From: Mucilaginibacter xinganensis
GTDB lineage: Bacteria > Bacteroidota > Bacteroidia > Sphingobacteriales > Sphingobacteriaceae
DNA length: 64,000 nt
Reading direction: 5' to 3'
Assembly: GCA_026225055.1 (NCBI GenBank)
Contig: JAMFSA010000091.1
Location: 1 to 64,000 of the forward strand
Of this stretch, positions 1 to 64,000 are shown in pieces (position 1 is the first letter of the stretch; each line of letters begins with the position of its first letter). Below the pieces are notes generated by a model. It ran no database searches and was not told where the DNA came from. It was given only the letters and a program-made list of their open reading frames with translations. The translations under genes and the position numbers were made by a program.

Positions 1-32
1 ACTATGTGGAGGTTCGAATCCTTCCCCAACAG
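1..32 (+). tRNA. 3' end of an atypical tRNA, cut by the window edge
   Basis: Only the T arm and the 3' acceptor strand are present. The T stem GGAGG (8-12) pairs with CCTTC (20-24) around the loop TTCGAAT. The acceptor strand CCCAACA (25-31) and a G discriminator (32) follow, with no encoded CCA. The T arm is almost identical to that of the complete tRNA-like gene at 62-176, so the two look like tandem paralogues. The 5' part and the anticodon lie outside the window. Confidence 0.6.
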
Positions 33-33
33 C

Positions 34-53
34 AATCTCAAAGGCTTGAGATT
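34..53. repeat. 8-bp perfect hairpin between the two tRNA-like genes
   Basis: AATCTCAA (34-41) and TTGAGATT (46-53) are perfect complements around the four-base loop AGGC. The hairpin lies in the short spacer between the two tRNA-like units. It could be a processing signal or a weak terminator; no T tract follows it. Confidence 0.5.
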
Positions 54-61
54 AACAAAAA

Positions 62-176
62 TGTAGGATGGTGAAATTTTGGCAGACACACCTCCTTGTC
101 GCGGTGGCGGAGAAATTGGGAAACTTTTAGCAATAAAAATAACCACTCCGTGGAGGTTCGACTCCTTCTCCTACAG
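62..176 (+). tRNA. Atypical class II tRNA-like gene, anticodon GTC, oversized variable region
   Basis: A complete cloverleaf can be drawn. The acceptor stem TGTAGGA (62-68) pairs with TCCTACA (169-175) in seven perfect pairs. A Leu-type D arm has stem GTG (71-73)/CAC (87-89). The anticodon stem CCTCC (91-95)/GGTGG (103-107) has a central T-T mismatch; its loop TTGTCGC gives anticodon GTC at 98-100. The variable region is 44 nt, closed by CGGAG (108-112)/CTCCG (146-150). The T arm is GGAGG/CCTTC with loop TTCGACT. The discriminator is G and no CCA is encoded. The body looks like tRNA-Leu, but G73 and anticodon GTC do not fit leucine, and Asp tRNAs are class I. It may be a functional non-canonical tRNA or a decayed one; the intact stems favour the first. 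Confidence 0.5.
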
Positions 177-207
177 CTCTTCTCATAATTTAGGTTTATA
201 ATTGGTT

Positions 208-240
208 AGTAAAGGCCCCTGCCCAACAGGGGCTTTACTT
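208..240 (+). terminator. Intrinsic terminator after the tRNA-like pair
   Basis: A G/C-rich hairpin (GTAAAGGCCCCTG with CAGGGGCTTTAC, loop CCCAA, one bulged base) is followed by a short T-rich stretch. It fits as the end of the tRNA-like transcription unit. Confidence 0.7.
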
Positions 241-383
241 GTTTATAGGCTTTCCTCAAAACTTTAATATTCATAATTTAACATTCGGTGTTCGATATTA
301 TTCGGTTTTTTAATATCGAATAATGAATTTCGAATGTCCAATATCAAAAATGAACTTCAATCAACTTATTACTAACGGTTAAC

Positions 384-556
384 TTCGACACGCTCCGCTA
401 ACTCACCCGGTCATCGCTACGCTCGACCACCCTCTCTGCGGCAAGCCGCAAAGAGGGTAGAAGAAATAAAAAATAGTGTTTTCAGCCCTCTTTCCCGCTT
501 GCGGGAGAGAGGGCGACCAGCGCAGCGTAGTCGGGTGAGTCAAACGAAGCGCGTTC
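384..556. repeat. Composite inverted-repeat intergenic element
   Basis: The outer arms include CTCACCCG (402-409) and CGGGTGAG (532-539), with CTACGCT facing AGCGTAG further in. Each arm also carries its own hairpin, CCCTCT...AGAGGG, at about 431-458 and 485-512. No reading frame occupies it. The nested-hairpin form suggests a non-autonomous mobile (MITE or REP-like) element. Confidence 0.65.
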
Positions 557-589
557 TTTTATTGCCATAGCTCATACCATACAATATCT

Positions 590-671
590 TGTCATGCTGA
601 GGTACGAAGCATCTATTATACAAGCAGCTGGTAAACGTGCATGCAGGTTCTTCGCTACCGCTCACAATGAC
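590..671. repeat. Degenerate copy of the GTCATTGCGAGG palindromic repeat
   Basis: The left arm reads TGTCATGCTGAGGTACGAAG and the right arm ends GCTCACAATGACA, giving an imperfect inverted repeat. It matches the arms of the better preserved copies at 3695-3780 and 7095-7186 and is the most diverged of the three. Confidence 0.6.
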
Positions 672-814
672 AATTGTTTTAAAGTAAGCGCGTAAGGCAT
701 CATGTTGAGGGCACTCGAAACATGAGCGTAAAGACCCTCACCCGCATTTTAGAATGACCATGAGAATGTTTACTACTTTACTTCAATTTTTATATTTTTG
801 TTAAAATTTTAAAC

Positions 815-1030
815 ATGGCAGAGATCAGCATATCAAATAAAGATTGGCAGCGGGTAAAAATCAAGATCCAGAGAAAATATAACCACTTAAGTGATGCGCA
901 GTTGCAATATACCGAGGGCCAGGAAGAAAGCCTGATCGGCAATTTAATGAAGCTGGTGAACCGCGACAGGAAATATGTAGTATTTACCCTGCAAAAAGCA
1001 CTGGTAAATATTGATAATAACAGGTTATAA
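815..1030 (+). CDS. Small CsbD-like stress protein
   Basis: A 71-residue, charged, soluble protein with no signal peptide or membrane segment. The order of a W-x2-VK-x-KI-x5-Y motif, an L-x-DAQL segment and a YTEGQE turn resembles the CsbD family of small general-stress proteins (normally 55-70 residues), whose biochemical role is unknown. The second half (about residues 40-65, rich in K, R, V and F) extends beyond a minimal CsbD domain. The gene stands alone, about 200 nt before the protease gene. The family assignment is from the pattern only. Confidence 0.65.
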   Translation: MAEISISNKDWQRVKIKIQRKYNHLSDAQLQYTEGQEESLIGNLMKLVNRDRKYVVFTLQKALVNIDNNRL

Positions 1031-1229
1031 TTAGCAGATCTTAACTAAAGGGGTTTCAGAGGATACTATAATCTTTTCGTAAGATTTTTAAGGCTATATA
1101 GCTAAATGCAAAAGCCGTATATTTATTTTTTATAATTGATCGTTAACTACATGTATTAGTAATTAACGCTTCGGTTTTAATTACACGTTTAAATATATTG
1201 TTAACATCAAATCTCACGTCTGCATCTAA

Positions 1230-2963
1230 ATGAAAACAAAATATAAAAGGCTGTTATTATCTGCCGGGATAGTAATACTGGCAACAGCTATATGGAGCTT
1301 TGATGATGACCTGTTCCAGATCTCAAAAAACCTGGATGTTTTCGCATCGCTGTATAAAGAGGTCAACATAAATTATGTTGACGATATCAACTCTGCAAAA
1401 ATGATAAAAACGGGTGCCGATGCCATGCTCGACGGCCTCGACCCTTATACCGAATTTGTTCCCGAATCGGAAATTGAAGATTATAAGCTGCACTATGTAA
1501 GCACGCAGTACGGTGGCATTGGCTCCAGCATTTTTTCACGCAATGGTAATGTATATGTATCTGAGGTGTTTGAGGGTTTCCCGGCACAAAAGGGTGACAT
1601 ACGCCCCGGCGACCAGATCGTTAAAATAAACGGCATCGACCTAAATAGCAAAAACAGCGATGATGTAAGCGCGCTGCTCAAGGGCTCAAAAGGTGCCGTA
1701 ATAAAGCTACTGGTTAAGCGCGATAATGATATTCCTGTTGAAAAAGACCTTGTTCGCGACGAAATCAAACAGCCAAACGTATCTTACTATGGTATGGTTG
1801 ATGGCAACATGGGCTATATAAAACTCGACAGGTTCTTAGAAAATTCAGGTGATGAAGTAACTAACGCTTTAACCGAACTGAAGAAGAATAATCCAAACGG
1901 TATTATCCTCGACCTTCGCTCAAATGGCGGCGGCATATTGCAGGAGGCGGTAAAAATTGTAAACCTGTTTGTACCAAAGGGAGTTGAAGTGGTTTCGCAA
2001 AGAGGTAAAATAAAAGAGAAAAACTTTACCTATAGCACTACCAACACACCTATGGCGCCCGAATTGCCATTAGTAGTTCTTGTAAACAGTCATTCTGCTT
2101 CAGCTTCTGAGATTGTGGCGGGTTCCTTACAGGATCTTGATCGCGCGGTGATCATCGGTCAGCGCAGCTTTGGTAAGGGGCTGGTACAGCAAACTTTTTC
2201 ATTGCCTTATAACAGTTTGGTGAAGATAACTATCGCTAAATATTACGTGCCATCGGGCAGGTGTATCCAGGCACTGGATTATACTCACCGTAAAGATGAT
2301 GGCAGTGTAGTAAAAGTTGCCGACTCGCTTATTCATGAATTTAAAACCAAGGATGGACGCTCTGTTTATGATGGAAGCGGAATCTATCCTGATATTTTTG
2401 TGAAGCAAGAGCGTTTTGCGAGTGTTACCCAAAGTATATTGAGCAAACTGCTGATATTTGATTATGCCACGCTATACCGTGAAAAACACGCCAAAATACC
2501 CGATCCGCGCAGCTTTACTTTGTCTGATGCTGATTATAATGATTTTGTGAAGTTTCTGTCGGATAAAAATTATAGCTACAGTAGTCCTACCGAAAAGTTG
2601 CTCACCCAGCTTAAAACAGAAGCGACTAAGGAAAAGCAATTCGACCAGGTACAAACAGAATTCAACAGCCTACAGGCTAAACTGGCCGATACCAAAAAGA
2701 ACGATCTGCAGATCCATAAGGACGAGATAAAACAGCTATTGGAGAACGAAATATCCTCACGTTATTACTACGAAAAAGGCCGTTACCTGGCTAATTTTAA
2801 ATATGATACCGAACTGGCCCAGGCTGTTAAAACCATGCAGGATAAAACCCAGCTTGATGCCATATTGAAAGGGCAAGGCAATTATAAAGTGATTGGGAAA
2901 CCAGTGTTAGCAGCCATATCAACCAAAAAAGCGGATACTACCAGCAATAGCGACGATCAATAA
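1230..2963 (+). CDS. C-terminal processing peptidase (S41, CtpA/Prc-like)
   Basis: A periplasmic serine protease of family S41, which trims or degrades envelope proteins from their C termini. An N-terminal hydrophobic segment (about residues 8-23) anchors or exports it. A PDZ domain follows (about 90-165, with GDIRPGDQIVKING). The protease core has the GIILDLRSNGGG strand near 224-235, the SASASEIVAG nucleophile motif (Ser291 by spacing) and GQRSFGKG with Lys316. The 25-residue Ser-Lys spacing is that of the catalytic dyad. A coiled, charged tail of about 200 residues is typical of Bacteroidota members. It is monocistronic and its substrate is unknown. Confidence 0.93.
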   Translation: MKTKYKRLLLSAGIVILATAIWSFDDDLFQISKNLDVFASLYKEVNINYVDDINSAKMIKTGADAMLDGLDPYTEFVPESEIEDYKLHYVSTQYGGIGSSIFSRNGNVYVSEVFEGFPAQKGDIRPGDQIVKINGIDLNSKNSDDVSALLKGSKGAVIKLLVKRDNDIPVEKDLVRDEIKQPNVSYYGMVDGNMGYIKLDRFLENSGDEVTNALTELKKNNPNGIILDLRSNGGGILQEAVKIVNLFVPKGVEVVSQRGKIKEKNFTYSTTNTPMAPELPLVVLVNSHSASASEIVAGSLQDLDRAVIIGQRSFGKGLVQQTFSLPYNSLVKITIAKYYVPSGRCIQALDYTHRKDDGSVVKVADSLIHEFKTKDGRSVYDGSGIYPDIFVKQERFASVTQSILSKLLIFDYATLYREKHAKIPDPRSFTLSDADYNDFVKFLSDKNYSYSSPTEKLLTQLKTEATKEKQFDQVQTEFNSLQAKLADTKKNDLQIHKDEIKQLLENEISSRYYYEKGRYLANFKYDTELAQAVKTMQDKTQLDAILKGQGNYKVIGKPVLAAISTKKADTTSNSDDQ

Positions 2964-3160
2964 TTATCAGATTTTTAACAGCTTTCAGATTTAAATTTTT
3001 CACTTTTTTTTTGCAATTCACAACGGTTGATTACCAATACGTTGAGACTTTCTACCGGGTTATTTTATAACGTATTTATTTTTTGAAGTGAATGTATTTT
3101 CAATAAATGGCTAAACTATTATCGATAATAGTTGTCATACATGCAAAATATATACACTTT

Positions 3161-3628
3161 ATGAAAAAAATAATCTTTATGGCAGTTGTAGCATTTAGCA
3201 CGCTGTCATTCAAATTTGCCGATGCACAAATACACGTTAGTTTAGGTATAAATATTGGCAGTCAGCCCGAGTGGGGGCCTGTTGGATACGACCATGCCGA
3301 TTACTATTACATGCCCGATATTGATTCTTATTATGATATAAACGCGCATCAATATGTATACTTCAACAATAATGTTTGGGTACACTCACGTGCTTTACCG
3401 CCAAGATATGCCAATTATGATGTATATCACGGCTACAAAGTAGTAGTAAATCAGCCACAGCCATGGGTTCACCACGATCAGATAAGAGCCCGTTATGCTC
3501 AATATCGCGGCAGGCGCGATCAGGTAGTTATCCGCGATAGTCACGATGATAAATACCGTAATCACTGGCATGGTGATAATGGTCACGGCGGTCATGGTGG
3601 TCATGATCATGGCCACGATGGTAGGTAA
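3161..3628 (+). CDS. Secreted His-rich protein of unknown function
   Basis: The start is placed at the ATG at 3161 rather than 3107, because translation from 3161 begins directly with a signal peptide (MKKIIFMAVVAFS..., cleavage likely after ADA). The mature part of about 130 residues is rich in Tyr, Asp and His, with a central YVYFNNNVWV segment seen in small envelope proteins of this phylum. The last 30 residues are a Gly/His/Asp run (HGGHGGHDHGH) able to bind divalent metal. A metal-binding or sensing role is inference only. An intrinsic terminator follows. Confidence 0.75.
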   Translation: MKKIIFMAVVAFSTLSFKFADAQIHVSLGINIGSQPEWGPVGYDHADYYYMPDIDSYYDINAHQYVYFNNNVWVHSRALPPRYANYDVYHGYKVVVNQPQPWVHHDQIRARYAQYRGRRDQVVIRDSHDDKYRNHWHGDNGHGGHGGHDHGHDGR

Positions 3629-3645
3629 GAAAATATTAGGAAAAC

Positions 3646-3676
3646 AAAAGGGCGGGATTTATCCTGCCCTTTTCTC
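3646..3676 (+). terminator. Intrinsic terminator of the His-rich protein gene
   Basis: AAAAGGGCGGGA pairs with TCCTGCCCTTTT around a short ATTTA loop and is followed by T-rich sequence. It lies 18 nt after the stop codon. Confidence 0.85.
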
Positions 3677-3694
3677 ATTTACCCCGTCTCGCCG

Positions 3695-3780
3695 AGCGTC
3701 ATTGAGGTACGAAGCAATCTCTAAACTGTACAGGGCGAACCTGCCTATGTAGAGATTGCTTCGTTCCTCGCAATGACGCT
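3695..3780. repeat. GTCATTGCGAGG palindromic repeat, copy 2
   Basis: The arms AGCGTCATTG...GAAGCAATCTCTA and TAGAGATTGCTTCG...CAATGACGCT are near-perfect complements. The loop contains CTGTACAGGGC. The same loop word occurs in reverse orientation in the copy at 7095-7186, so the two copies are inserted in opposite directions. The right arm is followed by a T tract, so on the + strand it could also terminate transcription. Confidence 0.85.
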
Positions 3781-3788
3781 TTTTTATT

Positions 3789-5471
3789 TTATGCGATCTT
3801 GCCATTCACAATCCCTATCACTTCCGCTTCCAAAGCAATCGCCTGCCTTTCCAATTCCTCACCTTGCTTAATAATATCGGCAGTATAAGCTTTATCCTTA
3901 TAGCCTGACGCGTTGATCTTCACATTCATAAATGCGCCTAAAACAGCGGTACGGGCGCAAAGGGCAGCTACACCGGCATCAGTTACTGAATTTGGATTGC
4001 CCACTTCTGCCATGGCCTTTATAACTTCCAAACTACCGTGCGCCATCTGCATTACTTTAAATGGGATCTCGATAGCGTATTTGGTGGCGTCCTGTATGGC
4101 TTTATCTCTTGCGGCTTTTTCTTCGTCGGTTGATTTTGGCAGACTAAAGCCTTCCATTATTTTATTGAAAGCGGTAGTATCCAAATCAACTAATTTTAAT
4201 AGTCCATCTTTATAATACTGCCCTTTCTCAGCCCAATCGCTGAACTCTTCCCAGCGGCTGTCCCAGCCTTTTTTGTGCGATGACAGGTTGGCTACCATTG
4301 TCGCCAAAGATGCGCCTAAAGAACCCACATAAGCCGATATGGAACCACCACCCGGTGCCGGACTTTCGCTTGCGGTTTCATCAGCAAAATCAGTCAGCGT
4401 CATGCTGATGAGTTTGCTGGATGCTTTATCTTTCAGCAGGTATTCAATAATCCGTTCCTCCGGTTTAAATGGTGATAACTCATCCAGGCCCATTGATTTT
4501 ATGGCGATCTTGATCAGTTCCTTTTCGCTCACCCCTACCGAACGCTGTTGCTTCAGCAGGAAATATTTACCTGCATCCAGCATTGATTTTAACGGGATCA
4601 AACCTACTAATTCACTTCCTGTAACACGCATTCCACGCTCTGCGGCCTTATTACACACCTCGTCAAATGCTTTGTGAACTGGGGTAACTTCGATATTGGT
4701 TAAGTTCATGGAAATCTGGGCTATACCATATTCTTCAATATACCAGCCTATCGCTTTTACAAACTTTAAGGTGCCGGGTACCGATATTGGTTTGCCGTTT
4801 TCATCGGTAATAATCTTGCCGTTTATCGGGTCGCCTTCACGTAAAACACGGCCAGCCTCACGCACATCAAAAGCGATGGAATTTGCCCTGCGGGTTGATG
4901 TGGTATTGAGGTTCACATTATAAGCGATCAGAAAATCACGTGCGCCGATTACTGTTCCGCCTCGCTTGGCATCAAACTCCGCCGGACCAAAATCGGGTTT
5001 CCACTCAGGCAGCTTTATCTTTTTGAAAAACCCTTCGTACTCCCCCGCCCTGATTACCGACAGATTATCGCGCTTTTTATCGAGCTGTGCAGCGCCATAT
5101 AAATAAATAGGGATAGCCAGCTCCTCGCCCACACGTTTTGCCAGTTTCTGCGCGTAAACGGCAGTTTCTTCCATTGTAATGTTACTGATCGGTATCAGCG
5201 GACAAACATCCGTAGCGCCCATACGTGGATGCTCACCTTTATGCTTAATCATGTCGATCAGTTCGCCGGCCTTTTTAATGGCCAAAAATGCCGCCTGAAT
5301 AACCGACTCAGGTTCGCCCACGAAAGTTACCACGGTGCGGTTAGTCGCCTTACCGGGATCAACATTCAACAGCCTAACTCCTTCAACAGATTCCACTTCA
5401 TCAGTTATCTGTTTTATTATATCAAGGTTTACACCTTCGCTGAAGTTGGGAACGCATTCTATTAGTTTCAT
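3789..5471 (-). CDS. ftcD: Bifunctional formimidoyltransferase-cyclodeaminase
   Basis: The last step of histidine breakdown by the folate route. It transfers the formimino group of N-formimino-L-glutamate to tetrahydrofolate, giving glutamate, then releases ammonia to give methenyl-THF. The N-terminal transferase half (about residues 1-330) opens with MKLIECVPNFSEG, the family signature. The C-terminal cyclodeaminase half (about 360-550) has the SPAPGGGSISAYVGSLGA loop and the GNPNSVTDAGVAALCA segment. At 560 residues it has the length of the fused animal-type enzyme. It is the last gene of the hut operon, 18 nt after the small membrane-protein gene. An imidazolonepropionase upstream supplies formiminoglutamate via a hydrolase not seen here, or this enzyme takes it directly. 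Confidence 0.95.
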   Translation of the reverse strand: MKLIECVPNFSEGVNLDIIKQITDEVESVEGVRLLNVDPGKATNRTVVTFVGEPESVIQAAFLAIKKAGELIDMIKHKGEHPRMGATDVCPLIPISNITMEETAVYAQKLAKRVGEELAIPIYLYGAAQLDKKRDNLSVIRAGEYEGFFKKIKLPEWKPDFGPAEFDAKRGGTVIGARDFLIAYNVNLNTTSTRRANSIAFDVREAGRVLREGDPINGKIITDENGKPISVPGTLKFVKAIGWYIEEYGIAQISMNLTNIEVTPVHKAFDEVCNKAAERGMRVTGSELVGLIPLKSMLDAGKYFLLKQQRSVGVSEKELIKIAIKSMGLDELSPFKPEERIIEYLLKDKASSKLISMTLTDFADETASESPAPGGGSISAYVGSLGASLATMVANLSSHKKGWDSRWEEFSDWAEKGQYYKDGLLKLVDLDTTAFNKIMEGFSLPKSTDEEKAARDKAIQDATKYAIEIPFKVMQMAHGSLEVIKAMAEVGNPNSVTDAGVAALCARTAVLGAFMNVKINASGYKDKAYTADIIKQGEELERQAIALEAEVIGIVNGKIA

Positions 5472-5489
5472 TCAATATAGATTAATGTA

Positions 5490-5819
5490 TTACTTACCTG
5501 AAATCATTATATGTATTGTATTATAGGATATAAAAAGCGTCATTAGGATCAATACAACACCCGTGATTTTCATTGTTGCATAAGTTGACCTTTTTTCAGA
5601 GGTCCTTTTCAATCGCTCATAATGGAATTTGGCCATAGCACTAAAATATTTACTTAAAAAATATTTCCTTTTTAGCGATCTTAAATATGATTTCTTTGAA
5701 GAGTTTAAATAAAAATTAATTAAATCTCTTGTTCTAAATGTTGCAAAATAGCCCCATACCAACATTATTAATAGTATTGGAATTACAACCAAATTCCATA
5801 TATCATTTGACGGGTTCAT
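5490..5819 (-). CDS. Small two-helix membrane protein inside the hut operon
   Basis: A 109-residue protein with a hydrophobic helix near residues 9-26, a basic middle rich in Lys, Arg and Tyr (about 28-85), and a second helix near 86-106. No motif is recognised. It lies between hutI and ftcD on the same strand, 41 nt from hutI and 18 nt from ftcD, so it is probably co-transcribed. It is more AT-rich than the enzymes around it, which suggests later insertion. A role in uptake or membrane attachment of the pathway is speculative. Confidence 0.6.
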   Translation of the reverse strand: MNPSNDIWNLVVIPILLIMLVWGYFATFRTRDLINFYLNSSKKSYLRSLKRKYFLSKYFSAMAKFHYERLKRTSEKRSTYATMKITGVVLILMTLFISYNTIHIMISGK

Positions 5820-5860
5820 ATATTTATCAATATCATTTAAAAATCAACAGCATCAAATAA

Positions 5861-7069
5861 TCAATAAATAATCAGCGGTTTAAGTTTCCCCTGCTGGTAT
5901 AATATCTCCCGGTAATCGTTACAAGGGTAAGCCTGCATATCGGCACGCATTCCGGCTGCTAATATACCGCGATCGTTTAAATTCAGTGCTTTTGCTGCGC
6001 GATAGGTTAACCCGGCAAATACCTCAGTCATGTTTATTTTTTCTGCGGCACTCATTACCGCGGCTTGCATTAATAAGTCGCCCATAGGGGCTGAGCCGGG
6101 GTTCCAGTCGCTGGCAATGGCGAGGCAGGCACCTGCATCCAATAACTTACGGGCAGGCGAATACTGCATACCTAAACCCAATGATGCACCGGGCAATACA
6201 ACAGCCACGGTATCAGAATTTGCCAGTAATTTGATCTCAACATCTTTACTTGCCTCTAAATGATCTGCCGAAACCGCACCCAATTTAACCGCCACTGCGC
6301 TGCCCCCTGTTGTAAACTGATCGGCATGCACGGTAATATCAAAGCCCATTTGTTTGGCCCTGTTCAAGTAGATCAATGCGTTCTCTGTATCGAAAGCGCT
6401 TTCTTCAATAAATATATCAACCCGGTTGCTGAGGTTTTCATTTTTGATGACAGGCAGCAGGTCGTGGAAAACATAGCTTAAATATTCTGCCTGGGTACCA
6501 CTAAAATCCCGTGGTACCATATGCGCGGCTAAACAGGTTGATACCAGGCTGGCTTTGGTTTCTTTACCAGCTTTAACTATTGCCCGTAATTGCTTTAGTT
6601 CAGATTGCGTCTCCAAACCGTATCCACTTTTAACTTCGATAGTAGTTACCCCTTCGCCTAAATGCCGCTCTGCCCTTTGTATCAATAAGCGGATAAGCGT
6701 TTCTTCATCAGCGGCGCGGGTTTGCGTTACCGAATCCCAGATGCCGCCACCTGCTTTGGCAATTTCAAGGTAAGTTTTGCCCTGTATGCGCATGGCGTAA
6801 TCCTTAGCGCGGGTACCAGCAAAGCAAATGTGCGTGTGGCAATCCACAAAGCCGGGGAGTAATACATTGTCGCCTGTAATTTCCTGTATTTGTACTGATG
6901 GGTTTGCTTTGCGTAAGCTTTCAAAATCATCAACAGCTAATATCAGTCCGTTTTCAACCAATACGCCGCCTTGTGCGATAATGTGCAAATCATCATCCTT
7001 AAGCGCGCCTTTTAAGGCCAACCCTGTTAAGGGTAGTATTTGTGTGAACGGACCGATTAGTTTTTTCAT
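5861..7069 (-). CDS. hutI: Imidazolonepropionase
   Basis: Opens the ring of 4-imidazolone-5-propionate to give N-formimino-L-glutamate, the third step of histidine degradation. It is a 402-residue amidohydrolase with the metal motif DCHTH (His78 and His80), a later VHADQF histidine motif (about 250) and a C-terminal ASDWNPGSAP segment carrying the metal-binding Asp. The length is normal for HutI (about 400-415). It is separated from hutU by 166 nt holding a palindromic repeat, so transcript read-through may be modulated there. Confidence 0.96.
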   Translation of the reverse strand: MKKLIGPFTQILPLTGLALKGALKDDDLHIIAQGGVLVENGLILAVDDFESLRKANPSVQIQEITGDNVLLPGFVDCHTHICFAGTRAKDYAMRIQGKTYLEIAKAGGGIWDSVTQTRAADEETLIRLLIQRAERHLGEGVTTIEVKSGYGLETQSELKQLRAIVKAGKETKASLVSTCLAAHMVPRDFSGTQAEYLSYVFHDLLPVIKNENLSNRVDIFIEESAFDTENALIYLNRAKQMGFDITVHADQFTTGGSAVAVKLGAVSADHLEASKDVEIKLLANSDTVAVVLPGASLGLGMQYSPARKLLDAGACLAIASDWNPGSAPMGDLLMQAAVMSAAEKINMTEVFAGLTYRAAKALNLNDRGILAAGMRADMQAYPCNDYREILYQQGKLKPLIIY

Positions 7070-7094
7070 ATGTTTTTAATTTATTTCTTCATCC

Positions 7095-7186
7095 AAGCGT
7101 CATTGCGAGCGTTAGCGTGGCAATCCCCGACTTTGCAAGTTTGCCCTGTACAGTTAGGGATTGCTTCGTTCCTCGCAATGACGCTT
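7095..7186. repeat. GTCATTGCGAGG palindromic repeat, copy 3, inside the hut operon
   Basis: The left arm AAGCGTCATTGCGAGC and right arm CCTCGCAATGACGCTT are complementary. The loop has CCCTGTACAGT, the reverse complement of the loop word in the copy at 3695-3780. The element fills the hutU-hutI gap. In RNA it would form a long hairpin that could stabilise or attenuate the downstream message. Confidence 0.85.
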
Positions 7187-7235
7187 AGTGAGGTGTCTAT
7201 TAAAGTCCTCTCCTTTGGAGAGGATTAGGTGAGGC

Positions 7236-8909
7236 CTACCACACATTCAACCCGAACCTTTCACCCCATTCCTGTGCCTTATCATACCCCGCATCCGCAT
7301 GACGGAAGATACCCATCGCCGGATCATTATGCAATACGCGTTTAAGGCAGGTTGCGGCGCGTTCGGTACCATCGGCTAACACAACCATGCCTGCATGTTG
7401 TGAATAGCCCATACCTACCCCGCCGCCGTGATGGAACGAGATCCAGGTTGCGCCGCCTGATGCATTTGCCATCAGGTTTAATAAAGGCCAGTCGGATACG
7501 GCGTCGGAACCATCTTTCATCGATTCTGTTTCACGGTTTGGCGATGCTACCGACCCGCAATCCAAATGATCACGACCGATAACGATCGGGCCTTTTACTT
7601 TGCCGCTTGCTACCAATTCATTAAATATTAATCCTGCTTTTTCACGCTCGCCCATACCCAGCCAGCAAATGCGGGCCGGTAATCCCTGGAATGATATTTT
7701 TTGCTGCGCTTTCTCCAGCCAGTTGATCAATGGCTTATTTTCAGGGAATGCTTCCATCAGCGCACGATCAGTAATAAAAATATCCTCCGGATCGCCGGAT
7801 AAAGCTACCCACCTGAACGGGCCTTTACCCTCACAAAACAGCGGACGGATATAAGCCGGGGTAAATCCCGGAAAATTGAATGCATCCGGTTCGCCGCCCT
7901 GGCGTGCAAACTCGCGCAGGTTATTGCCGTAATCAAAAGTTATAGCTCCTTTCTTCTGCAAGTCGAGCATAAAACCAACGTGGCGCGCCATGCTTTTTAA
8001 GGATAGGTCTTTGTATTTAGCCGGATCAGCTTTACGCAACTCCGCAGCCTCAGCTAACGACAAGCCGTTTGGTATGTAACCATTCAGCGGGTCATGCGCC
8101 GAGGTTTGGTCGGTAAGCATATCAGGGATGATGTTATCTTTTATCAATCTTTCCAGCAGATCACCGGCATCGCTAACTAAGCCTACAGATAAAGTTTCGC
8201 CTTTTTGCATGGCATCTTTTACCCAGGCAATAGCCTCATCATAACTATGGGTGATCCTATCGATATATTGTGTATCTACACGTTTTTGTATGCGGGTTTC
8301 ATCCACATCGGCACCTAAAAATACACCGCCAGCCATAGTTGCTGCCAGTGGCTGCGCGCCACCCATGCCGCCTATGCCAGCGCTTACAATCAGCTTACCG
8401 GTCAGGTCATTATTAAAATGCTGGCGGCCTGCTTCAACAAAAGTTTCATAGGTACCTTGCAAAATGCCTTGTGTGCCGATATAGATCCAGCTGCCGGCGG
8501 TCATTTGGCCGTACATCATCAGCCCTTTGGCACGCAGTTCATTAAAATGCTCCCAGGTTGCCCATGCAGGCACCAGGTTACTATTGGCAATCAGCACACG
8601 CGGCGCCTGCGGGTGGCTGCGGATAATACCAACCGGCTTACCCGATTGCACCAGCAGCGAATGATCTTCGTCCAGTTCTAATAACAGTTCAATTATCTTG
8701 CGCAAAGCTTCGGGGTTACGGGCAGCCTGGCCAATACCACCGTATACCACCAATTCCTCAGGATTCTCTGCTACCTGGCCATCAAGGTTATTGAGCAGCA
8801 TGCGCAAAGGCGCTTCGGTTTGCCAGCTTTTGGCGTGCAACTGCATGCCTACCGGGGCTTTGTATACCGGGTGATTGGCGTACTTTTTAATAAATTCCGA
8901 ACTCGTCAT
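7236..8909 (-). CDS. hutU: Urocanate hydratase
   Basis: Adds water to urocanate to form 4-imidazolone-5-propionate, using tightly bound NAD+ as an electrophile. The 557 residues match the usual length of about 555. Visible family features are [13 protein letters not shown] near the N terminus, the NAD-binding [18 protein letters not shown] loop (about 178-195), [12 protein letters not shown], and the C-terminal [17 protein letters not shown] active-site segment. The start overlaps the end of hutH by 23 nt, which indicates translational coupling. Confidence 0.97.
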
Positions 8910-10449
8910 TTGGGTTGAGATTAATGTTATTGTTTATAGCAGTTTCATCGGCAATTGCCAGTAATGAGCCGCTTGTAATGATTTGATGTAATTGATTAAT
9001 ATCGGTTGCGAAGATCCTGTCATCCTCAATAAAAGGAACGGTTTCGCGGATAAAACTATGGCAGGCTTCAATTACCGGGGTTGATCTTAACGGCCTGCGG
9101 AAATCCATAGCCTGTGTGGCATATAGTAATTCGATGGCTTGTATATACTCCAGGTTATCTATCACCTGGTGCAATTTACGCCCGCTGATGGAACCCATGG
9201 ATACATGGTCTTCTTGCCCTAATGATGTAGGCACACTATCGGCACTTGCCGGGAAACACAGGGTTTTATTTTCGGTAACCAGCGCCGCGGTGGTGTATTG
9301 CGGGATCATCAAACCTGAATTTAAACCCGGGTTATTGGTTAATACTTTTGGCAAGCCGTATCTGCCCTCACTCATGAGGTAACAACGGCGGTCGGCAATA
9401 TTGCCGAGCTCGGCAGCGGCTACTGTAGCATAATCCAGTGGCAAAGCCAATGGCTGTCCGTGGAAATTACCGCCGCTTATGGTATCCGTAGCACTAAAGA
9501 TGATAGGATTGTCGGTAACTGAGTTCAGTTCTATTTCGGTCAACTCCTTTAAATGCAGCCATGCGTTGCGCGATGCACCATGCACCTGCGGCATACAGCG
9601 CAGGGAATATGGATCCTGCACACGCTCACAATCAACGTGTGAATTACAGATCTCCGATTCATTTAACAAAGTATGCAGGCGTTTTGCCACCAGTTTACTT
9701 CCTTTAAAAGGGCGGATAGCATGCAAACGTTCATCAAACGGTCGTGCCGAACCCATCAAACCCTCCAACGACATAGCACCGATCAGATCTGCCCTGTTCA
9801 AGGCGTCATTTAAACGCTGAACTGCTTTTATAGCAAAGGCCAGTATAAACTGTGTGCCGTTTATCAGTGCCAAACCCTCTTTCGGGCCTAAAACAACAGG
9901 CTCCAGGTTGTTATCTTTTAAAACTTTCCCTGCCGGGAATTTTTCTCCTTTTACAAATACTTCACCCAGACCTATCAATGGTAAAAACAGGTGCGATAAA
10001 GGTGCCAGATCGCCCGATGCGCCAACCGAGCCTTTTTCGGGCACTACCGGGATCACATCGTTATCAATATGCCAAATGATGCGGGCTAAAGTTGCAGGCG
10101 CTATACCTGAGTAACCTTGTGCCAGTGATTGCACTTTGCTGATGAGCATTAGTTTGGCAATTTCCTGCGGGATAGGTTTGCCTACGCCTACGCTATGGCT
10201 CTTCAGCAGGTTTTGTTGCAAGGTGCTGGTATCCTCTTCGCCAATATGGGTATCGCACAGCGGCCCAAAACCGGTATTGATGCCATACACAGGGATCTGC
10301 TTGTGCACTATCTCCGCAACGGCCTGCCATGAGGCTTTGATACGGGCAGCAGCTTCGGTATTTATAACTCCTTTGGTTTTGCCTGACGCAATATCAAGGC
10401 AAATGCCGATGGTTAAATGTTCTGTTCCGTAATTAAACTGACTATTCAT
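8887..10449 (-). CDS. hutH: Histidine ammonia-lyase
   Basis: Deaminates L-histidine to urocanate, the first step of the pathway. The MIO prosthetic group forms from Ala144-Ser145-Gly146 in the motif [14 protein letters not shown]. The catalytic Tyr region [10 protein letters not shown] (about 55-64) and the QDHVSMGS-type segment (QEDHVSMGS) are present. The 520 residues are typical. The start overlaps the marR gene by 8 nt and the end overlaps hutU by 23 nt, so the three are tightly coupled. Confidence 0.97.
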
Positions 10450-10951
10450 ATACTTCAGTTTTTAAGGTGACGGCTAATTTTTCGGTGATCTTATTAGCCA
10501 GGTTGGTTGATCTGAATGTATTCTCGAGCGAAGTGATAGCAGGCAAAAGCTGGCGACAGCCTGGGTCTGACGCTACTAATTCGTCCATAGCTTCTCTCAC
10601 GGCAGCCCAAACAGGTAGTACTTGTGCCAGTAGTGCTTTGCCGCTATCGGTTAATTGCACCAACTGGCGGCGGCCATCATCGGCACAAGTTGCCGTAGCT
10701 ACCAGCTTTTTGTTTTTTAGGCCGGTAATCAGCTGGCTGGCGGCTGGATGCGAGATCTCGATCTGCTCGCTCAGTTCTTTTATGGAAAGCGATTCGTTTT
10801 GCGACAGTAAATAAAATACCGGGAACCAGCTGGCATCAAAATCGATGCCTTCATTTTGATAGGCACGGTTAATTTCGGACAGGAAAGCTTCGCTTAACCG
10901 CCTTAACCTGCTGCCAAAAGCTAAGTAACCCAACCCTTGATATAAATTCAT
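10442..10951 (-). CDS. MarR-family regulator of the hut operon
   Basis: A 169-residue DNA-binding protein with a winged helix at about residues 50-110: the LSIKELSEQIEISHPAASQL recognition region, then a wing around CADDGRRQLVQLT. MarR proteins act as dimers on palindromes, usually as repressors relieved by a small ligand. It is the first gene of the hut operon, and a perfect 24-bp palindrome lies 6 nt before its start codon, which strongly suggests autoregulation and control of the whole operon. The ligand is probably urocanate or histidine, as with the unrelated repressor HutC; that part is inference. Confidence 0.9.
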   Translation of the reverse strand: MNLYQGLGYLAFGSRLRRLSEAFLSEINRAYQNEGIDFDASWFPVFYLLSQNESLSIKELSEQIEISHPAASQLITGLKNKKLVATATCADDGRRQLVQLTDSGKALLAQVLPVWAAVREAMDELVASDPGCRQLLPAITSLENTFRSTNLANKITEKLAVTLKTEVYE

Positions 10952-10957
10952 GGCGCA

Positions 10958-10981
10958 ATTTATATAAGTACTTATATAAAT
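10958..10981. promoter_or_regulatory. Perfect 24-bp palindrome, probable MarR operator of the hut operon
   Basis: The half ATTTATATAAGT (10958-10969) is exactly mirrored by ACTTATATAAAT (10970-10981). On the minus strand a TTG lies just upstream and TATAAATTG overlaps its 3' edge. The palindrome therefore fills the likely promoter spacer, where a bound dimer would block transcription. Confidence 0.8.
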
Positions 10982-11138
10982 GCAAGAGTTAAGCCATATT
11001 TTTATCCTGAATTATCATATATTATATTGGCAGGCAAATGTTTACAAAATTATTTCATTAAGCTATACATATAGGTTTTACAAATAAATTGTATAAAATG
11101 GCTTTAAACAACTAAAGGTCTTATAAATAAACACTCAC

Positions 11139-11163
11139 AATGTAAAGGCCTTTTATTTACATT
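11139..11163. promoter_or_regulatory. Inverted repeat upstream of the lipoprotein gene
   Basis: AATGTAAA (11139-11146) and TTTACATT (11156-11163) are perfect complements with a 9-nt spacer, about 100 nt before the lipoprotein start. It lies in the 312-nt gap between marR and that gene and could be an operator. Nothing else is evident in the gap apart from the hut operator. Confidence 0.4.
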
Positions 11164-11263
11164 TGGATTGTGGAAAAAATGGCTTTAAAAAAGGGTCACC
11201 ATTTAATGTTAGCGAAGATGTTAAAAGCGCTAAAACAACAATAACTTAAACTTTAATTACATT

Positions 11264-11704
11264 ATGAAAAAAATCCTACTTAGTACTATCGTATTAATTG
11301 CTTTCGCATTCTCAATTATTCTTTTTGATTTAAGCTGTAAAAAAACAAGTCAGGCGCAAAACCTGGCAACCACTACTCCCGCACAACAAGGAAAAATTAT
11401 CTATTTAAAAAATTTTTATGGTTCCGGAACTCAAGATTATGATTACGGTCAAATATGGACTGCAAATTATGATGGTACAGGTGCTCAGCAAATAAGTATC
11501 ACCTTACCAGCAAATATGGTTATTGCTTTGGTGGCTCCTAAAGTATCGCCTGATGGCAAAACACTTTTTTTTAACGCCTTTTTAACAAGCAATAATGCAG
11601 ATTCCGGAAATTGGAATATTTATGCATGCAACATTGATGGTAGTAATGTTCATCAGGTTGCAACCGATGCCAGTAAATCTGTTACTATAGCGGCAGCATA
11701 TTAA
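11264..11704 (+). CDS. Lipoprotein with a WD40/TolB-like propeller blade
   Basis: A 146-residue exported lipoprotein; the N-terminal hydrophobic stretch ends at a Cys followed by two Lys (LSCKK, near residue 25). The mature part shows beta-propeller repeat features: GKIIYLK, IWTANYDGTGAQQIS, PKVSPDGKTLFFNA and NIYACNIDGSNVHQVA. The family usually has five to seven blades and only about two fit here, so this is a short or C-terminally reduced member. A strong terminator follows. Function unknown. Confidence 0.7.
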   Translation: MKKILLSTIVLIAFAFSIILFDLSCKKTSQAQNLATTTPAQQGKIIYLKNFYGSGTQDYDYGQIWTANYDGTGAQQISITLPANMVIALVAPKVSPDGKTLFFNAFLTSNNADSGNWNIYACNIDGSNVHQVATDASKSVTIAAAY

Positions 11705-11712
11705 TGATGTTG

Positions 11713-11741
11713 AAAAGCCACTCAGTTGCTGAGTGGCTTTT
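11713..11741. terminator. Bidirectional intrinsic terminator
   Basis: AAAAGCCACTCAG pairs with CTGAGTGGCTTTT around a three-base loop. It lies between two convergent genes and works in both directions, with A and T tracts on the two flanks. Confidence 0.9.
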
Positions 11742-11746
11742 GCATT

Positions 11747-12529
11747 CTATTTAAACCAATAAGCATAACCAATGGCGGCGGTTCCGGCACCAATATTATT
11801 TTTGCCGTTAGCCGTACCTTTTTGGATATTCAGGAAGCCATAGTTACCGCCGCCTTCAACAAAAACATAGCTGCTTTTCAGGTTATAGGCGAAACCAATA
11901 TTACCCTCTATACCAAAGTTGGTTGAGTGCAGGTCACTTTTAATATTCTGGTTATTATTTAAGTTTTGCTCACCATAAGGCAGTTCTTCTTTGCCGGCAG
12001 CATCAGCATAAAAGTTGCTGGTTCCGCTGGTTACCTGGTGCGCGTTGAGTAAAAAACCAACAAATGGGCCCACATCAACATAAACTCTCCATGGAGATTT
12101 TTCGGCGAAATTCCACCCGAACTTTGCCAGTATGGGTACCATCAGATAATTAAATTTTGCCTCACTTTTATAATTGGCGTATAAATAAGTAGGCGCGGTT
12201 GCTCCTTGTGCTTGGTATGCCGCGCCTATTGCCGCGGGAGTAGGTAATGCCTGGAAACCATCTTTTTTACCACCTTCGGATGAATATTCAACCATAGGCT
12301 GTATAGAGAACAGATCGGAAAACTTAAATTCAGCAAATAAAGCTGCATCGGGACCGGTTCTTGAGCTGTAACCGGTATTCAAAGGATTTTGCTCGCTACT
12401 GCCGCCGCCGCTTAGGTTTGGTATACTGATACCGCCGCGAACGCCTATGGCAACTACATCCTGGGCACGGGTTTTAAAACATAGTACTAATAGGCCAAAT
12501 ACTGATAAGTAGAAAATTAATTTTTTCAT
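11747..12529 (-). CDS. Outer-membrane beta-barrel protein (porin family type)
   Basis: A 260-residue protein with a cleavable signal peptide (cut near residue 22, after RAQ). It has the alternating strands of the small barrels common in this phylum: GVRGGISIPNL at the start of the mature chain, LMVPILAKFGW in the middle, YVDVGPFVGFLL, and a C-terminal strand ending AIGYAYWFK with an aromatic near the end, as required for BAM recognition. Substrate and role are unknown. The gene is convergent with the lipoprotein gene. Confidence 0.8.
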   Translation of the reverse strand: MKKLIFYLSVFGLLVLCFKTRAQDVVAIGVRGGISIPNLSGGGSSEQNPLNTGYSSRTGPDAALFAEFKFSDLFSIQPMVEYSSEGGKKDGFQALPTPAAIGAAYQAQGATAPTYLYANYKSEAKFNYLMVPILAKFGWNFAEKSPWRVYVDVGPFVGFLLNAHQVTSGTSNFYADAAGKEELPYGEQNLNNNQNIKSDLHSTNFGIEGNIGFAYNLKSSYVFVEGGGNYGFLNIQKGTANGKNNIGAGTAAIGYAYWFK

Positions 12530-12936
12530 AAAGTACAGGATTTAAGGTTAATACAATTATGTGTTATATCAAATTTAACCTTTTTACAACCTTTTGAAGT
12601 ATAAAATTATGCTTAACAGGAATTTTACACACAGGTTATAGTTTTCAATAGAAAATTATGAAAGCACAATTATGCCTGCCTTAATGTCAAAAACAACAGA
12701 TATAGCTCATTAATGCAACTTATATTGCGCATTAATCAATACAAAACACCTATTCATCGATACTTAGTTTAAGCTATTAAAAAGTGTATTATATTTAAAC
12801 TAAAATTATAAATACACAAACATTACCTTTGATATGGGTAACAGGTTATAAGGTTAATTTAATAGTATAGCCATATAATAAATCCAGAAAACCAATGTTA
12901 GTAAATGTTAGTATATCAGTACATTAATAACACTAT
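12530..12936. other. Divergent intergenic region
   Basis: About 400 nt of AT-rich DNA between a leftward barrel gene and the rightward DTG-motif lipoprotein gene. It should hold both promoters. I see no open frame, tRNA, strong hairpin or long repeat here. Confidence 0.6.
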
Positions 12937-14088
12937 ATGAGAAAAAGATACTCGCCCCAAAATTTACTTTTTATTGCAGTTGTGTTGTTCGCCATAGCAT
13001 CCTGTAAAAAAGATAAAACAGTAACACAAACTACCACTACTACAACCGCTACCCCTACAAAACTTGGGCTATACGAGGAGAGTGAAACCATTAACGACAC
13101 AGTTTACAGGGAAGTATTTATAACGGTAATAAAAATTGGTACCCTAACTGTTCCTGATTCGTTGTCAGACCAGGTATTTGATACAGGTTCGGGCGGGATG
13201 GTTATTGATGCCCATTATATTGTGCCTGCAAGTATGATCACTGCTAACGGTTTTAATTTTACGGGAGATTCTACAGTTGTAGCTGGAACTGGGATTACCA
13301 TCACCAATCAGAAGCAAGATATTCAATATGGCGATGATAATAATAGCACAGCTACAGTAAGTGGCAACCTTTGTTACGCATCCGTTACTATTGGCGTAAC
13401 CAATGGAAATATTGTTGTTAAACGCTTGCCGTTTTTTATGTACTATAAATCCGTTGATAACAAAGGTAATGCCTTGCCTTTCCATGAATTTGATGTATTT
13501 GGTGCAAACTCCGGGTATAATCTTACTTTTCCAAACAATGCTATTATTACCAGCCCCTTTAGTTATTTCGATCCCGGCACCGGTTTAACAAAAGGATTTA
13601 AGCTGGCTGCTTTAGGTACATCCAATTTTTCAGATGCCGACGAAGTACCAATTACCCCTAATGTAATTACTTTAGGCTTAACTGCAGATGATCTTTCTTC
13701 TACATCGGGTTTTACAATGAATCAGCTTACTAATGATCCGCCTTATGGTTACCAGCCTTATGTCCCTGCCACTGTAACTTATAACGGCACTGTTGTTAAT
13801 GATGCAACTGTATTATTTGATACAGGCACCAATGTTGACAATTACCTCGAAGACCCTTCATTAAAAAACAGCAATACAGTGGTACTTGCAGCTAATAGCG
13901 CTGTGTCAGTAGCCACCACCTCTGGGTTTAAATACGCTTATACTGTTGGCGCGTTTGATAATTTCACCTATGTGGAAAATCCCAAATATTCTGGCGTACC
14001 GGTTAGTATTTTCAGCCTTAGCTTTTTTTTCGACAACGAATATATGTTAGATTTTACGGATCACAAGCTTGGACTAAAAGCCAATTAA
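12937..14088 (+). CDS. Lipoprotein with two DTG motifs, candidate pepsin-like aspartic protease
   Basis: A 383-residue lipoprotein (lipobox IASC, Cys23) with a Thr-rich linker (about 30-41). Two copies of the aspartic-protease signature are visible: QVFDTGSGGMVI with Asp82, and TVLFDTGTNVDNY with Asp295. Each is preceded by hydrophobic residues as in A1 pepsins, and the 213-residue spacing is close to the roughly 183 of pepsin. This bilobal layout is rare in bacteria. The Tyr75-type flap is not evident to me, so the fold is likely but activity is unproven. It could instead be a non-catalytic binding protein. It is monocistronic, with a terminator just downstream. Confidence 0.6.
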   Translation: MRKRYSPQNLLFIAVVLFAIASCKKDKTVTQTTTTTTATPTKLGLYEESETINDTVYREVFITVIKIGTLTVPDSLSDQVFDTGSGGMVIDAHYIVPASMITANGFNFTGDSTVVAGTGITITNQKQDIQYGDDNNSTATVSGNLCYASVTIGVTNGNIVVKRLPFFMYYKSVDNKGNALPFHEFDVFGANSGYNLTFPNNAIITSPFSYFDPGTGLTKGFKLAALGTSNFSDADEVPITPNVITLGLTADDLSSTSGFTMNQLTNDPPYGYQPYVPATVTYNGTVVNDATVLFDTGTNVDNYLEDPSLKNSNTVVLAANSAVSVATTSGFKYAYTVGAFDNFTYVENPKYSGVPVSIFSLSFFFDNEYMLDFTDHKLGLKAN

Positions 14089-14101
14089 GCATTGTGATAA
14101 T

Positions 14102-14146
14102 AAAAAAAGAAAGGCTTTACTACGTAGTGAAGCCTTTCTTTTTTTA
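14102..14146. terminator. Bidirectional intrinsic terminator
   Basis: AAAGAAAGGCTTTACTAC pairs with GTAGTGAAGCCTTTCTTT around a short loop, with A and T tracts outside. It separates the DTG lipoprotein gene from the convergent transpeptidase gene. Confidence 0.9.
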
Positions 14147-14160
14147 TCGGTGGACGGGAA

Positions 14161-15795
14161 TTAATAACTCCCGTTTTGTTTCATCAGCATATCAGCTAAA
14201 CGACCGTCAAGGTTGTAAATATCTTTCCTGAAATTTATTTTGCCGTCCCTGTCAACAAACGCGGTTAAGTAAGCTATAAAAACCGGGATCTTATTGCTTA
14301 GCGTTACGTATTGCTCTTTACCGGAATGCATGGCAGCATCAATTTTTTGAGGTGTCCATATCTTTTTTTGCTGAAGCAGGAAGTTGGCCAATTTTGCAGG
14401 CTCTTTAACCCGTATACAACCATGGCTAAATGCCCTTGATGATTCGCCAAAAAGAGATTTTGAAGGCGTATCATGCAAATAAATGCTATAACTATTGGGG
14501 AACAGGAATTTAACCAACCCCAATGAGTTTTGCGGGCCGGGCTTTTGGCGCACGTTAGGCAAACCGTTAACATACCCAGTTATCTGCATATTGTGTTTGC
14601 TGATATAATTGCCATCCCTGCGCATGCCGGGTATAACTTCGTTCCGTACTATACTTTCGGGCACATTCCAATACGGGCTAAATACCACATATTGTACCTC
14701 GCCATAAAATACCGTGGTTTGGTGCACCGACTGGCCAACCACAACATTACAGCTCCATAATAAACTATCGTTGTTATAAACATGCAGCTTAAACTCAGGA
14801 ATGTTTACGCCGAGATAATCACCTTTCATTGATGCAGGCAGCCATCGGCTGCGTTCCATGTTCACCAGTATTTGTTTTATACGGCTTTTTAGTGGCGTAT
14901 TCATTTCATTAATAGTCTCCTTGTTCACCACACCGTTAACTGATAAACCGATCCGGCTCTGGAATTGCTTAACACCGGCAACCAAGTCATCGGTAAACAC
15001 ATTTGTCACTGTATCTCCTTTATAATCACCCAGCTTATACAGTCGTTTTTTAATAAGCGAAATAACTGATGAAGAATCGCCTTGTTTGACAGATTTAGCC
15101 GCAATTACTATGGGGAGCCATTTATCAGTTGAATCCAGATCGCGGTATTTTTTCAGATAAGCTCGCAGCAGTTCATATTGCCTGTAAACCGGCTCATTGG
15201 CTATTTTTTTGGTCGGAGTTTTTAGCAGGCTATCCAGGTATTGATCATACGAATCTTTTTCTCTTGGTAAAAACCATTTTGCCGCTTTACTGGCATCGTT
15301 ACCCATGCCATGCCATATCAAATTTGCCAGCATAAAATATTGCGCGGTAAGCATTAACTCCACATCTGTACGAGGCTGTTTTGAGGCCGTTTTTGTATTT
15401 AAGCCATCCAATAAAGAGTCCAGGGCCTTTGTATAGGGTGCTTTTTTATAGATCCCATCGTTATCCAGGTTCATTACACGGTTAGTTAAGTTACCCGCCT
15501 GTTCTATCAGGCTGCCATTCTCAAACCAGGCGTACGAGTAATTTCTTTTCTGATAAAAGCTTGCTACATCACCCGCATAGGTTTTTAATGCCGGATATTT
15601 TTTAAAGAAAGGGGTTAGCTGAGTACTATCAAAAACATCGGTAGAGTGTTGTGTAAAATTTCCGGGAATGGTCTTATCCATATCCTGCGCCAGTGAATCA
15701 ACCGGTTTATGGGTTTTTACATGCTGACCGCAGCTTACTAAGGTCATGCTGTAAATCAAAGCCAACAGAAATGATAATCTTAAAGCGTAATTCAT
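14161..15795 (-). CDS. L,D-transpeptidase (YcbB/LdtD-like)
   Basis: Forms 3-3 peptide cross-links in peptidoglycan or attaches proteins to it, in the periplasm. The protein is a 544-residue lipoprotein (LVSCG lipobox near residue 22). An N-terminal scaffold comes first. A peptidoglycan-binding module follows near 245-300 (KKRLYKLGDY, VKQFQSRIGLSVNGVV). The YkuD catalytic domain (about 315-480) has SHGCIRVKEP with the catalytic Cys at about 460. The architecture and length match the YcbB group. Monocistronic. Confidence 0.92.
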   Translation of the reverse strand: MNYALRLSFLLALIYSMTLVSCGQHVKTHKPVDSLAQDMDKTIPGNFTQHSTDVFDSTQLTPFFKKYPALKTYAGDVASFYQKRNYSYAWFENGSLIEQAGNLTNRVMNLDNDGIYKKAPYTKALDSLLDGLNTKTASKQPRTDVELMLTAQYFMLANLIWHGMGNDASKAAKWFLPREKDSYDQYLDSLLKTPTKKIANEPVYRQYELLRAYLKKYRDLDSTDKWLPIVIAAKSVKQGDSSSVISLIKKRLYKLGDYKGDTVTNVFTDDLVAGVKQFQSRIGLSVNGVVNKETINEMNTPLKSRIKQILVNMERSRWLPASMKGDYLGVNIPEFKLHVYNNDSLLWSCNVVVGQSVHQTTVFYGEVQYVVFSPYWNVPESIVRNEVIPGMRRDGNYISKHNMQITGYVNGLPNVRQKPGPQNSLGLVKFLFPNSYSIYLHDTPSKSLFGESSRAFSHGCIRVKEPAKLANFLLQQKKIWTPQKIDAAMHSGKEQYVTLSNKIPVFIAYLTAFVDRDGKINFRKDIYNLDGRLADMLMKQNGSY

Positions 15796-16046
15796 AGAGG
15801 GCGTGTTTTTATTAAAGATATTAAATATTATATACGGTTCACAAGCCCGGTAATTAATAAGATAGTGTTTAAAATGGCCCGGACTGTTAAAATAATATTA
15901 TTATATGTATTATTTTCATGTTAACTTCAGAATCAAAACATATTATTGTTTAAGATGCTATCGCAATCGCCATATATATCGGCACAAAAGCTTTGTTCAT
16001 CCATACTTGATATTTTAAAAGACCGTTAATTGATATTTTTATAGCT

Positions 16047-16484
16047 ATGAAGTTGTTAGTCATTTTATTTACTTTTTTTCTTTCTTCAAATGTTAGCTGG
16101 TTAGGCGACTTTAATGACGCCAAAACACAGGCAAATACTACTCACAAATTAATATTGGTTTGTTTTTCAGGTTCCGACTGGTGCGGCCCGTGTATAAGGG
16201 AGCGGAAAGAGATATTGGAGTCGGCAGCATTTGAGAGTTTTGCAGCGGAACATTTAATATTAGTAAGGGCCGATTTCCCCCGGGAAAAGAAAAATCAGCT
16301 GAGTAAAGAGCAAACAAAATTAAATGAAGCCTTAGCCGATAAATATAACCCGGACGGTAAGTTCCCGTATACACTATTAATTGACACTAATGGAAAAGTA
16401 TTGAAAGACTGGGATGGCTTTCCAAATGAATCTCCTGAAAATTTTGTAGTACAAATAGCCACATTTATACATGCAACAAACTGA
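16047..16484 (+). CDS. Exported thioredoxin-fold protein with a WCGPC site
   Basis: A 145-residue protein with an N-terminal signal-like segment (about 1-17) and one thioredoxin domain carrying GSDWCGPC near residues 47-54. PYTLLIDTNGKVL is the cis-Pro strand. It resembles the thioredoxin_7/DsbD C-terminal group that delivers electrons outside the cytoplasm. It overlaps the apbE start by 14 nt and so begins a four-gene operon. It probably keeps the Cys-rich tail of the DUF4266 lipoprotein, or another partner, reduced (inference). Confidence 0.85.
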   Translation: MKLLVILFTFFLSSNVSWLGDFNDAKTQANTTHKLILVCFSGSDWCGPCIRERKEILESAAFESFAAEHLILVRADFPREKKNQLSKEQTKLNEALADKYNPDGKFPYTLLIDTNGKVLKDWDGFPNESPENFVVQIATFIHATN

Positions 16485-17427
16485 GGTCACCAGCTTATTG
16501 ATACAAAAGCGCGTGCTTAAATTAATGGGTAACCGCTTTGAGCTAAGTGTAGTTAGTAATGATGAAAAATGGGGCCAGCAATGTATTGATGCAGCAATTA
16601 GTGAAATAAGCAGAATTGAGAAGCTTTTAACAACCTTTAGTGATGACAGCCAAACTAATGCCATAAATCGCAATGCCGGTATAGCACCGGTAAAAGTTGA
16701 CAGGGAAGTATTTAACCTTATAAAACGATCAATAAAAATAAGCGAGCTTACACAGGGGGCTTTTGATATAACCTATGGCTCCATTGATAAACGGTTATGG
16801 AACTTTGATCAAACCATGACAGCTTTACCGGATAAGGAAACCGCTAAAAAAATGATTAGGCTTATAAACTTCCGGAATATTGTATTGGATGAAGATGCCT
16901 GTACTGTTTTTCTGCGTGAAAAAGGTATGCGCATTGGTTTTGGTGGCATTGGCAAAGGATATGCTGCTGAACGTGCCAAGCATGTGATGAAATTACAGGG
17001 AGTTGAGAGTGGCGTTGTAAATGCATCAGGAGATTTGAATACATGGGGGCTACAGCCAAATGGTAAGGCATGGACAGTTGGTATCGCTAATCCGGATGCA
17101 TCAAATGAGATCTTCTCCTACATAAATATTACCGATATGGCCGTAGCAACATCAGGCAATTATGAGAAGTTCATTATGGTTGATGGGAAAAAATACTCAC
17201 ATACCATAAACCCACGCACCGGGCTTCCTGTAACCGGTATTAAGGCCGTAACAATAATAACTACCAATGCCGAGATTGCCGATGCCATGGCTACCCCCGT
17301 AATGATAATGGGGATTAATGCGGGCCTCGATATGATCAATCAGATGAAAAACATTGAAGCTGTTATTATTGATGATAACAACAAGATATATACTTCAAAA
17401 AACATAAAAATTAATACCCCTATATAA
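16471..17427 (+). CDS. apbE: FAD:protein FMN transferase (ApbE family)
   Basis: Splits FAD and attaches FMN to a Thr or Ser of target proteins outside the cytoplasm. The 318 residues are typical. Signatures are GGIGKGYAAERA (about 153-164), the NASGDLNTWG loop (about 180-189) and HTINPRTGLPV (about 242-252) followed by TTNAEIADAMAT, the Mg2+ and FAD-binding parts. No clear signal peptide is seen, which is unusual because known members are exported; the preceding gene overlaps the 5' end. Targets could be in the same operon, but I do not find the canonical flavinylation motif in the neighbouring proteins. Confidence 0.92.
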   Translation: MQQTEVTSLLIQKRVLKLMGNRFELSVVSNDEKWGQQCIDAAISEISRIEKLLTTFSDDSQTNAINRNAGIAPVKVDREVFNLIKRSIKISELTQGAFDITYGSIDKRLWNFDQTMTALPDKETAKKMIRLINFRNIVLDEDACTVFLREKGMRIGFGGIGKGYAAERAKHVMKLQGVESGVVNASGDLNTWGLQPNGKAWTVGIANPDASNEIFSYINITDMAVATSGNYEKFIMVDGKKYSHTINPRTGLPVTGIKAVTIITTNAEIADAMATPVMIMGINAGLDMINQMKNIEAVIIDDNNKIYTSKNIKINTPI

Positions 17428-17649
17428 ATGACAACTAAAGTAATGAAAGTATTAGCCTGCTTGCTTATAACAATAGCATGCACTTCATGTGTTCACTTAA
17501 AAGAATACCAGAAAAGCAGGATAAATGATTCTGAAATGGTTTTAAGTAACCGGAAGGTTGAAAAAAACGAATTGAATTTTCAATCGTACCGTGAGGCCGC
17601 TTCAGGTGCAAATGCAGGCAAAACCGGTGGTGGCTGCGGCTGTAACTAA
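17428..17649 (+). CDS. DUF4266-type small lipoprotein with a Cys tail
   Basis: A 73-residue lipoprotein (lipobox ACTSC, Cys21). The mature 50 residues are hydrophilic, carry LKEYQKSRINDSEM, and end in the glycine/cysteine tail GGGCGCN at the extreme C terminus. DUF4266 proteins are known for this tail and for co-occurring with ApbE and DUF3570. The terminal C-x-C could bind metal or be a redox or modification site. It starts directly after the apbE stop codon and is therefore translationally coupled. Function is not established. Confidence 0.85.
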   Translation: MTTKVMKVLACLLITIACTSCVHLKEYQKSRINDSEMVLSNRKVEKNELNFQSYREAASGANAGKTGGGCGCN

Positions 17650-17676
17650 ACTATTTAATCAAGCTATTACTTTTTT

Positions 17677-18978
17677 ATGAGAAAGATCTATCTATCCGTT
17701 ATCGGATTTTCAATAATATGCCGACTTAATGTACATGCGCAGGTTAAGGCGGATAGCGTTAGCAATAAACCGGCTTTTAGTTTATACAACACCCCTGTTC
17801 AGGATTCCACTCAATATAATCCACGAAAACTGCGATTAGACGAGGTTGATTTTGTATCGAGCTACTATTCTCAAAATGGCGATCATTCGGCGGTTACCGG
17901 TGGCATAGGCACGGAAAAGGTAACCGATTTTGCAAATAGCATTAACCTTAACTTTGTTTGGACAAACCAGCATCAAAATAAAAACACACTGGCCGTTGGT
18001 TTAGGGTTTGATGCACATACAGCTGCTTCACAAGCCTTTGTTTCAAAAACCGGCGCATCCAGCCCGAATGGTACCAGGCTATACCCATCGCTTGACTGGA
18101 CAGTTGAAAATACCAAAACAGGTAATACATTTGGCGTAGGCACTTATTATTCCAGTGAATATAATTACCAGTCGCTTGGCGCCGATCTGCATTTTTCAGT
18201 AAAAACTGATGACAAAGATGGTGAGTTTAGCGCCAAACTGCAGGGGTATTTTGATCATGTTAAATTAATTTATCCGTCTGAATTTATTCCGCAGAGTACT
18301 GTTACCAGTGGCACTACTATAACTTCTGCCAGCGGCACCACCGAATCAAGCTCTGGTGGCAGCTATAAAGCAAATATCCCGAGCAGCCCGCGTGAAACAT
18401 ATTCGGCATCATTCGGTTATACTCAAATTATTAACTCACGATTCCAGATCGCTTTCCTGGCTGATGTTGTGGGGCAAAACGGTTATCTAAGCCTGCCATT
18501 TCACCGGGTGTACTTTACCACCGGTAAGGATACTATTGAAAAACTCCCATCATCGCGCTTTAAACTACCATTAGGCTTCAGGCTCAATTATTTCATGGGA
18601 GATAACATAATCCTGCGGTCGTACTATCGCTATTATTTAGATAACTGGGGCATCAGATCAAATACGGCTAACCTGGAAGTAGCTTATAAGGTATCGCCAT
18701 TCTTTTCCATATCGCCATTTTACAGGTTCTATAACCAATCGGCAGCACGGTATTTCGCCCCGTACGAGGCGCATAGTCCTACCGATCAGTATTACACCAG
18801 TAATTATGAATATGCCAAATTCAGCAGCCAGTTTTTTGGTGTCGGCTTCAGGATAGCACCGCCAAACGGAGTTTTCGGCTGGCAGGGCTTACATGAGCTG
18901 GAAGTTAGATATGGGCATTACACCCAAACAACAAATCTGACATCCGATGTTGTGTCGTTAAGTCTTGGGTTTAAATAA
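17677..18978 (+). CDS. DUF3570 outer-membrane beta-barrel
   Basis: A 433-residue exported barrel with signal peptide cleavage near residue 21 (VHAQ). Alternating strands run through the protein, with RFKLPLGFRLNYFMGDNII and LRSYYRYYLDNWGI as family-typical strands. The chain ends LSLGFK, a barrel C-terminal signal. DUF3570 proteins are found with ApbE and DUF4266, so this is probably the outer-membrane part of that extracytoplasmic flavin/thiol system. A Ser/Thr/Gly-rich loop (about residues 208-232) may face outward. Confidence 0.88.
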   Translation: MRKIYLSVIGFSIICRLNVHAQVKADSVSNKPAFSLYNTPVQDSTQYNPRKLRLDEVDFVSSYYSQNGDHSAVTGGIGTEKVTDFANSINLNFVWTNQHQNKNTLAVGLGFDAHTAASQAFVSKTGASSPNGTRLYPSLDWTVENTKTGNTFGVGTYYSSEYNYQSLGADLHFSVKTDDKDGEFSAKLQGYFDHVKLIYPSEFIPQSTVTSGTTITSASGTTESSSGGSYKANIPSSPRETYSASFGYTQIINSRFQIAFLADVVGQNGYLSLPFHRVYFTTGKDTIEKLPSSRFKLPLGFRLNYFMGDNIILRSYYRYYLDNWGIRSNTANLEVAYKVSPFFSISPFYRFYNQSAARYFAPYEAHSPTDQYYTSNYEYAKFSSQFFGVGFRIAPPNGVFGWQGLHELEVRYGHYTQTTNLTSDVVSLSLGFK

Positions 18979-19011
18979 TGCGCAGGAGCGCTTTTATTAA
19001 AGAAATCGTAC

Positions 19012-19039
19012 GGTAAGCTGATTATGCAATCAGCTTACC
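19012..19039. terminator. Bidirectional terminator overlapping the PAS-AraC stop
   Basis: GGTAAGCTGATT (19012-19023) pairs perfectly with AATCAGCTTACC (19028-19039) around the loop ATGC. The right arm lies in the last codons of the leftward regulator gene, so the sequence is both coding and structural. Confidence 0.75.
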
Positions 19040-19840
19040 AACATCCTGACCATAGATTTCTTTAAACAACCTGCTAAAATAAGCCGGGGTAATAAAGCCT
19101 GATGCATAGGCAACCTCGGCTATGGTTTTGTATTTACCGGCAGTTATTAGCTCCCTCGCTACCTGTAACCGTACAATACGCATAAATTTATTGGGGGTAA
19201 TGCCGATGAGATCATGCGTCCGGCGAAATAGCTGGCGCTCACTTATAGCCATTTCAGCACTCACTATGCCAATGTTCAGATCTATTTTACCTGCGTATTT
19301 CCGAACCAACAATTCAAAATCATTAAGCCAGGCCTGATCCGTGGCCGACAAGTTATAATCACTAAAGTAATGAACACTGCCTGTTGTATTTTTCGAAGTT
19401 AAATCTTCCTCATCTGTTTTTTTCCGCTCTGTAGCAGTACCCAATATCCCTGAGATCCTTCCATATTCTTCCAGTTTCTTTTTATAGGTAATATCTTTCG
19501 CTATCGCAAATACCAATTTCTGCTCTTTCACCGGCATCGAGGTCCACGTAAGCCAGATAATATCGCCACTCTTTGTTACATACCTGTTTTCAAAATTTAA
19601 AAGCGGTGTGTCTCTTTTAATGCTTTCACGTTTTCTGGAGGTAATATCCTTATCCTCGCTATAAACAAAATCGTTTATAGGTTTCGCAAATAATTCTTCA
19701 TTGGTATAACCGAGAGTTTTTGATACAGCGGCATTTATCTTTTTAAAATATCCATCAAAGCCCGCTATACACAACAGATCGGGCGAGAGCTCAAAAAAAT
19801 ATTCCAGGTCAAATTGCTGATTAAAGTTAGGGGTGTTCAT
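19022..19840 (-). CDS. PAS domain AraC-type transcription regulator
   Basis: A 272-residue cytoplasmic regulator. The N-terminal PAS domain (about 10-125) has the sequence order ELSPDLLCIAGFDGYFKKIN and FENRYVTKSGDIIWLTWTS. It is followed by an AraC/XylS DNA-binding domain (about 180-270) with two helix-turn-helix units; ISERQLFRRTHDLIGITPNK and TIAEVAYASGFITPAYFSRLF are the recognisable parts. The PAS domain would sense a small ligand or redox state. It could control the apbE cluster to its left or the sugar cluster to its right; neither is shown. A 21-bp tandem repeat lies upstream. Confidence 0.88.
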   Translation of the reverse strand: MNTPNFNQQFDLEYFFELSPDLLCIAGFDGYFKKINAAVSKTLGYTNEELFAKPINDFVYSEDKDITSRKRESIKRDTPLLNFENRYVTKSGDIIWLTWTSMPVKEQKLVFAIAKDITYKKKLEEYGRISGILGTATERKKTDEEDLTSKNTTGSVHYFSDYNLSATDQAWLNDFELLVRKYAGKIDLNIGIVSAEMAISERQLFRRTHDLIGITPNKFMRIVRLQVARELITAGKYKTIAEVAYASGFITPAYFSRLFKEIYGQDVGKLIA

Positions 19841-20003
19841 ATAGTGATATCAATAGCGTAACAACATGCAATCTTTAACTAAAAAGACATATTCAGCAGA
19901 AGAAATTTTGACCTTTTTTAAATTATCAGTTTATTCCCCGAAAGAGTACCAATGTACGTTTAAACACCGAAAAAGTTGTCACTTAATCGCCAAATGGTCA
20001 AAA

Positions 20004-20045
20004 ATGGCAGGTTTGTTAATTTTTATGGCAGGTTTGTTAATTTTT
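20004..20045. repeat. Two tandem copies of a 21-bp unit
   Basis: Units 20004-20024 and 20025-20045 are identical, starting ATGGCAGGTTTG and ending AATTTTT. They lie 164 nt before the PAS-AraC start, on the promoter side. Two direct sites spaced by two helical turns are the usual arrangement for AraC proteins, so self-binding is plausible. Confidence 0.6.
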
Positions 20046-20134
20046 TGTGCACCACTTTTACATAATGAACAAAATTGATTAAATCATTGATTAATTTATT
20101 CATAATCATAAGTTAACATCCCTAATAAAACGCC

Positions 20135-20317
20135 ATGAATCTTTTAACTATTGAAAAAGATATTACAGAAAGTAGAACCAAAAACACATGCCGTTATTGT
20201 AAGTCTACAGATTTAGAACGGATACACCGGGGGCGCGTGGCAAGGTATGTATTTTTCTGGCTCCCCCTACGATATTTTGTTTGCTACAAGTGCTTACGAA
20301 AACATTACAAACTGTAA
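20135..20317 (+). CDS. Small zinc-ribbon-like protein
   Basis: A 60-residue protein with two CxxC knuckles, CRYC (residues 19-22) and CYKC (50-53), enclosing a basic and aromatic core (IHRGRVARYVFFWLPLRYF). The four Cys spacing fits a zinc ribbon. Similar short proteins occur in this family of bacteria, from memory. No partner gene is adjacent. DNA, RNA or protein binding cannot be decided. Confidence 0.6.
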   Translation: MNLLTIEKDITESRTKNTCRYCKSTDLERIHRGRVARYVFFWLPLRYFVCYKCLRKHYKL

Positions 20318-20369
20318 TGCCGGCACACATTATAACCTTCTCTTCACAAATTAGTCCTCTTACCAAATA

Positions 20370-20570
20370 ATGAAAATAATAGTATTAATCCGCATATTTA
20401 TCTTTTTCCCTTTTTGCGGTATAGTAATACCCGATTTGGCTTTCTGCATCAATCACTCTACTTTTCAGGTACCTTTCTCGCATTTGTTGATCGGACTGTT
20501 TTTGTTATTGCTGATAGTTTGCTCTTTTATTTTTCAATACATCAAAGCAAAACTTGCTACAAATGAATAA
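20370..20570 (+). CDS. Possible small two-helix membrane protein
   Basis: A 66-residue frame with hydrophobic stretches at about 3-26 and 36-57 and a short charged tail. It starts at an ATG 52 nt after the zinc-ribbon gene, but has no motif and no visible ribosome-binding site. It may be real and co-transcribed or a chance frame. Confidence 0.3.
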   Translation: MKIIVLIRIFIFFPFCGIVIPDLAFCINHSTFQVPFSHLLIGLFLLLLIVCSFIFQYIKAKLATNE

Positions 20571-21159
20571 AAGTATTTTATAGTTATACCATATTCATTT
20601 TTTACTGCCGCCCAATATTAGCTGCTACGGAAAAAACAGCGCCAATTATACCTAAAAACCAAGGCTCCGGAATAAATTCTCGGGGCCTTATTTCGTTATA
20701 TACTCCGATAAATAGCACATTCCTCATAGATAGGTTTGATAATTTCATTTATAAATTTTATGAAATCTTACCGGCCCCCTCCTTACAAAATGATGCAGGT
20801 TTGCAATAGATCCAAGAGATTAGCTGTTGACCGGCTCTGGAAAATACCTGGTCAAATCGACAATACCAGGAAATTCTTCTACCGAAAAAAGCATTACAGT
20901 TCTCGCCATCTACGTTTGCTATTATCAGTTATACACCAAAGCGCCCTGATCAATATCCGAAGACTTATTGCATATAGAGATTTATGTAGACAGCACTTTT
21001 ATGGCATTCATGATAATATACTATAGATTATGGCAAAAATATCAAATAAGCACTGTTGGTTTTTAAAATAGCTTTGTTCTCAAACTAATTACTAAATCTT
21101 CATTTGATAGATGAAAAAAGTTCCGGCGAGGGGCTTAACCCTATTAAATGAGCTGAAAT
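20571..21159. other. Intergenic region before the sugar cluster
   Basis: About 590 nt between the small membrane frame and the SSS transporter gene. A 96-residue basic frame at 20736-21026 has no recognisable motif and an odd composition, so I do not call it. The promoter of the sugar cluster must lie here. No clear hairpin or repeat was found. Confidence 0.5.
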
Positions 21160-22728
21160 ATGAAAAGCCTTCCGATACTCGATCTGGTTGTCATCGCGCT
21201 TTACCTTATAGGGATGATTGCGGTCGGGATCTATTTTTCGCGGAAGAATAAAAACCCGGAACAATATTCCAGCGCATCCGGATCAATACCCGGTTGGGCT
21301 ATCGGAATGTCAATTTACGCTACTTTTTTAAGCAGTAATACTTTCCTTGGCGTTCCGGGCAAAGCCTTTGGCGGCAACTGGAATGCCTTTGTATTTAGTA
21401 TCTCAATGCCATTTGCAGCATGGATTGCAGCAAAATATTTCGTTCCGTTTTACCGCAGCACCGGGCAGGTTTCGGCTTATACCAATTTAGAAAAGCGTTT
21501 TGGCCCCTGGGCTCGCACTTACGCCGTGGTTTGCTTTCTGCTTACGCAACTGGCCAGGATGGGGTCGATATTTTTTGGCATCTCGTTAACGTTACAAGCG
21601 CTAACCGGTTACGGTATGGAAACAATAATGCTGATTACCGGCATCTGCATTATTGTTTACACAGTACTTGGAGGTATAGAGGCTGTAATTTGGACAGAGG
21701 TGGTACAAGGCGTATTAAAAACATTAGGCGCTGTGCTTATTATTTATTTAGTAGTAACAAATATGCCGGGCGGCATTACCAAAATAATTGAGATTGGCGA
21801 AAGAGATCACAAATTCAGCCTCGGCAGTTTTGCGCCAAATTTTACGCAAGCCGGTTTTTGGGTTATACTGCTGTATGGCTTCTTCATAAACCTGAATAAT
21901 TTTGGCATGGACCAAAATTATGTACAGCGTTACCATACCGCTACATCTGTAAAGGAGGCTTCCAAATCTGTTTGGCTTTGCGTTTGGATATATGTGCCTG
22001 CTTCCTTTTTATTTTTTATTATTGGTACGTGCTTATATGCTTACTACCAGGTTAACCCAGGCATGATCGACCCGGTTAAGCTCCAGGTAGCAGCTGAACA
22101 TTTAGGGGCCGGGGTATCATCTGCTGACATCAGGCATCTTGCCGCTACCCTATCGCCTGCCGACTATGGAGACAAAGTGATGCCGCACTTTATGGTTACC
22201 ATGATCCCAACCGGTTTGGTTGGCCTTATTGTTTCTGCCATACTTTCAGCTGCCATGAGTACTATTAGTTCCGGCATGAATTCATCGGCCACTGTTTTTT
22301 CTGAGGACATCTACAAAAGATATTTTAAACCCGGTAACAGCCAAGCAAAAACGCTGCAATCCCTGCATATACTCACCGTTGTTTTTGGATTGGCGGGTAT
22401 GGGCTGCGGCATAGCGATGATAGGCGTAAAAAGTATACTGGATATCTGGTGGCAACTGTCAGGAGTGTTCGCCGGTGGAATGCTCGGCCTGTTCCTTTTG
22501 GGCATTATAAGTAAGAAGGTCGGTAACATTGAGGCTTGTTCGGCTACGATCATAGGCATCCTGGTTATTATCTGGATGTCGTTATCATATCTTATTCCGG
22601 ATCAGTATGCCTATCTCAGAAACCCGCTAAATGCCAACATGGTTATTGTAGTAGGAACGCTGGCCATTTTCCTGTCGGGAACATTCATATCAAGATTAAA
22701 AAACAAACGCCTGAAAATCACAACTTAA
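21160..22728 (+). CDS. Sodium:solute symporter (SSS family, YidK-like)
   Basis: A 522-residue inner-membrane protein with about 13-14 hydrophobic helices. It has SSS features: N-terminal LDLVVIALYLIGMIAVGIYF, YTVLGGIEAVIWTEVVQG, the GFFINLNNFGMDQNYVQR segment and the conserved SAILSAAMSTISSGMNSSATVFSEDIYKR-type region (split here across about 350-380). It would import a sugar or sugar acid with Na+. It is the first gene of a four-gene cluster with a DapA-fold lyase 10 nt downstream. E. coli yidK and yidR encode relatives of this gene and of the DUF3748 gene two positions on. Confidence 0.93.
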   Translation: MKSLPILDLVVIALYLIGMIAVGIYFSRKNKNPEQYSSASGSIPGWAIGMSIYATFLSSNTFLGVPGKAFGGNWNAFVFSISMPFAAWIAAKYFVPFYRSTGQVSAYTNLEKRFGPWARTYAVVCFLLTQLARMGSIFFGISLTLQALTGYGMETIMLITGICIIVYTVLGGIEAVIWTEVVQGVLKTLGAVLIIYLVVTNMPGGITKIIEIGERDHKFSLGSFAPNFTQAGFWVILLYGFFINLNNFGMDQNYVQRYHTATSVKEASKSVWLCVWIYVPASFLFFIIGTCLYAYYQVNPGMIDPVKLQVAAEHLGAGVSSADIRHLAATLSPADYGDKVMPHFMVTMIPTGLVGLIVSAILSAAMSTISSGMNSSATVFSEDIYKRYFKPGNSQAKTLQSLHILTVVFGLAGMGCGIAMIGVKSILDIWWQLSGVFAGGMLGLFLLGIISKKVGNIEACSATIIGILVIIWMSLSYLIPDQYAYLRNPLNANMVIVVGTLAIFLSGTFISRLKNKRLKITT

Positions 22729-22738
22729 ATTAATTAAC

Positions 22739-23680
22739 ATGACGAATAGATCAGATAAGGGATTTATCCCGGTAATGCTTACCCCATTTAAGGATAATGG
22801 TGATATAGACTTTTACGGATTAGCAAAATTAACGGAGTTGTACATTGAATCTGGTGCTGCCGGTTTATTTGCCAATTGTTTGTCGAGCGAGATGTTCGAG
22901 CTTTCTGAGCCGGAGCGGATCCGGGTAATTGAAGAAGTTATAAAAGTAGCAGATGGGCAAATTCCTGTAGTAGCTACCGGCACTTTCGGCATAGATCTGC
23001 AACAACACGCCAATTTTATAAAAAAGGTTTACGCCACCGGGGTAACAGCGGTTATTGGCATTACGGGACTATTAGCTCAGGAAACAGATAAAGACGAAAT
23101 ATTTGAAGCGAATATATTTAGCTTGCTTGAACTTACTGAAAGCATTCCGCTCGGTTTTTATGAGTGCCCGGTACCTTACAAAAGATTGATCAGCCCGGAT
23201 CTGTTAGGCCGTATAGTAGCTACCGGACGAGTAACCTATCATAAAGATACCTGCCTGGATATTGACCAGATCAAGGCAAAAATTGCTGCTACCCAGGGAT
23301 ATGAATTTGGATTGTATGATGCCTATATGGCGCATGCTGTTGAATCTTTAAAAGCAGGTGCAGCCGGTTTATCGTGCATCCAGGGAAATTTCTTTCCCGA
23401 ATTGGTTGTTTGGCTCTGTGAAAATTATAATGATCAGTTATTGAAAAATGAAGTAGATACCGTACAGCAATTTTTTATTGATAATATGGATGTTATGCAT
23501 AATGTATATCCAACCATATCAAAATATTATCTTCAAAAGCGTGGCTTACCTATCTCCACTTTTACTCGCCGAAATGATGTTGGGATCTTTACTGCAACCA
23601 TTGAAAAAGATATTGATGCATTGCATGATAGCTATAACGTACTTTGTAATGAAATTGGGATAAAGCACGTTTCAATATAA
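22739..23680 (+). CDS. DapA/NanA-family lyase or dehydratase, atypical
   Basis: A 313-residue TIM-barrel class I aldolase. The Schiff-base Lys169 (TYHKD) and Tyr141 (FYECPVPY) have the family's exact 28-residue spacing. The usual substrate-carboxylate motif GTTGE is replaced by CLSSE at 47-51, so the substrate likely differs from pyruvate plus aspartate semialdehyde. The context (symporter, propeller, isomerase-like protein) points to breakdown of a keto-sugar acid rather than lysine synthesis. It starts 10 nt after the transporter. Confidence 0.88.
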   Translation: MTNRSDKGFIPVMLTPFKDNGDIDFYGLAKLTELYIESGAAGLFANCLSSEMFELSEPERIRVIEEVIKVADGQIPVVATGTFGIDLQQHANFIKKVYATGVTAVIGITGLLAQETDKDEIFEANIFSLLELTESIPLGFYECPVPYKRLISPDLLGRIVATGRVTYHKDTCLDIDQIKAKIAATQGYEFGLYDAYMAHAVESLKAGAAGLSCIQGNFFPELVVWLCENYNDQLLKNEVDTVQQFFIDNMDVMHNVYPTISKYYLQKRGLPISTFTRRNDVGIFTATIEKDIDALHDSYNVLCNEIGIKHVSI

Positions 23681-23708
23681 ATCCTAATAAACATTTGCGT
23701 TACTCGCC

Positions 23709-24998
23709 ATGCATTACAAAGAAAATCAACTAACGTTCGGCATTAAAGGGCATTTTTTAAATACGACACAATGCTTTTCGCCTGACGGGCATTGGGTTGT
23801 TTACGATACCCGGAACGATGATACCCAGATTGGCAGTACTGGCAGTATTGAAATGGTTAACATTAACACCGGCGAAATAAGAGAACTATATCATACTCAA
23901 AATCAAACTGAATACGGGCCCGGAGTTGGGGCTGCCACGTTTTCTCCTGTACAAAACAGGGTTGTTTTTATCCATGGCATTAGCAATGCCAACCAGCAAA
24001 ACCCTTACAGCTTTTCGCGCCGCACGGGCGTTGCCATTGATATCGACAAACCAAATGTCCCGCATTTTATGGATGCACGGTATGTTACTGAACCGTTTAT
24101 TCCGGGAGCATTGCGCGGGGGAACACATGCGCACATATGGAGCGCCGATGGGCAATGGATAAGTTTTACTTATAATGATTATGTTATTGAACAATTAAGC
24201 AGCACAAATCCGGCAATCAAAGATTTAAGGACCGTCGGCGTTATGTTTCCGCGGCAGGTTATTGTTACTGATGATCACGAAGGTGAAAATCATAGCGGAG
24301 AAATGTTTGCTGTTGTAGTAACCAAAGTGACCGAAGCTCCAAGGCCCGGCTCTGATGATATTGATAAGGCTTTTGATGAGGCATGGATAGGAGAAAATGG
24401 CTACCTAAAAACGAACGGCAGCCGGCAAAAACGAGCTATCGCATTTCAGGGAAACGTAATAGACGAGCACGGTCATATTAAAACAGAAGTATTTGTTGCA
24501 GATCTGCCTGATGACTTAACACAGGCACAAGAAGGGGCTCCACTTGAAGGAACAGCTGTTTCCAGGCCTGGTGTTCCCCAAGGCGTAACACAACGGAGAA
24601 TAACATTTACCAAAACGGGCATTGCAGGCCCCCGGCATTGGCTTAAAACAACGCCCGATGGAAGTTTAATATGTTTCCTCTCTAAGGATGATTCTGGTTT
24701 TATCAACATCTTCGGGGTGCATCCAATCGGAGGGCCGGTTAAGCAATTAACGTTCAATAAATTTGATATACAATCAGGCTTTAATATAAGTCCCGATGGG
24801 AAGTTGTTAGCTTATATTGCTAATGACAACATTATTCTAAGCGATATTTTATCGGGCGAAGCAAACAAAATCCCAACAGAAAAAAAGCCGGTGGGTAAAG
24901 TTGTTTGGTCGCCTGATGGGCAAATGCTGGTATTCAACAGCTATATTAAAGAAGGCGATCAAAGCTATTTCCAGATCATTCTGCTTCAGTCAAATTAA
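23709..24998 (+). CDS. DUF3748 (YidR-like) TolB-type beta-propeller
   Basis: A 429-residue protein with propeller repeats: FSPDGHWVVYDTRNDD (about 21-36), TFSPVQNRVVFIHG (about 77-90), IWSADGQWISFTYND (about 142-156), NISPDGKLLAYIANDN (about 359-374) and VWSPDGQMLVFNSY (about 399-412). No signal peptide is visible, which suggests a cytoplasmic place. Such proteins can be lactonases or isomerases, but no catalytic residues are assigned. It lies between the lyase and the isomerase-like gene, spaced 28 and 26 nt, so one operon is likely. Confidence 0.82.
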   Translation: MHYKENQLTFGIKGHFLNTTQCFSPDGHWVVYDTRNDDTQIGSTGSIEMVNINTGEIRELYHTQNQTEYGPGVGAATFSPVQNRVVFIHGISNANQQNPYSFSRRTGVAIDIDKPNVPHFMDARYVTEPFIPGALRGGTHAHIWSADGQWISFTYNDYVIEQLSSTNPAIKDLRTVGVMFPRQVIVTDDHEGENHSGEMFAVVVTKVTEAPRPGSDDIDKAFDEAWIGENGYLKTNGSRQKRAIAFQGNVIDEHGHIKTEVFVADLPDDLTQAQEGAPLEGTAVSRPGVPQGVTQRRITFTKTGIAGPRHWLKTTPDGSLICFLSKDDSGFINIFGVHPIGGPVKQLTFNKFDIQSGFNISPDGKLLAYIANDNIILSDILSGEANKIPTEKKPVGKVVWSPDGQMLVFNSYIKEGDQSYFQIILLQSN

Positions 24999-25024
24999 AC
25001 CGCTAACTATAATTACATAAACTC

Positions 25025-26638
25025 ATGATACAGACAGAAAAACAAGTTTACCTGGTATGCAGCGGCGATTTACGTTTATCGGCAAACCAAAGCTGTTGGG
25101 CTGCGCAGGCAGAAATGGAAGCTTTGCTTACCAAAGCCATAGAGCAGGAAGGCTGGACAGTAAAACGTGCTCATGAATATAATGCGGAAAAGAAACATGG
25201 TTTTATTGATTCGCAGAGAATGGGTATCGAAGTATTCCGGAACATACCGGCTGATGCCCAGTTAATTGTTGCCGAAAGCGTTTGGCAGTATACACATCAT
25301 GTGTTGGCTGGTTTAACAACTCATAAAGGACCTATTTTAACCGTAGCTAACTGGAGTGGACAATGGCCTGGTTTAGTGGGTATGCTTAACCTTAACGGCT
25401 CACTAACTAAAGCAAATGTACTTTACAGTACTTTATGGAGCGAGACTTTTACAGATGACTTTTTTAAGGAAGGTCTAAAAGAATGGTTAGGCACAGGTAA
25501 TTTAAAGCACGACAAAAGCCATGTTAAGGATTACAGCCTGGTTAAAATACCACTTGCTGAACAGAAGATTGGTGCTGATTTCGCTGCCGAATTTAAGGCA
25601 AACAAGGCTATTATGGGCGTGTTTGATGAAGGCTGCATGGGTATGTATAACGCCATTGTGCCCGACAATTTATTACATGAAACCGGCATATTTAAAGAAC
25701 GGTTAAGCCAATCAACCTTATATGCCCATATGTTGCAGGTAACCAATGATGAAGCCGAAAAGGTTTTACAATGGCTACTGCAAAAAGGGATGACCTTTAA
25801 TTGGGGAACAGATGAGACAACGGAATTAACCAGGCAGCAAACGCTTGAACAATGTAAGATGTATATAGCAGCCATGCGCATAGCCGACGATTTTGGATGT
25901 GACACAATTGGCATACAATATCAGCAAGGTTTAAAAGATCTTACTGCTGCAAGTGATCTGGTAGAGGGGTTATTGAATAATACCGAAAGGCCGCCTGTTT
26001 ATTCTGAAAGCGGTAAAGAATTGTACCCGGGTAAAGCATTACCCCATTTTAATGAGGTTGATGAGTGTGCAGGTATCGATGCCTTGTTAACTTATCAACT
26101 TTGGAATAAACTCGGACTATCTGGCGAGAATACATTGCATGACATACGCTGGGGTGAACACTACACCGGCGAAGGAATTGACGATTTTGTTTGGGTTTTC
26201 TTAATATCGGGCGCGGTACCAGCAGCTCATTTTGCTAACGGATATAAAGATGCCAGCAGCGACCGCCAGCCAGCTATGTACTTTAAACTGGGTGGAGGCA
26301 CTTTAAAAGGCGTAAGCAAACCCGGGAACCTGGTATGGAGCAGGGTATATATTATGAATGACAAACTTCATTGCGACCTTGGTGTGGGAAAAGCAATTGA
26401 ATTTAACGAAGCAGAAACCACACGTCGCTGGCAATTAACAACACCACAATGGCCTATTATGCATGCTGTATTAAATGGTGTATCCAGAGATCAGCTTATG
26501 GCTAAGCACCAGGCAAATCACATCCATGTAGTTTATACAGATAGTAAGGACCAGGCACACCAGGCTTGCCGTATCAAAGCAGCGGCTATGGCAGGTTTAG
26601 GCATCGAAGTTCATTTTTGCGGCAATGTTGATGTATAA
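25025..26638 (+). CDS. L-fucose/L-arabinose isomerase-fold protein
   Basis: A 537-residue cytoplasmic protein with the layout of the FucI/AraA fold. The segment VFDEGCMGMYNA (about 199-210) carries an acidic metal-ligand candidate, Glu202. EVDECAGIDALLTYQLWNKLG and a late HHVHVVY-like segment (HIHVVYTDS) correspond to the C-terminal metal site. An aldose-ketose isomerisation role is probable. True FucI proteins are nearer 590 residues, so this is a divergent branch. Last gene of the sugar cluster, followed by a strong terminator. Confidence 0.75.
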   Translation: MIQTEKQVYLVCSGDLRLSANQSCWAAQAEMEALLTKAIEQEGWTVKRAHEYNAEKKHGFIDSQRMGIEVFRNIPADAQLIVAESVWQYTHHVLAGLTTHKGPILTVANWSGQWPGLVGMLNLNGSLTKANVLYSTLWSETFTDDFFKEGLKEWLGTGNLKHDKSHVKDYSLVKIPLAEQKIGADFAAEFKANKAIMGVFDEGCMGMYNAIVPDNLLHETGIFKERLSQSTLYAHMLQVTNDEAEKVLQWLLQKGMTFNWGTDETTELTRQQTLEQCKMYIAAMRIADDFGCDTIGIQYQQGLKDLTAASDLVEGLLNNTERPPVYSESGKELYPGKALPHFNEVDECAGIDALLTYQLWNKLGLSGENTLHDIRWGEHYTGEGIDDFVWVFLISGAVPAAHFANGYKDASSDRQPAMYFKLGGGTLKGVSKPGNLVWSRVYIMNDKLHCDLGVGKAIEFNEAETTRRWQLTTPQWPIMHAVLNGVSRDQLMAKHQANHIHVVYTDSKDQAHQACRIKAAAMAGLGIEVHFCGNVDV

Positions 26639-26660
26639 GAAATACCATATCTAAAATGTA

Positions 26661-26706
26661 AATGCCATCTTTCCAATCAAGCACGCTTAATTTGAAAGAT
26701 GGCATT
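26661..26706 (+). terminator. Terminator of the sugar cluster
   Basis: AATGCCATCTTTC (26661-26673) and GAAAGATGGCATT (26694-26706) form a perfect 13-bp stem with a 20-nt loop, about 20 nt after the isomerase-like gene. Confidence 0.7.
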
Positions 26707-26707
26707 C

Positions 26708-27037
26708 TTATAATTCTATAACTGCCTTAATCTGACTTTCAAGCTTTTTAATTTGTAGCGTTAAATTCTGAATGAGGGATTTATAGATTTGAAACATTTC
26801 CTTATACTCCTTTCCGTCCAATGCCTTGTTTTGTTCCTTCCACGTAGCCTCAAAGCCGCCACGATCACATACGAGATGGTTTCTTAGTGTAAGCAATGAT
26901 TGAAGTCTCAAGATGCCTTTGGCTGGCAATATAGTTGGCTGCAACGTTTCACGGTGCAACCAGGCATATTCTGCAATTCTTTGCGCATCTACCTGATTTA
27001 ATAGCTTGATTAAACCTGTTTTAAAATTGGCCCGGCA
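26708..27037 (-). pseudogene. Remnant of an IS110-family transposase
   Basis: The minus-strand frame reads ...NQVDAQRIAEYAWLHRETLQ and continues through LRLQSLLTLRNHLV into a coiled segment ending QIKKLESQIKAVIEL. This matches the middle of IS110/IS1111 transposases (the K-x-DAxxIAEYA motif and the linker). The N-terminal DEDD part upstream and the C-terminal Ser-containing part are both missing. No ATG begins the frame and it stops in-frame at 27038. It is a dead internal fragment about 110 codons long. Confidence 0.8.
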
Positions 27038-27184
27038 CTATCCGTAGGTTTTTATTTTCCGTTTTTTTAACTCTTAAAAAAAATTCAGCAATCGATTGCT
27101 GAATTAAAATTTATTTTTAGATTTGTTTAAATTGTAACACCTAATTTACATTTCTGCCAATTACCAATTTACTGGATATACCAA

Positions 27185-27766
27185 ATGCAAAGTACCGGGT
27201 ACACATGTAATAAAAGTATCGTCCAGCTATGGAACAAATTCAGGCTGGGAGATGAGGATGCCTACACTTGTTTAATGAGTGTATTTACCAATCAAATGTT
27301 CCGGTATGGGATACGGTTTGTTGGCGACGATGATTTTGTTAAGGACTGTATCCAGGATGTTTTTTACGAATTATGGAAACGCCGCGAAAAAATAACACAA
27401 CCGGTATCGGTAAAATCCTACTTGTTCAAAGCGCTCCGTTTGCGGATCTTTCGCGAGAGATCGAAATGGAAATTGCCCGAACCACTGCTCAATAGTTATG
27501 AATTTACTATGGAGCTTGATGTGGAAACTACCATCATCAAAGAAGAGCTGTCGCTCGAGATCTGTTTAAAACTTCATAAAATACTCGAGAACCTGCCTAA
27601 ACGGCAAAAAGAAATATTATATCTCCGGTTTTATGAAGGCCTGGACCAGGATCGGATCGCCGAGATCATGGGCCTTAACCGCCAGTCGGTTTATAACCTG
27701 TTACATGAGTCTATCTCACGCTTGAGAAAATACTGGTTGAAAAGCCCTGTTTATTATTTCTTATAA
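27185..27766 (+). CDS. ECF-type RNA polymerase sigma factor
   Basis: A 193-residue sigma-70 family factor. Region 2 lies at about 25-90 (FVKDCIQDVFYELWKRREK, SYLFKALRLR). Region 4 is at about 130-180 with LPKRQKEILYLRFYEGLDQD and the helix-turn-helix IAEIMGLNRQSVYNLLHESI. It is followed by a FecR anti-sigma gene and a SusC gene with an STN domain, the standard cell-surface signalling arrangement. It should activate the SusC/SusD operon when the SusC transporter binds its glycan. Confidence 0.95.
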   Translation: MQSTGYTCNKSIVQLWNKFRLGDEDAYTCLMSVFTNQMFRYGIRFVGDDDFVKDCIQDVFYELWKRREKITQPVSVKSYLFKALRLRIFRERSKWKLPEPLLNSYEFTMELDVETTIIKEELSLEICLKLHKILENLPKRQKEILYLRFYEGLDQDRIAEIMGLNRQSVYNLLHESISRLRKYWLKSPVYYFL

Positions 27767-27901
27767 TCGTATTTTCTTCACCTGCGCCTTATAAATTTTC
27801 TCACCAAAAAAATAAATTAAATTTTTCCAGTAGATTTTAAACATTTCGGAATATTATCTATGTAACGACCAATTATATAGATTTCATTAGAACCTAAATA
27901 A

Positions 27902-28996
27902 ATGCTGGAAAATAAATTTTGTAAAGTTGAAGACCTTTTACTGGATGATTCTTTCGTAGAATGGGTTTTGGGAAATTCCGCGGAACAGGATAGCTATTGG
28001 GAGAATTTCCTGACTAAACGGCCGGAATGTGCCGAAAACTTAAAACAGGCGAGCAATATCATCCTGTCTTTTAACATCAAACCGGTAAATGACCTGTCGT
28101 CACAGGAAATTAACGAGATAATTTTAAATGTTAAATCCAGGTATAAACTGGCACCCAACCCTGCTATAGTCGCGCTTCCCAAAAGGAGGTTTGCCATTAT
28201 AAATGTAATGCGTTACGCTGCCATTATAGCCGTAGTTATTTCAATAGGCGTATTGGCGTATCACAGTTATCGCCCCCAAAATAAAGTAGTAAACCAAAGA
28301 GTAGTTTTGGCGGTGTATCATAACGTTGTTAATACAAGTTCGGTGCCGATGCTGATAAAGCTGCCTGATCATAGCTCGGTTATTTTAAAACCACTTGCGC
28401 AATTACGTTACCCCGATTTTTTTACAGGCGCTAAACGCGAAGTTAATTTGATAGGGGAGGCATTTTTTGAAGTAAGTAAAAATCCCAAAAAACCTTTTTT
28501 TGTTTATTCGAATGAATTATTGGTAAGGGTAGTTGGAACAAGCTTTATAGTAAGGGCAAATAAAGGAGATAACCAGTACAAAATAATCGTTAGCACAGGC
28601 AAGGTTGAAGTATGCATGCACGGCGGCAAAAACAATCCGGGCAATGTCAGGCATTCCATTTTGCTGATACCTAACCAACAGGTAGTAGCGTACCGTAATG
28701 ATCTGCGCCTTGAAAAAGATACCCTTAAAAAGCCGCTGTTATTATCGAAGGAATCCACAACCGTGCATTTCAATTTTGTGAACGCCCCTTTTTCCAAAGT
28801 TATATCAACAGTTGAAGAAGCTTATGGTGTGAATATAATTTATGATGAAAAAGTGATGGCGAATTGCCAGTTAACGGCTTCATTGATAGATCAGCCCCTT
28901 GAGGAGCGCTTAAGCCTTATTTGTAAAGCGGTTGAGGCTGAATATAAAATCACCGACGGCCACATTGTAATTACTGGCAAAGGCTGTAACAATTAA
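27902..28996 (+). CDS. FecR-family anti-sigma factor
   Basis: A 364-residue single-pass inner-membrane protein. The cytoplasmic N-terminal part (1-100) would hold the sigma factor. A transmembrane helix lies near 100-120 (YAAIIAVVISIGVLAYH). The periplasmic FecR domain (about 135-235) has LPDHSSVILKPLAQLRYP and REVNLIGEAFFEVSK. The C-terminal DUF4974-like domain (about 290-360, VHFNFVNAPFSKVISTVEEAYGVNI) contacts the STN domain of SusC. Gene order and size are typical. Confidence 0.94.
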   Translation: MLENKFCKVEDLLLDDSFVEWVLGNSAEQDSYWENFLTKRPECAENLKQASNIILSFNIKPVNDLSSQEINEIILNVKSRYKLAPNPAIVALPKRRFAIINVMRYAAIIAVVISIGVLAYHSYRPQNKVVNQRVVLAVYHNVVNTSSVPMLIKLPDHSSVILKPLAQLRYPDFFTGAKREVNLIGEAFFEVSKNPKKPFFVYSNELLVRVVGTSFIVRANKGDNQYKIIVSTGKVEVCMHGGKNNPGNVRHSILLIPNQQVVAYRNDLRLEKDTLKKPLLLSKESTTVHFNFVNAPFSKVISTVEEAYGVNIIYDEKVMANCQLTASLIDQPLEERLSLICKAVEAEYKITDGHIVITGKGCNN

Positions 28997-29177
28997 CCGA
29001 TTATTAATTATTAACCCCCTGTCACATGTAAAAACCAAACCTGAATAAAATCAATCGGCAGTGCTGTCACACTGCCGATGAAGTCGCTTTCTTCCTATAT
29101 CAACAATAATTCTGAGGGATTGTAAAGGAAGACTTTTGTCAAATTTTTTATAAAATCTAACTAACCAAACCAAATTT

Positions 29178-32100
29178 ATGAAAAAAAAACAATTACTCAA
29201 TACTATTATGCGCATAACGGTTTTAAACATTGCTATAGTCTTCACGCTAATTGGTGAGGCTTTGGCGAGTAATACTAATGCCCAGGTATTAAATCAAAGA
29301 CTAACGCTTAATATGAAGGACAAAGAGCTAAGTAAAGTTTTGGCCGCTATTGAAAAAGAGGCCAATGTTACCTTTATTTACAGTCCGGTATTGATCCAAA
29401 CCAACAATAAAGTTATCGCTTCTTTTAAAAATGAACCACTTTCCAGCATCCTTTCACAACTATTGATCCCTCAGCTCATCAAGTATGAGCTATCGAGCAA
29501 TGTAATTGTTTTAAACAGGATAATCCGCAATACAGATGCACCCGGCAGCGGCCAAACCAGCCAGGTTGAGGGCCGTCAGGCCCTGCAAATAAGCGGTAAT
29601 GTAGTCGACGATACTGGCGCTCCGTTAATAGGCGTAAGTGTTACCCTAAAGGGCGGCACTACAGCCGTTAGCACCGATAAAGCCGGTAATTATAAGATCA
29701 GCGTACCCGACAATACCGCCGTTCTGGTATTCAGGTATATCGGATTTTTAACGCAGGAGGTTCCGGTGAATGACCGGCTTGCCATCAATATTAAGCTCGT
29801 GGTTGATCCCCGGTCGCTTAACGAAGTGGTGGTTGTAGGTTACGGTTCGCAAAAAAGGAGCACTTTAACAGGCGCCACCTCATCGTTAAAAGGCGCGTCC
29901 ATCGCAAACGTGGCAGTGCCGGATATCGAGCAGGCCTTGCAGGGGCAGGTTGCCGGTTTAAGCGTTACCAATAATGGTTCTCCGGGCACATCGCCAATTG
30001 TTACTATCCGTGGTATCAGTTCCATCAGCTTCGCTACCGATCCTTTGTACGTGATCGATGGCTATCCGACAGGAAACCTTGCAATGTTCGATTCCAAGGA
30101 TGTTGAATCGATAGAGGTGTTGAAAGATGCGAGCGCGGCAGCCATCTATGGTTCAAGGGCTACCAACGGTGTTATACTCATCACCACAAAAAAAGGATCA
30201 AAAAGCAACAAGGTTACCGTAAGCCTTGATTCTTACGCCGGCATCCAGAGCCCGTCAAAGGAACTGCACCTTTTAAATACCCAGCAGTATGTGCAATATG
30301 CTACCGCGCTTGATGGCGCCGCCGGCATAGCATTACCTCCACGTTTACAGCCGGCAAATTTTAACCTGCCCATTTACGCGGGCTCAACCCAAACTTATGC
30401 AGAAACCAATACTAACTGGCAAAATGAATATTTCAGGCACGATGCGCCTATCCTGTCGAATAACATATCGTTAAACGGCGGGGATGATCTTTCGCATTTT
30501 TACATCTCGGCCGGGTATTTTAAGCAGGACGGTATTGCGGCAGGCTTAAGCTTCGACAGGTATAACTTCCGTGCCAACTCCGAGCATAAGTTAAGCAAGG
30601 TGTTCTCTGTAGGGCAAACCCTGTATACCGCTGTTGGCGATCAGCATTTTGACGCTACCGGCGGCAGTAACAGAACGCCGCTTACCAACGTTATCCGCAT
30701 GGCGCCTTATCTGCCGGATTATGATCCGACTACACAAGGCGGTTTCAGGGGACCGATAAGCAGCTTTGATGGCGCGGATCCAACCAATCCTGTTGAATAT
30801 GCCTTAATTGGAAACAATGAAACAAGTACGCTGAAGATTTTAGGTACTTTATATGCAGGGGTTAATTTTACGCCCTGGTTATCATTTAAATCCACCTTCG
30901 GTGTTGATTATACCGACGCGTATACCCAAAATTATACCCCCATTTATAACGATGGCGGTACCTTGTCGGCAGCATTGGCTTCAATAGCCAACCAGCGCTC
31001 CATATACCTGGGCAAACTGTTTACACAACAGTTAACATTTAATAAAACTTATGGCGAGCACCATATCAACGCGGTAGCGGTTTATGAAACCCAATCGCAA
31101 AATCAAACTATTGCCAATGCTTCGGGCAATCAAAGCAATAACCTGGTTAAAACACTTAACGGTGGATCAAATATAGCCGCTACCAATGATGTGGAAAGCA
31201 ACCTGTTGATCTCCTATGTAGGCCGCATAACGTATGATTATGCCGCCAAATACCTGTTAAGCGCGTCCATACGCCGCGATGGTTTATCTATTTGGGCGCC
31301 GGGTCATAAATACCAGGATTTCCCTTCGGCTTCAATAGGCTGGAAGATCGACCAGGAAGATTTTCTTAGGGAATCCAAGGTGGTATCCGAACTGAAATTA
31401 AGGGCAGGTTACGGTATCACAGGTATCCCGCCATCGGCTTTGGGTAATTATCCTTATTTATCGCCTATTCAATCCAACCAGGCCTACTATCCTTTCGGTG
31501 GTATTAACGGCAGCGGTAATGCTTCTTATACCAATGGTTTAAGTAACCCCGATCTGAGCTGGGAAACCACCAGGCAACTGAATATAGGTATTGACCTGGG
31601 TTTGATCAACAATAAATTCACCCTTACAGCCGATTATTACCAAAGAAAAACCACTAATCTTATTTTGGCTGTACCTACCTCTCCCAGCGAAGGTTTTGGC
31701 GGAGCAGGCGCATTGGAAAACATTGCCGCAATGCAAAATAAGGGGCTTGACCTACAGTTAGGTTACCATAAAAGAGACGGTGAGTTTAAATACGACATCA
31801 CCGGTTTAATAAGCTTTATAACCAATAAAGTATTATCACTGAATTCTCCTACAGCTTCGATAGTGTCCGGCGGCGATGGTGATTTTGGCAGCGGTTATAA
31901 CTTTACCAAAACAATTGCGGGCCAGTCTGTAGGTCAGTTTTATGGCTGGAAAACCGATGGCTTATTTCAAACCGCGCAGCAGGTGGCCAACAGCCCTTTC
32001 CAAACTAGCTTAACGGCCCCCGGCGATATCAAATACCAGGATATCAATCACGACGGAAAGATCGACGGCAGCGACGAAACTTACCTCGGCAGCCCTATTC

Positions 32101-32630
32101 CTAAGTTTACTTATTCGTTAAATTATTCCGCTTCCTACAAAAACTTCGATATTGGTGTGTTTTTCCAGGGCGTATATGGAAACAAGATCCTGAACGCAGA
32201 GAATATTATTTTACAAGGTATGCCAAGGTTGTTTAATTCAAGCACCGCAGTATTGGATGCCTGGACGCCATCAAACACCAATACAACTATTCCAAGGGCT
32301 ATCTCAGGCGATCCGAATGATAATGACCGTTTATCTGATCGCTGGATTGAAAGCGGATCGTATTTAAGGTTGAAAAACCTAGTGATAGGCTATACCATCC
32401 CGACCAATCTTTTAAAATCATGGACAGGGAATGCGATAAGCCGCTTAAAGGTTTATGTATCGGGCCAAAACCTGCTAACATTTACAAAATATACAGGCTT
32501 TGATCCGGAAGTAGGTAACAAAACCCAGGGACAAACAGATGGATCGGGTGCAAATTTGAGGAGCGGGGTTGATTTTGGTCAGTATCCTGCTGCAAGGGTG
32601 TTCCAATTCGGTATCCAGGCTGGTTTTTAA
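29178..32630 (+). CDS. SusC/RagA TonB-dependent outer-membrane transporter with STN domain
   Basis: A 1150-residue transporter for oligosaccharide or other large nutrients across the outer membrane, powered by TonB. Order: signal peptide (about 1-36); STN signalling domain (about 41-115, LSKVLAAIEKEANVTFIYS); carboxypeptidase-regulatory-like domain (about 137-215); the LNEVVVVGYGSQKR linker; plug (about 225-335); 22-strand barrel to the end. The STN domain links it to the FecR/ECF pair upstream. SusD follows after 26 nt. Confidence 0.97.
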   Translation: MKKKQLLNTIMRITVLNIAIVFTLIGEALASNTNAQVLNQRLTLNMKDKELSKVLAAIEKEANVTFIYSPVLIQTNNKVIASFKNEPLSSILSQLLIPQLIKYELSSNVIVLNRIIRNTDAPGSGQTSQVEGRQALQISGNVVDDTGAPLIGVSVTLKGGTTAVSTDKAGNYKISVPDNTAVLVFRYIGFLTQEVPVNDRLAINIKLVVDPRSLNEVVVVGYGSQKRSTLTGATSSLKGASIANVAVPDIEQALQGQVAGLSVTNNGSPGTSPIVTIRGISSISFATDPLYVIDGYPTGNLAMFDSKDVESIEVLKDASAAAIYGSRATNGVILITTKKGSKSNKVTVSLDSYAGIQSPSKELHLLNTQQYVQYATALDGAAGIALPPRLQPANFNLPIYAGSTQTYAETNTNWQNEYFRHDAPILSNNISLNGGDDLSHFYISAGYFKQDGIAAGLSFDRYNFRANSEHKLSKVFSVGQTLYTAVGDQHFDATGGSNRTPLTNVIRMAPYLPDYDPTTQGGFRGPISSFDGADPTNPVEYALIGNNETSTLKILGTLYAGVNFTPWLSFKSTFGVDYTDAYTQNYTPIYNDGGTLSAALASIANQRSIYLGKLFTQQLTFNKTYGEHHINAVAVYETQSQNQTIANASGNQSNNLVKTLNGGSNIAATNDVESNLLISYVGRITYDYAAKYLLSASIRRDGLSIWAPGHKYQDFPSASIGWKIDQEDFLRESKVVSELKLRAGYGITGIPPSALGNYPYLSPIQSNQAYYPFGGINGSGNASYTNGLSNPDLSWETTRQLNIGIDLGLINNKFTLTADYYQRKTTNLILAVPTSPSEGFGGAGALENIAAMQNKGLDLQLGYHKRDGEFKYDITGLISFITNKVLSLNSPTASIVSGGDGDFGSGYNFTKTIAGQSVGQFYGWKTDGLFQTAQQVANSPFQTSLTAPGDIKYQDINHDGKIDGSDETYLGSPIPKFTYSLNYSASYKNFDIGVFFQGVYGNKILNAENIILQGMPRLFNSSTAVLDAWTPSNTNTTIPRAISGDPNDNDRLSDRWIESGSYLRLKNLVIGYTIPTNLLKSWTGNAISRLKVYVSGQNLLTFTKYTGFDPEVGNKTQGQTDGSGANLRSGVDFGQYPAARVFQFGIQAGF

Positions 32631-32656
32631 TGATTATTAATATTTAAAAAAATTAT

Positions 32657-34237
32657 ATGAAAATTAAAAAATTATTTATCGCGTTGGTTGTGTTGGGATT
32701 CGCTGCCGTCGCTACCATTTATTCGTGCAAAAAGGGTGATTTGAATACAACCGACCCAAATGTGTTGAGCTTGGCAAATTCTTTTAAATCTTCGGCTGAT
32801 ATATTGGCGGCCACCAATTCAATTTATTCGGTAATGCACTCCAATGATATTATTGGCAGGTGGCAGTTCTGGGTGCATGATTTAAGGGCTGATGACGGAA
32901 AATCAGGCGGGGGCCAGTTAGGAGCGGACCTGTTATCGATACTCAATGGTGTAAATACACCGAGCAACGATATTACCACTCCGTATTTTACGGCGCTTTA
33001 CACGCAAATTCACCGCGCTAACACCGTTTTGGATAATGCGCCAAGGGCTACAGACAATGCGGCATTGGTTGCCCGCTGTGTAGGCGAAGCCAAGTTTTTA
33101 AGGGCATGGGCTTATTTTGAATTGGTGAGCATGTGGGGTAAAGTACCGGTTTATACCACTACGGTAAAAACACCTTCCGCTTCTGCTCCATTATCTTCGG
33201 TATCGGATGTTTACGCGCTGATCATTAAGGATCTGACCGATGCCGCCGTGGCGTTGCCGGGTAAATCGGCCTATGGCCCGTCTGATTTGGGCAGGGCAAC
33301 AAATGCTGCCGCATGGGGTATGCTGGGCAGGGCCTATATGCAGGAAGGCGATTACAAAGATGCCGAAGCCGCTTTATTGAAAATACCGAGCAGCGGGGCC
33401 GACGGCTATTCGCTGGTAACCAATTTTTCGGATAATTTTAAACAGGAAACAGCATTCAACAACGAATCGGTTTTTGAAGTTATTTTTACGGACAAAGGCG
33501 ATAACAACTTTAACTGGGGTGGCGATAACGGAGTTGGAGACGGCCCTACGGCCGATCAAACTACGGTACGTAACCAGGAATACAATCCAATTGCCTGGAG
33601 AAACCTTATTCCTTCGGAACATTGGGCTGCGGAATTTGAAAATACTGTTACCGGCGCGGCAAAAACCGACCCTCGTTTTGGGTTTAGTATTTACAAAACA
33701 GGCGATGCCTTTGATAATGATCCGGGACCGGGCACTGTTTTGGTTGATGCCGATCAGAACGGCCAGACAACACATTACCTTGGCGCCGATATCAAGCTGG
33801 GCTATCGTAAATACATGCTCATCTATGAAGAAAACCGGAGCACGGCTTCTTTTCACCCCGGAGGCGTTGACGCGCGTTTGCTGCGTTATGCCGATGTATT
33901 ACTGATGCTTGCTGAGTGTGCAAACGAAAATGGAGACATGGCCGGTGCAATTGGCTATTTAAACCAGGTAAGAGCAAGGCCCAGTGTTGCCATGCCGCCT
34001 TACCCAACCAGTCAATTTCCGGTGGCAAATAAAGACGGCGTAACCTTAGCCATTATGCACGAAAGGCAAGTTGAGCTGGGTAACGAGGAGTTGAGGAACA
34101 TCGATATCATACGCTGGAGAAACAAAGGATATTATCCTTCAATTGCTCCCGAACCAATATCCTATTACAAAAAAGCAGGGGACGAATTTCTTGCTATCCC
34201 GGAAGCGGAAACCGATAACAATGCAAACCTGCAATAA
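32657..34237 (+). CDS. SusD/RagB surface nutrient-binding lipoprotein
   Basis: A 526-residue lipoprotein (YSCKKGDLN, Cys near residue 24) that caps SusC and binds the substrate outside the cell. It carries the SusD N-terminal FTTDPN-like start (LNTTDPN), the tetratricopeptide scaffold (CVGEAKFLRAWAYFELVSMWG; AAWGMLGRAYMQEGDYKDAE) and the C-terminal RYADVLLMLAECANE and ERQVELGNEELRNIDIIRWRN motifs. All are diagnostic. A 12-bp perfect hairpin follows. Confidence 0.97.
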   Translation: MKIKKLFIALVVLGFAAVATIYSCKKGDLNTTDPNVLSLANSFKSSADILAATNSIYSVMHSNDIIGRWQFWVHDLRADDGKSGGGQLGADLLSILNGVNTPSNDITTPYFTALYTQIHRANTVLDNAPRATDNAALVARCVGEAKFLRAWAYFELVSMWGKVPVYTTTVKTPSASAPLSSVSDVYALIIKDLTDAAVALPGKSAYGPSDLGRATNAAAWGMLGRAYMQEGDYKDAEAALLKIPSSGADGYSLVTNFSDNFKQETAFNNESVFEVIFTDKGDNNFNWGGDNGVGDGPTADQTTVRNQEYNPIAWRNLIPSEHWAAEFENTVTGAAKTDPRFGFSIYKTGDAFDNDPGPGTVLVDADQNGQTTHYLGADIKLGYRKYMLIYEENRSTASFHPGGVDARLLRYADVLLMLAECANENGDMAGAIGYLNQVRARPSVAMPPYPTSQFPVANKDGVTLAIMHERQVELGNEELRNIDIIRWRNKGYYPSIAPEPISYYKKAGDEFLAIPEAETDNNANLQ

Positions 34238-34270
34238 TTGCTCTTTAAATTAAACCTTTCACACCTAAAC

Positions 34271-34302
34271 AATAACTATGGCTTTAATTAGCCATAGTTA
34301 TT
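34271..34302 (+). terminator. Strong hairpin between susD and the FG-GAP genes
   Basis: AATAACTATGGC (34271-34282) and GCCATAGTTATT (34291-34302) are perfect complements with loop TTTAATTA, followed by TATTTTTA. It likely ends or attenuates the susCD message, so the downstream FG-GAP genes would be expressed at a lower level or from their own promoter. Confidence 0.75.
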
Positions 34303-34327
34303 TATTTTTAAGCCGGTAAACCTATAG

Positions 34328-37300
34328 ATGAAACACGTTTTAATTATTTTAATTTGCCCCTTAATCATGCTGGCTGTGGGCTGTAAAAAATCTGCGCCAA
34401 CTTTGTTTCAGCAAATTTCCTCCTCTCAGTCGGGTATTCATTTTAATAACCTCATTACTGAAAACGATTCCATCAACCCCATCGATAACGCTTATGTGTA
34501 TAACGGCGGCGGTGTAGGCATCGGCGATTTTAATAACGATGGTCTGCAGGATATTTATTTCACCGGCAATATGGTATCAAACAAACTGTATTTAAACGAG
34601 GGCGATTTTAAATTTAAGGATATTACCGACGAAGCCGGCGTAGGCGGCATAGGCAGGTGGGGAAGAGGGGTTTCCATCATCGATATCAATAACGATGGGC
34701 TGATGGATATTTACGTATGTAATTCCCTTTCAGATGATTCCCTTAAACGTACCAACCTGCTGTATATAAACCAGGGCCCCGATAAAAACGGTATCCCCCA
34801 TTTTAAAGAAATGGCCCATGAGTACGGCCTGGATATCCATGCGCACTCCACCATGGCCACTTTTTTCGACTATGATAATGATGGCGATCTTGATATGTAC
34901 CTTGCTGTAAATCAGCCAGACAAAAGTTCCTATGCGAATGATTTCAGGCCGATCATCAAGGATGGCTCATACCCGAGTACGGGCAGGCTCTACCGGAACG
35001 ACTGGGATGCCAAATTAGGACATGGGGTATTTCATGATGTATCCAAACAGGCGGGTATTACGATTGAAGGGTATAGCCACGGGGTATCTATTGTTGATAT
35101 AAACCGGGATGGCTGGAAGGATATTTACGTAACGAATGATTTTTTAACAAATAACATTCTTTATATCAATAATCACGACGGCACATTTACCGATGAATCA
35201 AAAGAATACTTTAAGCATACATCGCTGAACGCGATGGGCCAGGATGTTGAAGATATCAATAACGATGGCCTTGCCGATATTTTTGAGCTCGATATGAGCC
35301 CGGCCGATAACTACCGCAAAAAGATGATGAGCATGCCCAACAGCTACCAAACTTTTGAAAACTTTGATCACTATGGCTACCAGTACCAATATCCGCGCAA
35401 TACCTTACAGCTTAACCAGGGCCCGCGGGTAGGGCAAAACGACTCGATAGGGAAGCCCGCCTTCAGCGAGATAGGGTTTATGAGCGGCGTAGCCCAAACC
35501 GACTGGAGCTGGACACCGCTGATAACCGATTTTAATAATGATGGCTACAAAGATATCATTATAACTAACGGCTATCCCAAAGATGTAACCGATCATGATT
35601 TTATAACATTCAGGAACAACGCCTACCTTATCGCCACAAAAAAACAGGTAATAGGGCAAATACCTGCCGTCAAGATCCATAATTATGCTTTCCGGAATAA
35701 AGACGGGATAACCTTTGAAGATGTTAGCGATAACTGGGGTTTATCGCTTCCAACTTTTTCGAACGGAGCCGTTTATGCCGATCTTAATAACGATGGCGCT
35801 ATGGACATCGTTATCAACAATATTGATGATGAAGCCCTCATCTACAAAAACACCGTTCGGGATAAAAACAAAAAGGACAACCATTACCTGCAAATAAAGT
35901 TCCGGGGCGGCAAGCAAAATATTGATGGCATTGGCGCCTGGGCCGATATTTTTTATGATAAAGGCAAGCACCAGGTTTATGAAAATAATCCTTTCAGGGG
36001 ATATTTATCAACCATACAAAACATAGCGCACTTCGGGTTAAACTCGGTAACTACGGTTGATTCGGTAGTGATCAGGTGGCCTAACGGGAAAAAGCAACTC
36101 TTGCTAAAAGTTAAGGCCGATCAGTTATTAAAAGTTAGCATGGCTAACGCCAATGATAGTTACACCTGGGAGCAGCCCAAAATGGCGGTAAAATCCGTTT
36201 TTAAAGAGGTAACAAACGCGGTAGGGATCAACTATAAACATAAGGAGGATGATTTTGTCGATTTCAATATTCAGAAACTTTTACCGCATAAGCTATCGGA
36301 ATATAGCCCCGCCCTGGCGGTAGGCGATGTTGACGGCAATGGCCTGGATGATATTATTATCGGCGGCAACGCCAAAGCGCCTGCGCAGGTGTTTTTACAG
36401 CAGCCTAACGGTAAATTTAAACAGCGGGATCTGTTATCGCCCCAAAATATGCCTGCCGGGAATTACAAAGATGGCGGTATACTGCTTTTTGATGCAAATG
36501 GCGATGGCAAGCCCGATTTATACATCACCGGCAGCGGGTATGAGAATGCCGCGAACAGCCCGGTTTACCAGGACAGGTTATACCTGAATGACGGCAGGGG
36601 CAATTTTACCTTAGCCGCCGACGCTTTGCCAACAAATTATACAAGTAAGCTTTGCGTAAGGGCGGTAGACTATAATAAGGACGGCAAGCTTGATCTTTTC
36701 ATATCGGGCCGGGTTGAACCCTGGAGATACCCTAAACCGGTTTCCAGCATGATCTTGCGTAACGATACTAAAAACGGCCACGTTAAGTTTACCGATGTTA
36801 CCAACGAAGTGGCTCCCGCGCTTAAAAACATTGGCCTGGTATGCGATGCGCTGTTCACCGATTTTGATAACGATGACTGGCCCGACCTGGTACTTGCCGG
36901 TGAATGGATGCCCGTTACATTTTTAAAGAATGACCATGGCATATTTAAAAATATAACCGCCGGTACAACAACCGGTAATAAACCGGGCTGGTGGAACACC
37001 ATTGTAGCAGGCGATTTCAGGCATACCGGAAGAATGGATTATATTGTGGGTAATGCAGGCTTAAATACCTTATACCAGGTAAGCGATCAGTACCCTGCCT
37101 ACATCACCGCTAAAGCCTTCGACCTCCCAGACCGTTACGATGCCTTTCCTTCGCTTTTTCTGCCGGGCCAGGATGGTATTAAACGCGAGTACCCTGCCAA
37201 CACACGTGACGACGCCATTAAACAAATGATCTCCCTGCGTAAAAAATTCACCAATTATAAGTCCTACGCTACGGCTACCATGGACGATATTTTTACGCCC

Positions 37301-37909
37301 GAACAGCGCAAAGGCGCGTTAAGATTAAAGGCAAATGAGCTGCGGTCCTGCTATTTTAAAAATGAGGGGAATGGAAAATTCACGATGATACCCTTGCCCG
37401 AACAGGCGCAGATCTCCACACTCAACGGGATGGTAGTTGATGATTTTGATGGCGATGGCAACCCCGACGTGGTCATTAATGGAAACGATTTTGGTACCGA
37501 TGTTTCTGTCGGGCGGTATGACGCACTTAACGGCTTATTTTTAAAAGGCGATGGCAATGGAAACTTTGCTCCCTTGTCGATACTGCAAAGCGGCATCTAT
37601 ATCCCCGGCAATGGCAAGGCGCTGGTTAAACTGAAAGGCAGCAACGGCAAATTGCTGTTAGCCGCTAGCCAGAATAAGAACGCCTTAAAAGTGTTTGAGC
37701 TGAAAAGAAACGTAAACTGCATCCCATTACAGCAGGCAGATATGAGCGCCGTGCTTAAGTATAAGAACGGCACGGCTATAAAACAGGAGTTTTATTACGG
37801 CTCATCCTTCCTGTCGCAATCCGGCAGGTTTATTATGGTTGATGCTAACGTGGCATCGGTTACCATTACAAACAGCCAGGGCGCTGAACGCATTTTAAAT
37901 ATCAAATAA
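34328..37909 (+). CDS. Large FG-GAP/ASPIC-UnbV (CRTAC1-like) lipoprotein
   Basis: A 1193-residue surface or periplasmic lipoprotein (LAVGCKKS lipobox, Cys19). It has repeated FG-GAP/VCBS calcium-binding blades of the form G-x-GDFNNDGLQDIYFTG, e.g. DFNNDG, DINNDG, DYDNDG, DINRDG and DLNNDG in the first half and DVDGNG, DANGDG, DYNKDG, DFDNDD and DFDGDG in the second. Two propellers seem to be joined by an ASPIC/UnbV domain (about 520-600: LQIKFRGGKQNIDGIGAWAD, VVIRWPNGKKQ). These proteins often sit beside SusCD pairs, probably as glycan-binding or enzymatic partners. It is 4 nt from the next FG-GAP gene. Confidence 0.9.
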   Translation: MKHVLIILICPLIMLAVGCKKSAPTLFQQISSSQSGIHFNNLITENDSINPIDNAYVYNGGGVGIGDFNNDGLQDIYFTGNMVSNKLYLNEGDFKFKDITDEAGVGGIGRWGRGVSIIDINNDGLMDIYVCNSLSDDSLKRTNLLYINQGPDKNGIPHFKEMAHEYGLDIHAHSTMATFFDYDNDGDLDMYLAVNQPDKSSYANDFRPIIKDGSYPSTGRLYRNDWDAKLGHGVFHDVSKQAGITIEGYSHGVSIVDINRDGWKDIYVTNDFLTNNILYINNHDGTFTDESKEYFKHTSLNAMGQDVEDINNDGLADIFELDMSPADNYRKKMMSMPNSYQTFENFDHYGYQYQYPRNTLQLNQGPRVGQNDSIGKPAFSEIGFMSGVAQTDWSWTPLITDFNNDGYKDIIITNGYPKDVTDHDFITFRNNAYLIATKKQVIGQIPAVKIHNYAFRNKDGITFEDVSDNWGLSLPTFSNGAVYADLNNDGAMDIVINNIDDEALIYKNTVRDKNKKDNHYLQIKFRGGKQNIDGIGAWADIFYDKGKHQVYENNPFRGYLSTIQNIAHFGLNSVTTVDSVVIRWPNGKKQLLLKVKADQLLKVSMANANDSYTWEQPKMAVKSVFKEVTNAVGINYKHKEDDFVDFNIQKLLPHKLSEYSPALAVGDVDGNGLDDIIIGGNAKAPAQVFLQQPNGKFKQRDLLSPQNMPAGNYKDGGILLFDANGDGKPDLYITGSGYENAANSPVYQDRLYLNDGRGNFTLAADALPTNYTSKLCVRAVDYNKDGKLDLFISGRVEPWRYPKPVSSMILRNDTKNGHVKFTDVTNEVAPALKNIGLVCDALFTDFDNDDWPDLVLAGEWMPVTFLKNDHGIFKNITAGTTTGNKPGWWNTIVAGDFRHTGRMDYIVGNAGLNTLYQVSDQYPAYITAKAFDLPDRYDAFPSLFLPGQDGIKREYPANTRDDAIKQMISLRKKFTNYKSYATATMDDIFTPEQRKGALRLKANELRSCYFKNEGNGKFTMIPLPEQAQISTLNGMVVDDFDGDGNPDVVINGNDFGTDVSVGRYDALNGLFLKGDGNGNFAPLSILQSGIYIPGNGKALVKLKGSNGKLLLAASQNKNALKVFELKRNVNCIPLQQADMSAVLKYKNGTAIKQEFYYGSSFLSQSGRFIMVDANVASVTITNSQGAERILNIK

Positions 37910-37913
37910 GCTG

Positions 37914-40115
37914 ATGAAACGATTTTTAAAGCCTTTATATATTGTAGTGTTGCTGTCGTTTGCTGCATGCAGGCATAAAGCTACGCCCAACCAGGAAATG
38001 ATTGATCTGTTAGGCGCGGTGGATAAATATGAGAGCAGTCCACAGAATCCTTTTTCTCCCGAATCTGTTTTAAAATATACCGATTCCATCATTCAAACAT
38101 CTACCGAAAAGGTAACTATCGAGGGCGCGGAATACTATAAAGCAAACTCCTTGCTGCAATTGGGCCAGGAACAAAAGGCCGTGAATGTTTTATTGGCCAT
38201 GCTGGATAAAAAAAACAACTACATGGTGCCCCGCGAAAAGGTCGAAAAATTACTGGCCTTATCTTATCTGCGCTTAGGCGAACGTACCAATTGTATCAAT
38301 CGCCATTGCGCGGAATCCTGTACCTATCCCATCAGCAAAGGCGGCATGCATATGGATGTTTATGGTTCAAGTAAAGCCATTGAGGTATATACGCAATTAT
38401 TGCATGATAACCCTAAGGATTATGAATCCATGTGGTTGATGAATATCGCTTACATGACTATCGGCGGGTATCCGCAGCTGGTGCCGCCAGCATTTCTCAT
38501 CAAAACAAGTCCCGATACGCTGCACATGTTGAGGCCTTTTACAGATGTGGCGGCTAGTGTTGGTTTGAATGTAAAATCGCAGGCTGGTGGAACCATTGTT
38601 GATGATTTTAATAATGATGGCTACCCGGATATTGTGCTCAGCAGCTGGGATTTGAAAGAGTCTATGCACTACTTCCAGAATAACAGGAACGGCACTTTTA
38701 CCGATATGTCGAAGGCATCGGGCCTGGGCTATTTGACAGGCGGACTCAATATTATGCAAACCGACTATAATAATGATGGGTTTAAGGATATTTTGGTGTT
38801 GCGCGGGGCCTGGAAAGGCAAATACGGGCAAGAGCCGAGTTCCTTATTAAGAAACAACGGCGACGGCACATTTACCGATGTTACCAAAAAGAGCGGCTTG
38901 CTCACGCTTCATCCTACACAAACGGCAACCTGGGCCGATTTTAATAACGATGGCTGGCTGGATGTTTTTATCGGCAGTGAAACAAGGCCGGGTGGCAAGG
39001 CGAATCCGTGCCAGTTATTTATCAATAACCACGATGGCACTTTTACCGAGGCGGCGGCCAAAGCCAACTGCGATGTAAAGGCTTTTGTAAAAGGAGTTAC
39101 CTCAGGCGATTATGATAAGGATGGCCGTACAGACCTGTTTATTTCAACCATGGATGGCAAGGAAATACTGCTGAAAAATGAAACGACGAAAGGCGGTCCG
39201 GTTAAATTTGTGAACCAAACCGAACAAGCGGGCTTAGGCAAACAAAATGCGGGCACCTTTGCTACCTGGTTTTGGGATTATGATAATGACGGTTGGCTGG
39301 ATCTATTGGTATGCGGTTACGGCGTTACGGAATCCTTAGCTGATAATGCCGCCAGGGAAGCATTGAATTTGCCTACAAGCGATGCAGGTAAAGTTTTTCT
39401 ATACAAAAATATGCACGATGGAACATTTAAAAATGTATCTGCCGAAACTGGTTTAAATAAGATCGCCTTTGCCATGGGCGCCAATTTTGGCGATATAGAT
39501 AACGATGGCTATCTCGACTTTTTTCTCGGTACCGGCAATCCCCAGTTTACTTCGTTAATTCCCGATAAGTTGTTCCGGAATATAGATGGGAAAAGCTTTG
39601 CCGATGTAACCACGTCGGCCAGGGTAGGCAATTTACAAAAAGGGCATGCAGTAGCGTTCGCCGACCTGGATAACGATGGCACCGAAGATATCTACATCCA
39701 CATGGGCGGAGCGTATGCAGGCGACTCGTATGAAAATTCACTTTATATCAACCCCGGTCAAAACAACAATAACTGGATAAATATATTACTGGAAGGTATG
39801 CGGTCAAACCGGGCGGCGATAGGCGCCAAAATAAAAGTAACCTTTAAAAGCAATGGGGTAGAACGATCGGTTTATCGCGATGTGAACTCCGGCGGCAGCT
39901 TTGGCGCTAATCCTTTGCAGCAGCACATCGGCATAGCCAGGGCAGCAACTATCGAAAACATTGAAATAAAATGGCCCGCCACCGGCATCACGCAGGAGTT
40001 TAAAAACGTTGCCATAAATGAAAACATCAAAATAACCGAAGGGGTTAATGCCATCCACACATTCAAGCTACTTAAATTCAATTTCCCAAAAGACATGCCG
40101 GATATGAAAATGTAA
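37914..40115 (+). CDS. Second FG-GAP/ASPIC-UnbV lipoprotein with TPR-like N-terminal part
   Basis: A 733-residue lipoprotein (FAACRHK lipobox, Cys19). The N-terminal 190 residues form TPR-like helices and contain the CRTAC1-group marker NCINRHCAESCTYPISKGG with three closely spaced Cys. FG-GAP blades (DFNNDG, DYNNDG, DYDKDG, DYDNDG, DIDNDG, DLDNDG) follow. An ASPIC/UnbV domain near 625-700 (GAKIKVTFKSNGVERSVYRD, IEIKWPATG) ends the protein. It starts 4 nt after the larger paralogue, so the two are co-translated and may form a complex. Confidence 0.9.
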   Translation: MKRFLKPLYIVVLLSFAACRHKATPNQEMIDLLGAVDKYESSPQNPFSPESVLKYTDSIIQTSTEKVTIEGAEYYKANSLLQLGQEQKAVNVLLAMLDKKNNYMVPREKVEKLLALSYLRLGERTNCINRHCAESCTYPISKGGMHMDVYGSSKAIEVYTQLLHDNPKDYESMWLMNIAYMTIGGYPQLVPPAFLIKTSPDTLHMLRPFTDVAASVGLNVKSQAGGTIVDDFNNDGYPDIVLSSWDLKESMHYFQNNRNGTFTDMSKASGLGYLTGGLNIMQTDYNNDGFKDILVLRGAWKGKYGQEPSSLLRNNGDGTFTDVTKKSGLLTLHPTQTATWADFNNDGWLDVFIGSETRPGGKANPCQLFINNHDGTFTEAAAKANCDVKAFVKGVTSGDYDKDGRTDLFISTMDGKEILLKNETTKGGPVKFVNQTEQAGLGKQNAGTFATWFWDYDNDGWLDLLVCGYGVTESLADNAAREALNLPTSDAGKVFLYKNMHDGTFKNVSAETGLNKIAFAMGANFGDIDNDGYLDFFLGTGNPQFTSLIPDKLFRNIDGKSFADVTTSARVGNLQKGHAVAFADLDNDGTEDIYIHMGGAYAGDSYENSLYINPGQNNNNWINILLEGMRSNRAAIGAKIKVTFKSNGVERSVYRDVNSGGSFGANPLQQHIGIARAATIENIEIKWPATGITQEFKNVAINENIKITEGVNAIHTFKLLKFNFPKDMPDMKM

Positions 40116-40151
40116 AACGGGGTTCAATACAATATCAAAACATAAGGCGAT

Positions 40152-41267
40152 ATGCAATTAAACAAATGGAATAAAACGCATCAAAAAAATAGTAGACTGC
40201 TGTTGCTGTTGACTTTGTTGGTTACCATAGCGGCGATCAGCACCTGCCAACCGGCCAACGCGCAAAGCCTTACTACAGATACCGGGAAGTATCTTTCCCA
40301 GCCTATTATCAGTACCATTTACACTGCCGATCCATCAGCCCATGTATTTGATGGGAAGATCTACATCTATCCCTCTCATGATATCGACGCAGGAATCCCT
40401 GAAAACGACAACGGCGATCATTTTGCCATGCGTGATTATCACATCCTTTCCATGGATAGTATCAATGGAAAAGTTACCGATAATGGCATAGCGCTGGATA
40501 TTAAGGATATACCTTGGGCGGGCAGGCAGTTATGGGCTCCGGATGCTGCTTATAAAAACGGCACGTATTACCTGTACTTCCCCGTAAAAGATAAAAATGA
40601 TATATTCAGAATTGGCGTAGCTACATCTCCGCTGCCTGCTGGGCCGTTCAAGGCGGAGAAAACACCGATCGAGTGCAGCTTTAGTATCGATCCCGCTGTA
40701 TTTACCGATGACGATGGTAACGCTTATATGTATTTCGGCGGGATATGGGGTGGTCAGCTGCAAAAATGGGCCACCGGAAAGTACGATGCCAATGGCTCAA
40801 AAACCGATCTGCAAAAGGACGACGAGCCGGCCTTGAGTTGTAAGGTAGTTAAAATGAGTAAGGATATGCTGCATTTTGATGGCCCGGTTAAAGATGTGCT
40901 TATCGTAGACAAAGACGGCAAACCGCTATTGGGTAAAGACCATGATCGCCGTTTTTTTGAAGGGTCGTGGATGCATAGGTACAACGGTAAATATTATTTC
41001 TCATACTCAACCGGCGATACCCACCTGCTGGCTTACGCTATAGGCGATAACCCCTTTGGTCCGTTCGTTTACCGAGGCGTTTTCATGAAGCCCGTACAAG
41101 GCTGGACAACCCACCACTCCATTGTTGAGTTTAAGGGTAAATGGTATATCTTTTATCATGATACGCAACTCTCGGACAAGACCCATTTACGAAACGTAAA
41201 GGTTACAGAACTTAAACACAACGCCGATGGGAGTATCCAATTGATAGATCCGTTCAAAAATAAATAA
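40152..41267 (+). CDS. Exported glycoside hydrolase family 43 enzyme
   Basis: A 371-residue five-blade propeller enzyme with a signal peptide (cut near residue 38, ANAQ). The three GH43 acidic residues are visible in context: the general-base Asp in YTADPSAHVF, the pKa-tuning Asp in SIDPAVFTDDDGNAYMYFGG, and the general-acid Glu in FFEGSWMHRYNGKYYFSYS. Members act on arabinose- or xylose-containing polymers and also on galactans. It is 36 nt after the FG-GAP pair, so the SusCD locus likely serves a plant-type hemicellulose or arabinan side chain. The exact linkage cannot be read. Confidence 0.93.
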   Translation: MQLNKWNKTHQKNSRLLLLLTLLVTIAAISTCQPANAQSLTTDTGKYLSQPIISTIYTADPSAHVFDGKIYIYPSHDIDAGIPENDNGDHFAMRDYHILSMDSINGKVTDNGIALDIKDIPWAGRQLWAPDAAYKNGTYYLYFPVKDKNDIFRIGVATSPLPAGPFKAEKTPIECSFSIDPAVFTDDDGNAYMYFGGIWGGQLQKWATGKYDANGSKTDLQKDDEPALSCKVVKMSKDMLHFDGPVKDVLIVDKDGKPLLGKDHDRRFFEGSWMHRYNGKYYFSYSTGDTHLLAYAIGDNPFGPFVYRGVFMKPVQGWTTHHSIVEFKGKWYIFYHDTQLSDKTHLRNVKVTELKHNADGSIQLIDPFKNK

Positions 41268-41271
41268 ACTA

Positions 41272-42519
41272 TCAGTTTTTGGCAGATACCGGCGAGGTTT
41301 TAAGCCAGGCCATTATTTTCTTTGATTCACTGGGATATATCGCTATGCGGTGAATACGTGCCATAAAGGGCGGGTTGGTTGGCAAGCCCTTTTCATTGAT
41401 CACAATTACGTTGGATGTTTTTACCGGCATGTGGCAATCGATACAGTTGCTGTTTATAGCCGGCCCTAACTGACTAGCCATTTTACAGAAATTATGTTTA
41501 GCCTCGCTATGGCAGCTGGTACAATGCAGCGAATACATGCTGATAGTTTCTACCTTGTCGTTATGGATATTATGGCAGGTGCCGCATTCAATTTTCCCTT
41601 TAATAAAACACTGGCTGCTGGTTAACAGCTCTGCCTGGTTCCCATGAACATCTATGCTCGCCAGATCGGTTTTTTTATGAAAATACTCGCCTTCTTTAAA
41701 ATTGGCAAGCGTATCTCCCGGCTTAAATCCAAATATCGACCTCGTCAGCACACTTTTGTTACCCGAATGGCATTGCGCGCAAACATCTATCCGCTGCGCC
41801 CTCGATAAAGAACCGATGGTTGAAATGTACATGGGGTTTTTGTCATCCGGATTCTGGGTGTGATAGTTCACATGTTCAGATGCCGGTCCATGGCAGCGCT
41901 CGCAATCAATGCTTAGCACCATGGAGTTTTTATCGAGCCATTCGGTATTATCCATAAAACTGGCCGTGTGCGGAATGTCCTGGATATAAGAACTGTGGCA
42001 CTCGAAGCAATGCCGCCCCATTACCCGGTTAAAATCAACAAAATTGCCATTATATCCGGGACTATTCGCCCATTGGTGGATGCTGAGGAAGTAAGTGATG
42101 GGCAGCTCGTAAAGCTCTTTATCTTTCCAATATAAATAGGTTTCGCCACGGTTACTGCCAAAAACAATATCGAAACGCTCCTTTTTGGTTAATACGCTGT
42201 TGATATAAAGGGCCTGGTAAAGATCATTATGGTGCTTTTCCATCATCACCTTTACACTATCGTTAAAAGCTACCGTATTTAAACCTGGGTTGAAGCTCCC
42301 GTGTACGGTATTTGATGAGGCCAGCCTGCTGGTTTTGTAATGCGGATCATGTAAGTAATTTTCGTACACATCCCTATGGCATTTGATACAGGAGGCTGAT
42401 CCTGCATAGTTGCTTCCCCTTGGGTCGGCGGGTTTATCCTTATATAAGCATTGTGAAAAAATAAACAGCAGTGGCAGCAGGAACGCGATTCCAAAATGCA
42501 GGTATATCCTTTTTTTCAT
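41272..42519 (-). CDS. Seven-haem c-type cytochrome lipoprotein
   Basis: A 415-residue exported protein with seven CxxCH haem-attachment motifs: CIKCH, CFECH, CERCH, CAQCH, CGTCH, CTSCH and CIDCH. The N-terminal hydrophobic stretch ends FSQCLYK, a possible lipobox (Cys24). The order and spacing resemble the cytochrome c554/multihaem nitrite-reductase relatives (NrfA/Hao superfamily), but no catalytic CxxCK haem is seen. It faces the GH43 gene tail to tail with only 4 nt between the stops. Electron transfer in the periplasm is certain in kind; partner and substrate are unknown. Confidence 0.9.
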   Translation of the reverse strand: MKKRIYLHFGIAFLLPLLFIFSQCLYKDKPADPRGSNYAGSASCIKCHRDVYENYLHDPHYKTSRLASSNTVHGSFNPGLNTVAFNDSVKVMMEKHHNDLYQALYINSVLTKKERFDIVFGSNRGETYLYWKDKELYELPITYFLSIHQWANSPGYNGNFVDFNRVMGRHCFECHSSYIQDIPHTASFMDNTEWLDKNSMVLSIDCERCHGPASEHVNYHTQNPDDKNPMYISTIGSLSRAQRIDVCAQCHSGNKSVLTRSIFGFKPGDTLANFKEGEYFHKKTDLASIDVHGNQAELLTSSQCFIKGKIECGTCHNIHNDKVETISMYSLHCTSCHSEAKHNFCKMASQLGPAINSNCIDCHMPVKTSNVIVINEKGLPTNPPFMARIHRIAIYPSESKKIMAWLKTSPVSAKN

Positions 42520-42762
42520 TAACAGGCAGGTGCTTATAATCAGGTTTATGGATTTACCGCCATAACTATGGGATAGTGGTAAATGCTTACTAAAATAAGC
42601 ATTTTTCCCCGGTTAATGAGCCGAAATTAATTAATTTATGCCTCTTTAATCAGCTGATAATGTAAATATTGATGGGTTTTAAACCTTGCCTGCTATTTTG
42701 TCTTTTCATTTCAATAATCGCCTTATCACAAATAAAACACAAAATAATAACACCGAAGAACC

Positions 42763-43225
42763 TTGTTATTAATATTTGGCTTAATCTGTTTGACAACGTC
42801 TTTAAAGGCACAAACAAGGGAAGAAACGATTGCTGGGCTTACTCAAAAAATAATTGCTTACGGCAACAACGATAATACATACTTTAAATGTCCTTTTTCC
42901 GTGAAAAACAATAACATTATTATGACTCGACGTAGTATAGATGATGGTGGTATCTATATGTATCTATATGTATAGTTTATCCTTTGATGCTATTACCGAG
43001 GCGAGTGTTGGTACATCTGCTATTTTACTGTATACGGATGGATATAAAGCGAAATTCGTTAGCTACACTGGAATACATCAGATTGAATATTTTTCGAAAG
43101 ACGACCATTATTTACAGATTGACATGGACACATCAGTCGAAATAGATTTGAAGAACAGGATGAGTAAGGCTTTTAGTCGATTAATTGAATTAAACAACCA
43201 AGTAAAGCCAAAGGAAACATTTTAA
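42763..43225 (+). pseudogene. Secreted small-protein gene broken by a 10-bp tandem duplication
   Basis: The 5' frame gives LLLIFGLICLTTSLKAQTRE (a signal peptide) and runs to RRSIDDGGIYMYLYV-stop. The 3' frame resumes SLSFDAITEASVGTSAILLY and runs to the C terminus QVKPKETF at 43225. Removing one copy of TATCTATATG (42951-42960 or 42961-42970) joins them without a gap as ...GGIYMY-SLSFDA..., a protein of about 150 residues. The start is also unclear, because only a TTG at 42763 is in frame. Either the gene is dead or the repeat is a switch. No family recognised. Confidence 0.7.
42951..42970. repeat. 10-bp exact tandem duplication causing a frameshift
   Basis: TATCTATATG occurs twice back to back inside the pseudogene. 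Ten bases shift the frame by +1 and create an early TAG. Slippage back to one copy would restore the frame. Confidence 0.9.
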
Positions 43226-43525
43226 TTAATATTTTTCGATAATTAAAACCCATAAAACTAAGCCAAATTGTTATACTGTTGCTATACTTAAGAAAAAAAC
43301 GTCTATGAATTAATTTCATAAAGAATTGATAGTCAAGCGGGATGAGAATATTTAAACTTCCGACCTCCAGCAACGATGATAGATATAAATTTTAACATTC
43401 ATTCTATCGTTCTAATCCTTTTTTGTTCAGCGAAGCTTTAAAAGCTGATAAAGGCTTATTATTAAGACCCCTCAGGCTTAATAAGTTTAAAAAAACTAAT
43501 TAAAAATGTCGGACTAATGTTGGAC
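43226..43525. other. AT-rich gap before tRNA-Ala
   Basis: About 300 nt with no convincing frame. Near 43451-43485 there is an imperfect hairpin (GGCTTATTATTAAG against GGCTTAATAAG complement). GTCGGACTAATGTTGGACT near 43509 is a short imperfect direct repeat next to the tRNA terminator, possibly an old integration scar, but that is weak. Confidence 0.4.
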
Positions 43526-43568
43526 TAAAAAAAATCAGGCTTTCAGAAGTCACTCTAAAATCCTGATT
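43526..43568 (-). terminator. Intrinsic terminator of tRNA-Ala
   Basis: On the minus strand AATCAGG (43568-43562) pairs with CCTGATT (43539-43533), followed by a run of T (A tract at 43527-43534 on the + strand). It lies directly after the tRNA 3' end. Confidence 0.7.
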
Positions 43569-43575
43569 ATCAAGG

Positions 43576-43649
<74 letters not shown>

Positions 43650-43771
43650 TGTTATTATGGGAGTGCAAATATATACCTTTCGGGCATAATCGCAAAAGCT
43701 TTAGGTTAGATTTATAAAATACATAGCACTTTATATTTTCGGCAGTTACAGATCATTCTTAAACCAAATAA

Positions 43772-43795
43772 TGTTCCACGTTTTAATTTGCAACA
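43772..43795 (+). promoter_or_regulatory. 24-bp regulon site 1, upstream of the DUF2252 gene
   Basis: TGTTCCA (43772-43778), ten bases, TGCAACA (43789-43795). After 41 nt comes TATTTTTG (43837-43844), a perfect match to the Bacteroidota -7 consensus TAnnTTTG, and the ATG at 43863 follows 18 nt later. The same geometry recurs at four other genes in this window. Confidence 0.8.
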
Positions 43796-43862
43796 CATTA
43801 AGTCTGCGTTTATAAATACTTTCGCTCTGGCTAGTTTATTTTTGTTTTTCCGATTGAACAGT

Positions 43863-45251
43863 ATGAAAAAGGAAAGAAAGCTTTGGGATCCGTTACCCAC
43901 TTTGGTCGAACGGATAGCGTATGGCAAAAGCCAACGCCTGCAAACGCCTCGCGAGGCACATAAAAGTACTGCGTATGCCGCCAGCGATCGGAAGGATCCA
44001 GTGCAACTTATTATCGATTCAAATAAAGATCGTGTACCTGAACTTGTACCTATCAGGCATTCGCGTATGCTGCAATCATCTTTCGCATTTTTCAGAGGCA
44101 CGGCTAACATTATGGCCGAGGATCTTTCGCACACACCAAATTCAGGCATAAATGTGCAATCGTGCGGTGATTGCCATCTGTTCAATTTTGGCGGTTACGG
44201 AACACCTGAACGAAACCAGGTATTCGATATTAATGACTTTGATGAAACCCTGCAGGCCCCATTTGAGTGGGACTTAAAAAGGCTAACGGCAAGCATATAT
44301 ATTGCAGGGCGCTTTAAAGGGTTTGATGAAAAGGTCATAAAAAAGGCCGTATTAGATACTGCAAAAATGTATGCGCTAAAAATGCGTAAATATTCAACTA
44401 TGCATCAGTTGGATATATGGTATAGCACGCTCGATAAAAAAACCATTATTAAGCTATTTAAAAATGAGGTAAAATTCACCAAAAGCATAACCGCCGCCGC
44501 AGACAAGGCCAAACGAAGGTCGCATGAATATGTTTTCCCTAAGGTATCTGTTTTAGAGACCGGTAAAAGAAGGATAATTGATGACCCTCCCTTAATTTAT
44601 CATCCGCCTAATGTTGATGACCTTATAAATAAGGCACATTCATTTTTTGATAAATACTACAAAACATTATCCGACGATAAACGGGCATTACTGAAACGAT
44701 ACAGGCTGGTTGATGTAGCTGTAAAAGTAGTAGGTGTTGGCAGCGTTGGCACAAGATGCTTTATCGCGCTGTTTACCGCTGAGGACGACGATGCCCTGAT
44801 ACTGCAATTTAAGGAAGCAAGTAGTTCTGTATTGGAAGAATATGCCGGGCAAACGCCTTATAAAAATCATGGCGAACGCATTGTAAACGGGCAACGGCTG
44901 ATGCAAACCGTTAGTGATATTTTTTTAGGATGGAGTCGCGGACCGCTCGGCCGTGATTTTTATGTACGGCAGCTACGCGATATGAAGGCTACCGCCAATA
45001 TCGACAACTTTACACCTGATATTTTCGCCAACTATGCCTTGTTATGCGGTTGGGCGCTGGCAAAATCACATGCAAAAAGCGGCATGTCGCCGGAGGTTAC
45101 GGGCTATATCGGCAATAATGATGTATTTGCAGAAGCACTGACCGATTTTGCGGTAAGCTATGCCGGGCAAACCGAAAAGGACTATGCCAAATTTAGTGAA
45201 GCCGTGGCAAATAAACTTATTGAGGCCCACCCCGAAACCGTACATTCTTAA
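43863..45251 (+). CDS. DUF2252 protein
   Basis: A 462-residue cytoplasmic protein when started at the ATG at 43863. A longer frame from 43788 is rejected because its start lies inside the regulon site and upstream of the -7 box. DUF2252 proteins have a kinase-like fold. The conserved block SCGDCHLFNFGGYGT followed by VFDINDFDETLQAPFEWDLKRLTAS is the family's catalytic-looking core. The C-terminal part ends with YVRQLRDMKATANIDNF and a long helix region. A phosphotransfer role is suspected in the family but not shown. It is the first gene of the region controlled by the 24-bp motif. Confidence 0.88.
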   Translation: MKKERKLWDPLPTLVERIAYGKSQRLQTPREAHKSTAYAASDRKDPVQLIIDSNKDRVPELVPIRHSRMLQSSFAFFRGTANIMAEDLSHTPNSGINVQSCGDCHLFNFGGYGTPERNQVFDINDFDETLQAPFEWDLKRLTASIYIAGRFKGFDEKVIKKAVLDTAKMYALKMRKYSTMHQLDIWYSTLDKKTIIKLFKNEVKFTKSITAAADKAKRRSHEYVFPKVSVLETGKRRIIDDPPLIYHPPNVDDLINKAHSFFDKYYKTLSDDKRALLKRYRLVDVAVKVVGVGSVGTRCFIALFTAEDDDALILQFKEASSSVLEEYAGQTPYKNHGERIVNGQRLMQTVSDIFLGWSRGPLGRDFYVRQLRDMKATANIDNFTPDIFANYALLCGWALAKSHAKSGMSPEVTGYIGNNDVFAEALTDFAVSYAGQTEKDYAKFSEAVANKLIEAHPETVHS

Positions 45252-45826
45252 TGTATGAATAATACTCATAATGGCTTGTTCGTACTAACTTTTTTAGGTA
45301 TTTAAACTATTTATTGGCCTTTGGTGTACATATATCCTAATTCCCTTGAATTAAACATAAATATGTTGCACAAATAATATCCCGTTTCTTTTTTAAAAAC
45401 TGATTTGTGCTACATTTAAAAATGAAACTTCTTTTCCGGCAAAATATCCGCCCGGTTCCAAAATGTATACTTGTTTTGTACTATTAATCGGGTACCAATT
45501 AATCCAGTTTACTAACCAAGGTTGCTGATCCCTCAAAAAATGATTAACAAGGGTTTATATCATACATTTTTAATAAAGTTTAAGCGCTTTTGTACGCTCT
45601 TGTATTTGATGTTACCTACTAAAAACAAAGTGAGGAAGCCAGGCATGCGGGTGATACACCGAAAAAAGAAAGTTTAACAAACCCCGTAAACGCAGAGTGC
45701 TATCCAAATTCTTCAATAAATACACTTCAACTGCTGCGTTCTGTTTCAGTTTTAAATATGCAACCAACGTCGGGCCCAAAAACCATTCATTTTTATAAGA
45801 AGTGCGTTCCTTTGTTTCACTAAACA
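45252..45826. other. Intergenic region with regulon site 2
   Basis: About 575 nt without a convincing gene. A 71-residue minus-strand frame at 45612-45827 has no motif and covers the promoter. The only supported content is the regulatory site at 45742-45765 and its -7 box. Confidence 0.6.
45742..45765 (+). promoter_or_regulatory. 24-bp regulon site 2, upstream of the MetA-like gene
   Basis: TGTTTCA (45742-45748), ten bases, TGCAACC (45759-45765). A gap of 41 nt leads to TTCCTTTG (45807-45814). One mismatch in each half from the consensus. Confidence 0.7.
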
Positions 45827-45835
45827 ATGGATATC

Positions 45836-46804
45836 ATGAAAAACAAAATTACCATTTCAATATTAGCGGGTTGTTTTCTGCTGCTCATCAATTCACAAAA
45901 AAGCTTTGCGCAATTAAAGGCCGACAGGCTATTAGGCGGTGTAGGCCTTGATGCAGGTACACAAGCACCTGCCGAAACCTTTACCCTGGCAGTTCCATTT
46001 TACTTTTATAATACCAACTCTTTAAAAAATGCCAGTGGTAATACATCCGTTGCTAACCCTAATCTTAACATGTTTCTTACTGCCGTGGGTGGTACTTATG
46101 TAAGTAATCTTAAAATATTAGGCGGTAACTATGGCGCAAGTATATTATTACCTTTTGCTGAAAACACCATACAGGGAAACTACGCAAATACAAAAAGCGG
46201 ATTTGCTTATAGCGATACCTACGTTCAACCATTTCAATTAGGCTGGCATAGCAAACCTGCCGATTTCAATTTCAGTTACGGCCTATATATCCCAACTGGT
46301 AAGTTTACGTTTGGCGGATCTGATAACAGCGGTTTGGGTATGTGGGGCAATGAATTTCAGGGTGGCACTACGCTTCGCCTTGATCCGAAAGGCAGCATCG
46401 CCTTCTCCACATTATTATCTTATGAAATAAATGGCGACAAGAAAAACACCAACGTAAAAACCGGCGACAACCTCACACTTGAAGGAGGCTTGGGTAAAAC
46501 CTGGTACACGTTTAACGGCACCAAGATCCCGTCGTCAATCATAAAAGCGGGTGTGGTTTACTACATTCAGTTTAAAACAACCAACGATGAGATCCCGCTG
46601 AATAACTTCCCTAACTTTTACATTACTCCCGGCCAGGATCATATCTACTCGCTCGGCCTTGAGAGTAATATATTGTTAACAAAATCAAGAATGTTATTTG
46701 GCGTACGCTGGTTTGATGAGTTTAGCGCTGTTAACCGTTTCCAGGGCAATACTGTATTTATAACTGTTGCGCATATATTCAGTACAGCACCGGAAAAGAA
46801 ATAA
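45836..46804 (+). CDS. MetA-pathway-of-phenol-degradation type outer-membrane channel
   Basis: About 322 residues from the ATG at 45836 (an in-frame ATG at 45827 lies only 13 nt after the -7 box and is less likely). A signal peptide ends near SFAQ. The mature chain resembles the phenol-MetA/SphA barrel family: GVGLDAGTQAP at the start, GGTYVSNLKILGGNYGASILLPF, FSYGLYIPTGKF, and a C-terminal VFITVAHIF strand. Such channels import hydrophobic or aromatic compounds. It is the second unit of the regulon. Confidence 0.82.
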   Translation: MKNKITISILAGCFLLLINSQKSFAQLKADRLLGGVGLDAGTQAPAETFTLAVPFYFYNTNSLKNASGNTSVANPNLNMFLTAVGGTYVSNLKILGGNYGASILLPFAENTIQGNYANTKSGFAYSDTYVQPFQLGWHSKPADFNFSYGLYIPTGKFTFGGSDNSGLGMWGNEFQGGTTLRLDPKGSIAFSTLLSYEINGDKKNTNVKTGDNLTLEGGLGKTWYTFNGTKIPSSIIKAGVVYYIQFKTTNDEIPLNNFPNFYITPGQDHIYSLGLESNILLTKSRMLFGVRWFDEFSAVNRFQGNTVFITVAHIFSTAPEKK

Positions 46805-47001
46805 CAGGCGCTGATTGTTCCTGAAAAATTCATGGCAAATACGTACACCGGTCCATTGGCGGGGCAATTCACCTTGTGCTTACTGGCATACACCACATCA
46901 CGCACAGGAAAACATTTTGATTAAAAAGGGATAAGACAGTATTTACACTCACACCGTTACTAAACTTTAACAATACAAATGGGCTATCAAAATAACCGTA
47001 C

Positions 47002-47403
47002 ATGAAAATATTTATTACTTATATAATGCTGGCATTTGCGCTAAACAATGTAACCATGGCTCATGCAAGCGCTGTTGATAGCTGGCAAATAATAGGTACA
47101 ACGCAATTAAAATTCACAACTGACCATGACGGCATTGTAGTGAAAGCACCTAATAATAGTTTTCAAAGTATCAAACTAAAAGTAACCGGAACTGCACTCA
47201 GGCTTATTAAACTGGTTATAACTTTTGATAGCGGGGCGCCCGATAACATTGAGCTGATCAATGATATACCCAATGGCGGCGAAAGCGATGCAATTAATTT
47301 AAGTGGCATTGAAGATCGAAAGATAAAAAAGATTGATTTCTGGTACGATACACAGGGTATTTTAAAAGGTAAGGCAAGTGTAACTATCCTCGGGAAGAAC
47401 TGA
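47002..47403 (+). CDS. Small secreted protein, DUF2541-like
   Basis: A 133-residue exported protein (signal peptide cut near residue 22, AHAS) with a beta-rich domain: SWQIIGTTQLKF, VVKAPNNSFQSIKLKV, LVITFDSGAPDNIEL, and IKKIDFWYDT. The pattern recalls DUF2541 periplasmic proteins; I am not certain of the number. It is 22 nt before the DUF2490 gene, so the two form a pair. Confidence 0.6.
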   Translation: MKIFITYIMLAFALNNVTMAHASAVDSWQIIGTTQLKFTTDHDGIVVKAPNNSFQSIKLKVTGTALRLIKLVITFDSGAPDNIELINDIPNGGESDAINLSGIEDRKIKKIDFWYDTQGILKGKASVTILGKN

Positions 47404-47425
47404 TAAGATCACATTTAGCATAGAG

Positions 47426-48217
47426 ATGAGAACCGGGCTAATATTCTTTTTGGCATTATTAATTATAAATCTGGCCGTCTTAAAAGTTCAGGCACAAACA
47501 CAGGGTTATACCCAGGCTAATAACGAGTTTGATTTTAACCACGACCTGAGCCGACAATGGGCGCTGGAGTTTAACGCGGGCCAAAGCTGGACCACCTTAC
47601 CAGGCCACGATAATTTATTGAGCAACTTAGGGCAGGTATATGGCAGGCTATGGGTGCATTTTGCGATGAATGATAAATGGAAATTCTCATTTTTTTACGC
47701 GTATTACTACAATCACAATTTACCTGAAATAAACCAGCGGCAGGCACCTGAATGGCGGAGCGCTATGCAGGCTATTTATTATATAGAACGCAGGCGTGCC
47801 ATAATAACAACACGATGGCGTATTGAGGACCGCCATATATACAATACCGATAGTGTTTATGAAGCGGTTGACCGTTTAAGAGGGCAGATAAAAATTGTGT
47901 ATCCTTTTAACGGTCCAACGCTTGGTAAACATATAATTTACGGCATAGGATCGGAAGAACTTATGTTTAAAACAAGCAGCAAAGTAAGCGGCCCACAGCT
48001 TTTCGATCGTAACAGGATCACCGCTGGATTTGGTTATGGGGTTACTGCCAATTTACAGATAGAGTTAACCTATAGTAACGAATACCTGCCCCGGCCCGAT
48101 GTTTCTGACAGTTATAATGCCATACAGGTTAACATCATATTTAATAATGTGCTGCCAAGGCTAAAAAATTTGATTTTGGGGGAAAAGAAAGCGCCTGAAG
48201 ACTCATCAGCTAATTGA
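47426..48217 (+). CDS. DUF2490 outer-membrane protein
   Basis: A 263-residue exported barrel (signal cut near VQAQ, residue 24). DUF2490 features are visible: NEFDFNHDLSRQWALEFNAGQSW at the mature start (over residues 30-53), the RQAPEWRSAMQAIYYIERRR stretch, TTRWRIEDRHIY, and a final VNIIFNNVLP strand. Function in the family is unknown. It follows the small secreted-protein gene. Confidence 0.82.
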   Translation: MRTGLIFFLALLIINLAVLKVQAQTQGYTQANNEFDFNHDLSRQWALEFNAGQSWTTLPGHDNLLSNLGQVYGRLWVHFAMNDKWKFSFFYAYYYNHNLPEINQRQAPEWRSAMQAIYYIERRRAIITTRWRIEDRHIYNTDSVYEAVDRLRGQIKIVYPFNGPTLGKHIIYGIGSEELMFKTSSKVSGPQLFDRNRITAGFGYGVTANLQIELTYSNEYLPRPDVSDSYNAIQVNIIFNNVLPRLKNLILGEKKAPEDSSAN

Positions 48218-48252
48218 TAATCTGGGTGGCGCTGCTTGTTACGCTCCTGTTA

Positions 48253-48276
48253 AGTTCCATTTTTAAATATGCAACA
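48253..48276 (+). promoter_or_regulatory. 24-bp regulon site 3, upstream of the DUF6515 gene
   Basis: AGTTCCA (48253-48259), ten bases, TGCAACA (48270-48276). A gap of 42 nt leads to TTTATTTG (48319-48326), then 40 nt to the ATG. Confidence 0.75.
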
Positions 48277-48366
48277 AGTCTGCTCCCTCGTATATATGCT
48301 TATATGCCCAAACAGTCTTTTATTTGAGTAAAATATCAACAGGTCAATTATCTAATAATTATAAAT

Positions 48367-49311
48367 ATGAAAAGATTCATAAAAAAGCTGTCGGCAGCAG
48401 GCAGGGCAGTTGTGGCAGTATTGTTAATAATATCTATTAGTGCCGGTAAATCATACGCTTTGCCGCAACGTAGAGGGGGCAGGGTTGGCGGTGGAGGCGC
48501 TGGCACAAGGGGCGGCCAAACCAGGAATCGGACCAATAATTCAAGTCGAAATAATAACAGGCCGAATAACGAAAATAATCGACCTAACAATAATAACAAC
48601 AAGCCCAATAATAATAACAATGGCCACAATAATGCCAATAATAATAACGGTCATAACGGAAACAATAGTAATAACAAAACCAATATTAATGGCGGCAATA
48701 AAACCAACATCAATAGTGGTAATACAACCGTAAATGTTAATGTTAATAACAGCCATAATACAGTGGTAAGGCAAAATAATATCCATGCATACACCAGGCC
48801 ACCTTATGTATATGGGGGCCGCAGTTATTATAGTTTCCACCCATATTATTATCACCCTTACCACCCTTACGCCTGGGGGCCGGTTTATCACCCATGGGGC
48901 TTTTTCATAGCCGCGCTTGCTACAACAGCAATAATTGTATCGGTGGCTAACGCGCAATATCACTATGATCAGGGGGTATTTTACGCACCGAGTAGTGGTG
49001 GTTACACCGTAGTAGCAGCTCCGGTTGGCGCAACGGTTACAACAATCCCATCAAACGCGCAAACGGTGGTGGTAAACCAAACTAACAATTATTACTATGG
49101 AGGAACTTATTACGAAAAAAGCGACAAGGGCTATACCGTTGTGCCCCCAACTGCCGGTGTTGTAGTGGCGAACCTACCCGCAGGCGGCACCGAAACGAAA
49201 GTGGGTGATGTAACCTATGTAAAAGTTGGCGAAACCTATTACCAACCAGTGAAAATAGACGGCAAGGACCAGTACGAGGTAGTGAATGTGCAGGATGCGG
49301 CGAAAAAATAG
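48367..49311 (+). CDS. Asn-rich exported protein with a DUF6515 C-terminal part
   Basis: A 314-residue exported protein with a signal peptide (about 1-36). A low-complexity region of mostly Asn, with Gly, Arg, His and Pro (about 38-135), follows. Next is a YHPYYYHPYHPY aromatic hinge and a hydrophobic segment (about 178-197, FFIAALATTAIIVSVANA). The C-terminal domain has three related strands of the type YYG-x-TYY-x-Y-VV (GGYTVVAAP; GGTYYEKSDKGYTVVPP; VGETYYQPVKIDGKDQYEVV). This C-terminal pattern is seen in the DUF6515 family of Bacteroidota surface proteins. Third unit of the regulon. Confidence 0.8.
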   Translation: MKRFIKKLSAAGRAVVAVLLIISISAGKSYALPQRRGGRVGGGGAGTRGGQTRNRTNNSSRNNNRPNNENNRPNNNNNKPNNNNNGHNNANNNNGHNGNNSNNKTNINGGNKTNINSGNTTVNVNVNNSHNTVVRQNNIHAYTRPPYVYGGRSYYSFHPYYYHPYHPYAWGPVYHPWGFFIAALATTAIIVSVANAQYHYDQGVFYAPSSGGYTVVAAPVGATVTTIPSNAQTVVVNQTNNYYYGGTYYEKSDKGYTVVPPTAGVVVANLPAGGTETKVGDVTYVKVGETYYQPVKIDGKDQYEVVNVQDAAKK

Positions 49312-49381
49312 GAAGCTATCCGTTACAAAATCTAATACCTATTTAAACATATAATTAACAATTGAAATTTGATCTTGATTT

Positions 49382-49418
49382 AAAACCTTATTGCCTTGGC
49401 AATGGGGTTTTTGTTTTT
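49382..49418 (+). terminator. Intrinsic terminator of the DUF6515 gene
   Basis: AAAACCTTATTGCC pairs with GGCAATGGGGTTTT (two G-T wobbles) around TT, followed by TTGTTTTTT. Confidence 0.85.
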
Positions 49419-50006
49419 TAAAGCAGACGATAGCAATCGTTTAACATTTTCAGGTTTACTGCTATCGGAAGATCCATTGTATTACCAATATTGCGCATGG
49501 AGTCACCCTGAATAATGTCGTTGACTAAAAACACCGTAGGTGTTAAATGTTGGTAGCAGAAAACAAACCAAAAACTCGTGCCGTTAGGTACGAAACTGGC
49601 AAAGTGGCATACCTGACGTATGCTTATAATTTACATTTATATTTTCTACCCTACATTTTGCGCCCATAGAGCAACTGTTATCCCTTATAATTTAATGAGA
49701 TACTGTCTTGAAACACCCCAAGGGTTAGCGTATTGGCCTTTGCTATGCTTCAAGCACCCAAAGCATGACACCTCTCATTTAACCCTCCGAACACTTATCA
49801 TCTGTACCTAATGTGAATGCACTTCAATACATGCTTAAACATTATTGCCATGTAGCTATAAACAATGTTCCACATTTAAAACTGCAACAGGATTGCCCCT
49901 TCCAAAATCGAATTTACCCTTGTTCGTGCACTTACTTTGTGTAGCGGATTTTTCCAATCGCTGTAAACTGAACAATAAATAAAATTTATCACTTAAATGA
50001 ATAACC
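49419..50006. other. Long 5' gap before the sulfatase gene, with two short REP-like hairpins
   Basis: About 590 nt. Two small palindromes lie close together, ACACCGTAGGTGT (49531-49543) and CGTGCCGTTAGGTACG (49577-49592), both built on CCG-T-AGG, which looks like a REP-type repeat. The regulon site (49866-49889) and the sulfatase promoter come after. A 63-residue frame at 49620 is not convincing. Confidence 0.55.
49866..49889 (+). promoter_or_regulatory. 24-bp regulon site 4, upstream of the sulfatase gene
   Basis: TGTTCCA (49866-49872), ten bases, TGCAACA (49883-49889), matching the consensus exactly. A gap of 42 nt leads to TTACTTTG (49932-49939); the ATG is 67 nt further. Confidence 0.8.
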
Positions 50007-51560
50007 ATGTCAATGTTTAAAAATCGAAGTAAACGCCAGTTCATCTTGACTGCTGTGCTGGCCCTGGCTTTTGCAGGAAATGCAATGGGCCAAAAACAAC
50101 CGCCAAACATTCTTGTAATTTTCGGGGATGATATTGGCCAGTCGAACATAAGCGCTTACAGCCGTGGCCTTATGGGTTTCATGACCCCTAATATCGACCG
50201 TATTGGTAATGAAGGTGGCGTATTTATTCAATACTATGGCCAGCAAAGCTGTACTGCCGGGCGTGCCGCTTTCATTACAGGGCAATGTCCGTTTCGTACA
50301 GGTTTAACCAAGGTTGCTTTACCAGGCGCACCAGTAGGCTTACAAAAGGAAGATCCTACTATTGCTGAGTTTTTGAAACCACTGGGCTATATGTGCGGGC
50401 AGTTTGGCAAAAACCATTTAGGCGATGCTGATAAATACCTGCCTACCGCGCATGGTTTCGATGAATTTTTTGGCAACTTGTATCACCTCAATGCTGAAGA
50501 AGAGCCTGAAAATCCGGATTATCCGAAAGATCCTGAATTCAAGAAAAAGTTCGGCCCCCGTGGTGTGATCCATTCTACTGCAGATGGTAAAATAGAAGAC
50601 ACAGGCCCGCTTACTAAAAAACGCATGGAAACTGTTGATGAAGAATTTTATGGCGCTGCTATAAATTTTATGACCACACAGGTAAAAAATAAAAAGCCAT
50701 TCTTTGTATGGTTCAACAGCACCCGTATGCACGTTTATACCCACTTAAAACCATCATCAGATGGTAAAACCGGCTTAGGTTTACAAGCCGATGGTATGAC
50801 CGAGCATGACGCGATGGTGGGCGACCTGCTTAAGTTTTTGGATGATAACCATATCGCCGATAATACCATTGTAATTTACAGTACCGATAACGGCGCTATG
50901 AAAAACCAATGGCCTGATGCCGGAGCTTCTCCTTTCAAAGGTGAAAAAGACATGGAAACTGAAGGTGCATTCAGGGTACCTGCACTTATCCGCTGGCCGG
51001 GAGTTATCAAGCCAGGCACTAACTTTACCGGTTTATTCTCTGCCGAAGACTGGCTGCCTACTTTAGTGGCTGCAGCAGGTGGTGATCCAAATATTGCAAC
51101 GTCTGCAACTAAAGGTGTTACCGAAGCCGGCAAAAGCTTTAAAGTGCATCTGGATGGCTACAACCAGGTATCATACCTAAGTGGCAAAACCGGCACACTG
51201 CGACATGAATTTGTATATTTTGATGACGATGGCAACCTGGTAGCTTACAGGGATGATCGTTTTAAATATTCGTTTGCCAGGCAAGATGCTCACGGCATGG
51301 AAGTGTGGCGTGTGCCTATGACCAAAATGAGAGCGCCAATATTTGTTGACCTGCTCAGCGATCCTTACGAATATGCTCCGGGTAATTCGGCGGCCTGGGA
51401 AGATTGGGCTGTAAAACATGCTTTCCTGATACTACCTGCTGTTGAAAAAGTAGCTAGATATATGGCAACTTACCAGGCATTCCCACCACGACAGGCACCT
51501 GCATCGTTCTCTATTGACGATGTTATGAAAACGATTCCTCCTCCGCAAATGAAAAACTGA
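50007..51560 (+). CDS. Exported arylsulfatase (type I, Cys-type)
   Basis: Hydrolyses sulfate esters using a formylglycine made from Cys. The 517-residue protein has a signal peptide (about 1-28). Asp41-Asp42 in IFGDDIGQ bind Ca2+. The modification site SCTAGRAAFITGQ puts the nucleophile at Cys82. It is a C-x-A-x-R variant of the usual C-x-P-x-R, seen in other arylsulfatases. YSTDNGA (about 290) supplies the second metal-site Asp-Asn. The matching formylglycine-generating enzyme is 8 kb downstream in the same region. Sulfated substrate unknown. Confidence 0.95.
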   Translation: MSMFKNRSKRQFILTAVLALAFAGNAMGQKQPPNILVIFGDDIGQSNISAYSRGLMGFMTPNIDRIGNEGGVFIQYYGQQSCTAGRAAFITGQCPFRTGLTKVALPGAPVGLQKEDPTIAEFLKPLGYMCGQFGKNHLGDADKYLPTAHGFDEFFGNLYHLNAEEEPENPDYPKDPEFKKKFGPRGVIHSTADGKIEDTGPLTKKRMETVDEEFYGAAINFMTTQVKNKKPFFVWFNSTRMHVYTHLKPSSDGKTGLGLQADGMTEHDAMVGDLLKFLDDNHIADNTIVIYSTDNGAMKNQWPDAGASPFKGEKDMETEGAFRVPALIRWPGVIKPGTNFTGLFSAEDWLPTLVAAAGGDPNIATSATKGVTEAGKSFKVHLDGYNQVSYLSGKTGTLRHEFVYFDDDGNLVAYRDDRFKYSFARQDAHGMEVWRVPMTKMRAPIFVDLLSDPYEYAPGNSAAWEDWAVKHAFLILPAVEKVARYMATYQAFPPRQAPASFSIDDVMKTIPPPQMKN

Positions 51561-51597
51561 TCTGTATAGTTCAGCATGAACTAAAACATATCCACAA

Positions 51598-51637
51598 ACA
51601 ATCATACATCCTTTAAACCGGGATGTATGGTTGTTTT
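51598..51637 (+). terminator. Hairpin between the sulfatase and moxR genes
   Basis: ACAATCATACATCC (51598-51611) pairs with GGATGTATGGTTGT (51621-51634) with one G-T wobble, followed by TTTTATA. It may terminate the sulfatase message or set a lower level for the moxR operon by partial read-through. Confidence 0.8.
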
Positions 51638-51658
51638 ATACCAAAAAAACGTCCACCT

Positions 51659-52618
51659 ATGACAGCAAAAGAACAAATACTGGAACTTAAAAGCCGCATG
51701 GCCGAAAGTATTATTGGGCAGGAAGATGTGATCACTAAAATTATAATCGGCCTGCTTACCGATGGTAATGTATTGCTGGAAGGCTTGCCCGGTTTGGCAA
51801 AAACCCGCGCGGTAAAAAGCCTCGCCAAAAACCTCGACTGCAATTTAAGCCGTATACAATTTACACCCGATCTGCTTCCGTCTGATATTACCGGAACGGA
51901 GATCTATCAGCCGCAGGATAAGGAGAAATTTATTTTTCAACCCGGCCCTATATTCAGTAACCTTATTTTGGCCGATGAAATAAATCGTGCCCCCGCGAAA
52001 GTACAGGCCGCGTTGCTGGAAGCCATGGAAGAACGCCAGGTTTCCGTAGCCGGCACAACCCATAAAATGGATCCGCTATTTATGGTTCTGGCGACCCAAA
52101 ACCCCATTGAGCAGGAAGGCACCTATCCTCTGCCCGAAGCACAGCTCGACCGCTTTATTATGAAGGTCTTGATCAGCTATCCATCAAACGAAGATGAGAT
52201 AAAGATCATGCGCCTGGTTCGGTCCGAATCAAACACCAAACCGGCAGCGAGCAAACCGATCCCTCAAAAATCTATTTTTGATGCCCGTAAAGAGATAAAC
52301 AACGTGCAGGTTAAAGAGCCTGCCGAAAAATATATAGCCGACCTGATCGGCGCTACCCGGTACCCCGAATCTTTCGGCAAAGATTTAAAGCGTTGGGTAA
52401 ATTATGGCGCCAGTCCGCGTGGCACCATCAATATTGATAAATGCTCGCGCGCTGTAGCCTGGCTTGATGGCCGGGACTATGTAACCCCCGATGATATCCG
52501 CTTTATTGTACATGACGTGCTCAGGCACCGCCTGATATTAAGTTATGAAGCCAATGCCGAAGGCAAAAGCGCCGACGTAGTAATTGACGAGCTGTTAAAG
52601 GTTGTAGCCGTAGCCTGA
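51659..52618 (+). CDS. moxR: MoxR-family AAA+ ATPase
   Basis: A 319-residue chaperone-type ATPase. The start is set at the ATG at 51659 (MTAKEQILEL...); the upstream in-frame ATG at 51623 lies inside the terminator hairpin. Walker A is EGLPGLAKTRA (about 40-50) and Walker B LILADEINRAPAK (about 102-114). Sensor 1 is in VLATQNPIEQEGTYPLPEAQ. The lid domain carries NYGASPRGTINIDKC. MoxR proteins act with VWA-domain partners to load cofactors or activate complexes. All those partners follow in order. Confidence 0.94.
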   Translation: MTAKEQILELKSRMAESIIGQEDVITKIIIGLLTDGNVLLEGLPGLAKTRAVKSLAKNLDCNLSRIQFTPDLLPSDITGTEIYQPQDKEKFIFQPGPIFSNLILADEINRAPAKVQAALLEAMEERQVSVAGTTHKMDPLFMVLATQNPIEQEGTYPLPEAQLDRFIMKVLISYPSNEDEIKIMRLVRSESNTKPAASKPIPQKSIFDARKEINNVQVKEPAEKYIADLIGATRYPESFGKDLKRWVNYGASPRGTINIDKCSRAVAWLDGRDYVTPDDIRFIVHDVLRHRLILSYEANAEGKSADVVIDELLKVVAVA

Positions 52619-52641
52619 TTATACCTAAATACCTGCTAACC

Positions 52642-53592
52642 ATGTTCAATTTCAATAAACATAAACCCGAATACCCCATTGAGGTTGTAACAACGCTCCA
52701 GGATCTGATGCGCTATGAATTTCTGGTGCAATCAGGCAATTTGCTGCCCAGTCACCCGGTATACTCCATACTTGCGGGCAGGCATGCATCAAAATTGCGT
52801 GGCCGGGGTTTGGATTTTGAAGAGGTAAGGCATTATGTAGCTGGGGATGATATTCGCAATATCGACTGGCGGGTAACCGCCCGCACAGGTGAAACACATT
52901 CCAAGGTTTTTAATGAAGAAAAGGAACGCCCCACATTTATAGTGCTCGACCAAAGCAGCAGTATGTTTTTTGGTTCGCGGCGATTTGTAAAATCCGTTTC
53001 CGCGGCGCACGCTGCGGCCATTGGCGCTTTTTATACCATTAAACGCGGCGACCGTGTAGGCGGTATTATTTTTAATGAAGACGGCTTTGATTTTATCGCA
53101 CCTAAACGCAGTAAAGCTGTAGTGCAGCACCTGTTGCAATGCGTAGTAAATAGGAATGAGATACTACCATTACGCAAAGTTGCCAAGCCAAATACCAGCC
53201 TATTAAATAGCATGTTACAAAGAACGCAGGCCAGTGTAACACATGATTATGTAGTTACGGTGATCAGCGATTTTTCAACCATAGATGACGAAACCCGGCA
53301 ATACCTGCGAAATATGAGCCATCATAACGATGTGATCCTTATCCATATTTATGATGCGTTGGACCAGGCCCTGCCCGATGGCAAACTGGTTTTAAGCGAT
53401 GGCAAATACCAAATAGCCTGGCAAAATAGCAAAAGAAAATGGGGCGAAAAATTCAAAAAGAGCTTTGCCGATATCCAGCATGAGCTAACTAAAGAATTTA
53501 GCCGCTACCGCATACCTATCGTATTTTTTAACACCACAGAAACCATTGAGGACCAGATAATGCACTCCATGGGTAAAATATTAAGAAAGTAA
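52642..53592 (+). CDS. DUF58 protein
   Basis: A 316-residue cytoplasmic protein with the DUF58 signature GRGLDFEEVRHYVAGDDIRNIDWRVTAR (over residues 53-80; split as RGLDFEEVR and YVAGDDIRNIDWR). A VWA-like core follows (FIVLDQSSSMFFGS, MIDAS-type DxSxS at about residue 112). It is the standard second gene of MoxR operons. It begins 24 nt after moxR and its stop is 1 nt from the next start. Confidence 0.93.
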   Translation: MFNFNKHKPEYPIEVVTTLQDLMRYEFLVQSGNLLPSHPVYSILAGRHASKLRGRGLDFEEVRHYVAGDDIRNIDWRVTARTGETHSKVFNEEKERPTFIVLDQSSSMFFGSRRFVKSVSAAHAAAIGAFYTIKRGDRVGGIIFNEDGFDFIAPKRSKAVVQHLLQCVVNRNEILPLRKVAKPNTSLLNSMLQRTQASVTHDYVVTVISDFSTIDDETRQYLRNMSHHNDVILIHIYDALDQALPDGKLVLSDGKYQIAWQNSKRKWGEKFKKSFADIQHELTKEFSRYRIPIVFFNTTETIEDQIMHSMGKILRK

Positions 53593-53593
53593 A

Positions 53594-54094
53594 ATGCAAT
53601 TATTACAGCTTACAGATGATTCCGTTGGGAAATTAATTGAGCCCGCGCCAGTGCCATTCAGCTTTGGCGCGCCGGGCTGGTATGTTGTAGGGGGGCTTGC
53701 TTTGATACTGCTAATATTTTGCATCTACCTGCTGGTTATGCATTATAAAAGCAACCGCTATCGCCGTAATGCCTTACAGTTTTTAGCTGATACTCAAAAA
53801 AGATTTACAGCAAAGGAAACTTTTGGCGAACTGGTTTATGAAACACACATGCTCATCAAGCGCATTGCCATGAGCCGTTACGGCAGGCGAAAAGTATCGG
53901 GCCTAAGGGGCGATGAATGGACATCATTTATTAATACCACCTGGCGCGAAAAAGCTTTTGATAACAATGACGATGAATTGCTTACACAAACTATTTACAA
54001 ACCATTGGTACCTGTATCAGCCGGGCAAGCAACAGCCTTTACAAAAAAAGCCAGGCGTTGGATAAAGAAACATAAAAAGCACATAAAAGCATGA
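53594..54094 (+). CDS. DUF4381 membrane protein
   Basis: A 166-residue protein with one transmembrane helix (about 29-49, WYVVGGLALILLIFCIYLLV) and a basic cytoplasmic tail (ELVYETHMLIKRIAMSRYGR, GDEWTSFINTTW). This layout is typical of DUF4381, found between the DUF58 and BatA genes. It overlaps the BatA start by 4 nt (ATGA). Confidence 0.9.
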   Translation: MQLLQLTDDSVGKLIEPAPVPFSFGAPGWYVVGGLALILLIFCIYLLVMHYKSNRYRRNALQFLADTQKRFTAKETFGELVYETHMLIKRIAMSRYGRRKVSGLRGDEWTSFINTTWREKAFDNNDDELLTQTIYKPLVPVSAGQATAFTKKARRWIKKHKKHIKA

Positions 54095-55074
54095 CGTTTG
54101 AGATAGCATATAAGTGGGTATTTTTATTGGCAGTAGTGCCTTTAATTATATATGCTATACTGCCGGTTTTGCATAAACGGCGGGCCGCGCTTATTGTGCC
54201 TTTCTTTAAACGTGCAGCCACAGTTTCAAACCAACGCATCCGCAGGCGGGCATGGATAAGCCGTAAGAATATTTTCTCGTGGCTCGCTTTATTTTTGGTT
54301 TGGATGTGCTTGCTCGGCGCGGTATCATCGCCCCGGTATGTGGGTAAGCCCGCTAAGAAAACCAAAACGGTTCGCAGTTTTCTTATAGCAACAGATATCT
54401 CCTTCAGCATGGCTACAACCGACTGGCATGTGGGCGGGCAGCGGTTAAGCCGCTGGGGAGCAATAAAAACGATCATGAAGGGCTTTATTAAAGACCGTAA
54501 AAGCGACCAGATAGGCCTGGTTATGTTTGGCTCAAACGCCTATTTGCAATCTCCCTTCACTACCGACCTGGAAACCGTAAGCTGGCTCATGGACCAAACC
54601 GAGGTAGGCATGGCCGGGCAAATGACCAGCATTGGCAGCGCGATAGCCTACGGCATAAATGTATTTAAGCAAGATACCATTAAACAAAAAGTGATGCTGC
54701 TGTTAACCGATGGTATCGACAGCGGGCAGGATATTTTGCCTTTGGATGCCTCACAGGCGGCTAAGCGCGATTCCATTGTGATATATACCATCGGTATCGG
54801 TCAGGCCAAAGGCAGCGGCGGTTATGACCTGGATGAAAAAACATTAAAGGATATTGCCCGCACAACCGGCGGCCAGTATTTCAATGCGATGAACGAGGGG
54901 CAGCTGAAAAAGGTTTACGCCACACTGGATAAACTGCAACCCGTAGTATACGACGAGGAAACTTATAAGCCCGTAGTATTACTATACTATTATCCATTGG
55001 CCGCGGCAGTTTTACTAGCGCTTGCGTTCCAGTTTTTGAACGGTACCATTAACTTATTCAGGAGGAGCAGCTGA
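54091..55074 (+). CDS. batA: BatA-like VWA domain membrane protein
   Basis: A 327-residue inner-membrane protein. N-terminal helices lie at about 7-27 and 60-80. A VWA domain follows at about 88-290, with metal-ion adhesion residues in LIATDISFSM (DxSxS) and LLTDGIDSG. A final helix lies at 295-317. BatA partners of MoxR act at the membrane, and in other bacteria the Bat proteins are linked to stress tolerance. Coupled by overlap to DUF4381 and by 1 nt to the next gene. Confidence 0.93.
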   Translation: MTFEIAYKWVFLLAVVPLIIYAILPVLHKRRAALIVPFFKRAATVSNQRIRRRAWISRKNIFSWLALFLVWMCLLGAVSSPRYVGKPAKKTKTVRSFLIATDISFSMATTDWHVGGQRLSRWGAIKTIMKGFIKDRKSDQIGLVMFGSNAYLQSPFTTDLETVSWLMDQTEVGMAGQMTSIGSAIAYGINVFKQDTIKQKVMLLLTDGIDSGQDILPLDASQAAKRDSIVIYTIGIGQAKGSGGYDLDEKTLKDIARTTGGQYFNAMNEGQLKKVYATLDKLQPVVYDEETYKPVVLLYYYPLAAAVLLALAFQFLNGTINLFRRSS

Positions 55075-55075
55075 T

Positions 55076-56845
55076 ATGGAAGTGTGGTGGAACGAACTTA
55101 AGGATATTATCACCCATATCGACTGGGATGCGTTTCATTTTCTCCGGCCGAAGGCTTTATATCTGTTCGCGCCACTGCTGCTTATTATTTTGCTGCTGCT
55201 TATTGGCAACAAGGAGCATAAAAAATGGAAGACTTTAATAGCTAAACCCCTGCGCCCATATATGTTTAACAGGGGCAGTCATTGGGCCATTGTGATACCC
55301 ATGCTGTTGTTTATAATTGGCATGAGCGCCATGATCATCGGTTTGGCAGGACCGGCATGGAAGAAAAAAGTGATCCCCGGGCAGAAGATCCAGGCTGTTG
55401 TTTTGGTAGCACTCGACCTTTCACGATCCATGATGGCTAAGGATGTACAGCCCAACCGTATTGAAAGGGCCAAGTTTAAGATAGGTGATTTTTTAGATGC
55501 CAATCCACGTGTACGCGCCGGGCTATTGGCCTATGCCGGAACCGCGCACCCCGTACTGCCATTTACGGGCGATTATAAGATCATTAAATTTCACATGCAG
55601 AGCCTCTCCAATCGTATTATGCCGGTGCAGGGTACCAATACCCCGGTTTTGTTGGAGCAGATTGATACCATGATGAAACACGTAACCGCGCCAAGTACCG
55701 TATTACTGGTTACGGATGCCATTGATAACGACCAGGCAGCGCAATTAAGTAACTGGATAAATAAGTACATCCATCACCTGGAGATTCTACTGGTATCCAC
55801 ACCAAACGGAGCAGCCATTCCGGGTTATCCAAAAGTGATATCAAAACAGGACCCGGCAGTTATTCAAAACCTCGCGCAGGATACTGCCAAAATCCACATC
55901 AACTATTTAACGCTTGATAATTCTGATGTTAAAGCCATCGCGGGCCGCATCAGCAAAAAACTCTATTTTCAATCTGTAAAAAACAAGGACAGCAAAGAAT
56001 GGGACGATATGGGTTGGCTACTCATCCCGCCTTCCCTACTCATTGCGGCATTCTGGTTCAGGCGGGGCTGGGCCATACAGTGGTGTGTGTTGCTGTTTAT
56101 GCTGTTCGGCCTGTCATCATGCGGACTCAAATCAAAACATCCCGACTGGTGGTATAGCAAAGATTACCAGGGGCAATTATTATCCAACAATAAACAGTAT
56201 GATGACGCTGCCGACCGCTTTGAGGATGACAAATACAAAGCGATAGCCTATTATAAAGCCGGGAACTACTCCGCGGCAGCGGATCTCTTCTCGTTGGATT
56301 CAACCGCTTCAGGTAATTATAACCGCGGACTGGCGCTAACCAAACTCGGCAGGTTTGATGAGGCCGAAGATGCTTTCGGTAAGGCCATATCATTGGACAC
56401 AAGTTTAAAAATCAAGATCGATAAAAGCCTTGCCGCCACACGGTCGATCAAGCACCGTGCGGATTCTATTGCCCGCTATGGCGTAAAATCTATCGATAGT
56501 AAAACCCATGATAAACTTATCGCCACAAAAAAGAACCATAAAAATGATCCATTAAAGGAACATAAGCCGGTATCAGACGATGAACAACTAAGCTCGGATA
56601 CAAGGGTAAAAAATTTGCCAACTTTCGGTAACCGCACCAGTGATGAGGTGGCGACAAAGATACGTACGGCTAAAGAATCCCAATCGCCACAAAAAGGAGG
56701 TCCGGGTGATAAAAGCGGACAACTGGCCAGCAATATTTTATTGAGAAGGGCTGCGGCTGACCCGGCAGAGTTTTTACATAAGCGCTTCCTGTTGCAGGAA
56801 CGGCTTTATTATAAGCATATTAAAAAAAGCGCGACGCCATGGTAA
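55076..56845 (+). CDS. BatB/BatC fusion: VWA plus TPR protein
   Basis: A 589-residue membrane protein joining BatB and BatC roles. Two helices (about 23-42 and 64-90) come first. A VWA domain (about 105-300) has VALDLSRSMMA and LLVTDAIDN. Two more helices follow near 318-345. TPR-like repeats (about 355-450: QYDDAADRF, YYKAGNYSAAADLF, LTKLGRFDEAEDAFGKAISLD) and a basic, Gln-rich tail end the protein. It overlaps batD by 7 nt. Confidence 0.92.
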   Translation: MEVWWNELKDIITHIDWDAFHFLRPKALYLFAPLLLIILLLLIGNKEHKKWKTLIAKPLRPYMFNRGSHWAIVIPMLLFIIGMSAMIIGLAGPAWKKKVIPGQKIQAVVLVALDLSRSMMAKDVQPNRIERAKFKIGDFLDANPRVRAGLLAYAGTAHPVLPFTGDYKIIKFHMQSLSNRIMPVQGTNTPVLLEQIDTMMKHVTAPSTVLLVTDAIDNDQAAQLSNWINKYIHHLEILLVSTPNGAAIPGYPKVISKQDPAVIQNLAQDTAKIHINYLTLDNSDVKAIAGRISKKLYFQSVKNKDSKEWDDMGWLLIPPSLLIAAFWFRRGWAIQWCVLLFMLFGLSSCGLKSKHPDWWYSKDYQGQLLSNNKQYDDAADRFEDDKYKAIAYYKAGNYSAAADLFSLDSTASGNYNRGLALTKLGRFDEAEDAFGKAISLDTSLKIKIDKSLAATRSIKHRADSIARYGVKSIDSKTHDKLIATKKNHKNDPLKEHKPVSDDEQLSSDTRVKNLPTFGNRTSDEVATKIRTAKESQSPQKGGPGDKSGQLASNILLRRAAADPAEFLHKRFLLQERLYYKHIKKSATPW

Positions 56846-58194
56846 AAAGGTATATCATATTGATCCTCCTCGCCTGTTCTGTGCTTTACACCAAAGCGCA
56901 GGTAAGCTGCTTTGCGCAAACACAAATTGATCGTAGCAGCGTGTATGCACAGCAGCCATTCAGGGTAACCATTACCGTATTAACCGCTACCTGGTACACT
57001 GCCCCGCTCGATTTTGATAATATCCAGATCCCCAATGCCTTTATTATGCCGTTTTTCAGGACCGTTCCCGGCATGTTCCCTTATAAAGGCAAGCAATATG
57101 CGGGCTTGCAGTTCTATTATATCGTATTCCCTTACAAAGAGGGGCGTTATACGCTGCCATCCATAAATATTGTTGCCGAAACGCCAGCAGTTGGTGATTA
57201 CAAACCTCAAAAGGTTACCATAAAAACACAGGCTATATCATACATTGTAAAGCCTATTCCCAAAAACTTTAGCGGCGATAATTGGTTCGTGGCGAAGGAT
57301 GTTTCTATAAGCGAGGCATGGGACAAGCCCTTAAAACGGTTAAAGGTTGGTGATGTGATCAACCGCACTATCACCATTGATGCCAAAGGAACACTACCCC
57401 AATTTATCCCCGACCTGAAAACCGACAGCCTGCCCTGGTGCGGCGTTTACCCTAAACAAGCCAACCTTGCAGATACCCGTGATGAGTACGATGCCAACGG
57501 CGAAAGAACCCAAACCATCACTTATCTTTTAGAAAAAGAGGGCGATTTTACTATCCCACAAACAACTATACAATGGTTCAACCCGAACAGCGGGCATATT
57601 TATAAAAGGAGCACACCGCTTGCAAAAATCCATATCGCGCCCAACCCTAATCTGGGGATTTTGAAAACTTTGCAGGATAGTTTAAGGGCTAAGGAACCTA
57701 TTAAGGCAACCATCAATGTTAAAAAAGGGCCGCGCCTTATTTATGGTATCGCGTGGTATTATTTCACGCTGTATAGTTTGGCGGCGCTTTGCATACTCTA
57801 CTTTATTATTGATGTTTTGGTGCGAATTATTAAGAAGATACGTGCGCATTACCAAGCCTATTTATTGAGCGAAAGGTATTGGTTCGGCAAGTTCAGCCGG
57901 TCATCCTTAAAACATCCGCAGCTATTAAATAACCTGTATGCCTGGTGGGACCGTTTCCCTGTTTTAAACAAGCGTTCATCAATACAAAAAGAAGCCAGGG
58001 AAAACCAATTGGATAATATCGATCAGGATATGACGGCCTACTATAAGCATCAGTATGCCGATGATAATTCAGGTGCTGATATCGGGGAAGATCTTAAAAA
58101 AGACATTAAAAAATACAGGAACAAGATATTGCATTCCGACCATTCGGCAGTAAATAAAAGCATTGGCATTAACCAAACCGAATGGGAGAAATAG
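56839..58194 (+). CDS. batD: BatD-like oxygen-tolerance membrane protein
   Basis: A 451-residue protein with a signal peptide (cut near KAQ, residue 21), Ig-like beta domains outside the cytoplasm (about 22-285, with QIDRSSVYAQQPFRVTITVL and KEGDFTIPQTTIQW) and one C-terminal helix (about 310-332), then a cytoplasmic tail. It is the last member of the MoxR/Bat operon. Confidence 0.9.
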   Translation: MVKRYIILILLACSVLYTKAQVSCFAQTQIDRSSVYAQQPFRVTITVLTATWYTAPLDFDNIQIPNAFIMPFFRTVPGMFPYKGKQYAGLQFYYIVFPYKEGRYTLPSINIVAETPAVGDYKPQKVTIKTQAISYIVKPIPKNFSGDNWFVAKDVSISEAWDKPLKRLKVGDVINRTITIDAKGTLPQFIPDLKTDSLPWCGVYPKQANLADTRDEYDANGERTQTITYLLEKEGDFTIPQTTIQWFNPNSGHIYKRSTPLAKIHIAPNPNLGILKTLQDSLRAKEPIKATINVKKGPRLIYGIAWYYFTLYSLAALCILYFIIDVLVRIIKKIRAHYQAYLLSERYWFGKFSRSSLKHPQLLNNLYAWWDRFPVLNKRSSIQKEARENQLDNIDQDMTAYYKHQYADDNSGADIGEDLKKDIKKYRNKILHSDHSAVNKSIGINQTEWEK

Positions 58195-58237
58195 TTAATC
58201 ATAAAATTTAATACGTATACACTTAAACTATGAGCAT

Positions 58238-59266
58238 ATGAAAAATCCTAATCAAATCAAGCAGTTATTTATTGCGGCGTGTGTGCTGCTTATTAGCTTT
58301 ACAATGCTGTCTCTTCGCAATAAAACAACAGAAAGAAAACTAACCGTTGCAGCATCAAGTGCTGATCCTCTCCCATCATGGAATGACGGCGCACTGAAAA
58401 AAGCGATAATTGATTATGTAAGTAAAGTTACTACATCGGGCAGCTCTACATTTATCCCGGTTGAGGATCGCATTGCTACTTTTGATAACGATGGCACCTT
58501 ATGGTCTGAAATGCCCACCATCGAACTGGAATACGCCAAGCTGGCATTTAAAAAAATGATTCATAAAAATCCTGAACTTGCCAAACAGCAGCCTTACAAA
58601 GCGATTATTGAAAAGGATAAAAAGTACCTGGCTACTGTTGATGAATCAGTATTGGTAGGCGTTATTTTAAAATCCTTATCAGGCACAACCGAGGATGAGT
58701 TCGACCGCTCGGTAAAAGCATATTTTGATACGGCCCATTACGTTATCCAGCATAAAATATACCCCATACAGGATGCTACGTATAAACCGCAAATAGAACT
58801 TTTACGGTATTTAAGGGCCAACGGCTTCAAAACTTTCATCTGCTCAGGCGGCACCATTGAGTTTGTAAGGGCCATATCTGTTAAATATTATGGTATCCCC
58901 AGCGAGCAGGTGATCGGCTCAAAATTGCAATATACGTTTGATGAAACTTCGCACAAAATAGTAAGGTTGGGGAAAATTGCTTCTATATGCGATAAGGCCG
59001 GTAAACCCGTTAATATACAGTGGCATATTGGTAAAACACCTGTTTTTGCAAGCGGTAATGTAAAAAGCGGTGGCGATATACAGATGCTTAAATTTTCGCA
59101 AACCAGCAAATACCCAAACTTTCAACTAATGGTGAACCATGATGATGGCGTGCGCGAAGTAGCTTATAAAGAAAAGGATAATGCCTCTTTAAATGCATCC
59201 ACAGCCAATAAATGGCATGTGGTGAGCATGAAAAATGACTGGAAAACCATTTTTGCAATACCTTAA
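58238..59266 (+). CDS. Exported HAD-superfamily phosphatase-like protein
   Basis: A 342-residue protein with an N-terminal hydrophobic segment (about 9-24) and a HAD core: ATFDNDGTLWSE (nucleophile Asp in DxDGT, about residue 77), FICSGGTIEFVR (motif II), and late Lys/Asp motifs (GDIQMLKFSQT). The family includes secreted phosphoserine-phosphatase-like enzymes. It lies 43 nt after batD and before the formylglycine-generating enzyme. It may dephosphorylate a substrate or product of the sulfatase system; this is inference. Confidence 0.85.
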   Translation: MKNPNQIKQLFIAACVLLISFTMLSLRNKTTERKLTVAASSADPLPSWNDGALKKAIIDYVSKVTTSGSSTFIPVEDRIATFDNDGTLWSEMPTIELEYAKLAFKKMIHKNPELAKQQPYKAIIEKDKKYLATVDESVLVGVILKSLSGTTEDEFDRSVKAYFDTAHYVIQHKIYPIQDATYKPQIELLRYLRANGFKTFICSGGTIEFVRAISVKYYGIPSEQVIGSKLQYTFDETSHKIVRLGKIASICDKAGKPVNIQWHIGKTPVFASGNVKSGGDIQMLKFSQTSKYPNFQLMVNHDDGVREVAYKEKDNASLNASTANKWHVVSMKNDWKTIFAIP

Positions 59267-59310
59267 TCAAAATTATATCTATAACTTTATCGGGTTACGT
59301 TTATTTGGAA

Positions 59311-60573
59311 ATGAAAATGATTAGTTTGAATACAAAATACAGGCTCGGAATTATGTCGGTGATCGCTTTACTGGTTGCACAATCATGTAAGGATCACAAG
59401 CAGCAAACCGAAACTAAAAAGGTACCTCAAACGGTTATTATAAAAAAGAAATACCTGACGGATCAAAGTTTGTTCCCGAGAAATGCGGCGGCTTTTTGTC
59501 GGCCTACGGGGATAAAACGCTCGGATAGCGCCCTGTTTATGAATGGCGGCGGTAAGGATTTCAGGGAAACTATCTCCAACCCGGCACCAAAAACAGTCGC
59601 TATTCCGGCAGGCATGCGTTATATACCCGGCGGTGAGTTCAGCATGGGCGGTGTTGACCCAGTTGGGATGGATGGCGGCGGCCACGAGCAAATGAATGAT
59701 GCAAGGCCGGTTCACCGTGTAAAGCTTAATCCTTATTATATGGATGCTACCGTGGTTACCAACAAGCAATTTGCCGCGTTTGTTAAAGCAACTGGTTATG
59801 TAACCGTAGCTGAGCAAAAACCAACACGCGCGGAATTTCCTAACGCGCCCGAAGAAAACCTGGTGGCAGGCTCCCTGGTATTTACCGCGCCGAAAGAAAA
59901 GGTGCCTTTAAATGATTACCTGCAATGGTGGGCCTATGTAAAGGGTGCCGATTGGCGTCATCCGCAAGGGCCAAACAGCAATATTATTGGTAAAGACAAT
60001 TACCCCGTTATACAGGTTTGCTGGGATGATGCCGCCGCCTATGCCAAATGGGCCGGCAAACGTTTACCCACCGAGGCCGAATGGGAGTTTGCTGCCAGAG
60101 GTGGTTTATCCGGTAAACTATATGCATGGGGGAATGTGTTAAAACCCAATGGCAAATGGATGGCCAATATTTTTGAAGGATCATTCCCTAATAAGGATGC
60201 AGGTACTGATGGTTTTGTTGGTATAGCCCCAGTAAAATCATTCCCGGCTAATGGTTATGGTTTATATGATATGGCAGGTAACGTTTGGCAGTGGTGTAAT
60301 GATTGGTACCGCACCGATTATTATTATACCCTTGCTAATAACCCGGTAAGCGTAAATCCGCCGGGACCAGCCAGTCCGTATGATGCTGAAGAACCGGATG
60401 CCAAAAAGAGGGTACAACGAGGCGGCTCATTTTTATGTACCGATGAGTATTGCACACGTTACATGGTGGGCACACGCGGCAAAGGCGATTCGCGTTCCGC
60501 ATCAAACCATATTAGTTTCCGTTGTGTGATGGATGCAAAACCAATTGCCGATACCAAAGTAGCTGCTAATTGA
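59311..60573 (+). CDS. Exported formylglycine-generating enzyme (sulfatase-activating)
   Basis: Oxidises the sulfatase active-site Cys to formylglycine. The start is set at the ATG at 59311; the upstream frame begins at TTG. An N-terminal hydrophobic stretch ends in AQSCKDH, a lipoprotein-type Cys (about residue 26). The FGE-sulfatase domain (about 97-405) has IPGGEFSMGG, AKWAGKRLPTEAEWEFAARGG, YDMAGNVWQWCNDWY and RGGSFLCTDEYCTRY. The C-x4-C pair (Cys376 and Cys381 from this start) corresponds to the catalytic Cys pair of human FGE. It is intact, so an active, exported enzyme is likely. It sits in the same region as the sulfatase. Confidence 0.93.
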   Translation: MKMISLNTKYRLGIMSVIALLVAQSCKDHKQQTETKKVPQTVIIKKKYLTDQSLFPRNAAAFCRPTGIKRSDSALFMNGGGKDFRETISNPAPKTVAIPAGMRYIPGGEFSMGGVDPVGMDGGGHEQMNDARPVHRVKLNPYYMDATVVTNKQFAAFVKATGYVTVAEQKPTRAEFPNAPEENLVAGSLVFTAPKEKVPLNDYLQWWAYVKGADWRHPQGPNSNIIGKDNYPVIQVCWDDAAAYAKWAGKRLPTEAEWEFAARGGLSGKLYAWGNVLKPNGKWMANIFEGSFPNKDAGTDGFVGIAPVKSFPANGYGLYDMAGNVWQWCNDWYRTDYYYTLANNPVSVNPPGPASPYDAEEPDAKKRVQRGGSFLCTDEYCTRYMVGTRGKGDSRSASNHISFRCVMDAKPIADTKVAAN

Positions 60574-60596
60574 TCTATTAAAATAACGCATTATTA

Positions 60597-60635
60597 TAAA
60601 AAGGCATAAATACCACAAGTGTTTATGCCTTTTCT
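60597..60635 (+). terminator. Intrinsic terminator of the sulfatase-activating gene
   Basis: AAAAGGCATAAA pairs with TTTATGCCTTTT (loop TACCACAAGTG), followed by T-rich sequence. Confidence 0.85.
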
Positions 60636-60710
60636 GTATGCTGTCGGTTTTCTCTTACCTTCTCCATTAAGGCATTAAACAGCCAATTTTCTTCAAAAAC
60701 CCATCAATTG

Positions 60711-60734
60711 CGTTGCATCTTTTGAATTGCAACA
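60711..60734 (+). promoter_or_regulatory. 24-bp regulon site 5, upstream of the outer-membrane barrel gene
   Basis: CGTTGCA (60711-60717), ten bases, TGCAACA (60728-60734). This is the most palindromic copy, with GTTGCA facing TGCAAC. A gap of 41 nt leads to TTACTTTG (60776-60783), then 39 nt to the ATG. Confidence 0.8.
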
Positions 60735-60822
60735 TCTTGGGGGCTCCATTTCGCCTGTTCCTTTTGGTAATGAATTTACTTTGTATGGTATTATCATCCG
60801 CATGATCTAAAAATTCAAACAA

Positions 60823-61533
60823 ATGGGTAAGCAGGTAAAATATATTTTATTGGTGTTATTTCTTACCGCTCATTGTTTGCCGGCACATAGCCAGGCATTG
60901 CTGGCCATTTTGTTTGGCAAGAACATTAAAAATGATAATCTTTCTCTTGGTGTTCATGTCGGTATTGAAACTTCTGATCTTACCAATACGCCCGGCTCTA
61001 CGCTGTTGCCCGGGCTCGCCTTAGGCGCTTATACCAATGTAAAACTGAAAGGCAACTGGACATTAAGCAATTACTTCAACTTTAAATCATCCCGGGGAGC
61101 TACCAATATCCCGCTTGATAATCAGCTTATCGCAGATGTACCCGGCGCCACCGATGCCAAATTAAAACGAAAAATTACCGCCATGGAGATCAGCCCGCTT
61201 ATACGCTATAATGTAACACCTGAGCTAAGTTTTGCAGCAGGTCCTCAGCTCGCTCTTCGCACAGTATCAAAAGATATATACAGCATTTCCCTCCCTAATG
61301 ATGGCAAGGAGAATATCACCTACGGCACAAGGGATTACACCAACTGGATAGATGTTGATGGCGCGCTGGATGTTCAGTACGCGTTTTACAAGGGTAAGGG
61401 TGTGCGGCTTAACCTTCGTTTTTCACAGGGTTTTGTGAATGTGTATGACAGCAAAGTACCGCTTGATGCTAAAAATCAGTACTTCCAGTTGGGGGTGGGT
61501 ATTCCTATCGCCATTGGCAGCAGTAAAAAGTAA
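60823..61533 (+). CDS. Small outer-membrane beta-barrel protein
   Basis: A 236-residue exported barrel (signal cut near SQA, residue 26). Strand-rich chain with LSLGVHVGIETSDL, LLPGLALGAYTNVKLKGNW, and AMEISPLIRYNVTPELSFAAGPQLALR, ending GVGIPIAIGSSKK. The signature fits PorT-like small barrels of this phylum. It is the fifth unit carrying the 24-bp motif and starts a run of four envelope genes. Confidence 0.8.
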   Translation: MGKQVKYILLVLFLTAHCLPAHSQALLAILFGKNIKNDNLSLGVHVGIETSDLTNTPGSTLLPGLALGAYTNVKLKGNWTLSNYFNFKSSRGATNIPLDNQLIADVPGATDAKLKRKITAMEISPLIRYNVTPELSFAAGPQLALRTVSKDIYSISLPNDGKENITYGTRDYTNWIDVDGALDVQYAFYKGKGVRLNLRFSQGFVNVYDSKVPLDAKNQYFQLGVGIPIAIGSSKK

Positions 61534-61570
61534 ACAATTAAAAAATCACATATAATTAAAATTAAGCACT

Positions 61571-62053
61571 ATGAAACGTATCTTTTTAACACTCCTTTTA
61601 TCTGCATTTACTTTCGCTGTATTTGCTCAAATTCAAAACGAAGATCTGGCTATTACCCAGGCCTATTTCCAAAAAGACAAGAAAGATCTGGTTAAATCAA
61701 CCCTAACACTAAGTGCCGCTCAAAGCCAGGCTTTTTGGCCGATTTATGATCAGTACGATGCTAAAAGACTTGCTTTAAGTAATCAGCGCGTACAAATTAT
61801 TAATGATTATTTAAAAGCTTTTAAAACCCTTACGAGTGATGAAGCTATAGCCTTAACCAACCGGGTTTTTGCAAGTGATAAATCCTATCTCGATCTTAAA
61901 AAATCATACTTCAAAAAATTTGTGACTGCCATAGGCGGTAAAAATGCTGCCAAATTTTACCAGTTAGAAAATTATGTGCAGGAAATAGTGAGGCTGAAAG
62001 TTCAGGACAACATTCCATTTATAGGAGAAATACAGAAGAACGCCAAAAAATAA
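61571..62053 (+). CDS. Periplasmic helical protein, Spy/CpxP-like
   Basis: A 160-residue exported protein (signal cut near VFAQ, residue 20), almost wholly alpha-helical, with LTLSAAQSQAFWPIYDQYDAKR (split: LTLSAAQSQAF and WPIYDQYDAKR) recalling the LTxxQ helix of Spy/CpxP chaperones. Assignment is by pattern. It lies 37 nt after the barrel gene and 5 nt before the next barrel, so it may chaperone their export. Confidence 0.6.
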   Translation: MKRIFLTLLLSAFTFAVFAQIQNEDLAITQAYFQKDKKDLVKSTLTLSAAQSQAFWPIYDQYDAKRLALSNQRVQIINDYLKAFKTLTSDEAIALTNRVFASDKSYLDLKKSYFKKFVTAIGGKNAAKFYQLENYVQEIVRLKVQDNIPFIGEIQKNAKK

Positions 62054-62058
62054 ACCTT

Positions 62059-63072
62059 ATGCTAGTGAGGATATTACTATTAGGCATTTGCTTGATGATA
62101 CCCGTTTGTGTTTGGGCACAAACTGAGCAATCGTTAAGTATAAAGGAGAAATATGTTGACAGCCTAAAGCGGTCAACATATCCTTATACCTTTCCGGCAT
62201 GGGGACAAAAGATCGTAAAAAAAGGTATCGCGCTCCCTTTGCCTGCAGGTGTTATGGTTAATTACTTCGCCGGATCGCAACAGATAAATATTAGTGATCT
62301 TAAGGTGGGTTTTAATGGGGGCCAGCAAGTGCCACTTGATTTTATAAAGTTTGGCCAGGTAAAAGCAAATTTTCAATCGGTAAGTACCCGGGTCGATCTT
62401 TGGGTACTTCCCTTTGTAAACCTGTACGGCATTTTTGGCGAAACGTTTGCGACAACACATGTTAATATCACTGATCCGTTTACGTTCTCGAGCACTGCAA
62501 AATTTAAAGGGCCAACCACCGGTTTGGGGCTATCTGTTGGAGGTGCTGTACGAGGCATATTTTTCATTGCAGATTATAACGATACCTGGTCTTTTTTAGA
62601 TAAAATAGAAGGAGCAGTTTTCACCCAATCGGTAAGCCCGAGAATAGGCCATGCTATTAATTTTAAGGATCACCCAACACGTAACGTTACTTTATGGGTT
62701 GGCGCATCGGGCATTTTTGTTAACCGCACTACACAAGGTACTATTAATTTAAGTGATCTCAATCCAAGTATTTCGCAGGAAACACTTGATAACATTAAAA
62801 ACGAAACAGCGGCATGGTTTCAAACACTAACGCCTGCCCAAAAGGTGGTAACCAAGCAAATTGCCCAGGCTATATCCGACAAATTTGCCGGGCTCGATGT
62901 TAAGGATGCAACCATATCCTACTCATTAAACAAAAGGGCCACCCATCATTGGAGCATGCTGGCGGGCGGCCAATTTCAGTTAAACCCACGCTGGCAGTTC
63001 AGAACGGAGGCAGGTTTTTTAGGCGGACGACAGTCCTTATTAGGTTCAGTTAATTACAGGTTCGGATTATAA
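62059..63072 (+). CDS. Outer-membrane beta-barrel protein
   Basis: A 337-residue exported protein (signal cut near WAQ, residue 21). The middle shows paired strands (VDLWVLPFVNLYGIFGETFA, TTGLGLSVGGAVRGIFFIADYN, RNVTLWVGASGIFVNRT). It has a helical insert (about 230-270) and a C-terminal GSVNYRFGL strand, a good BAM signal. No family is named. Starts 5 nt after the helical protein gene. Confidence 0.7.
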   Translation: MLVRILLLGICLMIPVCVWAQTEQSLSIKEKYVDSLKRSTYPYTFPAWGQKIVKKGIALPLPAGVMVNYFAGSQQINISDLKVGFNGGQQVPLDFIKFGQVKANFQSVSTRVDLWVLPFVNLYGIFGETFATTHVNITDPFTFSSTAKFKGPTTGLGLSVGGAVRGIFFIADYNDTWSFLDKIEGAVFTQSVSPRIGHAINFKDHPTRNVTLWVGASGIFVNRTTQGTINLSDLNPSISQETLDNIKNETAAWFQTLTPAQKVVTKQIAQAISDKFAGLDVKDATISYSLNKRATHHWSMLAGGQFQLNPRWQFRTEAGFLGGRQSLLGSVNYRFGL

Positions 63073-63075
63073 CAT

Positions 63076-64000
63076 ATGCAAAAACTAAACTACATATTAC
63101 TATTACTTATACTGATCATTTGCTGTAATGCAATTAAAGTTGATGCACAGGATAAAGAAAAGCATAAGATCAGCATGAAAGATTCGCTTGATCATGCCTT
63201 TGACATGAGCGACTATATGATCTACTCAAATGGTCTTCTTGTGGTGCCGGTTCCTATTACTGAGCCGTCATTAGGCGGCATAGGCGGCGCATTAGTTCCT
63301 GTTTTTTTAAAGAAAAGGGACCCAATAATTGATACCGTGAATGGTAAGGTGAGGGTTAGGCGCATCAACCCTGATATGACAGGAGCCCTCGGTATGTACA
63401 CAGCCAATAACAGTTGGCTATTGGGAGGTTTCCGCTTTGGCACATTTGCAAAACCCGGTATTACCTATCGTGTAATGGCCGCCTATGGCGATTTAAACCT
63501 TACCTTTTATCATACCTTCCCGCGTTTGGGCGAACAGAGCTTTAACTTCAATTTTAAAACCGTGCCCATTTATGTGCAAACCCTTAAACAGTTTAATAAT
63601 CCTAATTGGAGTGCCGGGATACAATATCTTTTCTTAGATACCAAAATATCCTTAGCCGCTGATTCTCTGCCTTCCTTTGTTAGTAAAAAAGAGGTAAAAA
63701 GTACGGTTAGCCAGTTGGGGGGAGTTATCCAGTACGATGGGCGGGATAATATATTTACCCCAAATAAAGGCGTTCGTGCAGAGGCCGATTTCTTTTGGTC
63801 GGGCAGCGCGATCGGTAGCGACTATAACTCCTGGCGCATCAATTATTCAGCCATTGGTTATACGCCCATTACCCCCAAATTTATTGGCGGCCTGCGGATA
63901 GAAGGACAGCAATCATTGGGTAAGCCCCCGTTTTATATGCTGCCATTTATTGATCTGCGGGGAGTGCCATCAGCCCGGTACCAGGGCAATGCTACATTAC
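63076..64000 (+). CDS. Omp85/BamA-like outer-membrane protein, truncated by the window
   Basis: The frame starts at ATG 63076, 3 nt after the preceding stop, and stays open to the last base (308 complete codons). A signal peptide (about 1-24, ending VDAQ) leads to a chain with YMIYSNGLLVVPVP, GLFGGFRFGTF-like strands (WLLGGFRFGTF), and FIDLRGVPSARYQGN, which resembles the FRGYP/LRGVPS region of Omp85 barrels. Only the N-terminal half of the barrel is seen. It may be a lipid-linked or patatin-less Omp85 member; the C terminus is needed to decide. Confidence 0.65.
   Translation, partial: MQKLNYILLLLILIICCNAIKVDAQDKEKHKISMKDSLDHAFDMSDYMIYSNGLLVVPVPITEPSLGGIGGALVPVFLKKRDPIIDTVNGKVRVRRINPDMTGALGMYTANNSWLLGGFRFGTFAKPGITYRVMAAYGDLNLTFYHTFPRLGEQSFNFNFKTVPIYVQTLKQFNNPNWSAGIQYLFLDTKISLAADSLPSFVSKKEVKSTVSQLGGVIQYDGRDNIFTPNKGVRAEADFFWSGSAIGSDYNSWRINYSAIGYTPITPKFIGGLRIEGQQSLGKPPFYMLPFIDLRGVPSARYQGNATL

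Follow-up and report, generated by a model that had tools for sequence, protein, structure and literature searches.

The window analysed here, a 64,000-nt stretch at the start of contig C217 of the 6.64-Mb Mucilaginibacter xinganensis genome (C-numbers are the contig labels of this assembly), opens with two tandem tRNA-like genes, which we call copies A and B (Table 1). An earlier note on this DNA had placed at 62–176 a tRNA-like gene with G73, the anticodon GTC and a 44-nt variable region (108–151), together with a tandem sibling ending at position 32. The coordinates, stems and listed features proved correct, and the sibling is copy A: window positions 1–127 match the end of contig C40 base for base (contig-end comparison), which lets the array be followed over the contig break, and the remainder of copy A lies on C40. 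The two copies are built alike, with 7-bp acceptor, 3-bp D, 5-bp anticodon and 5-bp T stems, a long variable arm, G73 and no encoded CCA. In copy B the variable arm is folded into helices 108–112/146–150, a bulge, 117–119/143–145, an internal loop and a hairpin at 125–129/134–138. Each copy has one T–T mismatch in the anticodon stem; that of copy B, already pointed out in the note, is T93–T105 (U29·U41), and it recurs in every copy read from the window's taxonomic family (22/22 rows of set A1 and 29/29 rows of set A2), while the position is paired in copies from other families. Copy A has C37, and copy B combines U33 with G37.

Table 1. Features of the tRNA-like array and its neighbourhood (window coordinates unless another locus is named)
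Feature	Position	Strand	Basis
Copy A, 3′ part: end of variable arm, T arm, acceptor 3′ strand, G73	1–32	+	contig-end identity, sequence
Copy A, whole, 112 nt	L008:96–207 (contig C40)	−	contig-end identity, sequence
Copy B, full-length tRNA-like RNA, 115 nt	62–176	+	RF00005 32.3 bits; models R1, R3
Copy B, acceptor stem 5′ strand (partner 169–175)	62–68	+	conservation in distinct copies
Copy B, D arm: 3-bp stem 71–73/87–89, Leu-like loop with GGCAG	71–89	+	D-stem covariation in relatives
Copy B, anticodon arm: loop TTGTCGC 96–102 (U33, G37), GTC 98–100	91–107	+	sequence; stem covaries between families
Copy B, variable arm, 44 nt, structured	108–151	+	covariation
Copy B, T arm with TTCGACT loop	152–168	+	Rfam match, relatives
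Copy B, acceptor 3′ strand and discriminator G176 (= G73); CCA not encoded	169–176	+	sequence
Conserved trailer element, AGGTTTATAATTGGTTAG at 192–209	178–210	+	recurs elsewhere in genome, relatives
Intrinsic-terminator-like hairpin, T-rich tail	211–240	+	by eye; similar place in relatives
AsnC-type regulator, 158 residues	L008:359–835	divergent to copy A	profile and PDB matches

When positions 1–260 were scanned alone, the Rfam tRNA model RF00005 matched copy B (32.3 bits, E 3.1e-5, gathering score 29), and the only other Rfam matches in that stretch at E ≤10 were two sub-threshold ones at chance level; when the whole window was scanned at gathering scores, RF00005 did not call copy B. It found no match to copy A up to E 10 in L008:1–360, where no Rfam family matched at that limit, and at gathering score it called no family members in 7 + 6 further sources scanned. 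ARAGORN reported neither copy. Copy B scored 136.7 bits with our R1 covariance model, of which it is a part, and 112.2 bits with R3, from which it was left out. The folding energy of single copies was not clearly better than that of shuffles (z −1.34 to 0.31; 4 copies folded), so it is covariation, not energy, that supports the fold.

Putative transcription signals and the trailer element

Reading by eye shows a promoter-like TTTG ... TAnnTTTG stretch at the majority of copies or tandems in the window's family; terminator-like hairpins lie 3′ of most of the listed copies. A boxA-like G[TC]TCTTT was found no more than 70 nt upstream of 22/51 copies of the window-family type (those with no other copy shortly before them), of 14/114 other copies and of 0/47 ordinary tRNAs of the window's genome. 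At L104:2984–4601, five consecutive copies each come with a promoter-like stretch, a boxA-like leader, a trailer and a terminator; the copy at L141:1489–1613 (−) has its 5′ half intact, lacks the T arm and the 3′ strand of the acceptor, and ends in a terminator.

The AGGTTTATAATTGGTTAG trailer stands 3′ of many copies in the window's family and also recurs as free-standing small units (≤2 mismatches), with 9 in the window's genome and 16 in genome G160 versus 0 for a reversed control; in G312 there were 4 matches versus 3 for the control. This multicopy, small-RNA-like element (window 178–240; G000:C80:12061, C142:67475, C217:72610, C13:6548 and others) is mostly followed by a terminator and often has a promoter-like stretch just upstream, a layout that recalls FopS. 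FopS is a small RNA family of Bacteroides present in many copies, each a single-stranded stretch plus terminator (PMC11697453), which is also the layout of the window trailer; no Rfam match to FopS was obtained in window 1–260 at E ≤10, a negative that presupposes a FopS entry in the Rfam release used. The same AGGTTTATAATTGGTTAG trailer also follows an odd tRNA at G000:C142:67372–67442 (in L375), whose anticodon loop reads ATTTAAA (TTA, ochre-type; by eye).

A widespread family with a regulator next door

With copy A as query, a match was found in 142/149 genomes of the genus, 127 of which showed at least two, and in 117/117 of the genomes with ≥90% completeness and ≤5% contamination; the 7 genomes with no match are 70–86% complete and lie in 210–850 contigs. 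At higher ranks we used stricter filters, under which weak members may be missed, and R1 matched 182/251 genomes of the window's taxonomic family, 17 of them with weak scores alone, which leaves a strong match in 165/251; the 9 weak-scoring genomes that were read held 8 ordinary tRNA-Leu (GAG; also TAA in two) and 1 truncated member. With R1, full-length members read scored 86–142 bits, and ordinary tRNA-Leu mostly 45–57 bits (40.5 in one genome). Across the phylum, under the same caveat, R3 reached at least 100 bits in 41/392 genomes, followed by one at 71.1 and the rest of those listed at ≤59.8; the 41 fall in seven families (working labels f1, f2, f5, f8, f9, f10 and f48). Scanning named genomes by pattern returned at least 119 stretches, and the 80 examined all matched the model; their titles name organisms that we take to be Bacteroidota in the wide sense (Chitinophaga, Dyadobacter, Spirosoma, Cyclobacterium, Algoriphagus, Saprospiraceae, one Ignavibacteria MAG and others).

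Relatives also occur in viruses. A pattern scan of IMG/VR gave 103 stretches, of which 80 were examined, with 79 full-length matches at 57–92 bits and 1 that is cut. In the parts of these 80 loci that were examined, 50 carry at least one ordinary tRNA, 24 carry at least five (including tRNA-Asp in 11/24) and 8 carry tmRNA, and some relatives sit inside large tRNA arrays; the frames of one locus (L422), read by eye, include DNA-polymerase-like and helicase-like genes of phage type. The window copy itself had no match in the plasmid collection or among INPHARED phages, so the mobile-element origin that the earlier note had considered is not seen for this copy, although IMG/VR phages do carry relatives. 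Three IMG/VR loci (L400:5130–8052, with 5 copies, L408:4907–5049 and L458:716–818) hold tRNA-Leu-like shells of 103–148 nt in which the acceptor, D and T arms are near-constant and seemingly unrelated sequence replaces the anticodon and variable arms; these are perhaps tRNA-scaffolded variable RNAs. In the window's own genome, one 27-kb contig (G000:C102) accounts for 18/68 tRNA model rows, which suggests a phage-type tRNA array. We did not find a description of the tRNA-like family in the open literature, subscription papers and preprints being outside the scope of that search, and the window gene belongs to a large and old family of tRNA-like RNAs in Bacteroidota and their viruses that has apparently not been described before.

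The regulator that diverges from copy A is closest, by far, to NCBIfam NF008384 (2.9e-52; 176.6 bits, below the 227-bit cut-off) and matches E. coli AsnC (PDB 2cg4, 4.8e-37), with a YTTG..SIF stretch in common. The note had advised looking for a partner synthetase: frames read by eye as aspS and serS (putative identities) do lie 12–17 kb away on C40, the candidate aspS at ~15 kb, and the conserved partner is instead the AsnC-type regulator. A divergent AsnC homologue lies directly upstream in 47/70 pattern-scan clusters and 44/59 other clusters, in two partly overlapping sets (some loci are one genome under two names) that are limited to clusters for which 900 or more upstream bases were available (11 and 1 others fell short and were left out); the gap between regulator and RNA is 127–248 bases in the pattern-scan set. 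No non-divergent AsnC homologue was found within 1500 bases in the 70 + 59 clusters, and the 23/70 and 15/59 clusters at which no AsnC homologue was found come mainly from Saprospiraceae and part of the Cyclobacteriaceae or are additional copies within the window's family. Among 11 further loci, the homologue stands beside the RNA in 7 and was not found in 4. When 26 neighbouring regulators were aligned, at least 90% shared the residues of the YTTG and GI.RTET.ISLEE stretches. E. coli AsnC is divergent from its target asnA; here, likewise, an AsnC-type regulator is divergent from its likely target, the neighbour in this case being an RNA gene.

The association is not strict in the other direction, and this counts against the reading that we favour below: 7 genomes of the window's family with no full-length model match retain the regulator at 71–77% identity. 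Among the regulator loci that have no intact RNA, L326, L328, L329 and L332 retain the promoter-like stretch, the trailer element and the terminator, and at L331 only remains of the acceptor and T arm lie beside the regulator; at L327 and L330, none of the promoter-like stretch, trailer, terminator or an RNA remnant was seen beside it. As a separate observation, a small protein gene at window 815–1027 has a homologue in the flanks of 19/60 loci (L040–L099; tblastn; flank lengths differ).

Covariation and the positions that are kept

Among 22 copies from the genus, 8 pairs are altered on both sides (41 cells vs. 13.1 in shuffles), and among 100 pattern-scan matches, aligned by fitting to the model and hence biased towards its pairing, 21/33 pairs are altered on both sides (363 cells vs. 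75.7 shuffled and ≤46 slid). Compensatory changes occur in every helix; the anticodon stem swaps by compensation between CCCTC/GGGGG, CCCGC/GCGGG, CCGCC/GGCGG and CTAGC/GCTAG.

In 183 distinct cellular copies, G73, U35, C36 and C38 are invariant (183/183), as are the acceptor pairs G2:C71 and U3:A70, with U1:A72 in 182/183 (TGT/ACA ends). G34 is present in 178/183 (replaced by C in 2, A in 2 and T in 1). Position 33 is T in 166, C in 8, A in 7 and G in 2, and position 37 is T in 152, C in 18, G in 13 and A in 0, that is, a pyrimidine in 170/183. Note that in the rows of set A5 the search pattern restricts positions 32–33 and fixes 34–38 of the hit that brought in each locus; with these rows left out (84 distinct copies), position 37 is T in 55, C in 16 and G in 13, and position 33 is T in 72, C in 8, A in 3 and G in 1. 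A control set of 84 distinct ARAGORN-called tRNAs from the loci examined has a purine at 37 in 84/84 and U33 in 82/84. G10 is not kept across the family, position 10 being A, T or G. The variable region spans 38–131 nt in 169 copies (4/187 rows were left out as truncated before this count and that of G73, 169/169), and in the long type it holds a GACCAC motif (73/169 copies). A 76-nt member with no long arm (L495:2039–2114, −; loop CTATCTC) keeps the ends, the D loop and UCUC, which hints at the parts that may be indispensable; no AsnC homologue was found in the 4.2 kb examined at that locus.

The family shares the D arm, core and variable-arm site of class II tRNA-Leu(GAG), which is also mostly the highest-scoring ordinary tRNA with R1 in the genomes read, in keeping with the Leu-type D arm and class II body recognized in the note. 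The discriminator of tRNA-Leu is A73; in contrast, the family has G73 in 183/183, U1:A72, a changed anticodon loop and the 38–131-nt variable region. With tRNA-Asp(GTC), as read from the genome's own gene, it has G34, U35, C36, C38, G73 and G2:C71 in common, and it differs in its class II body, in the mostly pyrimidine 37 and the variable position 10, and in coexisting with ordinary tRNA-Asp, of which the window's genome also encodes one (GTC, with A37, C38 and G73).

We take U35, C36, C38, G73 and G2:C71, together with the near-fixed G34, to be the identity set of AspRS, which copies A and B and 178/183 copies carry in full, the other 5 having no G34. Because the invariant positions and the near-fixed G34 coincide with this set, AspRS would be the likeliest charging enzyme; SerRS, too, would suit an RNA with a long variable arm and G73. 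Substitution of G34 in 5/183, by which the Asp anticodon is not strictly kept, and the lack of a constant G10 speak against a pattern fixed for the synthetase, and U33 in 166/183 means that decoding is still compatible with the data. The U33 and G37 of copy B would fit a decoding tRNA, which we count against our main reading; for the family as a whole, codon reading in the ordinary manner looks unlikely.

Two candidate functions were rejected. Compensation for a missing AsnRS is ruled out, as AsnRS is over the cut-off in 37/37 genomes with the RNA and in 24/25 others (one of the others, G419, has a short form); its presence with or without the tRNA-like RNA leaves no sign of an indirect Asn-tRNA route. 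The second was mimicry of the anti-Shine-Dalgarno sequence by CACCTCCTT (window 89–97), which resembles what we take to be the 3′ end of 16S rRNA. As a general function this fails, the sequence being confined, among copies read, to the window's family and other stems reading CCCTC, CCCCC or similar; the 26 genomic sites that match it exactly (13 forward and 13 reverse; 16 and 13 for the control) suggest no target set, and the 16S end is not among the matches in this assembly.

What the RNA may do

Judged from sequence comparison, this is a real and widespread tRNA-derived family with a 7/5 cloverleaf and a big structured variable arm, often divergent from an AsnC-type gene, and it is neither an allo-tRNA nor a product of decay. 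The earlier note had raised both possibilities. Allo-tRNAs have a 12-bp acceptor branch split 8/4 or 9/3 (Mukai et al., 2017, via PMC7609411), long variable arms and non-standard anticodons among which GUC is common, and are reported from Clostridia, Proteobacteria and Acidobacteria (PMC7609411). The family resembles them in its long variable arm and G73 (SerRS type), the 76-nt member having no such arm; in contrast, its acceptor and T stems are 7 and 5 bp and its hosts are Bacteroidota, and the proposed membership was therefore dropped. Decay, as a decaying or mobile tRNA fragment, can point to one truncated copy (L141) and one remnant (L331); set against the match in 117/117 good-quality genus genomes, the compensatory changes in every helix and the promoter-like and terminator-like sequences, it is exceedingly improbable, and we regard it as already refuted by the conservation. 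What stands of the note's overall view is that this is a non-canonical tRNA-like gene, probably unusual in its cargo or role.

We tentatively favour a specialised, charged tRNA-derived RNA under AsnC control, with AspRS as the best candidate for charging and a special task other than the ordinary reading of GAY codons. The transcript would be trimmed as a tRNA precursor and CCA then added; AsnC, sensing asparagine or a related amino acid, would control transcription of the RNA; a synthetase, most likely AspRS, would charge it; and the charged RNA would help to sense or supply amino acids or play some non-standard part at the ribosome. The non-decoding part of this reading is inferred mainly from positions that are fixed for a synthetase and free for the ribosome.

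Were the RNA instead an uncharged regulator, its tRNA fold would serve stability or processing while it bound a protein (AspRS, AsnC or EF-Tu) or base-paired with a target. The big structured variable arm with, in its long type, the GACCAC motif, the linkage to a regulator gene and the conserved trailer in the window's family would all suit such an RNA; we nevertheless think it rather unlikely, as the acceptor end (U1:A72, G2:C71, U3:A70 and G73) is among the most conserved parts, which a structural role alone does not need, and the 76-nt member does with no long arm at all. An unusual decoding tRNA, reading GAY codons or a shifted frame under special conditions and perhaps charged with Ser or Asp, is in our estimate unlikely. 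An elbow of elongator type (D loop with GG, T loop with TTCGA), the GTC anticodon and U33 in most copies, with G37 in that of the window, and the placing of a family member among translation tRNAs and tmRNA by some phages argue for it; position 37, never A and mostly a pyrimidine where ordinary tRNAs have a purine, the replacement of U33 in 17/183 copies, and the ordinary tRNA-Asp already present in the host and in 11/24 array-bearing phage loci argue against it. Finally, a decoy or spare tRNA-like RNA that spreads between phages and hosts as a counter to tRNA-cutting defence or toxins would account for the viral relatives and the large tRNA sets of some phages, but its near-universal presence in the genus, the AsnC synteny in hosts and the unmatched window copy on plasmids and INPHARED phages make it highly improbable.

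A broader reading is doubtful: a non-decoding, aminoacylated tRNA-derived RNA under the control of an asparagine-type regulator may form an amino-acid signalling or supply module conserved across much of Bacteroidota, of which phages that come with translation RNAs would bring a copy too. This stable-RNA gene is present in many genomes and phages; ARAGORN missed its window copy, and the Rfam searches turned up no family of its own. With synthetase-type positions fixed, decoding positions free and a regulator adjoining, the family offers a direct way to ask whether bacteria keep tRNAs for non-decoding work; if so, it would be a phylum-level case of an RNA that links amino-acid sensing with translation.
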